The translations under genes and the position numbers were made by a program. Shown here piece after piece: positions 1-48,165 of a stretch of DNA of 48,165 nt. This DNA comes from Prevotella sp. Its GTDB lineage: Bacteria; Bacteroidota; Bacteroidia; Bacteroidales; Bacteroidaceae. Every line of letters begins with the position of its first letter. Position 1 is the first letter of the stretch. The notes under the pieces were generated by a model. The model was not told where the DNA came from. It saw only the letters and a program-made list of their open reading frames with translations, and searched no databases. The DNA lies in NCBI GenBank assembly GCA_017961115.1, contig JAGCXX010000015.1, forward strand, positions 1 through 48,165, in the 5' to 3' direction.

Positions 1-53
1 AAAAGCGAAGATTTTTATTTTCTTTCCCGAGGTGCAGCCTTACTTCGCGTGAG

Positions 54-84
54 CAAAGTTAGTGCAAAATTTTGATTATGCAAA
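54..84 (-). promoter_or_regulatory. Canonical promoter reading out of the left edge
   Basis: Read on the minus strand, TTTG (84-81) is followed by exactly 19 bp and then TAACTTTG (61-54). This matches the Bacteroidetes consensus TTTG-N19-TAnnTTTG. It lies just past the terminator of the macroglobulin gene and points to a minus-strand gene or RNA beyond base 1. No start codon for such a gene is identified in bases 1-53. Confidence 0.6.
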
Positions 85-149
85 AAAAAAGAGGATTTTG
101 TGAATAAACAGACCATTTTCGTCTGTTTTGACACAAAAATCCTCTTTTT
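82..149 (-). terminator. Large bipartite intrinsic terminator of the sigma/anti-sigma/macroglobulin operon
   Basis: A long inverted repeat pairs GAGGATTTTGTG (91-102) with CACAAAAATCCTC (132-144, one extra A). Inside it is a second perfect 8-bp stem, AAACAGAC (106-113) with GTCTGTTT (121-128), and a 7-nt loop. On the minus strand the outer stem ends in a run of about nine U. It starts 12 bases past the stop of the macroglobulin gene. Confidence 0.85.
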
Positions 150-160
150 GCCAGATAATT

Positions 161-3100
161 TTACTTGCTGGCTCTGATGAAACCACCTTTTGTCCGAGCT
201 GTGAACTCAGGAGCGTAAGCACACTGCACGGTGCATGTACCCATACCATATTCACCCTCTCTGTCAACATAGTATTCCGTTTCCAACACATGAACGCCTT
301 TATTCATGTGCTGAATGAAATAGAGGGTGGAACAGTCTTTCTTTTGGCTATAATAACCCCAGTGGTATTCACTGAGTTGGCTTACGGGTTCCAAGCACGA
401 AGCCCTCTTGTCCACCACCTGCACAAAGTCATAGTCGCGGTCGGCACGGATGGTGATGCGGACCTTGATTTTGTCACCCATTTTCAGTACATCACCTTCC
501 GACACCACCTCACGTTTCACAGTGAATCCAGAGGATGCGTCAGCTACCTTTTCCGACGGTTCCATTGACTGTATGTAGACGGCTCCCCATGAGGTGCCTT
601 CTGATGATTTGTCGATGGTCAGTTTCTGTGCATGACTATCGGTCAGCATGGTTTTCACATATCCCACAGGAGCCGTGGAGTGAGACATGCTGAGCAGTTG
701 TCCATCCAGTTGGAAGGTAGTTGCACGCTGATTCTTTTCAAATCCGATACCTCCTGCACTAAGGAAGGCATGGATGGCATCGATACTGTTGACCGACGTA
801 TTCCACAGCTGCGTACGTTTCTCCTGCAAGAGCCAGCGTTGCATCATTCTCACCGAAGTAGTGTCCTCGGGTGTGAGGAGCCTCACTGCCTCCATCACCA
901 TGACAACGGTGGGGATGCGGTAGTTGCGCCAGGAATAGTGTGCTTTGGGTGTGTCGAAATACATTCCCATCTCGTCGGTTGTCACAGCATGGTCAAGTAC
1001 GCTTTTCAGGTATTCGCGAGCTTTTGTCTTCTGGCCCTCTCTTGCCAAGACAACAGCACAAGCCGCCTTGCCATAAATGGATAAGTCCAACCGATGGTCA
1101 CAGAGATACGAGAGCAGGTATTTGCGCTCAGTCCGCTTTTGTTCTTTATGGTCTTTGTCCAGCAGTGAAGTGATGTAGAGATAATGCAGCATCTGTTCAT
1201 CAGGCTTGATGATGATTTGCCCGTCTTTTCCACGTTTCTTGTTCTGCGCATCCTGCTGTTTCATTTCTTTCACCTTCTTTGCTGTCAGTTTGTCAAGGTA
1301 TGCCATGCCACGGTCGATGAGTTGGCTTGTTGCATTGTCTATCTGTGCGAGGGAGGCGAGGCGTGAGAGGATTTCCATCACCGTGGTGGTGATGTAGGGC
1401 GAACTGTCCATGCCCTTGCACCAAGACCACCCACCGTCGGCACCTTGCAGGGCGCCCAACTGTTCTATGGCACTGTTGATACGCATCTTCAACGTAGGCA
1501 CATCAAAGTATTTCATCAGTTGGCGTTTCTGAGCCGCCTCATCGACCGCCTCAGCTGCCCATGGTGTCTCCTCCAGCAATACATTGCGCAACTCCTGATT
1601 TCTTGCCAAGGCACTCTCCAGACCTCCTTCGCTGTCCGCTTCGTCACGCCATTGCTCCATCACCTCTCTCAATTCGGGTTGTGAGTTCATTATCTGTCCG
1701 GCGACGGTATTGACATAGAGGGCTGATGCCTGCGAAAGCGCATCGTCATCAGGACGGGTGGCAAGGGTAGGAATGGCTCCCACGATGAGCCAAGCGGGAT
1801 TGTCGGTAAACTCTATGGTTATCTGGGTGGAGTCTTTGGATGTGGTGTCGCCGAGCGGGATATCGAGACGGGATGAGCCATGCATGGTGATGGGATACGT
1901 GGTGAGCACAGCCTCTCTGTTGGGAAGCACGGGCAGGTAGTGTTGTTCACCATCGCTGAAAGAGTCGCCACTGACACTCACCCTACAAATCAACAACGGA
2001 TATTGGTCAGTGGGCTGATAGCGGAAGTCTACCTTGGCTGATGAACCGCCTTCCACAGTGAAAGGTTTAGACGAAGACCACACCACCGTATCGGTCGATG
2101 GGTCGAGCATCTGAAGCGTTGCTGTTCCGCTGTGGTTTTGCTCACTGAGACAGGTGATGCTGGCGGCGATGACCGACTGGTCGCCACTACGCACAAAGCG
2201 CGGCATGTTCGGTTGCACCATCACCTCTTTCTGAGCCACCACGGTGGTGTCGTGTTGTACATAGTTGGCTTCTTTGTCATAGGCAAGGGTTAAGAGGCGC
2301 CATGTGGTGACGCTCTCAGGAAGAGTGAACGTCATCGTGGCAGTACCATCGGTGCCCGTGCGGAGTGTGGGCATGAAAAACGCCGTCTCGCTGAAGTTCT
2401 CACGCACCACCACCGGTTGTTGCTCGCCGCGGTTGCTGAGAATGTCTGCCGAATTGACCATGGTCGATGTCCCTCGGATGCGAATACGGCCTGCTCCTAC
2501 CACTACTTCTTTCAGAACAGTGGAAGGAGAAAGGACAATATTGAGATAACTGCCGGGATAAGCCTTCACGGTAGCAGATTTGTAACCTACATAGCTCACC
2601 AACAGAGACTGAGGATCACGCATTGCTATTTCAAATTCTCCGTCGATGTTGGTCAGAACCGTTTTTTCACTGTTTTTGATGGTTACAGTTGCGCCAATGA
2701 AAGGGTCGCCCATCTCATCCACCACGATGCCGCAGGCATAGCCCGACCGACCTTTGTGAGATATCTTTTTGGGCAACAGCCTCGAGATGGCCATCTTTTC
2801 TTGAATGGTTTGGTTGTTGCCTCTGAGTGTGGACAACAGAGGGTCGAAATAGCTGAATGATAAAGGCTGAAGCTTAGCAAGTTGTAGCGTTTCGCTGATG
2901 AGTGTTGTTTTAGTAAGGGTATATGGACTTCTCCATTGTGTCCCTGGAATGCGATATTGATTAAATGGAGAAAACCTAAGGGCGTTTTTGGAGATTCGGT
3001 CAAGCGAGGCATCATAGAGCGTAGCGAGCACATTGGCAGCGGCAGGTGAACCATCGGGGTGTGTCACTTGCAGTCGCCATTCCTCCTTTTGTCCAGGTGT

Positions 3101-6100
3101 GAGTCTGTCGCGAAAGGTCGTCCATTTCATTGTCAGGTGTTTATCGGGCAGCGGCATTTCAATGGTTGCTTGTTCATTGTAAACCTGTCCATCCTTGATG
3201 AAAGCTGTTGTGACAAACACCCCAGGACCATATTCCGGTCGGTAGCTCAGCATACGGGTATGAATCTCGTCGTTGAGCCGCATGATGCCTTGATCGATGA
3301 CTTGTTTGCCGGCGATGATGCTATAGACCAAATGCACATCTTGAAGTGATGTGCCAAATTGCAGTTTCACTGTGCCGCCGTCGGTGGGAAACCGACTGTC
3401 GCTCACAGCCAGGAAGGATGATGTGGGAGTACCCAACCGCTTCGCATTGAAGTCATGAACTAAAAAAGTTCCACTCACCGTGTCGCCGTCGCATATGGCA
3501 AATATGCGATGCTTGCCCGCTTGTGTTAGGGCTTGACATTCAGGCATTTCCATATACCTGTTGGACTCTGTGTGAAATACATTTGTGGGATTGTCAATAT
3601 AATAAGTGACATCTTCGTCAACGTCGAGTCCGATAAGGTCTTTCAATTGCCATTTAAACCGAAGCGGTTGGCCAACCTCCATGAAGGGAGAGGACATCTG
3701 AAGCGAGAGTGTTCGCTGACGGGTGGTGTACTTGATGTTTTGAGATATTTCGTGCGTCTCGCCTGCCATGTCGGTGACTATAGCGTTGATGCTGAAGACA
3801 AACTGATTCACTTTTTTTCCATTTCTTTCAACGTTGGGAAATTGAAGCGGAATACACAGGTTGGCAGTGCCATCGGCAGCGGTGTAGGTGGTATCGTCGG
3901 CTATGGAGGCTATCAAAGCCGCCCTGTACATCGACACCTCCTCGAAGAAAGAAGATGGTGATGCTACAGAGGAAAACAATGATACTTTATATGCCACTCG
4001 GGCACGATTGACGGAACCGCCAGAAAAAGTTCGGACATACAAAGGCAACCTGAGGGTATCGGCCTCCAACTGATTGCGGGCCAGAGGTTGGAATTGCAAG
4101 TCAAAAGTGGGCAATTTGTATTCTTCCACACCAAACATGCAATTGTTCATGCCATCCGCAGCGTCTGTTACTGGACTGGCGATAATATTATAGAAACCGC
4201 TTTTGCTCTTGTGTAGGGGGAACAGCAGTGTGGCTGTTCCGAATTCATCAGTGGTGACGACAGTATCAGCCACTATAGTGGAAGCAGGATCCATCAATTT
4301 CACCTGCAATTGCTCGCCCTGAAGCATTTCCTGATGATGGTTGCAATCGTTGAGAACTACAGCGACGGATGCCTGCACCTGTTGCCCTGGACGGTAGATA
4401 CTTCTGTCGGTAAATATGTGAATGAGCTTCTTCTTCGATGTCTCTTCTGTATAATGATGCGATGTCCAATTGAGCGGGAGAGAGAAATGGTCGTCATCGG
4501 TAAACGCATAAATACCGGAATACTGATTGCTGCAGACAACTTCTCCATGGCGGTCGGTGCGCACAATCTTTTTCGTCTTGTCGCCGAGTGAAAGACGTGC
4601 GTGGGGGACAGGCTTGCCTGTAGTGGTGTTGACAACGGCAAAGCGTATCATCTCGTCAGGCAATGCCTCCGAGAGCAGGGTAATGTCACTCACATGGAGA
4701 ATGTCATGGATGGTATTGGCCTCTTTCTTGTCTGTTTCCCATTGCATCAGATAGATACCAGCACCAAGTGCCGGAAGTTGAACACTGTCTTCAAAAATCT
4801 CGTATTCGGGATGAGAAGCCAATTGTTTGCTGCAGATAACTTCGTTTTTCCCATTGGCGTACTTCCGCAGGTCATTCAGTCTCTCTTCATCCATATATGA
4901 TGAATACAGCAGACGATTTTGCTGGTCTATATCAAGCCGTGTCAACTTGACGTTCACTTGTTTGATATTGCGTATATCCTTGAGTTTAACAACATAGGTG
5001 TGCTGTGATGGAATTTGACGGTCATGGGCTTCAATAAAAAGCTGTGGTTGGGTAAGTTGGCGTTTGAAGTTCTGGAGTTGCACCACATTACGCCAATTGC
5101 TCCATTTAGATATGTTGTTGTCAAGGAAAGCATTCAATTGCTCGGCTGAACAGTCCGGCATATCTCTCATTACATTGTAACGTCCGATAACCAGTTCGCA
5201 ACACTCTGGGAGGTCAGAATATAGTTGGATGAGTGAGTCAAGGCTTGCCAAATACTGGGTGCGTTGGTCCACCATCACATGCCCGTATTTGTTGTGATAG
5301 TCATCGGTTAATAGCCTGTAATCCAACACCATCTGTGCCTTGCGGTTTACTTTTTGTTTGTAGTAATCGCGGAGCATGGCCTCGTTGTCTGTTTCAAAGC
5401 CGATGACGGACAGCATATCGTGTCCGAAGATATCGCTGTCGTCTCCTAATTTGAGGAAAGGTTGCAAGATATGGGAATCCATCTGTGACAAGACATCGGA
5501 GTTTGAGAGCGCCTTCCGACGGTATTTCTCCGCCTCATCACTGCCAGGGTCGTTTTCTTCAAGGATTTTACTGAGTATGGTCTGATAGGTGGCGGCCAAC
5601 ATGGGAGCATGTGTAGCAGCTGATTGCTCTTCTGCGACGAGACGGCTGATAAAGGTGTCGAGCGAGTCGGGAGAGACTGTTCTCTGCAAGGAGCCGTACA
5701 TCAGTTCAGCAGTCAGCAGCTGACCATAGTTGTCCTCTGCTCTTGCCTTCATAGCGATGAGGCGCATCACCTCCATTTCCTTACGGGGAAGGTCGGTTTT
5801 GGCGAAACGGTTGGCCTCTTTCCACAAAGAGGCATAACTCCTGCGTGTGACATGGCCGAGTGGTAGCGATGCCGATACGTTGACACCTTTCAATTGCTTG
5901 GTGTCGGGGCTTAGAATGATTTCGCCTATATCAGTGACTTTGCAACAGTGCTCGTATGTTTGATAGCCCACGTGGGTAACACGGAGGATGACTTCCTGCA
6001 TCGGACATGGTATCACCACATAACCGTCATCGTTGGCAACACCATGGTTGACCTGACTGCTGTCCATAGGTGAGAGGAGGGCGACATTGGCATATCTCAA

Positions 6101-6445
6101 AGGCAAACCTTTTTGGTCCATCACTCTACCGATAAAGCGTAAGGAGTCGCGCTGCGTACATTCCACAAAAATATCATTGCCAAAGGTGATGATACGCATG
6201 GGATAGAAACCGCAGACCTGTCTGACGGCATCCTGAATGTTGGAAGTGTTGACATCTGTAGTTACACGGAAGTCTTCCAGGTCGTCATAGACGAAACTGA
6301 CGGTGATGCTGTCGCAGGCATCATCAATGGCGAGCAAAGCATCAGAGAGAGAACAGTCCTTGAATTGCTGGTTGATGGTCTGGGCTGTCAGGCCCTGTGT
6401 CATCAGAGCGATGAGCAATGCGATGAGATGGATGCGTCGTGTCAT
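161..6445 (-). CDS. Secreted alpha-2-macroglobulin-like protein with STN and carboxypeptidase-regulatory-like domains
   Basis: A 2094-residue exported protein. A signal peptide (about 1-21, ending LTAQ) precedes an STN-like domain (about 24-98) and a CarboxypepD_reg-like domain (about 102-190). A long body with MG-type beta-sandwich segments follows. A second CarboxypepD_reg-like insert (about 1230-1310) ends in EVVVGAG, which resembles the TonB-box region of SusC proteins. The terpenoid-cyclase-like helical part (about 1550-1950) contains GGWSWCKGMD. The expected CxEQ thioester motif is absent: around residues 1555-1575 the sequence reads LATRPDDDALSQ. It therefore belongs with macroglobulins that cannot form the thioester trap. 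The ATG overlaps the stop of the anti-sigma gene (ATGA), so the three genes form one operon. The family role is protease trapping or envelope defence; signalling through STN is inference. Confidence 0.85.
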   Translation of the reverse strand: MTRRIHLIALLIALMTQGLTAQTINQQFKDCSLSDALLAIDDACDSITVSFVYDDLEDFRVTTDVNTSNIQDAVRQVCGFYPMRIITFGNDIFVECTQRDSLRFIGRVMDQKGLPLRYANVALLSPMDSSQVNHGVANDDGYVVIPCPMQEVILRVTHVGYQTYEHCCKVTDIGEIILSPDTKQLKGVNVSASLPLGHVTRRSYASLWKEANRFAKTDLPRKEMEVMRLIAMKARAEDNYGQLLTAELMYGSLQRTVSPDSLDTFISRLVAEEQSAATHAPMLAATYQTILSKILEENDPGSDEAEKYRRKALSNSDVLSQMDSHILQPFLKLGDDSDIFGHDMLSVIGFETDNEAMLRDYYKQKVNRKAQMVLDYRLLTDDYHNKYGHVMVDQRTQYLASLDSLIQLYSDLPECCELVIGRYNVMRDMPDCSAEQLNAFLDNNISKWSNWRNVVQLQNFKRQLTQPQLFIEAHDRQIPSQHTYVVKLKDIRNIKQVNVKLTRLDIDQQNRLLYSSYMDEERLNDLRKYANGKNEVICSKQLASHPEYEIFEDSVQLPALGAGIYLMQWETDKKEANTIHDILHVSDITLLSEALPDEMIRFAVVNTTTGKPVPHARLSLGDKTKKIVRTDRHGEVVCSNQYSGIYAFTDDDHFSLPLNWTSHHYTEETSKKKLIHIFTDRSIYRPGQQVQASVAVVLNDCNHHQEMLQGEQLQVKLMDPASTIVADTVVTTDEFGTATLLFPLHKSKSGFYNIIASPVTDAADGMNNCMFGVEEYKLPTFDLQFQPLARNQLEADTLRLPLYVRTFSGGSVNRARVAYKVSLFSSVASPSSFFEEVSMYRAALIASIADDTTYTAADGTANLCIPLQFPNVERNGKKVNQFVFSINAIVTDMAGETHEISQNIKYTTRQRTLSLQMSSPFMEVGQPLRFKWQLKDLIGLDVDEDVTYYIDNPTNVFHTESNRYMEMPECQALTQAGKHRIFAICDGDTVSGTFLVHDFNAKRLGTPTSSFLAVSDSRFPTDGGTVKLQFGTSLQDVHLVYSIIAGKQVIDQGIMRLNDEIHTRMLSYRPEYGPGVFVTTAFIKDGQVYNEQATIEMPLPDKHLTMKWTTFRDRLTPGQKEEWRLQVTHPDGSPAAANVLATLYDASLDRISKNALRFSPFNQYRIPGTQWRSPYTLTKTTLISETLQLAKLQPLSFSYFDPLLSTLRGNNQTIQEKMAISRLLPKKISHKGRSGYACGIVVDEMGDPFIGATVTIKNSEKTVLTNIDGEFEIAMRDPQSLLVSYVGYKSATVKAYPGSYLNIVLSPSTVLKEVVVGAGRIRIRGTSTMVNSADILSNRGEQQPVVVRENFSETAFFMPTLRTGTDGTATMTFTLPESVTTWRLLTLAYDKEANYVQHDTTVVAQKEVMVQPNMPRFVRSGDQSVIAASITCLSEQNHSGTATLQMLDPSTDTVVWSSSKPFTVEGGSSAKVDFRYQPTDQYPLLICRVSVSGDSFSDGEQHYLPVLPNREAVLTTYPITMHGSSRLDIPLGDTTSKDSTQITIEFTDNPAWLIVGAIPTLATRPDDDALSQASALYVNTVAGQIMNSQPELREVMEQWRDEADSEGGLESALARNQELRNVLLEETPWAAEAVDEAAQKRQLMKYFDVPTLKMRINSAIEQLGALQGADGGWSWCKGMDSSPYITTTVMEILSRLASLAQIDNATSQLIDRGMAYLDKLTAKKVKEMKQQDAQNKKRGKDGQIIIKPDEQMLHYLYITSLLDKDHKEQKRTERKYLLSYLCDHRLDLSIYGKAACAVVLAREGQKTKAREYLKSVLDHAVTTDEMGMYFDTPKAHYSWRNYRIPTVVMVMEAVRLLTPEDTTSVRMMQRWLLQEKRTQLWNTSVNSIDAIHAFLSAGGIGFEKNQRATTFQLDGQLLSMSHSTAPVGYVKTMLTDSHAQKLTIDKSSEGTSWGAVYIQSMEPSEKVADASSGFTVKREVVSEGDVLKMGDKIKVRITIRADRDYDFVQVVDKRASCLEPVSQLSEYHWGYYSQKKDCSTLYFIQHMNKGVHVLETEYYVDREGEYGMGTCTVQCAYAPEFTARTKGGFIRASK

Positions 6446-7083
6446 TTGATGATGATGGTGTTGTCGTTGATGATGATGGTGAACTTCTCAAACTGATTGA
6501 GGCGACTGACGAAAGAGTCCATCGGCTGCTGCTGGTCCCATTTCACGTGAAGTCGCAGCCGTCTAGGTTCCTCTCGGTCAAATGAATAACTCATTCCATA
6601 AAAATCGGCAGTCTCCTGGATGATTTGCTCAAGCGATACATTGTCAAAAACGATTTTCTTTGCCGTGGGTTGGGGTTGTGATTCTGTGTGTGACAGGTTT
6701 TCTTTGGGTGTGGTGGAGTTAGCGGGAATTGGTCGCGTCTTTTGTGTAGTCTCTATTGGTTCCGCCTTGGGCACCATATGCCAGAAAGGCCATAAGGCAG
6801 CGATAGCCAATCCCGACACCATGATGCCAATGATGATGGCAGCACTTCTCCACCACTTATGATGGGTACTGACGGTGGTTCTTGATTGAAACTCCTTCCA
6901 TGCCGCATCCACATCATCTGGCTCATGCTCCTTAGCCCTCCTTGCATGGTAGGCACTGGATGCCAATGCCATGATTTCATAGTTTTGGCAGAGTTGTTCA
7001 TCGCTAAGCATCCTTTCCAAAATGTCGTCGCTGTATTTTTCAGGATGCTCGATTATGTCGAGCTGTTGCGTAATCTTATCCAT
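6442..7083 (-). CDS. Short anti-sigma-factor-like membrane protein with C-terminal DUF4974 domain
   Basis: A 213-residue protein. The cytoplasmic N-terminus (1-78) would bind the sigma factor, a single membrane segment lies at about 80-101, and a Pro/Thr/Gln-rich linker follows (about 105-143). The C-terminal DUF4974-type domain (about 144-213) begins IVFDNVSLEQIIQETADFYG. The FecR domain that normally sits between membrane segment and DUF4974 is missing, and 213 residues is short against the usual 300-400. It overlaps the sigma gene by 8 bp and the macroglobulin gene by 4 bp. DUF4974 and STN domains are fold relatives, so it probably contacts the STN domain of the downstream product, as FecR proteins contact TonB receptors (inference). 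Confidence 0.75.
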   Translation of the reverse strand: MDKITQQLDIIEHPEKYSDDILERMLSDEQLCQNYEIMALASSAYHARRAKEHEPDDVDAAWKEFQSRTTVSTHHKWWRSAAIIIGIMVSGLAIAALWPFWHMVPKAEPIETTQKTRPIPANSTTPKENLSHTESQPQPTAKKIVFDNVSLEQIIQETADFYGMSYSFDREEPRRLRLHVKWDQQQPMDSFVSRLNQFEKFTIIINDNTIIIK

Positions 7084-7600
7084 GGCTTTGTGGGTTAGAG
7101 TCTTGAGGTGTGGGAGGATCTTGATGGATGAAATGTGTTTTCAGCAGGTTGATGGCTTTCGCCAGATGCTTGTAGACTGCTGCCTTGCTGATATCCAGCG
7201 AGTCGGCAATCTCTTGGTAGGTGAGATGGCGGTCATGGCGCAGTTCGAAAACTTTCCGGGTTTGTGGAGGTAGTTGTGTCTCCACCACATGGAGGATTTC
7301 ATCATATATTTGTTGGTCATTGGCAATATTGAATGATGGCTGTAGGGTCAGAGGGTAAAGGCGTAGTATTTTTTCTGTTGTCTTCTTATGCTGTATGACG
7401 TCAAGGCATCGGTTTCTCACACAAGTGAGCAGATAGCGCTGGCTGTCGGGCGGTAGGGTAATGCGCCCGTCACCGATGCGAAGCATGATGTCGCTCACGA
7501 CATCCTTACTTTCCTCATCGTCGCCAAGCAAACTGCGGGCCATACGTATCATTGCCACATAGTTGCTCTTGAACAACTTTTCGAATTGCCTATTGTCCAT
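7076..7600 (-). CDS. ECF-type RNA polymerase sigma-70 factor
   Basis: A 174-residue protein with sigma-70 region 2 (about 8-75: a helix with DDEESKDVVSDIMLRI, then RYLLTCVRNRCLDVI) and region 4 (about 105-160: QLPPQTRKVFELRHDRHLTYQEIADSLDIS, a helix-turn-helix). The start is placed at MDNRQFEKLFK (ATG ending at 7600; an ATG directly before it at 7603 is equally possible). The open frame extends 24 codons further upstream without family-like sequence. It is the first gene of the sigma/anti-sigma/macroglobulin operon. In Bacteroidales such factors usually serve SusC/SusD loci; here the partner is a macroglobulin. No clear TAnnTTTG box was found upstream. Confidence 0.88.
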   Translation of the reverse strand: MDNRQFEKLFKSNYVAMIRMARSLLGDDEESKDVVSDIMLRIGDGRITLPPDSQRYLLTCVRNRCLDVIQHKKTTEKILRLYPLTLQPSFNIANDQQIYDEILHVVETQLPPQTRKVFELRHDRHLTYQEIADSLDISKAAVYKHLAKAINLLKTHFIHQDPPTPQDSNPQSHG

Positions 7601-7816
7601 CATCGCTTTATCATATAACGGATAAATTCGTGAAAAACCAACCCCATAAAGCTGTTTTTTTGAAATTTCCACTAAAAAATCTTACAAAAGTGATGAAAAT
7701 CCTAAAATATTTGTTGACACTATTGATATTTTTATGATGTTTTTATTAACGTTTTTATTTAAAATTGATATTTTTGTGTACTTTTGCCAATGGACAACTA
7801 ATTACTAAAGCAAACA
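7601..7816. promoter_or_regulatory. Divergent AT-rich intergenic region between sigma factor and pectate lyase
   Basis: Two possible -7 boxes face the pectate lyase: TATTTTTG (7769-7776) and TACTTTTG (7779-7786). Neither has a TTTG at the ideal 19-bp spacing. A three-codon ORF (ATG GAC AAC TAA, 7790-7801) lies in the leader and is probably chance. No convincing minus-strand promoter was seen for the sigma gene. Confidence 0.4.
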
Positions 7817-10534
7817 ATGAGACTACTACTGACCATTCTGGCCCTTGCCTCCACCATCGGCATGCATGCTCAGAAAACTTACAAAATTGATATCAACGAA
7901 CCCAGCCGAAACAATGACGAGGTGCTGGAGCCTGGTTTCACGCCATGGAAGTTCAACAAAGACGTCAAAGAGTGCGTTCTCGAGACAGACGGTGCAACTT
8001 TTACCATCCGCTCGGGACATACCATGCGCTCGGGATGGAGCAAGACTTTCGTACAGAAAAAGGAGAACAACTGCCGCCTGACAGGCGACGGAATGAATTT
8101 CGACCCCAACGAGTGCGGTTCGTTCGACCTGATTATTAAGGGACTGGCTCCGGGCCAGCACAGCATCCAAACCTATCACAATGGATGGCAAGACCCTGCC
8201 AACACCGCCTCATGGCCTATCACCGTGAGTCTCAACGGCAAGGTCATTCATCAATCTGTGCCCCGTACCGAACAAGTCAGTTCTGCACAGGATGCCACAT
8301 TGTTGATGACCCTATTCACTGTAAGCGACAGCAACGAAGAGGTAGTACTCACTTTCTCCACGAGCGAGGATGAGGCTCCTGCTGATGCCGACACAAAAAG
8401 AGTCAAAGACAAGACGCCACTGCTCAACGGTTTCATGATTGATGTTACCGATGCCACACTGCAGGCTAAACTGCCTATACCCAGCGACAAAGATTTCCAT
8501 ATGGATGCCGACAACGGCACGTTCGCCCTCAGATGGTCGCCAGCCAGCAAAGACGTCATCAAACATTATTTATTTTTAGGTACAGACTCCACATCTGTGG
8601 CCAATTCCACCACAGCACTTTATGAAGGAACCGATACTACCTATACGGCCAAAGACCTCTACAACCTCAACACCTATTATTGGCGGGTGGATGAGGAGAC
8701 CACCGACGGCACCGTCACCAAAGGAATGATATGGAGTTTCCGTCCACGTCACCTAGCCTTCCCTGGAGCCGAGGGTTACGGACGTTTTGCACAAGGTGGC
8801 CGCGGCGGTGTAGTCTATCATGTCACCAACCTCAACAACGACCACCAACCTGGTTCATTGCTTTATGGCCTTGTTGACATGGAAGGACCGCGCACCATCG
8901 TGTTCGATGTAAGCGGCATCAGTGAGATGGACTTCGGTTCGCAGTTTGTCAAGCCCTATGCCACCATCGCTGGACAGACGGCACCGGGTAAAGGCATCTG
9001 CCTGAAAGCCTCCAACATCAACATAGGTTCCGACATCATCTGCCGCTTCATGCGATTTAAACGCGGATTGGGCGTTTACGGCCAAAACACGGGCAATGCC
9101 ATGGGGATGAGCGGTGCCGACCATGCCATCGTCGACCATTGCACGGCTGCATGGGGCACCGACGAGACCGTCAGCGGAAGAGGTGCGAAAAACATATCAT
9201 TCCAATACTCCATCATCAGCGAGGCACTTGGCATCGCCGGTCATAAGAACTATGCCGATGGTACCAACCATGGTTATGCAGCCACCATCGACGGAAAAAT
9301 CGGCTCATGGCACCATAACCTGCTGGTCAACTGCGAGGGACGCAACTGGAGCTTGGGCGGCGGCATGGATGGCGAGAACCGAGCCATCGGCCAGATGGAC
9401 ATCTTCAACAATGTCGTGTACAATTGGAATAGACGCACCACTGATGGCAACTGCCATGAGGTGAATTTCGTGAACAACTACTATAAAATGGGACCTGACA
9501 CCCGCCACACCGTGCTCTTCACACAAAACTACGAAAATGTCGGACATCCAGAAAGTACTTGGCGAGCCTATGTCCACGGCAACATCCGTGAAAACAAAAA
9601 CCACACGCTGACACAAGACGCCAAAAACGTGACCTACAATGTGGTGCTCTCCAACGGCGACCCCGGTCCCAAATATGAAACCATCGTCAGCGAACTTTTC
9701 TTCCCCTCGCATGCCGTCATCCACACCGCCCAAGATGCCCTAAAAGTGGTGACCAGTTACAGCGGTGCCATCATGCCCATGCGCGACGAGCACCATGTGC
9801 GCAATGTGCGCGAAACCCTTGAAGGTACTTATACCTACGTGGGGTCAAAATCTGGCATCAAGGGTGAAATCGACACCGAAGAGGACATCACCGAACATGC
9901 AGACAACAAAGGATGGGAGGTTTATCCCGAAGAGAGACGTCCTGCCGACTGGGACACCGACCAAGACGGCATGCCCAACTGGTGGGAGAAGGTCACCGGC
10001 AGTGACCCAATCTCAGCAGACAACAATGATGACCCCGACCGTGATGGCTACACGCTGTTGGAAAATTACCTCGAATTCATGGCCCACCCCTATCTCGTCA
10101 TTCAGCCCAACACCAGCGGCACCATCGACCTGAAGGCTCACTTTGCAGGTTTCTATGGTCAGAACGGCAAATCAGCAACTCCTACCTTCAGCCTCGAAGA
10201 CCAGATTGGATATGGCACCATTGTTCCCAGCATCAACGGCAGCACACTGACCATACAAGCCATACAACCCGACACACAGGGAATCTCCTATGTAAATGTC
10301 ACTGTCGACGACGGAGAGACAACTTTCACACAGCGCTTTGGCATAGCCATCACTGCCGATGTCTCCAAAGTCATATCCCCTGCGTGGGATGAAAGCAGCA
10401 TACAAGTGAAGAGCCGTGAGTTCTTCACCCTTGACGGCAAGAAAGTCACTACACTGAGGGCGCAGGAGACCTATGTAATGCGGGTGACCGACAGTGAAGA
10501 CCATACACACAGTTTCAAAATCATCAAAAACTGA
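7817..10534 (+). CDS. Secreted pectate lyase, polysaccharide lyase family 1 type
   Basis: A 905-residue exported enzyme. A signal peptide (1-18, ending MHAQ) precedes a beta-sandwich region (about 20-210) and a fibronectin-III-like domain (about 215-310, with TYYWRVDEET). The parallel beta-helix catalytic domain (about 315-690) begins FPGAEGYGRFAQGGRGG and contains TIAGQTAPGKGI, VDHCTAAWGTDE and NNVVYNWNRR, typical of PL1 pectate lyases in this phylum. Near 715-765 is a calcium-binding-like stretch with DTDQDGMPNWWE and DPDRDGYTLLENYLEFM. The C-terminus resembles an Ig-like tail. It would cut polygalacturonate by beta-elimination outside the cell or at its surface. It sits upstream of the SusC/SusD genes, separated by 245 bp with a possible second promoter. 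Confidence 0.9.
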   Translation: MRLLLTILALASTIGMHAQKTYKIDINEPSRNNDEVLEPGFTPWKFNKDVKECVLETDGATFTIRSGHTMRSGWSKTFVQKKENNCRLTGDGMNFDPNECGSFDLIIKGLAPGQHSIQTYHNGWQDPANTASWPITVSLNGKVIHQSVPRTEQVSSAQDATLLMTLFTVSDSNEEVVLTFSTSEDEAPADADTKRVKDKTPLLNGFMIDVTDATLQAKLPIPSDKDFHMDADNGTFALRWSPASKDVIKHYLFLGTDSTSVANSTTALYEGTDTTYTAKDLYNLNTYYWRVDEETTDGTVTKGMIWSFRPRHLAFPGAEGYGRFAQGGRGGVVYHVTNLNNDHQPGSLLYGLVDMEGPRTIVFDVSGISEMDFGSQFVKPYATIAGQTAPGKGICLKASNINIGSDIICRFMRFKRGLGVYGQNTGNAMGMSGADHAIVDHCTAAWGTDETVSGRGAKNISFQYSIISEALGIAGHKNYADGTNHGYAATIDGKIGSWHHNLLVNCEGRNWSLGGGMDGENRAIGQMDIFNNVVYNWNRRTTDGNCHEVNFVNNYYKMGPDTRHTVLFTQNYENVGHPESTWRAYVHGNIRENKNHTLTQDAKNVTYNVVLSNGDPGPKYETIVSELFFPSHAVIHTAQDALKVVTSYSGAIMPMRDEHHVRNVRETLEGTYTYVGSKSGIKGEIDTEEDITEHADNKGWEVYPEERRPADWDTDQDGMPNWWEKVTGSDPISADNNDDPDRDGYTLLENYLEFMAHPYLVIQPNTSGTIDLKAHFAGFYGQNGKSATPTFSLEDQIGYGTIVPSINGSTLTIQAIQPDTQGISYVNVTVDDGETTFTQRFGIAITADVSKVISPAWDESSIQVKSREFFTLDGKKVTTLRAQETYVMRVTDSEDHTHSFKIIKN

Positions 10535-10779
10535 CATCAAGTCATACATCAACATAATCTCCGCTCTGACGTGCGCCAACTTGTACCAAATGAGGAAAAC
10601 GCCCCCATATTGGCGGAAATAGATAGTTTTTTTAAGAATTTGAAAGTTTTTTTTCCTTTTTAGGAATAAAACCATACATGTTATTACATTTTTTTGTATT
10701 TTTGTGCACTTAATGATAAGAGAGACACAACCTAAATAACGAGAAAACAAATCAATTGATTAATAAAAACTACTTCAAA
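10535..10779 (+). promoter_or_regulatory. Intergenic region with likely promoter of the SusC/SusD operon
   Basis: Mostly A/T-rich in its second half. TATTTTTG (10697-10704) fits the -7 box and lies 76 bp before the chosen ATG; no good -33 TTTG is present at 19-21 bp. A weak hairpin (CGCC...GGCG near 10600-10616) followed some bases later by a T-run could end the pectate lyase transcript, but it is short. Confidence 0.4.
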
Positions 10780-12288
10780 ATGAAAAACCAAACCAAGAAA
10801 TGGCATGCATCACTGTATGTGCTGTGCATCCTGCTGCTGGGTGGTTGCGCCGAGGGTTATGACTCACCCGACGGCTTCAACTTGGGTGTGACCAATACCC
10901 AAATGAAGACACCCATCCAAGACAGTATCTCATTTATCGTCAGTACCGACGGCAAGACGGCCACCGTCAGTTGGCCTACTGTTGCAGGTGCCGACGGTCA
11001 TGAAGTGACATTCATGAATGTGGACGACCCTGCTAACCCCGTGATTATCGACGGCTACGACAAGAAAATTGTCGACGGTTCGAAATTCACTGTCTCTGTG
11101 ACTGAGGATTCCAAGTACAAGATGACAATGCGCACTTTGGGCAACAAAAATCTGGGCAACAGCGATGCCACCACTGAGAGCGTGTATGACTTCTCTACCC
11201 TTGTTCCCTCGGTGATGACCATCCCCAGCGGTGAGGAAATCAGTTCCTACATTGCCTCACACCCCATCGACTCCGTGGGAGAGGAGGTAGCCATCGACCT
11301 TGAGGCCAACGGTGTTTACACACTGAGCGGCAACGTGGATTTCCAATACCACAAACTGACATTCCGTGGCGACAAGGTGCACCGTCCCGTGGTCAATATG
11401 ACTGGCGACGGGCATTTCGAGACATGGAGCACCCTGAAGGTGAAATATATCAATTTCGACATGACAGATTGCACCGCCGGCGGTTTCATCGCCATGTCGA
11501 AGACGGCTCCCGATGACATCAAGGTGGAAAATCGCTGGCCCTACAACATCGCAGACAAGAACCCGTCGCTGTCGAAGGGGCACTACATGGTAGAGGACCC
11601 CATCTACATCGCCAACTGCTGGTTCAAGAACCTGCCCCATGCCATGCTTTACGACAACGAACTCAACTGCGCCTTTTGGCATTTCACTGTCAGCAACTGC
11701 ATCGTGCAGATGAAAAACGTGACGAAGTCAAACATCGGCTTTATCAACTTATATAGGGCTGGCAAGGCTGTGAAAAACATTCTGATTGAGAACAGCACCA
11801 TCTACAACGTGGTGGACAACGACGATGCCTGCTTCATCAGATACAACCACCCGTCGAACGCCCAGCCTGCCAAGACTTTCGGCAGTTACAGCGCCGACTA
11901 CAAGAGCCAGTCGATGATATTCCGCAACACGACCTTCAGCAAGACCTACACTGGGTGGCGCTTTGTCAACAACACCAGCGGCAACGACTTGTCGCTCATC
12001 GTCGACCACTGCATTTTCTACGACGTGGCACAGCTCTACCGAATGGATATGGGTTCGAAAACCTACCGCTTCAACTTCCTCTGGAGTCCGCGTCAGGATG
12101 ACCTGAACCGCAACAACAGCATGCTTGACTCCGGTAAAGCACCCTTCGCCTCTATCTATGACCCACAGTTCAAGGGCAACGTGGAACAAGAGATTGACTT
12201 CTCGAAGCCCAACGGCGGCATCGACTTCACTCCCCAGGAATATGAGATTGTGGTCAACCGCGGCGGCGACCCCCGCTGGCTACCCTAA
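10780..12288 (+). CDS. Surface lipoprotein with beta-helix repeats (DUF4957/DUF5123 type)
   Basis: A 502-residue protein. The start is at MKNQTKKW, because it gives a clean lipoprotein signal peptide with lipobox LLGGC (Cys23); an in-frame ATG eight codons earlier would spoil it. A fibronectin-III-like segment follows (about 35-120), then a parallel-beta-helix region (about 140-400) with repeated strands, then a C-terminal part ending in GGDPRWLP. These features match DUF4957/DUF5123 proteins encoded beside SusC/SusD in Bacteroidales pectin loci. It probably binds pectic chains at the cell surface, or is a non-catalytic lyase relative. It precedes SusC by 56 bp, so the operon order is binding protein, SusC, SusD. 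Confidence 0.75.
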   Translation: MKNQTKKWHASLYVLCILLLGGCAEGYDSPDGFNLGVTNTQMKTPIQDSISFIVSTDGKTATVSWPTVAGADGHEVTFMNVDDPANPVIIDGYDKKIVDGSKFTVSVTEDSKYKMTMRTLGNKNLGNSDATTESVYDFSTLVPSVMTIPSGEEISSYIASHPIDSVGEEVAIDLEANGVYTLSGNVDFQYHKLTFRGDKVHRPVVNMTGDGHFETWSTLKVKYINFDMTDCTAGGFIAMSKTAPDDIKVENRWPYNIADKNPSLSKGHYMVEDPIYIANCWFKNLPHAMLYDNELNCAFWHFTVSNCIVQMKNVTKSNIGFINLYRAGKAVKNILIENSTIYNVVDNDDACFIRYNHPSNAQPAKTFGSYSADYKSQSMIFRNTTFSKTYTGWRFVNNTSGNDLSLIVDHCIFYDVAQLYRMDMGSKTYRFNFLWSPRQDDLNRNNSMLDSGKAPFASIYDPQFKGNVEQEIDFSKPNGGIDFTPQEYEIVVNRGGDPRWLP

Positions 12289-12344
12289 GTCCTTTGGAGA
12301 AAACTACCCAACCATTCACCATGCTATAACCAACAATCAACACG

Positions 12345-15300
12345 ATGAATCAGTTTAAATATTTCAAAATATGTCTGGTGCTGCTGATGGCTGTCATGAG
12401 CATCCCCGCCTTTGCCCAGACCAAGACCGTGAAGGGCACCGTGGTCGATGCGGAAAACCTGCCCATCATCGGAGCCACGGTGACAGTGGACGGCGACAAC
12501 AAGATTGCCACCATCACCGACCTTGACGGCAACTTCACCCTTGAGGTGCCCAATGGCAAGAAGATAAAAGTCTCTTATATCGGTTACCAAACCCAGGTGG
12601 TCAGCAACCTGAACAACCCCAACATCATCCTGCAGGAAGAGGAGAACGCCCTCGATGACGTCGTCGTCGTAGGCTACGGTGCCCTTAAGCAGAAGAACGT
12701 GACGGGTGCTGTCGAGGTCATCAACCCCGAGGAGTTGAAAGACCTCTCAGTGAGTTCACTCTCCGAGGCCCTCATCGGCCTTTCCCCCTCACTGCATGTC
12801 AGTCTGCCCTCCACCGGCCGTCCGGGTGAGAATGCCACCATCACCATCCGTGCTGCCAGCGATGCTGTCGCCCTGCTGCCGAAGACCGATATGAACGGTG
12901 CTGCCGCAGGTGCCAACATCGACCCCCGCCCGCTCTATGTCATCGATGATTTCGTCTATCAGGACGGCGACAAGGGCGAGGAGGAATTCAACAACCTCGA
13001 TGTCGATGAGGTGGAGAGCATCACCATTCTGAAAGATGCCGCCGCCGCCATCTACGGTGCCTATGGTGCCTATGGTGTCATCTTGGTGAAGACCAAGCGC
13101 GGTCAGGCAGGCAAGCCCCGCATCTCCTACCAGACTCAGATGGGTTACGTAGACGCAGTCAAACATGCCGAGATGCTCGACGGCTACAACTACGGCCGCA
13201 TCTACAACGCCGCCAAGGCCGCCCAGGTGCTTCAGGACAACAAGACCCCCGACCGCCTGATTGACTTCTTCCAGGCCGACGAGTTGGAACAGATGCGCAA
13301 CACCAACTACAACCTGCTTGACAAATATTGGAGCAGTTCGCTCTCACAGCGCCATTCCATCAACGTCAACGGCGGTAATGAGAAAGCCACCTATTTTGCC
13401 GGTGTCACCTATCAGACACAAGACGGTAATATCGGCAAACTCGACTACAACCGCTGGAACTACCGCGCCGGTATCACCGCCAACATCAACAAGTATGTGA
13501 AAGCCACCCTCTCCGTCAGTGGTGACGACTCCCACAAGAACATGCACCAGACCTCCAACTCAGGAGGCGGCAACCAGGAGGACTACCTCTATATGATGAA
13601 GAACCCCTCCTACGTGCCTGATGAGATCAACGGCTATCCCATCTACCACTCCGGCATGGAGAACAACCCCTCGTTCCAGAACTACTACAACTACAAGTCG
13701 CTCTACGACTCCCAGAACAACCGTGAGCAGCGCACCAACTCGATGTCCATCCAAGGTTCGTTGGAGGCTGATTTCGGTTTCATCAAGTTGCTGCAGGGAC
13801 TGCGCGCCCGCGTAACCTACTCACGCAATGTGGGCAACAGCCACGACAACCAAATCCAGATGGAGAACAGGGTCTACCGCGTGAAGAACCGCGGCGGTTC
13901 GGGACACCACCTTTATGTCACCGACCCCAACGCCATCATCAACAACATTGCCGACGACCCACTCGACCCACTGAGCATCTACGACGAGGTGTCACTGGAA
14001 GGCTTCCGCTACACCTCATTCGACAATCTTGAGGAGCGCGTGCTCAACAGCGGCCAGTCCTCGAGGATTGTCAACAACATGAGCCGCAACAGCAGTTATC
14101 AGCTCAACTTCATGCTTATCTACGGACGAAAGTTTGGCCAGCATGACATCAGCGGCACCTTCTCCATCGAGCGCGGCGAGAACGAGAGCAGTTGGATGAA
14201 CACTGAGGCAACCCACCCCCTCCCCTTCACCGACGGCACCTCCAACTCAATGGCCGACGACACGCAGATGACCCCCACATGGGGAAAGAGCGACGGTGGC
14301 AACCTCGCCTACATCGGACGTTTCAACTACGCCTATGCCGACCGCTACCTCTTTGAGTTCCTCATCCGCTCACAGGCTTCTGCCGCCAAGTTCGCCCCCG
14401 AGAACTACTGGGGTGCCTTCCCCTCCTTCTCAGCCGGATGGGTAATCAGTGAGGAGAAATGGTTCCCGAAGGAGAAATGGAAAATAGACTTCCTCAAGCT
14501 CCGCGCCTCCTATGGTATCATGGGCCGCGACAACGTGGACGCCTGGCGCTGGCTGCAGCTCTATTCCTACAACCCCAACCGAGGCACCATCTTCGGCACC
14601 GACATCACCAAAGAGTCGGCCCGCGCCTTCCAGTTGCCTGAGAAGAGCGGCACCAACCGCGACCTTCACTGGGACAAGAACATCAAGACCAATGTGGGTA
14701 TCGATGTCCGCGCCCTCGACGGCAGGCTGAGTGTCTCACTCGATGCCTACTACGACCGCAACCGCGAGATGTTCGCCTTGCCCAACGCCAACTACATGCC
14801 CGGTACCGCAGGCACCTATCCTGCTCCCGAGAACTACTCCGAGATGGACCTTTGGGGTATGGAGGCCATTGTGGGATGGCGCCAGCGCTTCAACAAGGAC
14901 ATGTACCTCTCTGCCCGCTTCGGATTCAGCATCGACGACAACAAGGTGAAGAAATACTATTGGGATGTCAACCCCAGGCTCAACTCCATCGTCTATGGCG
15001 AACGCAGCGACCGCGGTCTGTGGGGTCTCTCCTGCATGGGTATGTTCCGCAGCTACCAGCAGATTGAGGAGTACTTCCAAAAATATCATATCACCAACTA
15101 CCTCGGCCTATCGCAAAGTCAGGTGCATCCCGGTATGCTCATCTATGAGGACGTGCGCGGTCCGAAGGACGAAGACGGCAACTGGACTGGTCCCGACGGC
15201 ATTGTCAACGAAAGTGAGGATATTGTTCAGATTTCAAAACGCCAGAACAACCCCTACCGCTCCAACCTCAACCTGACCTTTGTATGGAAGTCGCTGTCAC

Positions 15301-15767
15301 TCAACGCCACCTTCCAAGGAGAATGGGGAGCCTACCGCATGATGCCCGGAATGTATCAGGAGTCGTTTGGTTCCTTGGAAACCACCAATGTCTCCGTGAT
15401 GTGGAACGACATGTTCATCTATGACAATGTCCTTGACGCACAAGGCAGCGTCATCGCAGCAGCCAATCCCAACGGCCGCTGGCCCAACTTCGGATACACC
15501 AGTGGCAATGTCAACTCCAGGACATCCACCTACTGGCGCATGTCGGCAGCAGAAATCCTGCTCCGCAATGTCTCACTCGCCTACACCCTGCCCAAGAACT
15601 GGGTCAAGAGCATCGGACTGAGCACCATCCGCCTGAATGTGACGGTGCAGAATGCCTTCAGCCTCTACAACGCATGTCCCGGTGGCTACTGGAACAATTT
15701 TGCCGGTACCTACGGCAGTTATCCTGTGACCCGCAAGATCACCATGGGTCTGAACGTAACATTCTGA
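12345..15767 (+). CDS. SusC-family TonB-dependent outer-membrane transporter
   Basis: An 1140-residue protein. A signal peptide (1-24, ending PAFAQ) precedes a CarboxypepD_reg-like domain (about 27-98, with GTVVDAENLPIIGATVTVDG) and the TonB box/plug start DDVVVVGYGALKQKNVTGAV (about 105-124). The plug ends near ITILKDAAAAIYGAYGAYGV, and a long 22-strand barrel runs to the terminal GLNVTF, whose aromatic end is usual for barrel insertion. It lacks the extra STN domain that would couple it to an anti-sigma factor, so it is not the receptor for the sigma system at 6442-7600. With the SusD gene 36 bp downstream (to the chosen start) it would import oligogalacturonides or related pectin fragments. 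Confidence 0.95.
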   Translation: MNQFKYFKICLVLLMAVMSIPAFAQTKTVKGTVVDAENLPIIGATVTVDGDNKIATITDLDGNFTLEVPNGKKIKVSYIGYQTQVVSNLNNPNIILQEEENALDDVVVVGYGALKQKNVTGAVEVINPEELKDLSVSSLSEALIGLSPSLHVSLPSTGRPGENATITIRAASDAVALLPKTDMNGAAAGANIDPRPLYVIDDFVYQDGDKGEEEFNNLDVDEVESITILKDAAAAIYGAYGAYGVILVKTKRGQAGKPRISYQTQMGYVDAVKHAEMLDGYNYGRIYNAAKAAQVLQDNKTPDRLIDFFQADELEQMRNTNYNLLDKYWSSSLSQRHSINVNGGNEKATYFAGVTYQTQDGNIGKLDYNRWNYRAGITANINKYVKATLSVSGDDSHKNMHQTSNSGGGNQEDYLYMMKNPSYVPDEINGYPIYHSGMENNPSFQNYYNYKSLYDSQNNREQRTNSMSIQGSLEADFGFIKLLQGLRARVTYSRNVGNSHDNQIQMENRVYRVKNRGGSGHHLYVTDPNAIINNIADDPLDPLSIYDEVSLEGFRYTSFDNLEERVLNSGQSSRIVNNMSRNSSYQLNFMLIYGRKFGQHDISGTFSIERGENESSWMNTEATHPLPFTDGTSNSMADDTQMTPTWGKSDGGNLAYIGRFNYAYADRYLFEFLIRSQASAAKFAPENYWGAFPSFSAGWVISEEKWFPKEKWKIDFLKLRASYGIMGRDNVDAWRWLQLYSYNPNRGTIFGTDITKESARAFQLPEKSGTNRDLHWDKNIKTNVGIDVRALDGRLSVSLDAYYDRNREMFALPNANYMPGTAGTYPAPENYSEMDLWGMEAIVGWRQRFNKDMYLSARFGFSIDDNKVKKYYWDVNPRLNSIVYGERSDRGLWGLSCMGMFRSYQQIEEYFQKYHITNYLGLSQSQVHPGMLIYEDVRGPKDEDGNWTGPDGIVNESEDIVQISKRQNNPYRSNLNLTFVWKSLSLNATFQGEWGAYRMMPGMYQESFGSLETTNVSVMWNDMFIYDNVLDAQGSVIAAANPNGRWPNFGYTSGNVNSRTSTYWRMSAAEILLRNVSLAYTLPKNWVKSIGLSTIRLNVTVQNAFSLYNACPGGYWNNFAGTYGSYPVTRKITMGLNVTF

Positions 15768-15803
15768 TGAGCAATGCAACATAGAAAACGAACCATTAAA
15801 ATC

Positions 15804-18134
15804 ATGAAGACAATGACAACCAAGATATACAAGTGGGTCTGCGGATGCATCCTGTGCTGCGGCATCGCCATGTCGTTCAGTTCCTGCTCCGATGATTTCC
15901 TCGCAGAGAAACGCCCCTACGGACAGTTTGGCGAGAATGATATCTACAACGACTGGGAGTCGGTGAAACTACGCCTCAACTACATCTACCAAGGTTCGCT
16001 GCCCGCCTTCCGCGACTATAATGCCAGCGGCGGCAACCAAGGCGGCAACTCCACCGCCACCAACGGTCCTGCCGACCAGTGGCCAGTGGGACTGCCCGAC
16101 TTCCTCTCCACCAATGCCGATGAGTTTGCCGGTTACGGCAGCAACGGCTATGGCTACTACACAGAACCTATCGCCGACAAATGGCTCAACACCACCATCC
16201 ACAAATTCTTCTGGACGGGTGTGAATGAGAATCCTTGGAAGAAGATGCGCGAATGCACCGACGTCATCATCAAGGTGCGCCAATACGACGGCATTACCGA
16301 ACTGCAGAAAAACTGGGCTGAGGGTCAGGCCCGCTTCATGCGTGCCACCCGCTATTTCCGCCTCTTCAAGCGCTTCGGCGGCACACCCATCATCCCCGAC
16401 CTGCAGTCCACGACTTTGAGCGACACCACCGACCTCCGCATCCCACGCCACTCCACCCGCGAGACTTTCGACTTTATCATCAACGACCTGACTACAGCGG
16501 CTTCGATGCTTCCCGCACGCTGGGAGGAGGAGGCCAACGACTGGGGCCGCATCACCTCTGGAGCCGCATTGGCACTTGCTGGTTATGTAGCCAATTACTA
16601 CGCCTCGCCCATATTCAACCGCACCGATGACCAGGCCCGTTGGCAGACCGCCTACGACCTCAACAGACAGGCACTCGACAAACTGGCAGAAGGGCACTTC
16701 GGCATGAGCTATGAAGGCGACCCCGGCACCAATGCCTCCAACTGGGCTAAGATATGGTGCACGGTCTACGGCGGTGAGAATCTCAACGCTGAGGCAGTGT
16801 ATGCCGCCATCTGCAACAATTCAGGTGGCGACGGAAGCGACCAGCTCTACAACTGCACCGAGCAGAAGCTGCGTCCGAGCAACTGCGGCGGCGGTGGCGG
16901 CATCACCCCCTCTGCCGAGATGGTGGACGCCTTCCCCATGGCAGACGGCAAGCGCCCCACGGAGATGGGACAATACACCTACAACAAGAAACTGTTCTTC
17001 CTCAACCGCGACCCACGCTTCTACCGCACCTTCGCTTTCCCTGGCACAGAATGGAGATTCCTGGGCAGCATCACCGGCGACCTCATCGAGCGCTGTCCCT
17101 ATGGCTCTGGCATAGAATACCAGTTGCAGAACTACGCATGGTACTCCACTGTCGATGAGGCCAATGACGTGACCCGCGGCGGCTATTTCACCGACCTGAT
17201 GGGCAACAGCGGCAAGAGCATCTACGTTCGCAAGAAGTCACAAGACTACAACTTAGGTCTCTCACCGCTCTATGTCTTCGACCCCGAGGCAGGCTTTGCC
17301 CGCAACGGTCAGCCCATGATGGGCATTCGCTACACCGAGGTGCTGCTCAACTTCGCTGAGGCAGCCTGTGGTGCCAACCACCTCGACGAGGCGTGGAACA
17401 CACTCATCAAGATACGTCAGCGCGTGGGCTACACCGGCGACTGCGGCCTCGACCCCGCCATCCGCGGCAACCGTGCCAAGATGTTTGAGGCCATCCTCTA
17501 CGAGCGCCGTATCGAACTAGCCTATGAGGGCAAACGCTTTGACGACTGCCACCGCTGGATGCTCTTCGACGGCGGAGTGGGACAGAATGAAATCTCCGAC
17601 GCGCCCTCCTCTTGGACGCTCTCCGGTTTCAACGGCAATACTTGCGCCTATTTAGGTGTCGAACCGCTCAACAACATCGCCATCCACAGACTTGAGATGT
17701 ATATCGACCCCGCCGTCTATATGAGCAGCAAAGACCCTGAGTCCGACCCCTTCACCAAGGCTATTCTTACCAAACCCAAGGCACTGACCCTCAACGAGGA
17801 TTTCACCACCACCATCAACGAGGCCGACGGCACAGCCATCTATGCCAACGCCGACGTGCAGGCTCTGGCTGAGTTCTACGAGCGCAACCTTATCCGCAAG
17901 GACATCGTGACACAGCAGGTGACCGATGCTGATGGCAACCAAGAACCGCTACTTCCCAAATGGGACAAGAAGTGCTACCTGATGGGACTCTCCTCATCAT
18001 GTGAGGAGAACAATCCCAATGTGGTGCAGACCATCGGTTGGAACAGCACCTTCGGCGGCATGGGTGTCTTCGACCCACTGAGCGAAAGTCCTGTCGTACA
18101 GCGTCCCGGCGGTGCCATCATCCCATCAGAGTAA
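15804..18134 (+). CDS. SusD/RagB-family glycan-binding lipoprotein
   Basis: A 776-residue lipoprotein; the start is taken at MKTMTTKIYKW because it gives a good signal peptide with lipobox FSSC (Cys28). The SusD/RagB fold is shown by WLNTTIHKFFWTGVN, QARFMRATRYFRLFKRFGG, GAALALAGYVANYYASP and the late helix with EAILYERRIELAYEGKRFDD. It is longer than the common 500-650 residues, with extra sequence after about residue 610. Such proteins form the lid of the SusC transporter and bind the oligosaccharide. A strong hairpin follows the gene, closing the operon. Confidence 0.93.
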   Translation: MKTMTTKIYKWVCGCILCCGIAMSFSSCSDDFLAEKRPYGQFGENDIYNDWESVKLRLNYIYQGSLPAFRDYNASGGNQGGNSTATNGPADQWPVGLPDFLSTNADEFAGYGSNGYGYYTEPIADKWLNTTIHKFFWTGVNENPWKKMRECTDVIIKVRQYDGITELQKNWAEGQARFMRATRYFRLFKRFGGTPIIPDLQSTTLSDTTDLRIPRHSTRETFDFIINDLTTAASMLPARWEEEANDWGRITSGAALALAGYVANYYASPIFNRTDDQARWQTAYDLNRQALDKLAEGHFGMSYEGDPGTNASNWAKIWCTVYGGENLNAEAVYAAICNNSGGDGSDQLYNCTEQKLRPSNCGGGGGITPSAEMVDAFPMADGKRPTEMGQYTYNKKLFFLNRDPRFYRTFAFPGTEWRFLGSITGDLIERCPYGSGIEYQLQNYAWYSTVDEANDVTRGGYFTDLMGNSGKSIYVRKKSQDYNLGLSPLYVFDPEAGFARNGQPMMGIRYTEVLLNFAEAACGANHLDEAWNTLIKIRQRVGYTGDCGLDPAIRGNRAKMFEAILYERRIELAYEGKRFDDCHRWMLFDGGVGQNEISDAPSSWTLSGFNGNTCAYLGVEPLNNIAIHRLEMYIDPAVYMSSKDPESDPFTKAILTKPKALTLNEDFTTTINEADGTAIYANADVQALAEFYERNLIRKDIVTQQVTDADGNQEPLLPKWDKKCYLMGLSSSCEENNPNVVQTIGWNSTFGGMGVFDPLSESPVVQRPGGAIIPSE

Positions 18135-18153
18135 CGGGGCGACAAGCAACAAC

Positions 18154-18195
18154 AAAATCATCCGTGCCAGAAACCAATCTGACACGGATGATTTT
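18154..18195 (+). terminator. Intrinsic terminator of the SusC/SusD operon
   Basis: Arms AAAATCATCCGTGCCAGA (18154-18171) and TCTGACACGGATGATTTT (18178-18195) pair over 18 bp with one mismatch and a 6-nt loop. The 3' arm ends in five T. The A-run on the 5' side means it could also work on the minus strand. Confidence 0.85.
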
Positions 18196-18284
18196 TATGC
18201 GCCCTCCGCTTCATGGACAATTTCACTTAACCAATTGAACAAGGGGAAGAATCAGCAAGATAATTGGAGGAAATCACCAAATAT

Positions 18285-18317
18285 CTTGCGCCATATAGAA
18301 ATAAATGTCTATATTTG
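18285..18317 (+). promoter_or_regulatory. Promoter of the Lrp/AsnC gene with overlapping inverted repeat
   Basis: CTTG (18285-18288), 21 bp, then TATATTTG (18310-18317) form a near-consensus promoter 68 bp before the regulator's ATG. A perfect 7-bp inverted repeat, ATATAGA (18293-18299) and TCTATAT (18308-18314) with an 8-nt spacer, runs into the -7 box. It could be an autoregulatory operator (inference). Confidence 0.5.
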
Positions 18318-18384
18318 CAAACTGAAGAGAAAATCCTTCCAAGAAGGTATCTGACTTGGCATTTTAACAGCATTTATAAAAGAT

Positions 18385-18849
18385 ATGGCAGCAACATTAG
18401 ACGAAACCGACCTGCAGATACTGAAAACACTGCAGAAGAATGCGAAACTGACGACAAAGGAACTGGCTGATGCCGTCCACCTCACCCCCACCCCTGTTTT
18501 TGAGCGGCAGAAGCGGTTGGAACGACAGGGATACATCAAGAAATACGTGGCTGTGCTCGACCCCGACAAACTGGACCAAAGTCTGTTGGTGTTCTGCAAG
18601 GTGAAGCTGAAGCAAATCAATCACGAGATAGCCGATGCCTTCACCCGACGCATCATGCGCATCCCCGAGGTGACGGAGTGCTACAACACATCCGGTTCCT
18701 ATGATTACCTGCTGAAAGTCCGCACCCGCGACATGAAGCAGTATCAGGAATTTGTACTCACCAAACTGGGTGAGATAGAGACCCTTGCCTCCATCGAGAG
18801 CACCTTTGTCATGAGCGAGGTGAAACAGATTTATGGCATCAACATATAA
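18385..18849 (+). CDS. Lrp/AsnC-family transcriptional regulator
   Basis: A 154-residue protein of normal family length. The N-terminal winged helix-turn-helix (about 5-60) carries LDETDLQILKTLQKNAKLTT and the recognition helix near HLTPTPVFERQKRLERQGYI. The C-terminal RAM/AsnC ligand-binding domain (about 70-150) contains VTECYNTSGSYDYLLKVRTR. Such proteins form dimers or octamers and sense amino acids or related small molecules. It has its own promoter and sits between the SusD terminator and the arabinofuranosidase gene. A role in controlling the pectin genes is possible but not shown; no hybrid two-component or SusR-like regulator lies in the window. Confidence 0.92.
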   Translation: MAATLDETDLQILKTLQKNAKLTTKELADAVHLTPTPVFERQKRLERQGYIKKYVAVLDPDKLDQSLLVFCKVKLKQINHEIADAFTRRIMRIPEVTECYNTSGSYDYLLKVRTRDMKQYQEFVLTKLGEIETLASIESTFVMSEVKQIYGINI

Positions 18850-18868
18850 GCATTTTCCCAAAAAATCG

Positions 18869-18876
18869 TAAATTTG
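18869..18876 (+). promoter_or_regulatory. -7 promoter box upstream of GH51
   Basis: TAAATTTG matches TAnnTTTG and lies 18 bp before the chosen ATG at 18895. No clear -33 TTTG is present, and the box is only 19 bp after the regulator's stop, so readthrough from that gene is also possible. Confidence 0.4.
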
Positions 18877-18894
18877 CAGCAAAAACCTCAAACA

Positions 18895-21462
18895 ATGAAA
18901 AAGAGTCAACTGATACCCACTTTGCTCATCCTCACCATCCTGTCGGCCATCCCCACGGTCATCCATGCACAGGAAGAGGGAGACAACATCTCACGCGAGA
19001 TATTCATCTACTCACCCAACGAAAGAGCGGGACTGCACGCCGCCTATCTTGACTTCGACGGCATCTGGCAGGAGATAGGACAGCTGTGCGCGTCGGACTA
19101 TGGACAATGGGGTGCCGAGAAGCGTATGTACCATCCCAACCTGGTACATGCTACCGACGGCACCTGGCGCGCCGTGTGGCAAGTCAACGACCACGCACCC
19201 TGCTTCGCCGCCGCCTACAGCGCAGACCTCATCACATGGAGGCCGCAGGACTATCCAAGGATGAGCACGCCCAACTGCCTCCGTCCCATCGTCTTCGAAG
19301 GCGATGACGGCACATTCGACATCTTCTATCAGTCGGGCAATGAGAAACGCTACGTATTGGGGTCGAAGGACTTCCGCACCTTCAGCCCCGACAGCGAGAG
19401 CAGCATCAGCGAGGAAGCATGGGGAGGCGACAAGGCTACCATCGGCGACAAGGAATATGACGGACAAATCTTCGATATCACCCAAGGTGAGCTCATCGCC
19501 CTGCTCACCCATTTCGAGGTCATGCGCCGTGACAGCGAGATGAGTTCCGAGCGCATGGCCAACGACACCAAATTGTTTGGCAACCTGGACAAGGCACAAG
19601 CCAGCCTTAGGGTGGACACAGGAAGCAAGAAGACCATCAGTGACAAACTCATCGGTGTGTTCTTCGAGGACATCAGTTATGCCGCCGACGGCGGACTGTA
19701 TGCAGAGTTGGTGCAGAACCGTGACTTCGAGTTCTCCTCTGCCGACCGCCGCGAGTGGAAAGCCACCACGGCATGGCACTCAGATGGAGAAATAGAAATC
19801 GGCACAAGTGACCCGCTGAGCGCGAACAATCCCCATTACGCCATCCTCGAGACCCTGCCCATCACGAATGAGGGATGGGACGGCATTGCCGACCCCGACC
19901 CGGGACAGCGCTATGACTTCTCCGTCAGTGTGCGCAACATCGACTGCAAGAAAAAGGCATGGAAGGTGCAACTGGTGACCACCGCCAATGAAGTGGTGGC
20001 AGAGGGGAAATTCACCTCCCAGGGCAGCGGATGGCGGAAATATGCCGTCGTCCTCGACACGCGCCAGCCCAAACTGCGCGCCAAGGCCACGGCCAAGGAA
20101 TGCCACCTGCGGCTGATTCCCCTAAAGAAAGGCAAGGCGGCTGTTGACATGGTGAGCCTCTTCCCGCAGGAGACCTTCAGCAACCGCAAGAACGGCCTGC
20201 GGCGTGACCTCGCCCAAGCCATCGCCGACTTGAAACCGAAGTTCGTGCGCTTCCCCGGCGGTTGCCTCACCCACGGACAGGGCATCAACAACATCTACCA
20301 CTGGCATCATACCGTAGGACCGCTTGAGGACCGCAAGCCCGACTTCAACATTTGGAACTACCACCAAACCCGCGGATTGGGATTCTTTGAGTTCTTCCAG
20401 TTTTGCGAGGACATCGGCGCCGAACCCCTGCCAGTGCTCGCCGCTGGTGTACCCTGCCAGAACTCAGCCGCCAACAAGGACGGTCTTGGCGGACAGCAGG
20501 GTGGCATCCCCATGGAGGAGATGGAGGCCTATTGCCAGGAAATCCTCAATATGATAGAATGGGCCAACGGCGACCCCGCCACCAGTCAATGGGCCAAGAT
20601 GCGCGCCGAAGCCGGACATCCCAGTTCCTTCCACCTGAAATATGTGGGCATCGGCAATGAGGACCTGATCTCTACCGTCTTCGAAGAGCGCTACGGCATG
20701 ATATGCAAGGCCATCAAGGAAAAATACCCCGACATCATCATATGCGGCACCGTGGGACCGTTCCACACCCCCTCATCAGACTACATCGAGGGCTGGGACT
20801 ATGCCAACAAGCACAGGGATATCATCGATATGGTGGATGAGCACTACTACGAGAGCACCGGGTGGTTCATCAACCACCAGCACTATTATGACGACTACGA
20901 CCGGTCTGCCCCGAAAGTATATCTCGGAGAATATGCCGCCAGCACCTCTGAGAAACGTCCCAACATCGAGACCGCCCTTGCCGAGGCCATCCACCTCTGC
21001 AACATCGAGCGCAACGGCGACGTGGTGGCGATGACCTCATATGCCCCCTTGCTTGCCAAGGACAAACACCACAACTGGAACCCCGACCTCATCTATTTCG
21101 ACAACAACGGCGTGCGACTCACCCCGAGCTATGAGACCCAACGGCTCTTCTCCACCTACTGCGGCAACCAATACGTCAGTTCCTCACTGACGGCAGACGA
21201 GAGCATCGCCCGCCGCATCACCGCCACCGTGGTGGAGGACAGCAAGACAGGACACCGCTACCTCAAGGTGGTGAATGCACTTCCCGTCGCACTCACGCTG
21301 CAGGTCGAGGGCATCTCCATCCCCCAAGGCACGGAGTGGGAAGGCATCAGCGGACAACCCCGTGACCAGCAAGTCACTCCAGAGAAAGGCACCACAGACA
21401 GCGACACCGTCACCCTACCGCCTTACACATTGAGAGTGTTTTCGCTGGTTGGAAACCAATGA
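18895..21462 (+). CDS. Alpha-L-arabinofuranosidase, glycoside hydrolase family 51, with N-terminal propeller-like segment
   Basis: An 855-residue exported enzyme; the start MKKSQLIPTLL gives a signal peptide ending VIHAQ. Residues about 30-185 read like part of a five-bladed GH43-type propeller (IFIYSPNERAGLHAAYLDFD, MYHPNLVHATDGTWRAVWQV, RPIVFEGDDGTFDIFYQ). The GH51 part starts near 240 (KLIGVFFEDISYAADGGLYA), with a carbohydrate-binding-like beta-sandwich at about 275-415 and a TIM barrel at about 420-720. The acid/base is Glu589 in GIGNED and the nucleophile Glu679 in YLGEYA. A C-terminal beta domain ends TLPPYTLRVFSL. It removes arabinofuranose from arabinan or arabinogalactan side chains of pectin, complementing the nearby lyases. 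Confidence 0.9.
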   Translation: MKKSQLIPTLLILTILSAIPTVIHAQEEGDNISREIFIYSPNERAGLHAAYLDFDGIWQEIGQLCASDYGQWGAEKRMYHPNLVHATDGTWRAVWQVNDHAPCFAAAYSADLITWRPQDYPRMSTPNCLRPIVFEGDDGTFDIFYQSGNEKRYVLGSKDFRTFSPDSESSISEEAWGGDKATIGDKEYDGQIFDITQGELIALLTHFEVMRRDSEMSSERMANDTKLFGNLDKAQASLRVDTGSKKTISDKLIGVFFEDISYAADGGLYAELVQNRDFEFSSADRREWKATTAWHSDGEIEIGTSDPLSANNPHYAILETLPITNEGWDGIADPDPGQRYDFSVSVRNIDCKKKAWKVQLVTTANEVVAEGKFTSQGSGWRKYAVVLDTRQPKLRAKATAKECHLRLIPLKKGKAAVDMVSLFPQETFSNRKNGLRRDLAQAIADLKPKFVRFPGGCLTHGQGINNIYHWHHTVGPLEDRKPDFNIWNYHQTRGLGFFEFFQFCEDIGAEPLPVLAAGVPCQNSAANKDGLGGQQGGIPMEEMEAYCQEILNMIEWANGDPATSQWAKMRAEAGHPSSFHLKYVGIGNEDLISTVFEERYGMICKAIKEKYPDIIICGTVGPFHTPSSDYIEGWDYANKHRDIIDMVDEHYYESTGWFINHQHYYDDYDRSAPKVYLGEYAASTSEKRPNIETALAEAIHLCNIERNGDVVAMTSYAPLLAKDKHHNWNPDLIYFDNNGVRLTPSYETQRLFSTYCGNQYVSSSLTADESIARRITATVVEDSKTGHRYLKVVNALPVALTLQVEGISIPQGTEWEGISGQPRDQQVTPEKGTTDSDTVTLPPYTLRVFSLVGNQ

Positions 21463-21543
21463 TGACTTCTTGAGAAGACCAAGGTGGAAGATGAGGGATG
21501 AAGCCATACGCTGGATGGGAAAAGCATAAACTTCGTTAAATGC

Positions 21544-21574
21544 TTTGCTTTTCGCCACCCTTGCACTACCTTTG
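21544..21574 (+). promoter_or_regulatory. Canonical promoter of the Sel1-repeat gene
   Basis: TTTG (21544-21547), exactly 19 bp, then TACCTTTG (21567-21574), 25 bp before the ATG. An inverted repeat AAAGCAT (21521-21527) / ATGCTTT (21540-21546) overlaps the -33 element and could be an operator or part of the upstream gene's 3' hairpin. Confidence 0.7.
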
Positions 21575-21598
21575 CACACTGAATAAACGACAATCATC

Positions 21599-22723
21599 AT
21601 GACAAGAAAAAATATCATCACCACACTGACATGCCTGCTGCTGAGCATGACCGCCATGGCTCAGACCGCTACCGATGTCACCACCCTGAGAAAGCAAGCC
21701 AACGCCGGCAACGTAAAATCGCAGGTAGAGCTTGCCAACCGTCTTCTCTCCGGCAAGGGGGTGAAGTCCAACTTCACCGAGGCAGCCCAATGGTTCCGCA
21801 AGGCAGCCGACAAGGGCAACATCGAGGCACAGTTCAATCTCGCCTTCTGCTATGAGAAGGGCTATGGTGTGGAGAAAAGCATGGAGGAAGCCGTGAAATG
21901 GTATGGCAAAGCCGCTGAGAAAGGCAACCTGCAGGCCATGAACAGTCTGGGCCATTGCTATGACGTGGGCGGCCAGGGCTTCGACAAGAACTACGCCAAG
22001 GCAGCCGAGTGGTATCGCAAGGCAGCCGACAAGGGATATGCCGGAGCACAGTTCAACTTAGGACTCTGCTACGCAAGGATGAAAGGTGTCGACCTCGACT
22101 ACAAGGAAGCCGTGAAATGGTGGACGAAAGCCGCCAACCAAGGCAACCCCAACGCCATCAGCAGTTTGGCATACAGTTACCTCAAGGGCGAGGGTGTTGA
22201 CCGCGACCCTGTACAGGCAGCCACCTTTTTCCGCCGCTTGGCTGATGCAGGCGACGTGCGCTCGCAGTATGAACTGGGCAAACTCTATGCCCAGGGCGAC
22301 GGCATCGAGCAAGACACAGAGATGGCAATGGACTATTTCACCAAGGCCGCAGAGAAAGGATATGCGCCCGCACAACTCTCCCTTGGCCGATACTACGACA
22401 ATGGGAAATATGTGACCCAGGACTATGAGCTGGCCGCCCAATGGTATATGAAGGCTGCCGAGCAGGGCAACATCGAAGCCCAGTACAACATCGGCAACAT
22501 GTACTTCAACGGCATGGGCATTGAGAAAAACTACGAAGAGGCCTACTCCTGGATGGAGAAGGCAGCCATGCAGGGCCATACACCTGCCATGACCGGACTC
22601 GGCATCTGCTACTATTACGGCTATGGGGTGAAGCGAAACAAGGACACCGGCCGCTCATGGGTCAACAAGGCAGCCATCATGGGTGACGAGTATGCCAAGG
22701 AAACCCTGAAACGGATGAAATAG
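21599..22723 (+). CDS. Exported Sel1-repeat protein
   Basis: A 374-residue protein with a signal peptide (1-21, ending AMAQ) followed by nine nearly perfect 36-residue Sel1-like repeats that fill the mature protein. A typical repeat reads AEAQFNLAFCYEKGYGV followed by an A-W-Y-KAAEKGN helix. Repeats 3 (GGQGF insertion) and 7 deviate slightly. Sel1 repeats form an alpha-solenoid for protein-protein contacts, probably in the periplasm here. It has its own consensus promoter and is convergent with the PL10 gene. No enzymatic domain is present; its link with pectin use is positional only. Confidence 0.9.
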   Translation: MTRKNIITTLTCLLLSMTAMAQTATDVTTLRKQANAGNVKSQVELANRLLSGKGVKSNFTEAAQWFRKAADKGNIEAQFNLAFCYEKGYGVEKSMEEAVKWYGKAAEKGNLQAMNSLGHCYDVGGQGFDKNYAKAAEWYRKAADKGYAGAQFNLGLCYARMKGVDLDYKEAVKWWTKAANQGNPNAISSLAYSYLKGEGVDRDPVQAATFFRRLADAGDVRSQYELGKLYAQGDGIEQDTEMAMDYFTKAAEKGYAPAQLSLGRYYDNGKYVTQDYELAAQWYMKAAEQGNIEAQYNIGNMYFNGMGIEKNYEEAYSWMEKAAMQGHTPAMTGLGICYYYGYGVKRNKDTGRSWVNKAAIMGDEYAKETLKRMK

Positions 22724-22725
22724 CA

Positions 22726-22767
22726 TTTGCTCAACTTCCAAGTAGAGATTGCTTGCTGTTGGGCAAA
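22726..22767. other. Possible bidirectional hairpin between convergent genes
   Basis: TTTGCTCAAC (22726-22735) can pair with GTTGGGCAAA (22758-22767), with one wobble and a 22-nt loop. It lies in the 59-bp gap between the convergent Sel1 and PL10 genes. There is no clean T-run, so a terminator role is weakly supported. Confidence 0.3.
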
Positions 22768-22782
22768 GCGAATTAATTTTAT

Positions 22783-25554
22783 TTATTTTATCAGCGAGAC
22801 AACACCGAACACACCAAGTCCGGTGAGACTGGCTGCGCCGCCATAAAGAAGGATGCTACTTGTCAGGTCGCGCTTCTTGTGCGGCACCAAACCAAACTGG
22901 AAAACGGTCTTGGAGTGATATTTCTCCCCCGGACGGAGCACGGTGGAAGGAAACTCCCTATGGTTGGGACTGTCGGCAAAATGCATGGTCTCGAGGCAGA
23001 CGGCACTTTGCCTCTGATAGGCGACACCTCTCTTGCCCACCAAACTGCCGTTGAGACCGTTGGCGGTATATACCTGCACGGCAGGTTGGTCGGTGAAGAC
23101 CGACAGTTGCCGTCCGCTCTTCTCGTCGCGAAGCACTACTGCAGGACGAGTCGTGATGCCGGGATGGCGGAGGGCGAAAGCATGGTCGTAACCTTTTGTT
23201 ATGCTCATCTGCTCATCATAAATCTCGATGTCGCTGCCAATGGTCTTCATCGTTGTGAAGTCAAACGGGGTATTGCGCACCCTCATCATTTTCCCATCCA
23301 CATTCTTTTGCTTGTCATAAGTGGCGATATACTTGCTGTCAACGTATAGTTGATGGCCGAGCACCGACTGCACGGTATCTCCTGAAAGATTGAAGAACGT
23401 ATGGTTGGACAGGTTGACAACGGTTGGTTTGTCAGTGACAGCTTCATACTCCACCTCCAGCGCATGGTTATGGGTCAGTCTATAGGTCACATAGGTGGTG
23501 AGCTTACCAGGAAAGCCATTCTCGCCATCGGGAGAGACATAGCGCAACCGCAGGGTGGTGTCGCTCACCGCTTCCACATCCCAGACATGGTCGGCAAAAC
23601 CCGGATACCCACCATGTGAGATATTTCCCTTGCCAACTCCTTGCAGGTCATAGGTTTTACCGTCGAGTGTGAAACGCGCTCTCTTGATACGCCCCACATA
23701 ACGTCCTACAACACTGCCGAAATTGTTTTTTTGCAGATGGTAGTCCTCGATATTGTCGAAACCGAGCACCACATCGCCAGCGATGCCATCCTTGTCGGGC
23801 ACCATCAGTGAGACGAGCCTTGCCCCATAGTTGGTGACACACGCTTCCATCCCATTGTTGACAAGCGTATAGAGCCGGGTTGGCTTGCCTTCCACCACAG
23901 ACTCAAAACGTTCAGGATTGAGGCCGGATGCCGTAGGACGAGTCGGGGTTGTCAGACTTCTAATCAGCAATGTCATGTTTTGGATGTATGCCTGGGTGGA
24001 GATACCCCTCACCTCACGGTTCTCATAAAGTGACGTGTCATACTCATCGCCCACCATAGTCTGCGTGTATGTGGTGATGTCGCTCTCTGTCTCCATGTCC
24101 TTTGGCAGCGGCTTGTAGGGATTCGACACCTGACGCAGCGAAACGAGCCACCGTCCTTTGTCATCAAGGGCTGCCACTACATCATCAGCAGAAGGCAACT
24201 GCATGCCCGACCGCAGGTGTCCCATCCCCCGATAGAAGTAGGTTTTAGGTTTGTCGGATACGTCGGACGGGTCGGACTTGTCAGACTTTCTGAGAGGTGA
24301 GTTGCGCTCCAAGTCTTTCTGCACCCATGATTTGGCTTCTTTCAGCGCCTGTCTCATCCGAGAGGGACTGACAGTAGCGAATGAACTGTAGTGAGCAATG
24401 GTGCCTTCGGTGTTCTCATCCATGTAATAGGCACCATTGGCAACATTCGAACCTTTCCGGTGCACATACAGCGGGCGCCGTGTGTTGGGGTCGATGAAGC
24501 GCGGCATCAGGATTTCATCCTCCTGCAGCGGTGTGCGGCGCACCTTGGCAGCCAGTGATGACGGCAACCGCTGACTCTCCAGAAAATCGATGGCGGCGGG
24601 CAGCCCCTCAAGAAACGAAGCATCGCCCGTGAGCTTATAATACTGTATCATCTGGAAGAACATGCCCACCGTCGTTCCTGTGTTCACCGACCGCGGCTCA
24701 TAGGAACGGGCATGTGCCGGCTGAAGGCTTGCAGGGTCATATTGGTCGGCCCATCCCGCCAATGGTTGCGGCTGCTGCAGGTCACGCATCAGGTGCATGG
24801 CCCGCAGGATGGGTTCCCGCAACTCCGCCATACCCAACTGCGTATAGCATTGGAGGAGGAAATCGATATTCTCCACCATCACATTGTCATTGAGTGTGAT
24901 GAATGATGAGTAATCAGCCTTTCCCCTGAAAGGATGGTCGTACATCAGCGGATAGCGCTGGGGCCATCCGCCATTGGCATACTGGCTCTTGACAAAGAAG
25001 TCGATGGCACGCTGAAGCGGTGCGAGCAAAGCCTCGTCGTGTTTTTCCAGGTAGATGCGCAGCAAGAATTCCGAACAGTGCTTTGTTGCCTCATCATCAA
25101 AAGTGGCGTTGCCATAGTAGTGTTGGAACTCCTCAAGCCTCCAAGCCTGCTTTCCGATGGTGGCATACCACTCGCGGATGGAATCCTCGCCCGCAAGGTC
25201 GAACATATAGTTCCACCCACCGCAGGACAACTGCCCGCCAATGATGCACATCGCCACCCTGCGGGCGTAGTCATAATAATACTCATCACCTGTGGCATGA
25301 TAGGCATCAAGCAGCACCTGCCCCATGTCGGGCGTACCGGGCGACTGCAGCCACACCATCGAGCGTCTCGCCTCCAATTCGCCCCACTGACGGGAGAAGT
25401 CGGGCAGATAGTTCCAAACAAAGCCACCATCCACCGACACCTCATCCATCATATACTGAGTGGCACGACGCATGGCCTGCCTCACCTCATGGTCGCCAGC
25501 CCTTATGCTCACGCCCATGAACAGCAACATGGCCCATATCACAAGTCGTCTCAT
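22783..25554 (-). CDS. Pectate lyase (PL10 type) fused to aldose 1-epimerase
   Basis: A 923-residue two-domain protein. A signal peptide (about 1-19) precedes an (alpha/alpha)-barrel pectic-acid lyase domain (about 22-420) with QSPGTPDMGQVLLDAYHATG, SQYANGGWPQRYPLMYDHP, YSSFITLNDNVMVENIDFLL and MPRFIDPNTRRPLYVHRKGS. A Ser/Asp/Lys repeat patch (about 423-436) and an unassigned stretch follow. From about 550 to 890 is a galactose-mutarotase domain with GSVVGRYVGRI, NLSNHTFFNLSG (catalytic His near 718), KGYDHAFALR and CLETMHFADSPNH (catalytic Glu near 853). The last 25 residues form a hydrophobic, membrane-segment-like tail. The lyase would release unsaturated galacturonides and the epimerase would speed anomer exchange. 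It is co-transcribed behind the KdgF-like cupin (38-bp gap). Confidence 0.85.
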   Translation of the reverse strand: MRRLVIWAMLLFMGVSIRAGDHEVRQAMRRATQYMMDEVSVDGGFVWNYLPDFSRQWGELEARRSMVWLQSPGTPDMGQVLLDAYHATGDEYYYDYARRVAMCIIGGQLSCGGWNYMFDLAGEDSIREWYATIGKQAWRLEEFQHYYGNATFDDEATKHCSEFLLRIYLEKHDEALLAPLQRAIDFFVKSQYANGGWPQRYPLMYDHPFRGKADYSSFITLNDNVMVENIDFLLQCYTQLGMAELREPILRAMHLMRDLQQPQPLAGWADQYDPASLQPAHARSYEPRSVNTGTTVGMFFQMIQYYKLTGDASFLEGLPAAIDFLESQRLPSSLAAKVRRTPLQEDEILMPRFIDPNTRRPLYVHRKGSNVANGAYYMDENTEGTIAHYSSFATVSPSRMRQALKEAKSWVQKDLERNSPLRKSDKSDPSDVSDKPKTYFYRGMGHLRSGMQLPSADDVVAALDDKGRWLVSLRQVSNPYKPLPKDMETESDITTYTQTMVGDEYDTSLYENREVRGISTQAYIQNMTLLIRSLTTPTRPTASGLNPERFESVVEGKPTRLYTLVNNGMEACVTNYGARLVSLMVPDKDGIAGDVVLGFDNIEDYHLQKNNFGSVVGRYVGRIKRARFTLDGKTYDLQGVGKGNISHGGYPGFADHVWDVEAVSDTTLRLRYVSPDGENGFPGKLTTYVTYRLTHNHALEVEYEAVTDKPTVVNLSNHTFFNLSGDTVQSVLGHQLYVDSKYIATYDKQKNVDGKMMRVRNTPFDFTTMKTIGSDIEIYDEQMSITKGYDHAFALRHPGITTRPAVVLRDEKSGRQLSVFTDQPAVQVYTANGLNGSLVGKRGVAYQRQSAVCLETMHFADSPNHREFPSTVLRPGEKYHSKTVFQFGLVPHKKRDLTSSILLYGGAASLTGLGVFGVVSLIK
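24251..24286 (-). repeat. GTCSGAC repeat, site A (inside the PL10-epimerase gene)
   Basis: Four 9-bp units, each a 7-bp odd palindrome GTCSGAC-like core plus two variable bases, sit in frame in the linker after the lyase domain and encode KSDKSDPSDVSDK. On the gene strand the core reads GTCCGAC, as in site C. Two of the four cores carry one substitution, so this is the most decayed copy. Confidence 0.8.
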
Positions 25555-25592
25555 AACCCACGGTGTTTGAAATAGGAAAACAATGGCTGCGG

Positions 25593-25940
25593 TCAGACAG
25601 ACTCCAGGAAATCCTGGCGCATGGGACTGAACGTATCAATCAGTACGCCAGCCTCGAGGCACACACATCCGTGAGGCACATCAGGAGCCACATAATAGCC
25701 GTCGCCAGCCTCCAGCACCCGCTTCTCCTCACCGATGGTCAGTTCAAACCTGCCACTCGCCACATATGTTCCCTGTGTATGATAATGGGTATGGGTGGTG
25801 CCCACGGCACCGGTCTCGAATTTCACCTTCACCATCATCAGTTGTCCGTCGTATGCCATAATCTGGCGCTGGATTCCCGGTGAGGGATTCTCCCATGCCA
25901 GTTCTTTCTCCATCTGAAAAACGTCACTTCTTGTCTTCAT
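25593..25940 (-). CDS. kdgF: KdgF-like cupin for linearising unsaturated uronates
   Basis: A 115-residue single-domain cupin. Metal ligands are visible in HTHYHTQGTYV, with the partner His in PDVPHGCV. The C-terminal FSPMRQDFL closely resembles the conserved end of KdgF proteins. KdgF converts 4,5-unsaturated galacturonate from pectate lyases to the open keto form, feeding the 2-keto-3-deoxygluconate pathway. The start MKTRSDVF (ATG at 25940) is preferred; another ATG lies four codons upstream at 25952. It is the first gene of a minus-strand operon with the PL10-epimerase, which supports the assignment. No signal peptide is seen, so it is cytoplasmic. A generic cupin is the alternative. Confidence 0.78.
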   Translation of the reverse strand: MKTRSDVFQMEKELAWENPSPGIQRQIMAYDGQLMMVKVKFETGAVGTTHTHYHTQGTYVASGRFELTIGEEKRVLEAGDGYYVAPDVPHGCVCLEAGVLIDTFSPMRQDFLESV

Positions 25941-25970
25941 TGTCAGTATCATGTTTTAGGTTTGTGATGC

Positions 25971-26001
25971 CAAAGATAAGCAAAAATGCGTGAAAAGCAA
26001 A
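25971..26001 (-). promoter_or_regulatory. Canonical promoter of the kdgF-PL10 operon
   Basis: On the minus strand TTTG (26001-25998), exactly 19 bp, then TATCTTTG (25978-25971), 31 bp before the cupin ATG at 25940. Both elements match the consensus. Confidence 0.75.
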
Positions 26002-26025
26002 ACAAATCTTAAAAAAATCCATACG

Positions 26026-26059
26026 TTTGTGACACTTATGCAGAATAATCGTACTTTTG
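26026..26059 (+). promoter_or_regulatory. Promoter of the TPR gene, start codon next to the -7 box
   Basis: TTTG (26026-26029), 22 bp, then TACTTTTG (26052-26059). The ATG follows after four bases, so a transcript started at the usual distance would have essentially no 5' leader. Confidence 0.55.
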
Positions 26060-26063
26060 CATC

Positions 26064-26885
26064 ATGGGATTTCTAAAGACATTGTTTGGCGGCAAGGAAG
26101 AGTCGCCCGAGGAAAAGAAAGAGCGTGAGGAAGCTCACCACTTCGATGTGTTGCGCACCGATGGCGTCCGTGCCTTGCACACTGGCAGGTATGCCTTTGC
26201 CGTAACGTGCTTCACCAAGGCACTTGAGATCAAAGACGACCTGGAGACGCACGACTACCTCTCGCAGGCATATATCCAGAACGAGCAACTTCAAGAAGGC
26301 TACAACGAACTCAGCCTACTTGCCGAGGCACAGCCCGACAACATCCACATCCTCGCATCGATGGCCAAGGTGGCCTATATGATGGAGAACTACACGCTGA
26401 TGGCAGAATGCTGCGAGAAAGCCATGCACATCGACATGGACAACGCCGAAATCATGTTTCTCTATGCCCGTGCCTCACGCGGACAACATGATGCGGTGAA
26501 TGCCATCGCGATGTATACCAAGACGCTCATGCTCGATGAGAACTTCGCCTCAGCCAATCTTGAACGGGGTCAGTTGCTCTTGGAAGAGGGCGACATTGAT
26601 GGCGCCGAGGAGGATGCCGACCATCTGATGGAGGTGGCTCCCAACTCAGAAGACGTATTGCTGTTCAAGGCCAGCATCCTCATTCAGCAGCAACGAATCG
26701 GCGACGCCATCACTCTTTATGAAAGGGCCATTGAGGTCAACCCCTACTGCGAGGATGCCATAGAGGGATTGGAGAAATTAAGAGCCTTGACAAAAAGGTC
26801 GGACAAGTCAGACAAGTCGGACAGGTCAGACAAGTCGGACAAGTCGGACGAGTCGGACAGGTCGGACAGGTCGGACAAAGAATAA
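26064..26885 (+). CDS. Cytoplasmic TPR protein with repeat-derived SDK tail
   Basis: A 273-residue protein without signal peptide. A charged N-terminus (GGKEESPEEKKEREEAHH) leads into about six tetratricopeptide repeats between residues 30 and 240, for example GRYAFAVTCFTKALEIKDDL and GDAITLYERAIEVNPYCEDA. The last 29 residues consist of nine Ser-Asp-(Lys/Arg/Glu) units encoded by a 9-bp DNA repeat, ending in KE. TPR proteins are scaffolds; no partner is identifiable. It lies just upstream of the promoter of the aromatic operon, on the same strand but in its own unit. Confidence 0.85.
   Translation: MGFLKTLFGGKEESPEEKKEREEAHHFDVLRTDGVRALHTGRYAFAVTCFTKALEIKDDLETHDYLSQAYIQNEQLQEGYNELSLLAEAQPDNIHILASMAKVAYMMENYTLMAECCEKAMHIDMDNAEIMFLYARASRGQHDAVNAIAMYTKTLMLDENFASANLERGQLLLEEGDIDGAEEDADHLMEVAPNSEDVLLFKASILIQQQRIGDAITLYERAIEVNPYCEDAIEGLEKLRALTKRSDKSDKSDRSDKSDKSDESDRSDRSDKE
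26796..26876 (+). repeat. GTCSGAC repeat, site B (3' end of the TPR gene)
   Basis: Nine tandem 9-bp units of form (A/G)(A/G)GTCGGAC, in frame with the TPR gene and ending nine bases before its stop codon is complete. Two cores read GTCAGAC. The core is on the opposite strand sense (GTCGGAC) to sites A and C relative to the gene, yet both senses encode Ser-Asp. Confidence 0.9.
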
Positions 26886-26902
26886 AAAAAATGACGAATT
26901 GT

Positions 26903-26933
26903 TTTGTCAATTGGCGGGAAAGCATTAATTTTG
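26903..26933 (+). promoter_or_regulatory. Canonical promoter of the Phe/Tyr operon
   Basis: TTTG (26903-26906), exactly 19 bp, then TAATTTTG (26926-26933). Transcription would start near 26938-26940, about 20 bases before the leader-peptide ATG. Confidence 0.75.
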
Positions 26934-26960
26934 CAGCGAAAACGTCAAAATGATAATAAA

Positions 26961-27038
26961 ATGACAAGTTGGAGTACTTATTACTACTTCTATTTTTACT
27001 TTGCAAACCATTGCGAAGCGGGAAGTTGCATGCAGTAA
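26961..27038 (+). CDS. Phe/Tyr leader peptide of the aromatic amino acid operon
   Basis: A 25-codon ORF, ATG to TAA. Residues 7-14 read YYYFYFYF: eight consecutive aromatic codons (five Tyr, three Phe), with one Trp at position 4. It begins about 20 bases after the predicted transcription start of the pheA operon, behind an A-rich stretch (GATAATAAA) that would serve as a Bacteroidetes-type ribosome site. The downstream genes make exactly phenylalanine and tyrosine. The peptide's only likely job is to make the ribosome report the charging of tRNA-Tyr and tRNA-Phe. It overlaps segments 1 and 2 of the attenuator described separately. It is too short for most gene finders. Confidence 0.88.
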   Translation: MTSWSTYYYFYFYFANHCEAGSCMQ

Positions 27039-27099
27039 TCCAATAAGACGAGAATACCATACCGACAATAACCCGCTTCACCCAATGAGGCGGTTTTTT
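26999..27099 (+). promoter_or_regulatory. Four-segment transcription attenuator of the Phe/Tyr operon
   Basis: Segment 1 CTTTGC (26999-27004, over codons 13-15) pairs with segment 2 GCGAAG (27013-27018). Segment 2 extended, GAAGCGGG (27015-27022), is perfectly complementary to segment 3 CCCGCTTC (27072-27079), with a further TTG/CAA pairing (27026-27028 with 27066-27068). Segment 3 CCGCTTC (27073-27079) pairs with segment 4 GAGGCGG (27087-27093) as an intrinsic terminator with six T (27094-27099). A ribosome stalled on the Tyr/Phe codons covers segment 1, frees segment 2 to form the antiterminator 2:3, and transcription continues. With ample Tyr and Phe the terminator 3:4 forms. The architecture matches trp/phe attenuators. 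Confidence 0.82.
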
Positions 27100-27131
27100 G
27101 TTATATATATAATAATGAGTAGCACAAAGAA

Positions 27132-27974
27132 ATGAAGAGAATTGCCATTCAAGGACAAATCGGGTCGTTTCACGACATGGCAGCCCACCTGTATTTCGAG
27201 GGTGAGCAGGTGCAGATTATCTGCTGCTCCACCTTCGAGGAGGTTTATGACAGCATCCGTCGCGACCCCACCATTATCGGCATGACCGCCATCGAGAACA
27301 CCATCGCCGGCAGTCTGCTGCACAACTATGAGTTGCTGCGCGACTCAGGCACCACCGTGGTGGGTGAGCACAAGCTCCACATCCGCCACTGCATCTGCTG
27401 CCTGCCCGAAGATGACTGGGACACCATCGACGAGATACACTCCCATCCCGTAGCCCTCATGCAATGCCGTGGTTTCCTTGCCCAGCACCCGACACTCAAG
27501 GCGGTGGAGACAGAGGACACCGCCGGTGCCGCCGAGAACATCATGACCCATCAGCTGCGAGGCAAGGCAGCCATCTGCAGCGCTGAGGCAGCCCAGCTCC
27601 ATGGCATGAAGATTCTCGAGGACTCCATTGAGGACAACAAGCACAACTTCACCCGTTTCCTCGTGGTTTGCGACCCCCGGAAGGCAGATTTCCTCCGTCC
27701 GCTCAGCGAGACCGACAAGTCGAGCCTCGTCTTCTCGCTTCCCCACGAGGAAGGTGCTCTGTCGAAGGTACTCACCATCCTTTCGTTCTACAGCATCAAC
27801 CTCACCAAAATACAGTCGCTGCCCATCATCGGACACGAATGGGAATATCTGTTTTATGTCGACGTGACCTACAACAACCTCATCCGCTACCGCCAGAGCA
27901 TCGACGCCATCACCCCACTTACAAAAGAACTGAAAATTTTAGGAGAATATAGAAATGGAAGACAAACCAATTAG
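27132..27974 (+). CDS. pheA: Prephenate dehydratase
   Basis: A 280-residue monofunctional enzyme making phenylpyruvate from prephenate for phenylalanine synthesis. The catalytic prephenate dehydratase domain (about 1-180) starts IAIQGQIGSFHDMAAHLYF and has MTAIENTIAGSLL and the TRF motif in NFTRFLVV. A regulatory ACT domain follows (about 195-275, SLPHEEGALSKVLTILSFYS), where the usual ESRP motif is replaced by KIQSLP, so phenylalanine feedback may be altered. There is no chorismate mutase domain; that activity is supplied two genes downstream. It is the first structural gene after the attenuator and overlaps the aminotransferase by 20 bp. Confidence 0.95.
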   Translation: MKRIAIQGQIGSFHDMAAHLYFEGEQVQIICCSTFEEVYDSIRRDPTIIGMTAIENTIAGSLLHNYELLRDSGTTVVGEHKLHIRHCICCLPEDDWDTIDEIHSHPVALMQCRGFLAQHPTLKAVETEDTAGAAENIMTHQLRGKAAICSAEAAQLHGMKILEDSIEDNKHNFTRFLVVCDPRKADFLRPLSETDKSSLVFSLPHEEGALSKVLTILSFYSINLTKIQSLPIIGHEWEYLFYVDVTYNNLIRYRQSIDAITPLTKELKILGEYRNGRQTN

Positions 27975-29130
27975 CATACAGCCCGCAGAACGGCTCAGCC
28001 TCGTTCAGGAATATTACTTCAGCCGCAAGCTCAAGGAGGTGGCACGCCTCAATGCCGAGGGGCACGACATCATCAGCCTCGCCATCGGCAGTCCGGACAT
28101 GCCTCCCTCACCGCAGACCATCAACCGCCTGTGCGAGGTGGCACAACGCCCCGACAGCCACGGCTACCAACCGACGATGGGCACTCCCGAGCTGCGCAGC
28201 GCGATGGCGGCTTTCTACAAGAGATGGTATGGCGTCACCCTCGACCCCGCCACAGAGGTGTTGCCGCTCATCGGCAGCAAGGAAGGCATCCTCCACGTGA
28301 CGCTCGCCTTCGTCAACCCCGGTGACGGCGTGCTCGTACCCAATCCCGGCTACCCCACCTACACCTCACTCAGCAAACTCCTCGGTGCCCGCATCGTCAA
28401 CTACAACCTGCGTGAGGACAACGGATGGCAGCCTGACTTCGACGAGTTGGAGAAAATGGACCTCACCGGCATCCGACTGATGTGGACCAACTATCCCAAC
28501 ATGCCCACTGGAGGCAATGCGGTGATGGAGACCTATGAGCGGCTTGTGGACTTCGCCCGGCGGCACGGTATTGTTGTGGTGAACGACAACCCTTATTCCT
28601 TCATCCTCAACGAGCATCCCATGTCGCTGCTGCAAGTGGAGGGCGCCCGCGACTGCTGCATCGAGTTCAACTCAATGAGCAAGAGCCACAACATGCCGGG
28701 ATGGCGTGTCGGCCTCTGCGCCACCAACGCCACCTTCATCTCCTGGATTCTCAAGGTGAAGAGCAACATCGACAGCGGCACCTTCAGGGGCATCCAACTG
28801 GCTGCCGCCGAGGCATATGCCAATGATGAGGCATGGCACCGCGAGGCCAATATCGAGACCTACGGCCGACGCCGCGCCATCGCCGAGGAAATCATGCGGA
28901 CGCTCGGATGCACGTTCGACCCCTCTCAAGTGGGTATGTTCCTCTGGGGCAAGATACCCGACTGCTACACCGATGCCGAGGAACTCACCGAGCGTGTGCT
29001 CCATGAGGCGAGGGTGTTCATCACACCTGGTTTCATCTTCGGCAGCAACGGACAGCACTACATCCGCATCTCGCTCTGCGCCAAGGAGGACAAGATGCAC
29101 GAGGCGCTCGAGAGAATCAAGAAAATATAG
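27955..29130 (+). CDS. Class I/II PLP-dependent aminotransferase of the aromatic operon
   Basis: A 391-residue fold-type I aminotransferase. The N-terminal substrate arm and LAIGSPDMPPSP precede the glycine loop at GTPELRSAMAAFY; WTNYPNMPTGGNA and VVNDNPYSFIL follow. The PLP lysine is Lys243 in SMSKSHNMPGWRVG, and the distal arginine lies in YIRISLC. The sequence resembles LL-diaminopimelate/aspartate-type aminotransferases, but its place between pheA and aroG/tyrA indicates that it transaminates phenylpyruvate and hydroxyphenylpyruvate, or prephenate. Start at ATG 27955, overlapping pheA. A GTCSGAC repeat begins immediately after its stop codon. Confidence 0.9.
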   Translation: MEDKPISIQPAERLSLVQEYYFSRKLKEVARLNAEGHDIISLAIGSPDMPPSPQTINRLCEVAQRPDSHGYQPTMGTPELRSAMAAFYKRWYGVTLDPATEVLPLIGSKEGILHVTLAFVNPGDGVLVPNPGYPTYTSLSKLLGARIVNYNLREDNGWQPDFDELEKMDLTGIRLMWTNYPNMPTGGNAVMETYERLVDFARRHGIVVVNDNPYSFILNEHPMSLLQVEGARDCCIEFNSMSKSHNMPGWRVGLCATNATFISWILKVKSNIDSGTFRGIQLAAAEAYANDEAWHREANIETYGRRRAIAEEIMRTLGCTFDPSQVGMFLWGKIPDCYTDAEELTERVLHEARVFITPGFIFGSNGQHYIRISLCAKEDKMHEALERIKKI

Positions 29131-29173
29131 GTCCGACAAGTCCGACAAGTCCGACGAGTCCGACGAGTCCGAC
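29131..29173 (+). repeat. GTCSGAC repeat, site C (aminotransferase/DAHP synthase gap)
   Basis: Four complete 9-bp units and one 7-bp core (GTCCGAC with AA or GA spacers) begin at the base after the aminotransferase stop codon. They make up most of the 74-bp gap before the DAHP synthase gene. All five cores are perfect. Confidence 0.9.
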
Positions 29174-29204
29174 AAATGAATAATAATATAAAAACGATAT
29201 AATT

Positions 29205-30269
29205 ATGGAATTGCAACTTCAACCCCTGAGATTACCCAGCGACAACGAACGCCCCGTAGTCATTGCCGGACCCTGTTCGGCGGAGACAGAGGAGCAAGTG
29301 ATGGAGACCGCCTTGCAACTGGCCCGCAAAGGTTGCCACATGTTCCGTGCCGGTGTCTGGAAACCCCGCACCAAACCCGGCGGTTTTGAAGGCAACGGTG
29401 AGATGGCCCTGCCCTGGCTCCAGCGTGTAAGACAAGAGACGGGCATGCTCGTCGCCACCGAGGTGGCAACTCCCGAGCATGTGGAATTGGCGATGAAATA
29501 TGGCATCGACATCCTTTGGATTGGTGCCCGCACCACTGCCAACCCCTTTGCCATGCAGGCCCTTGCCGACTCGTTGAGAGGCATTGACGTGCCAGTTTTT
29601 GTGAAAAACCCCGTCAACCCCGACCTGGAACTATGGATTGGTGCCCTCGAGCGCATCAACCAAGCTGGTATCACCCGTCTGGCAGCCGTCCACCGCGGTT
29701 TCTCCAGCTATGACAAGAAAATCTACCGCAATCTCCCCATGTGGCAGATACCTATCGAACTGCGCCGCCGCATCCCTTCGCTGCCCATCATCTGCGACCC
29801 CAGCCACATCGGTGGACGGCGCGAGCTCATCGCCCCCCTCTGCCAGCAGTCGATGGACCTCGGCTTCGACGGTCTGCTCGTGGAATCCCACTGCGACCCC
29901 GATGCCGCATGGAGCGACGCCAAGCAGCAGGTCACTCCCGATGTGCTCGACTACATCCTCTCGCTCCTCGTCATCCGCGACGAGAAAGTCACCACTGAGG
30001 GTATCCACGAACTGCGTCAGCAGATTGACGAACTCGACAACCAACTGATGAACCTGCTTGCCAAGCGTATGCGCGTATGCCGCGAAATCGGACAATACAA
30101 GAAGGAGCACAACATGACCGTGCTGCAACCCGTAAGGTATGGTGAGATTCTCGACAAGCGCGGCGCTCAAGGCTCACTATGCGGCATGGACAGCGAGTTT
30201 GTGAAGAAAGTCTTCGAAAGCGTGCATGAGGAAAGTGTAAGGCAGCAAATGGAGATTATCAACCAATAA
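29205..30269 (+). CDS. Bifunctional DAHP synthase / chorismate mutase
   Basis: A 354-residue fusion. Residues about 1-262 are a KDPG-like DAHP synthase (PVVIAGPCSAETEEQ, GVWKPRTKPGGFEGNG, LAAVHRGFSSYDKK, IICDPSHIGGRRE) that condenses phosphoenolpyruvate and erythrose 4-phosphate. Residues about 265-350 are a type II chorismate mutase (IHELRQQIDELDNQLMNLLA, RVCREIGQYKKEHN) that makes prephenate. The fusion places the first shikimate step and the branch step in one protein, as is usual in Bacteroidetes. It is the third gene of the attenuated operon and lies 16 bp before tyrA. Confidence 0.95.
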   Translation: MELQLQPLRLPSDNERPVVIAGPCSAETEEQVMETALQLARKGCHMFRAGVWKPRTKPGGFEGNGEMALPWLQRVRQETGMLVATEVATPEHVELAMKYGIDILWIGARTTANPFAMQALADSLRGIDVPVFVKNPVNPDLELWIGALERINQAGITRLAAVHRGFSSYDKKIYRNLPMWQIPIELRRRIPSLPIICDPSHIGGRRELIAPLCQQSMDLGFDGLLVESHCDPDAAWSDAKQQVTPDVLDYILSLLVIRDEKVTTEGIHELRQQIDELDNQLMNLLAKRMRVCREIGQYKKEHNMTVLQPVRYGEILDKRGAQGSLCGMDSEFVKKVFESVHEESVRQQMEIINQ

Positions 30270-30285
30270 GCTTAAACCTCAAAAA

Positions 30286-31062
30286 ATGAAAATATTAGTT
30301 TTGGGAGCAGGCAAGATGGGCAGTTTCTTCCTCGACCTGCTGAGTTTCGACCATGAGATGGCGGTCTATGAGAAAGACCCGCTCAGGATGCGCTTCACCT
30401 ACAACACGCAGCGCTTCACCACCGTGGAGGAGATAGAGGCCTTCCAACCCGAACTGGTCATCAACGCGGTGACGGTGAAGTACACCATCCCCGCCTTCAA
30501 CGAAGTTATCCCCCACCTGCCCTCCGACTGCATCATCAGCGATATCGCTTCGGTGAAGACCGGTCTGCATGAGTACTATGAACAGTGCGGCCGCCGCTAT
30601 GTGTCGACCCACCCCATGTTCGGTCCCACCTTTGCCAACCTCCAGCAACTCAGTGAGGAGAACGCCATCATCATCAACGAGGGCGACTACATGGGGCGCA
30701 TCTTCTTCAAGGACCTCTACAGCCGTCTGGGTCTCAATATCTATGAGTATACCTTCGACGAACACGACCGCACCGTGGCTTATTCACTAAGTATCCCCTT
30801 CGTCAGCACCTTTGTCTTCGCTGCCGTGATGAAGCATCAGGACGCACCTGGCACCACCTTCAAGCGGCATATGCGCATCGCAAAAGGAGTGCTCAACGAG
30901 GATGACTACCTGTTGCAGGAAATCCTCTTCAATCCCTACACGCACGACCAGGTCTCACAGATACGCACCGAACTCAAGGAACTGCTTCATATCATCGACA
31001 CGAAGGATGCCGACGGCATGAAAGCATACCTCACCAAGATACGCAACAATGTTGCCCGATGA
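30286..31062 (+). CDS. tyrA: Prephenate dehydrogenase
   Basis: A 258-residue NAD(P)-dependent enzyme that oxidatively decarboxylates prephenate to 4-hydroxyphenylpyruvate for tyrosine. The Rossmann motif ILVLGAGKMGSFFLDLL is at 2-18, ISDIASVKTGLHEYY near 84-98, and the prephenate-site STHPMFGPTFANL near 106-118. The helical C-terminal domain includes AYSLSIPFVSTFVFAAVM. There is no ACT or mutase domain, and the protein is at the short end of the family. It is the last gene of the operon. A/T-rich sequence with a weak hairpin (AAAGCA 31093-31098 / TGCTTT 31116-31121, then T) follows. Confidence 0.93.
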   Translation: MKILVLGAGKMGSFFLDLLSFDHEMAVYEKDPLRMRFTYNTQRFTTVEEIEAFQPELVINAVTVKYTIPAFNEVIPHLPSDCIISDIASVKTGLHEYYEQCGRRYVSTHPMFGPTFANLQQLSEENAIIINEGDYMGRIFFKDLYSRLGLNIYEYTFDEHDRTVAYSLSIPFVSTFVFAAVMKHQDAPGTTFKRHMRIAKGVLNEDDYLLQEILFNPYTHDQVSQIRTELKELLHIIDTKDADGMKAYLTKIRNNVAR

Positions 31063-31144
31063 TAGTATTTTTGCATAAAAAGAAGCTGTCAGAAAGCATT
31101 TTTCTTTAAAAAAGCTGCTTTTTAATAAAAAAAACTGCAAAAAA

Positions 31145-31176
31145 TTGTTGTGATTACGCAATTTTGATTATATTTG
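31145..31176 (+). promoter_or_regulatory. Promoter of the cohesin-like gene with long leader
   Basis: TATATTTG (31169-31176) is preceded by TTG at 31148-31150 (18-bp spacing). The transcript would have a leader of about 110 bases before the ATG at 31296. That leader shows no clear hairpin or ORF. Confidence 0.55.
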
Positions 31177-31295
31177 CAACGCCACTTGAAGCCTATGGGT
31201 GAATTATGCCCTTAGGAAAGTATGGTAAAAAGGTCATTTTTAAGGCATGTCGAGATGTCTATGAGGTCTGATGATTATTAACAAAACCTTATCAT

Positions 31296-32651
31296 ATGAA
31301 ACAAAAATTTCTACTTTTGGCAATGGCATTGATTGGCTGCATGAATGTAGCCCAGGCAAAGGATGGCGTTACCAGCATTCAAGACGCTACAATCAAGCAG
31401 GGCGGCTTTGGGTGCATCACCATTAAATGCAACATGCAGGACAGGTATTACAATGCTTTCCAAATTGAGTTTAAGCTGCCTGAAGGTCTCCATTTCAATC
31501 AAGGTGTAGCAGATTATAGTTTGACAGGCATTGGCGACCCAAACTTTGTCATGAACGACAAAAAGACCGGAAAAGAAGAAGGTGTCTTCATCTTCAAGAA
31601 CATGCAAGCTGCAGAATTTGAAAAGGGTGAATACGATCTTGTCAAAATCTATTTCCAAGCAGACAAGGAGATGGAAGTAGGTACTTATCCTATCACAATC
31701 ACAGCACTCAGTCTCAGCGGTGCTAATGGCAAAGACTATTCCCCATTCAGTACTGTTGAAGAGCAATTAATTGACGCTCCAGAATCTTTCTCCGTCGAGA
31801 TTACACCTGGCGGGCCCAGAGTCCTCTCGGACACCGCAACAGAATTGCCAGAGGACAACTACACTTATGTGACACAAGAAGTTACAGAATATGAAGAGTA
31901 TGACGAGGAACAAGGAAAGAATGTGACCAAGTATAAGTTTGGTCCCAAGGAAGAGATTACTGTGGCTGAAGATTTCACCATCGGACGCTCTATCAAGGCC
32001 GACACATGGTCGACATTATGCTTGCCGTTCCCTGTTACTCTTACAGAACTGAAAGAAGCTCTTAGTGATCCAGAAATCGTATATTGGGATGGTTGGGATT
32101 ATTCAGCAGAGAATAACAAGCTCGATCTTTTCTTCTATCAGCAAGAAGTTGAGGAAATTGATGCCAACTACCCATTGTTGATCAAGACCTCTAAAGATTT
32201 CAATGATGGCTTTACCTTTAATGAAAAAATCATTGAATGTGATGAGGAAAATGCAGAAGTAAAGATAGAAGTGGGAAGAGGTTCTTCAAAGAGAATAAGC
32301 TATTTCACTGGTGTGTTAAAGGCAGGCTTAGTTCCTGACGGAAGTCTGTTCTTCAGCGGCAACAAGTTCTACTACAGCACTGGCAAGAGTCCTATCAAGG
32401 CCTTCAGGGCATATCTTACAATAGATCCTAAAGACAATCTGCAAGAGAAAGCCATCATAAGTGATGGCAGTGTGAATGTAGGAATTATGATCAACGAAAC
32501 CCCGACCTATGTTGAGGGCATCTCTACTAAACGTGTAAGCAACGACGACGTCTACTCAATAAGCGGCATCAAGATGGGCACCGAGAGTGACCTGAAGAGC
32601 ATGCAGCCGGGTATGTATATCGTAAACGGCAAGAAAGTGATTGTAAAATAA
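31296..32651 (+). CDS. Secreted protein with cohesin-like N-terminal domain
   Basis: A 451-residue exported protein. The signal sequence ends either AQA (type I) or at LIGC, a possible lipobox. Residues about 24-150 resemble a cohesin/adhesion beta-sandwich (FQIEFKLPEGLHFNQG, VGTYPITITALSLSGANG). The middle region (about 225-330, KADTWSTLCLPFPVTLTELK) is typical of large Prevotella surface proteins. The C-terminus, YSISGIKMG...MQPGMYIVNGKKVIVK, is the short terminal beta-motif common on Bacteroidales secreted proteins. Base composition is clearly more A/T-rich than the neighbouring operons. The function is unknown; carbohydrate or protein binding is a guess from the fold. A small acidic peptide gene follows 20 bp later. 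Confidence 0.7.
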   Translation: MKQKFLLLAMALIGCMNVAQAKDGVTSIQDATIKQGGFGCITIKCNMQDRYYNAFQIEFKLPEGLHFNQGVADYSLTGIGDPNFVMNDKKTGKEEGVFIFKNMQAAEFEKGEYDLVKIYFQADKEMEVGTYPITITALSLSGANGKDYSPFSTVEEQLIDAPESFSVEITPGGPRVLSDTATELPEDNYTYVTQEVTEYEEYDEEQGKNVTKYKFGPKEEITVAEDFTIGRSIKADTWSTLCLPFPVTLTELKEALSDPEIVYWDGWDYSAENNKLDLFFYQQEVEEIDANYPLLIKTSKDFNDGFTFNEKIIECDEENAEVKIEVGRGSSKRISYFTGVLKAGLVPDGSLFFSGNKFYYSTGKSPIKAFRAYLTIDPKDNLQEKAIISDGSVNVGIMINETPTYVEGISTKRVSNDDVYSISGIKMGTESDLKSMQPGMYIVNGKKVIVK

Positions 32652-32671
32652 ACCAAAAGACCACTTAAGTT

Positions 32672-32878
32672 ATGAAAAAGATATATACTGCCCCCGCTTG
32701 CGAGTTGCTGGGCACCATGACAACAGAAATTCTCGCCAACTCAGATTCCGTCACCTTGAATATTGACGATGAACTTGATAATACTTTTGGTGGCTATGCT
32801 GGTGAGGATACCGATGGCACTCACGAAGCCGATGCCAACGAGATGGTTTGGGATCATTTCGACAACAAATGGAAATAA
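32672..32878 (+). CDS. Small acidic protein, possible precursor peptide
   Basis: A 68-residue protein starting MKKIYTAPACELLGTMTTE, a form (MKK-Y-P...) that recurs in short Bacteroidales proteins with a variable tail. After about residue 26 (LANSDS) it becomes strongly acidic and Gly/Asp-rich (DELDNTFGGYAGEDTDGTHE), ending DHFDNKWK. There is one Cys, and no signal peptide or membrane segment. It shares the A/T-rich codon use of the upstream cohesin-like gene, is probably co-transcribed with it, and is closed by a strong terminator. It could be a substrate or precursor peptide exported by an unknown route, or a small cytosolic partner; function not recognised. Confidence 0.65.
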   Translation: MKKIYTAPACELLGTMTTEILANSDSVTLNIDDELDNTFGGYAGEDTDGTHEADANEMVWDHFDNKWK

Positions 32879-32892
32879 CATCTCTTTTACAT

Positions 32893-32929
32893 AAAAAATC
32901 CCTGGGCCGTTTGACTCAGGGATTTTTTT
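32893..32929 (+). terminator. Intrinsic terminator after the small acidic protein
   Basis: Arms AAAAAATCCCTG (32893-32904) and CAGGGATTTTTT (32917-32928) are perfectly complementary over 12 bp with a 12-nt loop; the 3' arm ends in seven T. It closes the cohesin-like/small-peptide unit. Confidence 0.9.
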
Positions 32930-32946
32930 AAATCCTCCTTATTCTC

Positions 32947-33888
32947 ATGCTTATCTCTCTGCTACTCACCTCATGGCTCACTTTTGTGGAGCTCAACTGC
33001 GAGAACCTCTTCGACTGGCGACACGATGAGGGCAAGAACGACTATGAGTATCTACCTGATGCCACCCGTAAGTGGGACAGCCGCCGATACTGGACGAAGC
33101 TGAACAGCATTGCCCGGACCATTATCTTGTGCGGCGGCGAGGGAGAGGCATGGACACTGCCCGACCTGGTGGCCTTGGCAGAAGTGGAGAACGACAGCGT
33201 GATGAACGACCTCACCCATCGCTCACTGCTCCGCAATGCCGGTTACGAGTATGTGATGACCCATTCCGACGATGAGCGCGGAATCGACGTTGCCCTGCTC
33301 TACTCACCCTTCACCTTCCGCCTCATCTCCCATCATGCCATCGGTGTCAGTCCGCCCGAAGGCAGGCACGCCACCCGCGACATCCTTTATGCCAGCGGTC
33401 TCATCACCACGGGCGATACCCTCCATGTGATGGTGGTGCACGCCCCCAGCCGCGTCAACGGCGAGCGGAGCACACGTCCCTACCGTCTGAGGGTGGCGGA
33501 GCGCATCATCGCAACCATCGACTCCATCCGCCAGACAGACAGCGGAGCAAACATCATCGTCGCCGGCGACTTCAACGATTATGACTCCGACAGTGCGATA
33601 GTCAGGCTCTCCCAGCACCACCTCATCCATGCCTCATTAGGAGCGAAGGGCAGCCACGGTGCACGGGGCACCTATAAGCACAGAGGGCAGTGGGGAAGCC
33701 TCGACCACATCTTCGTGAGCGAATCACTTGCCAGAAGACAAACCGAATGCCATATCATAGATGCGCCCTTCCTCACCGAGGAAGATGAGAAATACGGCGG
33801 ACTGCAACCACGCCGCACCTACGTTGGCTACCGCTACCATGGAGGCAGCAGCGACCACTTGCCGTTAGTATTGAAGATTGAAGATTGA
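32947..33888 (+). CDS. Endonuclease/exonuclease/phosphatase-family protein
   Basis: A 313-residue protein of the EEP superfamily of metal-dependent phosphodiesterases. Conserved sites are ELNCENLFDW (Asn/Glu near 17-21), VALAEVEND (metal Glu), HSDDERGIDVALLY, IIVAGDFNDYDSDS (catalytic Asp-Asn) and the terminal GGSSDHLPLVLKI (Asp-His). The N-terminus, MLISLLLTSWLTF, is hydrophobic but shorter than a normal signal peptide, so export is uncertain. The last residues (LKIED) are encoded by the first units of a heptamer repeat that continues past the stop, so the C-terminus has been rewritten by the repeat. No promoter is visible between the preceding terminator and the ATG. Confidence 0.88.
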   Translation: MLISLLLTSWLTFVELNCENLFDWRHDEGKNDYEYLPDATRKWDSRRYWTKLNSIARTIILCGGEGEAWTLPDLVALAEVENDSVMNDLTHRSLLRNAGYEYVMTHSDDERGIDVALLYSPFTFRLISHHAIGVSPPEGRHATRDILYASGLITTGDTLHVMVVHAPSRVNGERSTRPYRLRVAERIIATIDSIRQTDSGANIIVAGDFNDYDSDSAIVRLSQHHLIHASLGAKGSHGARGTYKHRGQWGSLDHIFVSESLARRQTECHIIDAPFLTEEDEKYGGLQPRRTYVGYRYHGGSSDHLPLVLKIED

Positions 33889-33919
33889 AAATTGAAAACT
33901 GAAGATTAAAGATTAAAAT
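33871..33919 (+). repeat. Heptamer repeat at the end of the EEP gene
   Basis: Seven 7-bp units (TTGAAGA, TTGAAGA, TTGAAAA, TTGAAAA, CTGAAGA, TTAAAGA, TTAAAAT) span the last six codons, including the stop, and 31 bases beyond. They belong to the same family as the repeats at 38591 and 48036. Confidence 0.85.
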
Positions 33920-33952
33920 TGGTCCTACAAGATAAAAATATAGTTGTTATTA

Positions 33953-33982
33953 TTGATAATTGGAGAAAAATATCTACCTTTG
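33953..33982 (+). promoter_or_regulatory. Promoter of ffh
   Basis: TTG (33953-33955), exactly 19 bp, then TACCTTTG (33975-33982), 54 bp before the ffh ATG. Confidence 0.65.
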
Positions 33983-34036
33983 TCTTGATTTTAAGAGACT
34001 GAATAAATATTTAGAAAAGATACATTTATTTGAAAG

Positions 34037-35383
34037 ATGTTTGAAAATTTAAGCGAGAGACTTGAGCGCTCGTTCAAGATGCTCAAGGGTGAGGGAAAAA
34101 TTACCGAAATCAATGTAGCCCAGACCCTGAAGGATGTACGCAAGGCCCTCATCGAGGCCGATGTGAGTTACAAGGTAGCCAAGACGTTCACCGACGAGGT
34201 GAAGCGCAAGGCGATGGGTATGAATGTGCTGACGGCTGTGAAGCCAGGTCAGTTGATGGTGAAACTCGTCCACGACGAGATGGTAGAGTTGATGGGTGGA
34301 GAGAATGTGGGGCTCAACCTCACCAGTCGTCCCTCCATCATTCTCATGTCAGGTCTGCAGGGTTCCGGCAAAACCACGTTCAGCGGCAAGTTGGCCAACA
34401 TGCTGAAGACCAAGCAGCGCAAGAACCCGCTGTTGGTGGCCTGCGACGTCTATCGTCCCGCCGCCATTGAGCAGCTCAAGGTGGTGGCCGAGCAAATCGG
34501 CATCCCCGTGTATTCAGAGCCCGACAACAAGGACGTGGTGGCAATAGCCAACAACGCCATCCGTGAAGCCAAGTCAAAAGGCCACGATGTGGTCATTATC
34601 GATACTGCCGGCCGTCTCGCAATCGACGAGGACATGATGCGCGAGATAGAGTCGCTTAAGAATGCCGTCAATCCCGACGAGACTCTCTTTGTGGTAGACT
34701 CGATGACCGGTCAGGATGCCGTCAACACTGCCAAGACCTTCAACGACCGCCTTGACTTCGACGGTGTGGTGCTCACCAAACTCGACGGTGACACCCGCGG
34801 CGGTGCAGCCCTCTCCATCCGCACTGTGGTGACCAAGCCCATCAAGTTTATCGGAACGGGAGAGAAGATGGAGGCAATCGACGCCTTCCATCCCTCACGC
34901 ATGGCAGACCGCATCCTCGGCATGGGCGACGTGGTGAGCCTCGTGGAGCGCGCACAGGCCCTCTACGACGAGGAGGAAGCCAAGAAGATGATGGACAAAC
35001 TGAAGAAGAACAAGTTTGACTTCAACGACTTCATGGCCCAAATCCAGCAGATCAAGAAGATGGGCAACCTCAAGGACCTCGCCTCGATGATTCCCGGTGT
35101 GGGCAAGGCCATCAAGGATGTCGACATCGACGACGACGCCTTCAAGAGCATCGAGGCCATCATCCAGAGCATGACCCCGAAGGAGCGCGCCAATCCCCAG
35201 ATTCTCAACCAGAGCCGCCGCATGCGCATCGCACGCGGCTCAGGCACCACCATCCAGGAGGTCAACAAACTCCTCAAGCAGTTTGACCAGACCCGCAAGA
35301 TGATGCAGATGGTGACCAACACCTCGAAAATGAACATGATGATGAATGCCATGAGGGGCAAGATGCCCAACATGCCCAAATAA
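34037..35383 (+). CDS. ffh: Signal recognition particle GTPase Ffh
   Basis: A 448-residue protein of normal length. It has an N domain (1-90), a G domain (about 95-295) with P-loop GLQGSGKTTFSGKLA, DTAGRLAIDEDM and TKLDGDTRGGAALS, and a methionine-rich M domain (about 320-448) with RRMRIARGSGTTIQEVNKLL, which binds 4.5S RNA and signal sequences. It delivers nascent membrane proteins to FtsY at the inner membrane. It starts a run of same-strand genes (ffh, folD, TPR, oxidoreductase); folD follows after 6 bp. Confidence 0.98.
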   Translation: MFENLSERLERSFKMLKGEGKITEINVAQTLKDVRKALIEADVSYKVAKTFTDEVKRKAMGMNVLTAVKPGQLMVKLVHDEMVELMGGENVGLNLTSRPSIILMSGLQGSGKTTFSGKLANMLKTKQRKNPLLVACDVYRPAAIEQLKVVAEQIGIPVYSEPDNKDVVAIANNAIREAKSKGHDVVIIDTAGRLAIDEDMMREIESLKNAVNPDETLFVVDSMTGQDAVNTAKTFNDRLDFDGVVLTKLDGDTRGGAALSIRTVVTKPIKFIGTGEKMEAIDAFHPSRMADRILGMGDVVSLVERAQALYDEEEAKKMMDKLKKNKFDFNDFMAQIQQIKKMGNLKDLASMIPGVGKAIKDVDIDDDAFKSIEAIIQSMTPKERANPQILNQSRRMRIARGSGTTIQEVNKLLKQFDQTRKMMQMVTNTSKMNMMMNAMRGKMPNMPK

Positions 35384-35389
35384 TACGAC

Positions 35390-36268
35390 ATGACACTAAT
35401 CGACGGAAAGGCCACTGCGGCCGCCATCAAGCAGGAGATAGCCGAAGAGGTGCGGGAGATGACCGCCCGCGGCTGCAAGCGTCCCCATCTCGCCGCCATC
35501 CTGGTAGGACACGACGGAGGTTCGGAGACATATGTGAAAAACAAAGTGATAGCCTGTGAGGCATGTGGATTCACCTCCACGCTCATCCGTATGGAAGACG
35601 ACGTCACCGAGGAGGAGTTGCTGGAGAAAGTGGCACAGTTGAATGCCGACGACGATGTCGACGGATTCATCGTACAGCTGCCCCTTCCCCGCCACATCGA
35701 CGAGCAGAAAGTCATCATGGCGATAGACTACCGCAAGGATGTCGACGGTTTCCACCCCATCAACGTGGGGCGGATGGCCATCGGCCTGCCTTGCTTCATC
35801 TCAGCCACTCCCTTAGGCATCCTCACCCTGCTGCGCCGCTACAACGTGGCTACCAGCGGAAAGAAATGCGTCATCCTCGGCCGCAGCAACATCGTAGGCA
35901 AGCCTATGGCGCAGCTGATGATGCAGAAGCACTATGGTGATTCCACCGTGACCGTCTGTCACAGCCACTCAGCGACACTGCGTGAGGAATGCCGCGAGGC
36001 CGACATCCTCATCGCCGCCATCGGACAGCCCAACTTCGTCACCGCCGACATGGTGAAGGAAGGTGCTGTGGTCATCGACGTTGGCACCACCCGCGTGCCC
36101 GATGCCACCCGCAAGAGCGGTTTCCGTCTCAACGGCGACGTGAAGTTTGACGAGGTGGCAGAGAAATGCGCTATGATTACCCCTGTTCCCGGCGGCGTCG
36201 GTCCGATGACCATCTGCTCGCTGATGAAGAACACGCTCTCCGCTGCCAAAAAGGAATACTACCCATGA
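35390..36268 (+). CDS. folD: Bifunctional methylenetetrahydrofolate dehydrogenase/cyclohydrolase FolD
   Basis: A 292-residue cytoplasmic enzyme interconverting 5,10-methylene-, methenyl- and 10-formyl-tetrahydrofolate. The catalytic Lys is in [14 protein letters not shown] (about 45-58), the folate site is [15 protein letters not shown], and the NADP site is [18 protein letters not shown]. The end reads [20 protein letters not shown]. It lies 6 bp after ffh and its stop codon overlaps the start of a mini-TPR gene (ATGA). Confidence 0.97.
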
Positions 36269-36444
36269 CAGCCGACGAATATTACCAGAGAGGCAATGAG
36301 TACCGCCGCCAGGGCAACTGGCAGGAGGCCATCAACAACTACATGGAGGCCATTGCCCTCGACCCGGAGAGTCCGGCCGTCCATGCCAAGGAGATGCTCG
36401 ACGATATCCTCAGCTTCTATCACAAGGATTACTACAATCCATAA
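36265..36444 (+). CDS. Single-TPR mini-protein
   Basis: A 59-residue protein starting [20 protein letters not shown]. It is one complete tetratricopeptide repeat ([18 protein letters not shown]) plus a short helix. Its ATG overlaps the folD stop by four bases, so it is translationally coupled. The same frame is open 33 codons upstream inside folD, but that sequence is a shadow of folD. Its position directly before the ferredoxin subunit suggests a small assembly or docking partner; function unproven. Confidence 0.75.
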
Positions 36445-36492
36445 GCAGGGATGCGATATCACAATGCAAGAATTACACTAACAATATCAATT

Positions 36493-36726
36493 ATGGCAAA
36501 AATCAAAGGTCAAATCGTGGTCAACACGAACAGATGCAAGGGTTGCTCCCTGTGCATTGAGGCTTGTCCCAAGGATGTTATCGCCCTTGCCGACAAGAAG
36601 GTCAATGTGTCGGGCTATCCCTACATTGAGGCCGCACGTCCCGATGACTGCATCGGATGCGCCTCATGTGCCATCGTATGTCCCGACGGATGTATCACTG
36701 TTTACCGCAAAAAAATGGAGGAGTAA
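36493..36726 (+). CDS. 2-oxoacid:ferredoxin oxidoreductase, ferredoxin-like delta subunit
   Basis: A 77-residue protein with two 4Fe-4S motifs: CKGCSLCIEACPKD and CIGCASCAIVCPDG. It is the electron-transfer subunit of the following three-gene oxidoreductase. The start MAKIKGQIVV is chosen over an ATG 14 codons upstream that adds non-conserved residues. Three bases separate its stop from the alpha-subunit ATG. Confidence 0.93.
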   Translation: MAKIKGQIVVNTNRCKGCSLCIEACPKDVIALADKKVNVSGYPYIEAARPDDCIGCASCAIVCPDGCITVYRKKMEE

Positions 36727-36729
36727 GAG

Positions 36730-37815
36730 ATGGCAGAACAAGAAGTAACATTGATGAAAGGCAATGAGGCCATCGCCCATGCCGCTATCCGCTGTGGAGC
36801 CGACGGTTATTTCGGCTATCCCATCACCCCGCAGAGCGAGGTGATTGAGACCCTCTGCGCCCTCAAGCCCTGGGAAACCACCGGTATGGTGGTGGTGCAG
36901 GCTGAGAGCGAGGTGGCATCCATCAACATGGTCTATGGCGCCGCAGGAGCCGGCAAGCGCGCCCTTACCTCCTCATCGAGTCCCGGCGTGGCGCTCATGC
37001 AGGAAGGCATCGCCTATCTGGCAGGAGCCGAACTCCCCGGCGTGTTTGTCAACGTGCAGCGCGGCGGTCCCGGACTGGGCACCATCCAACCCTCGCAGAG
37101 CGACTACTTCCAAGCCACCCGAGGCGGCGGCAACGGCGACTATTATGTCATCACACTCGCACCGTCGTCGGTGCAGGAGATGGCCGACTTTGTCGACCTC
37201 GCCTTTGAACTCGCCTTCAAATACCGCAACCCCGCGATGATTCTGAGCGACGGCGTCATCGGACAGATGATGGAGAAGATTGTGCTGCCGCCCTACAAGC
37301 CCCGCCGCACCGACGAGGAAGTCATCAAGCAGTGTCCCTGGGCTTCGACCGGCAAGACACGCGACCGCAAGCGCAATGTCATCACCTCCCTGGAACTGAA
37401 GCCTGAGGCGATGGAACTCCGCAACATCCACCTTCAGGAGAAGTATCAGGAGATACGCGACAAGGAGGTGAGGTATGAGACCATGCAATGCGACGACGCC
37501 GAGTATATCATCGTGTCATTCGGCAGTGCGGCACGCATCTCAGAGAAAGCCATCGAACTGGCCCGTGCAGAGGGCATCCGCGTCGGTCTGCTGCGCCCCA
37601 TCACCGTGTGGCCCTTCCCCTCGAAGCAGGTGGCAGAACTGGCAAGAGGAAAGAAGGGAGTGCTCGTGGCAGAAATCAACGCCGGCATGATGGTGGAGGA
37701 CGTTCGCCTGGCCATCAACGGTGAGGTACCTGTGGAGCATTTCGGCCGCCTGGGCGGTATCGTCCCTGAGCCAGAAGAGATAGTGGAGGCATTGAAAACC
37801 AAACTGATGAAATGA
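36730..37815 (+). CDS. vorB: 2-oxoacid:ferredoxin oxidoreductase alpha subunit (VorB/KorA type)
   Basis: A 361-residue subunit. It contains the pyruvate/ketoisovalerate oxidoreductase N-terminal fold (AIAHAAIRCGADGYFGYPIT, then PQSEVIETL), the TPP-proximal GAAGAGKRALTSSSSPGVAL, RGGPGLGTIQPSQSDYFQAT, and a C-terminal domain (VSFGSAARISEKAIELA, VGLLRPITVWPFPSKQV). The complex decarboxylates a branched-chain 2-oxoacid or 2-oxoglutarate with CoA, reducing ferredoxin; anaerobes also run it in reverse. Sequence alone does not settle the substrate: VorB (3-methyl-2-oxobutanoate) is the usual label for this arrangement. Its stop overlaps the beta-subunit start. Confidence 0.92.
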   Translation: MAEQEVTLMKGNEAIAHAAIRCGADGYFGYPITPQSEVIETLCALKPWETTGMVVVQAESEVASINMVYGAAGAGKRALTSSSSPGVALMQEGIAYLAGAELPGVFVNVQRGGPGLGTIQPSQSDYFQATRGGGNGDYYVITLAPSSVQEMADFVDLAFELAFKYRNPAMILSDGVIGQMMEKIVLPPYKPRRTDEEVIKQCPWASTGKTRDRKRNVITSLELKPEAMELRNIHLQEKYQEIRDKEVRYETMQCDDAEYIIVSFGSAARISEKAIELARAEGIRVGLLRPITVWPFPSKQVAELARGKKGVLVAEINAGMMVEDVRLAINGEVPVEHFGRLGGIVPEPEEIVEALKTKLMK

Positions 37816-38588
37816 TGGAAGCAAAAGACATAATCAGTCCGGAGAACCTGGTATACCAGAAGCCGGCACTTTTGAACGACACGCCCATGCACTACTGCCC
37901 GGGCTGCTCACATGGTGTGGTTCACAAACTCATCGCTGAGGTGGTTGAGGAGATGGGCATGGAGGAGAAGACCGTGGGCATCTCACCCGTGGGATGCGGC
38001 GTTTTCGCCTACAACTACATCGACATCGACTGGCAGGAGGCCGCCCACGGACGTGCTCCCGCCGTGGCCACCGGCATCAAGCGACTCTGGCCCGACCGCC
38101 TCGTGTTCACCTACCAGGGTGATGGCGACCTGGCGTGCATCGGAGCCTGCGAGACCATCCACGCCCTCAACCGTGGCGAGCATATTGTCATCATCTTCAT
38201 CAACAATGCCATCTACGGCATGACAGGAGGACAGATGGCACCCACCACGCTGATTGGGCAGAAGACATCGACCTGTCCTTACGGACGCGAACCCGCCCTT
38301 CACGGCTATCCCCTCAAGATGACCGAGATTGCCGCTACGCTCGAGGGCACCTGCTACGTCACCCGCCAGAGCGTGGAGAACGTGGCTGCCATCCGCAAGG
38401 CGAAGAAGGCATTGCGCAAGGCTTTCGAGGCCACCATGGCCGGCAAGGGTTCCGCACTCGTCGAGTTTGTGAGCACCTGCAACAGCGGTTGGAAACTCAC
38501 TCCGAAGCAGGCCAACGAATGGATGCAGGAGAATATGTTCAAGTTCTACCCCAAGGGCGACCTGAAGGACACCACGGGGGAGGGGTGA
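37812..38588 (+). CDS. 2-oxoacid:ferredoxin oxidoreductase beta subunit (thiamine diphosphate binding)
   Basis: A 258-residue TPP-binding subunit. Conserved sites are MHYCPGCSHGVVHKL (cofactor/Fe-S region), SPVGCGVFAYNYIDID, and the TPP/Mg motif from GDGDLACIGACETIHALNRG to FINNAIYGMTGGQMAPTT. It starts at one of two adjacent ATGs (37812 or 37815) overlapping the alpha-subunit stop. The gap to the gamma subunit is occupied by heptamer repeats. Confidence 0.93.
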   Translation: MMEAKDIISPENLVYQKPALLNDTPMHYCPGCSHGVVHKLIAEVVEEMGMEEKTVGISPVGCGVFAYNYIDIDWQEAAHGRAPAVATGIKRLWPDRLVFTYQGDGDLACIGACETIHALNRGEHIVIIFINNAIYGMTGGQMAPTTLIGQKTSTCPYGREPALHGYPLKMTEIAATLEGTCYVTRQSVENVAAIRKAKKALRKAFEATMAGKGSALVEFVSTCNSGWKLTPKQANEWMQENMFKFYPKGDLKDTTGEG

Positions 38589-38590
38589 GA

Positions 38591-38625
38591 GATGAAAGAT
38601 GAAAGATGAAAGATTAAAGATTAAA
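38591..38625 (+). repeat. Heptamer repeat filling the beta/gamma subunit gap
   Basis: GATGAAA three times then GATTAAA twice, beginning two bases after the beta-subunit stop and ending five bases before the gamma-subunit ATG. The repeat therefore supplies the ribosome-loading region of the next gene. Confidence 0.9.
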
Positions 38626-38630
38626 GATAT

Positions 38631-39173
38631 ATGAAAAAGGAAATCATCATATCAGGATTCGGCGGACAGGGTGTGCTCTCCATGGGCAAGATTCTCGCCT
38701 ACTCAGGACTGATGGAAGGCAAGGAAGTGACCTGGATGCCCGCCTACGGTCCCGAGCAGCGAGGTGGCACCGCCAATGTCACCGTCATCGTCAGCGACGA
38801 CCGCATCTCGTCGCCCATCCTCAGCCGTTACGACATCGCTATTGTGCTCAACCAGCCCTCGCTCGACAAGTTTGAGCCGAAGGTGAAGCCCGGTGGCATC
38901 CTCATCTACGACGACTACGGCATCATCAACCCGCCCACCCGCAAGGACATCGAGGTATACAGCATCAGTGCGATGGACAAGGCGGCAGAGATGAAGAACG
39001 CCAAGATTTTCAACATGATTGTCCTCGGCGGACTTCTCCATGTCTGTCCCGTCGTCACCTCAGTGGGTTTGGAGAAAGCATTGCGAAAGACGCTCCCTGA
39101 GCGCCACCACTCACTCATCCCCCTCAACATGGATGCTCTCCGCGCGGGAGGCGCCATCATGCGGAAGATGTGA
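38631..39173 (+). CDS. 2-oxoacid:ferredoxin oxidoreductase gamma subunit
   Basis: A 180-residue subunit of the pyruvate/ketoisovalerate oxidoreductase gamma family: IIISGFGGQGVLSMGKILAY (5-24), WMPAYGPEQRGGTANVTVIV, and ILSRYDIAIVLNQPSLDKF. It binds the CoA part of the reaction and completes a delta-alpha-beta-gamma complex. A strong hairpin follows. It is the last gene of the run that starts at ffh. Confidence 0.93.
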   Translation: MKKEIIISGFGGQGVLSMGKILAYSGLMEGKEVTWMPAYGPEQRGGTANVTVIVSDDRISSPILSRYDIAIVLNQPSLDKFEPKVKPGGILIYDDYGIINPPTRKDIEVYSISAMDKAAEMKNAKIFNMIVLGGLLHVCPVVTSVGLEKALRKTLPERHHSLIPLNMDALRAGGAIMRKM

Positions 39174-39198
39174 GAACAGACAGCCATAGGGTGCTTAA

Positions 39199-39245
39199 CC
39201 ACCATAAAAGGGGCGGACAAGATGAGTCCACCCCTTTTTATGTGG
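39199..39245 (+). terminator. Intrinsic terminator after the oxidoreductase genes
   Basis: A long imperfect hairpin: ATAAAAGGGGCGGAC pairs with GTCCACCCCTTTTTAT (about 15 bp, one mismatch, one bulge), extended by CCACC/GTGG at the base, with a 7-nt loop. It contains a T-run on the 3' side. Confidence 0.75.
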
Positions 39246-39283
39246 CAGACAAAACACGGAGGCAGCATCTTTTGCCCAAAAGA

Positions 39284-39315
39284 TTTGGCAGTTGCAAGTT
39301 TTTTTCTTATCTTCG
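39284..39315 (+). promoter_or_regulatory. Promoter of the aldo/keto reductase gene
   Basis: TTTG (39284-39287), 20 bp, then TATCTTCG (39308-39315; one base off TAnnTTTG), 25 bp before the ATG at 39341. Confidence 0.5.
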
Positions 39316-39340
39316 TGGCATGTAGAAAAATTTGTTCGAT

Positions 39341-40465
39341 ATGGAAAACAAACTGATTGACAACTGTATAAAACTGGGGTTCGGCATGATGCGGCTGCCC
39401 CGAGTTGAGGGAACGAAAGTCATTGATGTGGAGCACACCAAGAGCATGGTGGATGCCTTCATCGAAGCCGGCGGCAAGTATTTCGACACCGCCTATGTCT
39501 ATGAGGGGTCGGAAGCAGCCACCAAGGCAGCGCTCTGCGACCGTTATCCGCGTGAAAGCTACTATCTGGCCGACAAGCTCAATGCCTCTGAATTTGCCTG
39601 CAAGAGTGAAGAGGAGGCCAAGAAAGAAATCAAGGTGAGCCTTGAGCGCACCGGGGCAGGCTATTTCGACTTTTACCTTCTCCACGGCATCGACTCCGGA
39701 AACAAGGATAGGTTCAACCAGTTTGGCATATGGGATTACATGAGGAAACTGAAGGAGGAAGGTCTGATTCGCCATTATGGATTCTCCTTCCATTCCACTC
39801 CCGAACACCTCGACGAACTGCTCACCGAGCATCCTGACACTGAATTTGTGCAACTCCAAATCAACTATTCCGACTGGGAGGACCCCCTGATTGCCTCACG
39901 TCAATGTTATGAGGTGGCAGTCAGGCATGGGAAGCCCGTCATCGTGATGGAACCTGTGAAGGGAGGGAAACTGGCAGACCCACCCCAAAAGGTGAAGGAA
40001 ATCCTGCATCAGGCAGCCCCCGAGGCATCCTATGCCTCATGGGCCATCCGCTTCACTGCATCACTGCCCAACGTGATGGTGGTGCTCAGTGGTATGTCGA
40101 ATATGGAACAGATGGAAGACAACTTATCGCATATGCGCCAGTTGCAACCCCTCAACGATGAGGAAAAGAAAGTGTTGGAGTCTGCCCGCCAGGCATTGTC
40201 ACAGTTTGACGGCATCGCCTGTACCTCATGCCACTACTGCACGCCAGGCTGTCCCATGGACATTCATATCCCTGAGATTTTCGCAGTGATGAACGTTTAC
40301 AAATTGTTTGGCACCCTGAATGAGGCCCGCAATGAATACTCTTGGCGCCCCGGTGGCGAGAAAGCCTCAGCCTGCATACAGTGCGGGCAGTGCGAGGGTG
40401 CCTGTCCCCAGCATCTTCCCATCATCAGTTTGCTGGAAGAGGTGGTGGAAACTTTGGAGAAATAA
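39341..40465 (+). CDS. Aldo/keto reductase with C-terminal 4Fe-4S ferredoxin-like domain
   Basis: A 374-residue protein. An aldo/keto reductase barrel (about 1-280: GFGMMRLPRVEG, KYFDTAYVYEGSEAATKAAL, YFDFYLLHGID, IRHYGFSFHSTPEHLDELL, KPVIVMEPVKGGKL) is followed by a ferredoxin-like tail with CTSCHYCTPGCPMDI and CIQCGQCEGACPQHLP. The ATG at 39341 is used; a TTG three codons upstream would also be in frame. Family members in anaerobes reduce carbonyls, possibly with electrons through the Fe-S centres; substrate unknown. It is a separate unit from the preceding oxidoreductase. Confidence 0.92.
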   Translation: MENKLIDNCIKLGFGMMRLPRVEGTKVIDVEHTKSMVDAFIEAGGKYFDTAYVYEGSEAATKAALCDRYPRESYYLADKLNASEFACKSEEEAKKEIKVSLERTGAGYFDFYLLHGIDSGNKDRFNQFGIWDYMRKLKEEGLIRHYGFSFHSTPEHLDELLTEHPDTEFVQLQINYSDWEDPLIASRQCYEVAVRHGKPVIVMEPVKGGKLADPPQKVKEILHQAAPEASYASWAIRFTASLPNVMVVLSGMSNMEQMEDNLSHMRQLQPLNDEEKKVLESARQALSQFDGIACTSCHYCTPGCPMDIHIPEIFAVMNVYKLFGTLNEARNEYSWRPGGEKASACIQCGQCEGACPQHLPIISLLEEVVETLEK

Positions 40466-40509
40466 TTGATTATTTGCTTTCATTATAATAGCATAATAGA
40501 TTTTTTCAG

Positions 40510-40517
40510 TATCTTTG
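40510..40517 (+). promoter_or_regulatory. -7 promoter box of the slyD-aroC unit
   Basis: TATCTTTG matches TAnnTTTG and lies 23 bp before the ATG at 40541. No TTTG stands at 19-21 bp upstream, where the sequence is A/T-rich. Confidence 0.55.
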
Positions 40518-40540
40518 CGGATAATTTCGCAATATTGATT

Positions 40541-41143
40541 ATGGACAACAACAATTACATCGTACTGTCGTACAGCCTGTTCGCCGAAGTGGAAGGCGAA
40601 CGGATGATGCTCGAGCAAACCGAGGAGGGACGTCCCTTCTGGTTCATCAGCGGCATGGGGATGACCCTGCCCAAGTTTGAGGAGGCACTTGTCCAACTCA
40701 ACCGCGGCGAGACCTTCGACTTCGTCATCGCCAAGGACGAGGCCTATGGCGAGTATGAAGAGGAGCACATTGTCGACCTCGACAAGAAAATCTTCATGCC
40801 CAACGGCAAGTTTGACGACAAGCTCATCTACGTGGATGCCATCATCCCTCTGATGAACGCCGACGGCAACCGTTTCAACGCACGCGTATTGGAGATAACA
40901 GCCGACAAGGTGACAGTCGACCTCAACCACCCCTATGCCGGTCTCGACCTCAACTTCAAGGGCGAGGTGCTCGAGAACAGGCCAGCTACCGCCAAGGAGA
41001 TGGAGCAGATGGCGAGGATGCTCAGCGGTGAGGGCTGCGGCGGTTGCGGAGGCGGCAACTGCAGTGACTGCGGAGGAGGCGACTGCGGAGGTTGCGGTGA
41101 CAACGGATATGGCAACGGATGCGGCAATGGCGGCTGCTGTTAA
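40541..41143 (+). CDS. slyD: SlyD-type FKBP peptidyl-prolyl isomerase with metal-binding tail
   Basis: A 200-residue protein. The FKBP domain of SlyD type (about 1-150) shows FWFISGMGMTLPKFEEALVQ, GETFDFVIAKDEAYGEYEEE and the insert-in-flap segment VLEITADKVTVDLNHPYAGL. The tail (about 166-200) is Gly/Cys-rich (CGGCGGGNCSDCGGGDCGGC), with twelve or so cysteines that would bind nickel or zinc. It acts as a cytoplasmic folding helper and metallochaperone. The start MDNNNYIV is chosen because it follows a good -7 box; the open frame extends 25 codons upstream through that promoter. The aroC ATG follows 15 bp after the stop. Confidence 0.92.
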   Translation: MDNNNYIVLSYSLFAEVEGERMMLEQTEEGRPFWFISGMGMTLPKFEEALVQLNRGETFDFVIAKDEAYGEYEEEHIVDLDKKIFMPNGKFDDKLIYVDAIIPLMNADGNRFNARVLEITADKVTVDLNHPYAGLDLNFKGEVLENRPATAKEMEQMARMLSGEGCGGCGGGNCSDCGGGDCGGCGDNGYGNGCGNGGCC

Positions 41144-41158
41144 ATACATTGTTTGGCA

Positions 41159-42235
41159 ATGAGGAACACTTTCGGACATCTCTTCACCCTCACCACATTT
41201 GGTGAGAGCCACGGCGAGGGCGTTGGTGGCGTGATTGACGGCATGCCAGCCGGCATCGACATCGACGTCAGCTTCATCCAAGCCGAACTCAACAGGCGGC
41301 GCCCCGGACAGAGCGACCTGACCACCTCACGCGATGAGGCCGACCGTGTGGAACTGCTCAGTGGCATTTTTGAGGGAAAGACGACTGGTGCCCCCATTGG
41401 ATTCCTGGTGCGCAACACCAACCACCACTCACAGGACTACGAGAGTCTGAGAGGACTGTTCAGACCCTCCCATGCCGACTACACCTACCAGCAGAAATAC
41501 GGTATTCGCGACCATCGAGGAGGTGGCCGCACATCAGCGCGAACAACCATTAGCCGATGCGTAGGTGGGGCATTCGCAAAGTTGGTCCTCCGCCAGATGG
41601 GCATCAGTGTGCATGCCTACACCTCGCAGGTGGGTCACATCGCCCTTGAGAACAATTACAAGCTCTACGACCTTGAGTCTGCCGAGCGTAATGGCGTGCG
41701 ATGCCCCGACTCGGCCAAGGCCGAGGAGATGGCCACCCTCATCCGTCAGGTGAAGAGCGAGGGCGACACCATCGGCGGCGTCATCACCTGTGTCGTGACA
41801 GGGTGTCCGGTCGGGGTCGGTGAACCAGAATTCGGCAAACTCCATGCGTCGCTCGGCAGCGCCATGCTCAGCATCAATGCCGTGAAAGGCTTCGAATATG
41901 GGGCAGGTTTCGCCTGTGCCTCACAGAGGGGCAGCGAACTCAACGACGTGTTCATCAACAAAGAGGGTACGATAGGTACGGCCACCAACCACAGCGGCGG
42001 CATACAAGGCGGTGTGAGCAATGGGGAGGACATCTATTTCAGGGTGGCATTCAAGCCTGTGGCCACCATCCTTCAGGAGCAGACCACCATCGACATGGAC
42101 GGTCAGTCCACCACCTTCAAGGCCCGTGGTCGTCACGACCCCTGTGTGGTCCCCCGTGCCGTCCCCATCGTTGAAGCCATGGCAGCCATGGTTTTGCTCG
42201 ACCATCTGCTCATGTCGAGAACAGTCAGAATGTAA
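41159..42235 (+). CDS. aroC: Chorismate synthase
   Basis: A 358-residue enzyme making chorismate from EPSP with reduced FMN, the last step of the shikimate pathway. Signature regions are [59 protein letters not shown] and FEYGAGF...[16 protein letters not shown], with [20 protein letters not shown] near the end. The ATG at 41159 gives the conserved MRNTFGHLF; a TTG two codons upstream is less likely. It is probably co-transcribed with slyD and ends at a strong terminator. Confidence 0.97.
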
Positions 42236-42273
42236 CAATCTGAAGGAAAAAAGCCCCTATTTGTTAATATTCC

Positions 42274-42295
42274 AAAAAAATCAATCGATTTTTTT
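42274..42295 (+). other. A/T-rich hairpin downstream of aroC
   Basis: AAAAAAATC (42274-42282), loop AATC, GATTTTTTT (42287-42295): a perfect 9-bp stem with a built-in T-run, 39 bases after the aroC stop. It may be a first, weak terminator for aroC. Confidence 0.45.
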
Positions 42296-42327
42296 ACAAA
42301 ACGGAAGTAAAATACAAATTATTTTAA

Positions 42328-42437
42328 TAAGTTTGCAATCGATTAATTGGGGTTTGCGAAAATCCCCATTAGTTTAGTTAAGTCTAGTTTAGTTTTTGTG
42401 TTGGTTGAGGGCAGCGATTGCTGCCCTCAAATTTTTT
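42328..42437 (+). ncRNA. Candidate small RNA between convergent aroC and pyrD
   Basis: TAAGTTTG (42328-42335) is an exact -7 box with no gene after it on this strand. The following 95 or so bases hold a GGGG...CCCC hairpin (about 42349-42368), a 10-bp direct repeat TAGTTTAGTT (42370-42379 and 42385-42394), and a perfect terminator. No -33 TTTG is seen at the right distance. It may instead be just the extended 3' end of aroC. Confidence 0.25.
42405..42437 (+). terminator. Strong intrinsic terminator, plus strand
   Basis: TTGAGGGCAGC (42405-42415), loop GATT, GCTGCCCTCAA (42420-42430), then ATTTTTT. A perfect 11-bp stem. It ends one base before the pyrD stop codon and stops plus-strand transcripts from aroC, or from the candidate RNA, entering pyrD antisense. 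Confidence 0.9.
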
Positions 42438-43346
42438 CTACCCAATCGTTCCGATAATGTCGTTGACATCATCGATGCCATGGCTGTCGAGCCACTCGTT
42501 GATGCCATCGCGTATTTTCACGGTGACTGCAGGATCGAGGAAATTGGCTGTGCCCACCTCTATGGCCGTAGCTCCCACCATGAGGAACTCGATGGCATCC
42601 GTCGCCGTAGAGATGCCTCCCAGGCCCACCACGGGTATTTTGACTGCCTTGGCGACCTGCCACACCATCCTGAGGGCTACAGGCTTCACAGCGGGCCCGC
42701 TGAGGCCTCCTGTGCCGATGCTGAGCACCGGACGCCGCCGCTCGATGTCCACAGCCATCCCCATGAGGGTGTTGATGAGCGACACGCTGTCCGCCCCTTC
42801 CGCCTCACATGCCCGTGCGATGTCGGCGATGTCGGTGACATTGGGCGAGAGTTTTACGATGAGCGTTTTGTGGTAGCGAGCACGCACTGCCCTGACGACA
42901 GAAGCAGCACCCGCCGTCGTCACGCCGAAAGCCATGCCTCCCTGCCGCACATTGGGGCAGGAGATGTTGAGTTCTATGGCATTGATACGTTCCAGCGCAT
43001 CAATGCGTGCGGCGCACTCCGCATAGTCATCAGGAGAGGACCCGCTCACATTGACGATGACTTGCGTGTCCAGGCCACACACCTGAGGATAGATGTGAGA
43101 GCAGAAGTAATCCACCCCCTTGTTCTGCAGTCCCACGCAGTTGAGCATCCCCATTGCCGTTTCCGCCATCCTGGGATAATCGTTTCCCTCACGGGGATGC
43201 AGCGTGGTGCCCTTGACGACGATGCCACCAAGGCCGCTCAGGTCGATGAAGTCGGCAAACTCAAGACCATAGCCAAAGGTTCCTGATGCCGTCATCACGG
43301 GATTCTTCAGAATAATATCATTTATCTTTACATTTAGATTGGCCAT
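42438..43346 (-). CDS. pyrD: Dihydroorotate dehydrogenase, class 1B catalytic subunit
   Basis: A 302-residue FMN enzyme oxidising dihydroorotate to orotate in pyrimidine synthesis. It shows [31 protein letters not shown], the active-site [30 protein letters not shown] and [20 protein letters not shown], with [11 protein letters not shown] near the end. It overlaps the pyrK gene by 13 bp, and PyrK passes the electrons to NAD. Confidence 0.96.
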
Positions 43347-44110
43347 AGCAGTTGATTAATATTTAACACAGGACCTTGTTTGCACACACAGATATTTCCC
43401 TCTTTGGTAGGTTCCACACAGCAGAGACAGGCGCCCAGGCCACATGCCATCATGTTCTCGAGCGACACCTCACAGTCGATTCCCTTGGCTGCAGCCAACC
43501 TGGCCACCGCCAGCATCATGGGTTTAGGCCCACAGGTGCAGATGCGGTCGAAGACCTCTTTTTGCAGAACTGAATGACCGGTGACAAATCCTTTTTCGCC
43601 CTCGGAACCATCCTCTGTGGTGAGAAACACACGTCCCTGCGCCCTGAAGAGGTCAAGTTCCACCAGGTCGGATGCTTTTCTTGCCCCCAGCAGGAAGGTA
43701 GGTTCGCATCCCATCTGCCTGAGTTGAGCTCCCATGAAAAGCAGGGGTGCCACTCCCACTCCTCCGCCGATGAGCAATATGCGCTCCTGTGGTGCAGAGG
43801 GAAGGGAAAAACCGTTGCCCAGGGGTATGACGCAGTTGAGAAAATCGCCTCTTCGCAACGTTCCCAAGCGGGATGTTCCCTTTCCGACCATAGCTATCAG
43901 AAACCACACCTCATTACGCTCACGATCCAGGTAATTGATGGAGATGGGACGCCTCAGGAAGGTACTGGGTGAGCCATCCACTCTCAGTTCGGCAAACTGT
44001 CCTGGCAGCATCTCTGGCAGGCAGTCATCGGAAGTAAGCTTCAGGAGGGCGTACCTGTCGCCCAATCTTTCGCAGCTCACCACCTTTAAATCCAATATAT
44101 ACTTTTTCAT
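43334..44110 (-). CDS. pyrK: Dihydroorotate dehydrogenase electron-transfer subunit
   Basis: A 258-residue ferredoxin-reductase-type subunit with FAD site [17 protein letters not shown] site [20 protein letters not shown], and [2Fe-2S] cysteines in [13 protein letters not shown]...ICVCKQGP near 220-245. It links PyrD to NAD+. The start [10 protein letters not shown] (ATG at 44110) is chosen; another ATG sits directly before it. A TAnnTTTG box ends only seven bases upstream. It is the first gene of pyrK-pyrD. Confidence 0.94.
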
Positions 44111-44116
44111 CATCTG

Positions 44117-44124
44117 CAAAAGTA
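44117..44124 (-). promoter_or_regulatory. -7 promoter box of pyrK-pyrD, almost at the start codon
   Basis: On the minus strand TACTTTTG (44124-44117) is followed by CAG and two ATG codons. Transcription would begin at or within a few bases of the start codon. No -33 TTTG is present at 19-21 bp. Confidence 0.5.
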
Positions 44125-44186
44125 GATAAAATCTATGAATTATAGGTTAGTTGGATGAAGAAAATGACGAGGTTGAGGAGAATACT

Positions 44187-44225
44187 CAAAAAAACTACGG
44201 GCATACACACCAAGTGATGCCCGTA
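44187..44225 (-). terminator. Intrinsic terminator of the HTH regulator gene
   Basis: TACGGGCAT (44196-44204) and ATGCCCGTA (44217-44225) form a perfect 9-bp stem with a 12-nt loop. On the minus strand it is followed by G and seven U. It lies about 120 bases past the regulator's stop; the region between shows no gene. Confidence 0.8.
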
Positions 44226-44343
44226 ATCCGAAGAAATGTTATCCGTTGTTGAAAACATCGACGTAAGAGGCTATGTCTCAAAGCCTACGCCCAATAAAAA
44301 TAATTGATTGATTGGAAATGTATATTAATAGAATATGTGTTAT

Positions 44344-44799
44344 TTATTTCTTTTCCGGGACGAAAGACTCATAGGTCAGGTCGTCGTAATACACCTTTAT
44401 TTCTGTGATTCGCCTTCTTGGCTTGTCAACATTTTTCATTTCTTTTGTAGCAGCATCATTACCAGAAGCTGTCTGACGTGCTTTACCACCCGTTGTTTTC
44501 CCTGAAACTGGAGGTTCATCCTCGAAATCCAATTCCACCTGTGCAGAAGGGGACGCAACACGTTCAGAACCTGTTTGTTGATCAGAAGAATCGACATACA
44601 TATCGCCTTCACCATAGAGCACCCACATCATATTGATACGTGGCAATTTCTTATGAATAGCTTCCGTAATCCCATGAGTGGGCTTTGTCCTTCCATTGAA
44701 CATGCCGCTCAGTGTGGCGGACGAGATCCCGAGGAGCTCAGCAAAGCTCTGTTGGGTCATATTCAATGACTCCATGATTTTTCTGATACGTTCTTTCAT
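44344..44799 (-). CDS. Helix-turn-helix transcriptional regulator (XRE-like)
   Basis: A 151-residue protein. An N-terminal HTH of the Cro/C1 type (about 1-65) reads MKERIRKIMESLNMTQQSFA, then LLGISSATLSGMFNGRTKPT, then MMWVLYGEGDMY. A low-complexity Ser/Thr/Gly/Lys linker follows (about 75-125), then a conserved-looking basic and aromatic C-terminus (RRRITEIKVYYDDLTYESFV). The start MKERIRK is preferred over an ATG seven codons upstream. Similar solitary HTH proteins are common in Bacteroidales genomes and their targets are mostly unknown. Its promoter side opens onto the A/T-rich region with repeated TGTAAAT sites, which may be its operators. Confidence 0.85.
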   Translation of the reverse strand: MKERIRKIMESLNMTQQSFAELLGISSATLSGMFNGRTKPTHGITEAIHKKLPRINMMWVLYGEGDMYVDSSDQQTGSERVASPSAQVELDFEDEPPVSGKTTGGKARQTASGNDAATKEMKNVDKPRRRITEIKVYYDDLTYESFVPEKK

Positions 44800-44850
44800 G
44801 CTGGTAAGTAAGTGATTCACCCATTTTTTGGCCTCTTCACTAAGATTTTA

Positions 44851-44882
44851 CAAAGTTAAACCTTTTTTTTGGATTACGCAAG
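44851..44882 (-). promoter_or_regulatory. Promoter of the HTH regulator
   Basis: On the minus strand CTTG (44882-44879), 20 bp, then TAACTTTG (44858-44851), 52 bp before the ATG at 44799. Confidence 0.55.
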
Positions 44883-45502
44883 ACTTTTTTGAAAAAATTT
44901 ATAGTAAATGTTTTAAATATGTAAATGTAAATATTTGGGCGTATTTTACAAATACAAACACGAATTTACCCCTGTTAAGTAAAGAATCAATTTACATCTT
45001 AAAACCAAATCAAACAAATACTATAGTAACATAGCATATATTATTGGTTATTAGATATTTATACTTGCATTTACAAGGTAAAATAGTGGTGAATATGGCC
45101 AAAATCCCCTTTTTAGGCGATCAAAACCATAGAAAAAACTTTTATGTTTGCTTGCAAACTATTGGTTTCTCGTACTTTACACACAAATTGAATAATTGTA
45201 TAAATATTCATATACATATTTAAATGTTTATCTTTTGTTGTATTTACATTTTCATATACGTTAATCTATTAAACAAATGTGAATTGTGAATTGTAAATTT
45301 AAAGATTTGCATTTTAAAATATTTGTTACGGTTGTGGTTTTGTAAATGCTAAAAAATCTTAACGGCGAATAAAGACGGGATGAAAAACATCAAAAATACG
45401 CATTTTTCGTTTTTTACCCACGCCAGCCTTGGTTTTTGTCAAAAACGCGAGTTTTGAAGCGTCAAAAAAGGGGTAAAAGATTTGTCTTGTTGCAATTTAG
45501 GT
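44883..45502. other. A/T-rich non-coding region with clustered TGTAAAT motifs
   Basis: No credible gene. TGTAAAT occurs on the plus strand at 44920, 44926, 45292 and 45341, and as ATTTACA at 44990, 45069 and 45242: seven copies in about 430 bp. An imperfect palindrome, GTTTGCTTGCAAAC, lies at 45146-45159. A -7-like TATGTTTG stands at 45143-45150 with nothing obvious downstream. No DnaA boxes, tRNA or rRNA were recognised. The last 140 bases are less A/T-rich and contain an AAAAAT/ATTTTT hairpin. Confidence 0.6.
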
Positions 45503-45532
45503 AAAAAAAACGCCCCTTGATGAAGGAGCGTT
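45503..45532 (-). terminator. Intrinsic terminator of holA
   Basis: On the minus strand AACGCTCCTT, loop CATC, AAGGGGCGTT form a 10-bp stem with one wobble, followed by eight U (45510-45503). It lies 43 bases after the holA stop. Confidence 0.88.
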
Positions 45533-45574
45533 CTAGGTGAGCCAGAAGGCATTTTTAGCCCAAAAAGGCCAAAA

Positions 45575-46588
45575 TCAATGCAAGATAAAGTAAACAAGTT
45601 GCTTGAGAAGTTCCCCTGGCGACGTATTTGGGTTATCTATACCCTTACTTTTAGCGTCAGTTTCTCTGATTTGCTGGATGATTTTCATTGTCTTGCCTGC
45701 GGAGAACACCCGCAGGGCCTTCATGTAGTCCTTCACTGCCCATTCCGACCTGAAGCCAAGAGCGAGCATCACTCCCCTATCCGTCCGGTCGGTGTAGTGA
45801 GCCACCATCAGGTTCTGGAAGAACGAGAACAGTCCAGGCAGGAAAGCGTAGAGTGAGGCAGCCTTTGGATTGCTGTCAAGATATTTTACTATCCTATTAG
45901 CCTTCAGCACATCCCTGTTGATGAGTGCGTCGCGCAGTTCAAACATATTGTAGTCTTTGCTGATGCCTATTTTCTGCTCCACCACCTCGGGTGTCAGTTT
46001 CCTTTCCCCTTCCGGCATGGAGACCAGCACCTTGTCGATTTCCGATGTGATGCGCGAGAGGTCGGAGCCGATGAAGTCGGCAATCATCGCCTTTGCCTTT
46101 TGGTCGATGGTCGCCTTGCATGTCTTGACATATTCATCGATGAAGGCAGGAATGGCATTTTCCCTAAGTTTCTCACTTTTGAACACCACCCCCACAGCTG
46201 CCGCCTTGGTGAGGTATTTCTTGCGAGCATCGAGTGTGCCATGCTTGTAGCAGATGACGAGGATGGTCGTGTTGAGCGGTTTCTCAAGATAGCCGTCGAG
46301 TCTGTCCCAGTTTTTTATGTTCTGCGCCTCCTTGACGATGACGACCTGATATTCCGCCATCATGGGGAATCGCCGTGCCATGTCCACCACCTGAGCAGCG
46401 GAGGTGTCTACTCCATAAACGACGGTTTGGTTGAAATCCCGTTCCTCAGGCGGCATGACATTGTTCTCTATATAGTCCGAGATCATGTCTATATAATAAG
46501 GTTCCTCCCCCATGAGGATATAGATGGGTTTGAACCGCCGCGCCCTAAGGTCGCCCATGATGGTGTCAACAGTTTGCTTGGTTGCCAT
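45575..46588 (-). CDS. holA: DNA polymerase III delta subunit
   Basis: A 337-residue clamp-loader subunit that opens the beta clamp. The N-terminal AAA+-like domain begins MATKQTVDTIMGDLRARRFK, then PIYILMGEEPYYIDMISDYI, with YQVVIVKEAQNIKNWDRLDG. Later conserved parts are FIGSDLSRITSEIDKVLV and ISKDYNMFELRDALINRDVL, with the C-terminal collar helices (EWAVKDYMKALRVFSAGKTM) after that. Length is normal. It is divergent from the HsdR_N_2 gene across a 163-bp region with a perfect palindrome, and is closed by its own terminator. Confidence 0.93.
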   Translation of the reverse strand: MATKQTVDTIMGDLRARRFKPIYILMGEEPYYIDMISDYIENNVMPPEERDFNQTVVYGVDTSAAQVVDMARRFPMMAEYQVVIVKEAQNIKNWDRLDGYLEKPLNTTILVICYKHGTLDARKKYLTKAAAVGVVFKSEKLRENAIPAFIDEYVKTCKATIDQKAKAMIADFIGSDLSRITSEIDKVLVSMPEGERKLTPEVVEQKIGISKDYNMFELRDALINRDVLKANRIVKYLDSNPKAASLYAFLPGLFSFFQNLMVAHYTDRTDRGVMLALGFRSEWAVKDYMKALRVFSAGKTMKIIQQIRETDAKSKGIDNPNTSPGELLKQLVYFILH

Positions 46589-46654
46589 TTTGCAGGTTTT
46601 CAGTTATCAAAGGAAGTATTTAGCAGTTGTCGGCTGAAAAACTTCACTTTTCGT

Positions 46655-46685
46655 TTTGAGAAACACATGTTTTGCACTATCTTTG
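46655..46685 (+). promoter_or_regulatory. Canonical promoter of the HsdR_N_2 gene
   Basis: TTTG (46655-46658), exactly 19 bp, then TATCTTTG (46678-46685). The -7 box is the end of the left arm of the palindrome described next, so transcription would start near the loop. Confidence 0.7.
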
Positions 46686-46746
46686 CGTGACAGCAAAGAT
46701 AGTGCAAACCTATCTTCGTCTGAAAGTCAAAGATAGTGCAAAGATA
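46671..46746. repeat. Perfect 16-bp inverted repeat plus a third copy at the holA divergent promoter
   Basis: TTTGCACTATCTTTGC (46671-46686), 6-nt loop, GCAAAGATAGTGCAAA (46693-46708): a perfect inverted repeat. A further copy, CAAAGATAGTGCAAAG, lies at 46728-46743. Each arm carries the promoter box TATCTTTG or its complement: one faces right (46678-46685) and three face left toward holA (46701-46694, 46735-46728, 46746-46739). Confidence 0.85.
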
Positions 46747-46751
46747 ATAAA

Positions 46752-47201
46752 ATGTTTCCAATCAACCTGCCATCATACCCTATAAAAATCGTCAACCGCG
46801 GAGGCAAGCCCAAGATATTCGACGACCTTCGCCGCCGCTATGTGGCCCTGACTCCAGAGGAATGGGTCCGGCAGCATTTCGTCCACTACCTTATCGGGCA
46901 TCTTGGTTATCCCGCCTCTCTTCTTGCCAATGAGGTGGAACTGTCAGTAGGTCAGAAGAAGTTACGTTGTGACAGTGTGCTTTACGGTCTTCATGCCCAG
47001 CCCCTGATGATTATCGAGTACAAGGCGCCCACTATTCCCCTCTCCCAGCGGGTGTTCGACCAGATATCCGTCTACAACATGCAGCTTCACGTGGACTATC
47101 TGATTGTGAGCAACGGTATGGAGCACTATTGTTGCAAGATGGATTATGAGCATCAAAATTATTTATTTTTGACAGAGATACCAAGGTACGAAAATATTTA
47201 A
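46752..47201 (+). CDS. Stand-alone type I restriction R-subunit N-terminal-like nuclease domain (HsdR_N_2)
   Basis: A 149-residue protein. A PD-(D/E)xK nuclease-like core is visible: Asp74 in LRCDSVLYG and Glu89-x-Lys91 in MIIEYKAP, preceded by a helix with EEWVRQHFVHYLIGHLGYPA. The protein ends after the nuclease fold, with no helicase motor, so it is not a complete restriction subunit and no hsdM/hsdS lies nearby. This small protein is regularly found next to holA in Bacteroidetes, which suggests a housekeeping DNA role rather than defence (inference). A DnaJ/TerB gene follows 28 bp later. Confidence 0.85.
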   Translation: MFPINLPSYPIKIVNRGGKPKIFDDLRRRYVALTPEEWVRQHFVHYLIGHLGYPASLLANEVELSVGQKKLRCDSVLYGLHAQPLMIIEYKAPTIPLSQRVFDQISVYNMQLHVDYLIVSNGMEHYCCKMDYEHQNYLFLTEIPRYENI

Positions 47202-47229
47202 CATTTTTGAATCAACAAATAATTAGCAT

Positions 47230-48015
47230 ATGGGAATTTTCAAATGGATAGGCGGTGCGCTCGGTTTCATGACCGGAGGTCCTTTAGGAGCGTTTGCCGG
47301 TTATTTCATCGGCAACATCATCGACTCCATCTTTGATGAAGAGAATCAGCAGGACGGAGGAGGTTACGGCGACCCCAATGCCCAGGCTCAGGGTCAGCGC
47401 AACAGTTTTATGTTCTCCCTGCTGGTGTTGGCCTCTTATGTCATCAAGGCCGATGGCAAGGTGATGCATTCTGAGATGGAGTATGTGCGCGCTTTTCTCC
47501 GCAACAACTTTGGCGACGGAGCCGCTCAGCAAGGCAATGAGATTCTCCTGCGCCTCTTTGAGGAGCAGAGCAGGACCAATCCCTACACGTACCGCAACAA
47601 GATTCGTCAGGTGTGCGTTCAGATAGCCGCCAACCTCAACTACAGCGAGCGTCTGCAGTTGCTCGCCTTTCTGGTGGAGATAGCGAAAGCCGACGGCAGC
47701 CTGCCCACCAACGAGGTGAATGCGCTCTACGAGGTGGCACAGTACATGGGTCTTTCAGCAAGCGATGTGGATTCGATGCTTCATCTCAGCAGTGGCAGTT
47801 CATCTGGCGGTTCGCTTGAGGATGCCTACAAAGTATTGGGCATCTCTCCTGACGCCAGCGACGAGGAGGTGAAGAAAGCCTACCGCAAGTTGGCTCTTGA
47901 GCACCATCCCGACCGTGTGGCCAAGTTGGGTGAGGATGTCCGCAAGGCTGCCGAGAAGAAGTTCCAGGAAATCAATGCCGCCAAGGAGAAGATTTACAAA
48001 TCCAGAGGACTGTAA
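47230..48015 (+). CDS. TerB/DnaJ-domain co-chaperone-like protein (DjlA type)
   Basis: A 261-residue protein. A glycine-rich hydrophobic N-terminus (GGALGFMTGGPLGAFAGYFI, about 8-27), possibly a membrane segment, precedes a TerB-like helical domain (about 58-185: SYVIKADGKVMHSEMEYVRA, EIAKADGSLPTNEVNALYEV). A Ser/Gly linker leads to a C-terminal J domain (about 196-258) with the HPD motif at 226-228 in LALEHHPDRV. This is the DjlA arrangement: it would recruit DnaK and stimulate its ATPase at the inner membrane. A perfect 9-bp hairpin without a T-run begins at its stop codon. Confidence 0.9.
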   Translation: MGIFKWIGGALGFMTGGPLGAFAGYFIGNIIDSIFDEENQQDGGGYGDPNAQAQGQRNSFMFSLLVLASYVIKADGKVMHSEMEYVRAFLRNNFGDGAAQQGNEILLRLFEEQSRTNPYTYRNKIRQVCVQIAANLNYSERLQLLAFLVEIAKADGSLPTNEVNALYEVAQYMGLSASDVDSMLHLSSGSSSGGSLEDAYKVLGISPDASDEEVKKAYRKLALEHHPDRVAKLGEDVRKAAEKKFQEINAAKEKIYKSRGL

Positions 48016-48034
48016 ATTGGGCATGGCCCAATTT
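48014..48034. other. Perfect short palindrome at the end of the djlA-like gene
   Basis: AAATTGGGC (48014-48022), loop ATG, GCCCAATTT (48026-48034). It overlaps the stop codon. The 3-nt loop and missing T-run make it a weak terminator candidate; it may protect the 3' end. Confidence 0.5.
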
Positions 48035-48035
48035 G

Positions 48036-48165
48036 GATGAAAGATGAAGGATGAAAGATGAAGGATTGATACCACGTTAGTAATCATCTGTCTAAACTCC
48101 TAAAATGGATGAAGGATGAAAGATGAAGGATTGATACCACGTTAGTAATCATCTGTCTAAACTCC
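48036..48165 (+). repeat. 65-bp tandem repeat with heptamer head, running to the window edge
   Basis: Two identical 58-bp copies (48043-48100 and 48108-48165), 65 bp apart. Each starts with GATGAAG/GATGAAA heptamers and continues into a unique part (ATACCACGTTAGTAATCATC and onward, ending AAACTCC). The 7-bp joints differ (GATGAAA before the first copy, TAAAATG before the second). The array may continue past the window. Confidence 0.9.

Follow-up and report, generated by a model that had tools for sequence, protein, structure and literature searches.

The 48,165-nt stretch of Prevotella sp. DNA analysed here (the window; contig JAGCXX010000015.1) carries, immediately ahead of genes for phenylalanine and tyrosine synthesis, what is very probably a classical multivalent ribosome-mediated transcription attenuator of the Tyr/Phe operon. 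The leader open reading frame (ORF), its Tyr and Phe codons, the three mutually exclusive stems, their conservation in relatives and the match between the codons and the operon are all found by sequence. The intergenic stretch between a TPR protein gene and pheA (26886-27131) contains, in this order and on the + strand, a promoter, the ORF and the three exclusive hairpins. The promoter (26903-26933) follows the TTTG-type consensus of the Bacteroidetes, with TTTG at 26903-26906, an N19 spacer and TAATTTTG at 26926-26933. The leader peptide ORF (26961-27038; 25 codons, ATG to TAA) encodes MTSWSTYYYFYFYFANHCEAGSCMQ, and its regulatory codons 7-14 (26979-27002), TAT TAC TAC TTC TAT TTT TAC TTT, read YYYFYFYF. 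Segment 1 (CUUUGC, 26999-27004) overlaps the final Tyr-Phe codons and is complementary to GCGAAG at 27013-27018, the 5′ portion of segment 2 (GCGAAGCGGG, 27013-27022). Segment 2 can alternatively pair through GAAGCGGG at 27015-27022 with CCCGCTTC at 27072-27079, forming the 2:3 antiterminator stem. Segment 3 (CCCGCUUC, 27072-27079) in turn contributes CCGCTTC (27073-27079) to the 3:4 stem with GAGGCGG (27087-27093) of segment 4, and six T residues at 27094-27099 complete the intrinsic terminator (segment 4 and T run, 27087-27099), which sits between the leader ORF and pheA and ends 32 bases before the latter. The preliminary description of this DNA had placed the promoter, the 25-codon ORF with its aromatic run, and the 1:2, 2:3, 3:4 exclusion set followed by six T exactly where we found them, the ORF being correct to the base.

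A chance origin of the ORF together with the stems is very unlikely. In 5000 shuffles of the intergenic region that preserved dinucleotide composition, no ORF beginning with ATG and 8-45 aa long had Tyr or Phe at eight or more of nine consecutive residues, and ORFs with at least six of nine such residues were absent from 4000 random 450-nt stretches taken from the rest of the window and appeared in one of 1000 shuffled upstream regions of relatives. The terminator score was equalled in 0/300 shuffles. With shuffling confined to the region between codon 15 and the terminator, which was kept fixed, the score of the 2:3 antiterminator was equalled in 1/2000 cases. Folding of truncated window RNA yielded the 2:3 stem with a start at 27013 and the 3:4 stem with a start at 27024, which hides segment 2. 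For RNA starting at 26999, the centroid consisted of 1:2 and 3:4, the minimum-energy structure (26999-27100) contained 2:3, and 12 of 200 shuffles folded at least as well; the thermodynamics of the isolated full stretch from 26999 are an ambiguous mixture.

The downstream operon, also on the + strand, starts with pheA (27132-27974), encoding a prephenate dehydratase (Pfam PF00800) without a chorismate mutase domain, followed by a class I/II aminotransferase gene (27955-29130; PF00155), a gene for a fusion of DAHP synthase with type II chorismate mutase (29205-30269; PF00793 and PF01817) and tyrA, encoding prephenate dehydrogenase (30286-31062; PF02153). Pfam thus supported the four genes named earlier as a pheA-aminotransferase-DAHP synthase-tyrA operon, with the correction that the third is a DAHP synthase/chorismate mutase fusion. 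The best models for the aminotransferase were LL-diaminopimelate-aminotransferase-like with scores below their cut-offs, so that its role was assigned from context; if it acts there, the operon comprises the shikimate entry step and every reaction that turns chorismate into Phe or Tyr.

By analogy with established attenuators, ribosome stalling, ribosome-polymerase coupling, termination and the amino acid response would be linked as follows. A ribosome would translate the leader peptide while closely following RNA polymerase. Under a shortage of charged tRNA-Tyr or tRNA-Phe, it would stall at one of the last Tyr/Phe codons and cover segment 1, leaving segment 2 to pair with segment 3; the terminator would be blocked, and pheA, the aminotransferase gene, the DAHP synthase/chorismate mutase gene and tyrA would be transcribed. 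With both amino acids plentiful, the ribosome would pass over segment 2 to the stop codon and allow 3:4 to form, and with no ribosome on the leader the 1:2 stem would form and 3:4 with it. Either way, formation of 3:4 would end transcription near 27099, and a short supply of either amino acid would be predicted to open the operon. The geometry of the leader is consistent with this scheme. A stalled ribosome should end about 15 nt beyond the first base of the codon at which it stalls, and in the window segment 2 pairs from 27015, 15 nt past the first base of the last aromatic codon (27000), so that a stall there should hide segment 1 and free segment 2. The earlier proposal that a stall at codon 14 falls on segment 1 fits this placement. 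Were the ribosome to stall on the opening codons of the run, 1:2 could still form. Sensing should thus fall to the last four or five regulatory codons, which are probably the sensors and show the strongest conservation.

We examined this conservation in a genus set of 200 loci, which joined a search of 150 genomes to 80 named loci from a genome scan (records titled Prevotella, Prevotellaceae or Xylanibacter), counted the window's own locus twice, and gave 183 distinct upstream regions, the window's included. PheA was present in 120/150 genus genomes, and its nearest relative was 98% identical (MAG RUG11288). A script detected a Tyr/Phe leader before pheA in 192/200 loci and 175/183 distinct upstream regions, which bore out the suggestion that the codon run should be kept in relatives. 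Its carriers include the cultured relatives Prevotella ruminicola KHT3 (L198) and Xylanibacter rodentium (L185). Among the eight script-negative loci, the leader was missed by the filter in two (L129 and L134) and the upstream region of L161 is cut by a contig end; the element is absent at pheA in five of the 200 loci (L168, L076, L098, L105 and L113), and three of these five genomes keep it before an aminotransferase operon. PheA and the RNA element occurred together in 118 of the 150 genomes and were both missing in 28, with two genomes carrying only the one and two only the other (Fisher 1e-25, uncorrected for relatedness). The genomes with neither, about a fifth, include several estimated to be 99% complete, and their owners are probable Phe auxotrophs or users of another route. 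A TAnnTTTG motif lay no more than 65 nt upstream of the leader ATG in 183/191 leader loci (not de-duplicated), compared to 12/191 when those 65 nt were shuffled.

Within the 175 leaders, the last five aromatic positions were aromatic in 98-100%, compared to 45% for the position before them. The final aromatic codon was TTT in 174/175 and the preceding one TAC in 173/175; overall, TTT outnumbered TTC by 558 to 80 in leaders, as opposed to 319:907 in the first 200 codons of pheA. The fixing of TTT and TAC codons, although pheA prefers TTC, indicates that the segment 1 nucleotides, besides the amino acids, seem to be constrained. Counted from the first base of the final aromatic codon, segment 2 starts 15 nt downstream, as in the window, in 150 of the 167 leaders in which the segment 2 motif was found. 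A nearly constant AAGTTGCGTGTAGATTTCAACTTATGA was also seen directly 3′ of segment 2 in many relatives (alignment columns 80-102, e.g. L185 and L007); it could fold into a further hairpin around the stop codon of the leader, perhaps a pause signal, and the window lacks its 3′ half.

Covariation was assessed in an alignment of 61 loci, a deliberately diverse selection out of 142 non-redundant ones. A consensus fold of all its sequences gave a mixture, and since such folding cannot show exclusive stems, these were counted one by one; the sequences are related, so the shuffle counts are not to be read as probabilities. Signal was clear for the 3:4 stem, with both-side changes at 10/13 pairs and a covariation score of 0.335 vs 0.203 in shuffled alignments. 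It was also clear for the 1:2 stem, which showed near-complete pairing (98.8% of cells) and a score of 0.256 vs 0.166 shuffled; one pair, A-U in 35 sequences and G-C in 14, contributed 18 of the 22 both-side changes in this stem, whose total of two pairs with such changes was reached in 72/500 shuffles. The 2:3 stem gave a modest signal: 87.1% of cells were paired in the 61 sequences vs 84.7% shuffled and 38-47% when slid, both sides had changed at 7/11 pairs, and the score was 0.110 vs 0.093 shuffled, while a register slid by -2 contained more cells changed on both sides than the true one (13 vs 11). Of the two stems for which covariation in relatives had been put forward as a check, 3:4 therefore passed clearly and 2:3 only modestly.

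The element extends well beyond the genus. A covariance model, which its own training members match by construction and whose E-values are rough, found the element in 120/150 genus genomes, in 160/201 family genomes covering 25 of 30 sampled genera, and in 39/198 sampled genomes of the order, of which 80 contain PheA itself; weak family matches in one genus, g24, include one before another operon. Matches were confirmed by eye or script for the loci that were fetched. A Tyr/Phe ORF was absent at two order-level matches, L279 beside pheA and L266 elsewhere. The latter, a second match in genome G402, was taken as false, as were the secondary weak matches L224 and L225 (genomes G016 and G013), where neither a Tyr/Phe ORF nor any of the four operon genes is present. 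The 29 best PheA loci from elsewhere in the phylum, in other orders and classes, were then inspected; an upstream ORF with at least six of nine residues Tyr, Phe or Trp was seen in 26, three of which lie in other classes (L322, L327 and L344). In 20 weaker PheA loci, drawn from 98 more with a match, an aromatic ORF was present at 4/4 loci of the same class, and one doubtful case (L360) was seen among 16 loci of other classes. Altogether, a Tyr/Phe(/Trp) leader precedes pheA in 27/30 loci from the rest of the class, plus three from other classes. The wording "in a Bacteroidales" in the preliminary description understates this range.

The RNA architecture was largely retained outside the genus. 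In 100/100 distinct single leaders outside the genus the terminator was reached by at most 1/20 shuffles, and in 91/100 the antiterminator was reached by at most 5/100 shuffles, the other 9/100 missing the 5% level. The gap between the aromatic stretch and the 5′ arm of the antiterminator had a median of 12 nt and measured 9-16 nt in 72/91, and the sequences of the arms differed widely. A Trp codon was observed in or beside the Tyr/Phe run at seven loci of other orders of the class (L323, L324, L328, L331, L340, L346 and L349); such leaders may sense Trp as well as Tyr and Phe. Two complete Tyr/Phe attenuators stand in series before pheA in several families, both inside and outside the order. 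At seven of nine tandem loci checked (L325, L387, L391, L395, L396, L398 and L431) both leaders had a terminator and antiterminator reached by no more than 6/200 shuffles; L347 failed at both leaders and L426 at one.

These counts bear on the possibility that control is exerted mainly through translation or polarity, by exposing or hiding the pheA start or by preventing Rho-dependent termination, rather than through the intrinsic terminator. Seven genus loci without a script-found T-run terminator (L015, L021, L038, L106, L123, L177 and L193) show a hairpin with a poor T run, as this possibility would allow. A T-run terminator was nevertheless found by script in 185/192 leader-bearing genus loci (misplaced in two, L017 and L154), as well as in all the single leaders outside the genus, and the distance from terminator to pheA varies from 8 to over 200 nt, a wide range that fits termination better than masking of a start site. 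We consider such control highly improbable as the main mode, and transcription attenuation at the intrinsic terminator remains the preferred reading.

Operons that have been split provided a natural experiment on the leader codons, the strongest of the new evidence. Loci were classed by gene content after identical upstream regions had been removed, four further loci being too short to class. The joint class, defined by pheA with the aminotransferase, DAHP synthase/chorismate mutase or tyrA gene within 4 kb downstream, comprised 292 loci (184 of the genus), many of them too short to show tyrA itself. A leader was present in 284/292, and its best nine residues contained both Tyr and Phe in 284/284, with a mean Tyr share of 0.51 (range 0.14-0.88). 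Solo pheA genes carried a leader in 4/13 loci, from four families. Three of these four leaders have no Tyr in the run (L378 MYNTSASFFSNFFFVFTWRR, L381 MRRNSFRFFFFFAFFFCNGRNGVSYLY and L393 MTRFFTHFFFFFTQQ); L429, the remaining one, is weaker: its run includes a single Tyr, five of its nine residues are aromatic, and its antiterminator is at chance level (9/100). No leader was found within 500 nt of the remaining 9/13 solo pheA genes, two of which are distant homologues (L383 and L384). Aminotransferase-first operons without pheA had a leader in 11/11 cases, with a mean Tyr share of 0.64 (0.50-0.83). The expectation that pheA-less operons would drop Phe codons wholly proved wrong, as the minimum Tyr share was 0.50 and Phe was always kept. 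With kinship ignored, the Tyr share differed between joint and solo loci (Mann-Whitney, 0.0005) and between joint and pheA-less loci (0.0025). The same trend appeared inside single genomes: G258 has a Phe-only leader at pheA and one of five Tyr and one Phe codons at its aminotransferase operon (L216), G375 a Phe-only leader at pheA and a mixed one at its aminotransferase operon (L274), and G365 a Phe-only leader at pheA and a mixed one at a tyrA-DAHP synthase/chorismate mutase operon (L412). Leader specificity thus follows operon content, and the operon makes the amino acids that its leader reads.

A further variant was seen in g24, a genus of the same family, where five of six loci have a leader of 4-7 aromatic codons, nearly all Tyr, followed by a terminator before an operon headed by an AMP-forming ligase gene (L249, position 6071 on the - strand, L292, L294, L295 and L296). 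In L249 the ligase gene is followed by genes for an ACT-domain protein, a sodium:solute symporter and two 2-oxoacid oxidoreductase subunits. We take this ligase/oxidoreductase gene set to make aromatic amino acids from arylacetates, and the operon is probably arylacetate-using. L292 and L296 had a clear antiterminator, that of L291 (the same place as L249) was at the 5% level, and that of L294 did not exceed chance. The six g24 genomes gave no PheA match in four cases and a match of only 28% in two. Of the loci from the 30 best among 89 matching genomes, 24 lay in the family outside g24; a Tyr leader before the AMP-ligase gene was found at 0/24.

Retuning of the codons also weighs against the two remaining explanations. 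One holds that the ORF encodes a functional small hydrophobic or aromatic peptide, or a trans-acting leader peptide, and that the terminator is incidental. The peptide is indeed conserved, including a C-terminal CEAGSCV in many relatives; this C-terminal part, however, follows the RNA, because the reading frame of several relatives ends within segment 2 (…YFYFAREL in L127, …YFYFASKL in L011) while the segment 2 nucleotides are kept, and CEAGSCV looks like an echo of segment 2. The N-terminus of the peptide varies, and its aromatic composition shifts with operon content, which makes a function of the peptide itself scarcely credible. Equally hard to credit is that another sensor, such as a T-box, a riboswitch or an RNA-binding protein, acts on the terminator with the ORF as a mere spacer: a terminator/antiterminator pair is compatible with such sensors, but in the window no Rfam family (release 15) came up to its cut-off, permissive scanning of 26880-27160 returned one match, to OrzO-P and at chance level (16.2 bits vs a cut-off of 60), conservation lies in the codons and the segments with the stretch between segments 2 and 3 variable in length and sequence, and a separate sensor would not account for the retuning. 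Returning to the leader-peptide attenuator, we find it somewhat more probable than not that Bacteroidota carry an ancient, modular form of it for aromatic amino acids. This form would probably predate the split of the class, would stay with the Tyr-side operon when pheA moves, and would have been retuned in its codons: mixed in joint operons, Phe-only at solo pheA, somewhat richer in Tyr at pheA-less operons, nearly Tyr-only at arylacetate-salvage operons, with some Trp in places and doubling in several families.

A search of the window's own genome for the Tyr/Phe codon-run pattern returned ten places, three of them within the leader described here. Those on contigs C157, C219 and C222 were rejected as a second leader, being by eye not leader-like in sequence, and a place on contig C35 reads as a Leu run in its ATG frame. 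At this place (L281, 1464-1547, + strand) a TTACTA repeat generates a short ATG ORF with eight consecutive Leu codons upstream of an apparent flippase gene; a length-variable repeat and a Leu leader are both possible. The window also contains 9-base tandem repeats of the GTCGGACAA type, with 18 pattern matches (at most two mismatches) vs 0.25 expected. They lie at 26798-26878, where they code for the Ser-Asp-Lys tails with which the TPR protein ends, at 29131-29175, directly after the aminotransferase stop, and at 24253-24286, inside the 22783-25554 gene, and they look like an interspersed repeat at gene ends. A 65-base exact repeat in 1.9 copies (48043-48165) forms the end of both the window and the contig and possibly caused the contig break.

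Leader-peptide transcription attenuation was worked out in enterobacteria, and the present element, which has the defining features that sequence can reveal, appears to work like the enterobacterial examples. The E. coli pheL-pheA and pheM-pheST attenuators are Phe leaders. Like the former, the window element combines a short cognate-codon leader, exclusive stems and a T-run terminator upstream of prephenate dehydratase; unlike either, it reads Tyr as well as Phe, and where the E. coli pheA leader precedes one fused chorismate mutase/prephenate dehydratase gene, that of the window precedes a whole Phe/Tyr operon including DAHP synthase. In design, it resembles the multivalent Ile, Val and Leu leader of E. 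coli ilvGMEDA, whose single peptide senses more than one end product of a branched pathway, the amino acids, pathway and phylum being different. Within the Bacteroidetes, attenuators may reportedly have been predicted by Lopatovskaya in 2010. The Bacteroid-trp RNA (RF01692), which we take to be associated with trp genes, had no match in the window's genome (86% complete), and a control search matched 1/14 genomes, that of Bacteroides ihuae. It is like the window element in being a predicted cis-regulatory RNA of the same phylum, and was described, in the portion of the source available, as a candidate motif of Bacteroidetes (PMC2864571).

Earlier work had come near this element. A 2021 transcriptome of Flavobacterium psychrophilum, in the available part of its text, reports a structured 5′ element before pheA, found also in other Flavobacteriaceae genera and without an Rfam match, and, as a separate point, strong hints that amino acid operons are controlled by leader-peptide attenuation (PMC9723704). 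That element shares its position 5′ of pheA with ours and belongs to another order, and the same part of the text names no Tyr/Phe codons or stems. An attenuator in this position, which the preliminary description considered worth describing, is therefore not wholly new, although its joint Tyr/Phe form was not found in print; nor were its range, retuning and tandem forms, among open-licence papers represented mostly by titles and the beginnings of abstracts. Excerpts of a B. thetaiotaomicron transcript map mention short ORFs reminiscent of leader peptides (PMC7366714). The tandem attenuators of relatives have a precedent in Salmonella mgtCBR, where, according to the accessible text, two leader ORFs stand in series before one operon (PMC3641672); the window has a single attenuator, and in its relatives both leaders read Tyr/Phe. 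A survey from 2010 states, in the passages available, that to its authors' knowledge no such attenuation had been shown outside Proteobacteria and Actinobacteria before their own Firmicutes cases (PMC2965389).

The window therefore adds a complete candidate attenuator in the Bacteroidales, an order abundant in the rumen and gut. Its predicted role is to sense both end products simultaneously and to govern the two branches along with the first shikimate step. The split operons already supply the material for testing how leader codons change in evolution as operon content does. Bacteroidota start translation without Shine-Dalgarno pairing, and an attenuator of this kind would imply close ribosome-polymerase coupling in such a phylum. 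For F. psychrophilum, translation start without this pairing is noted in the available text of the transcriptome study (PMC9723704). As a candidate regulator, the element would predict when such bacteria make Phe and Tyr themselves.
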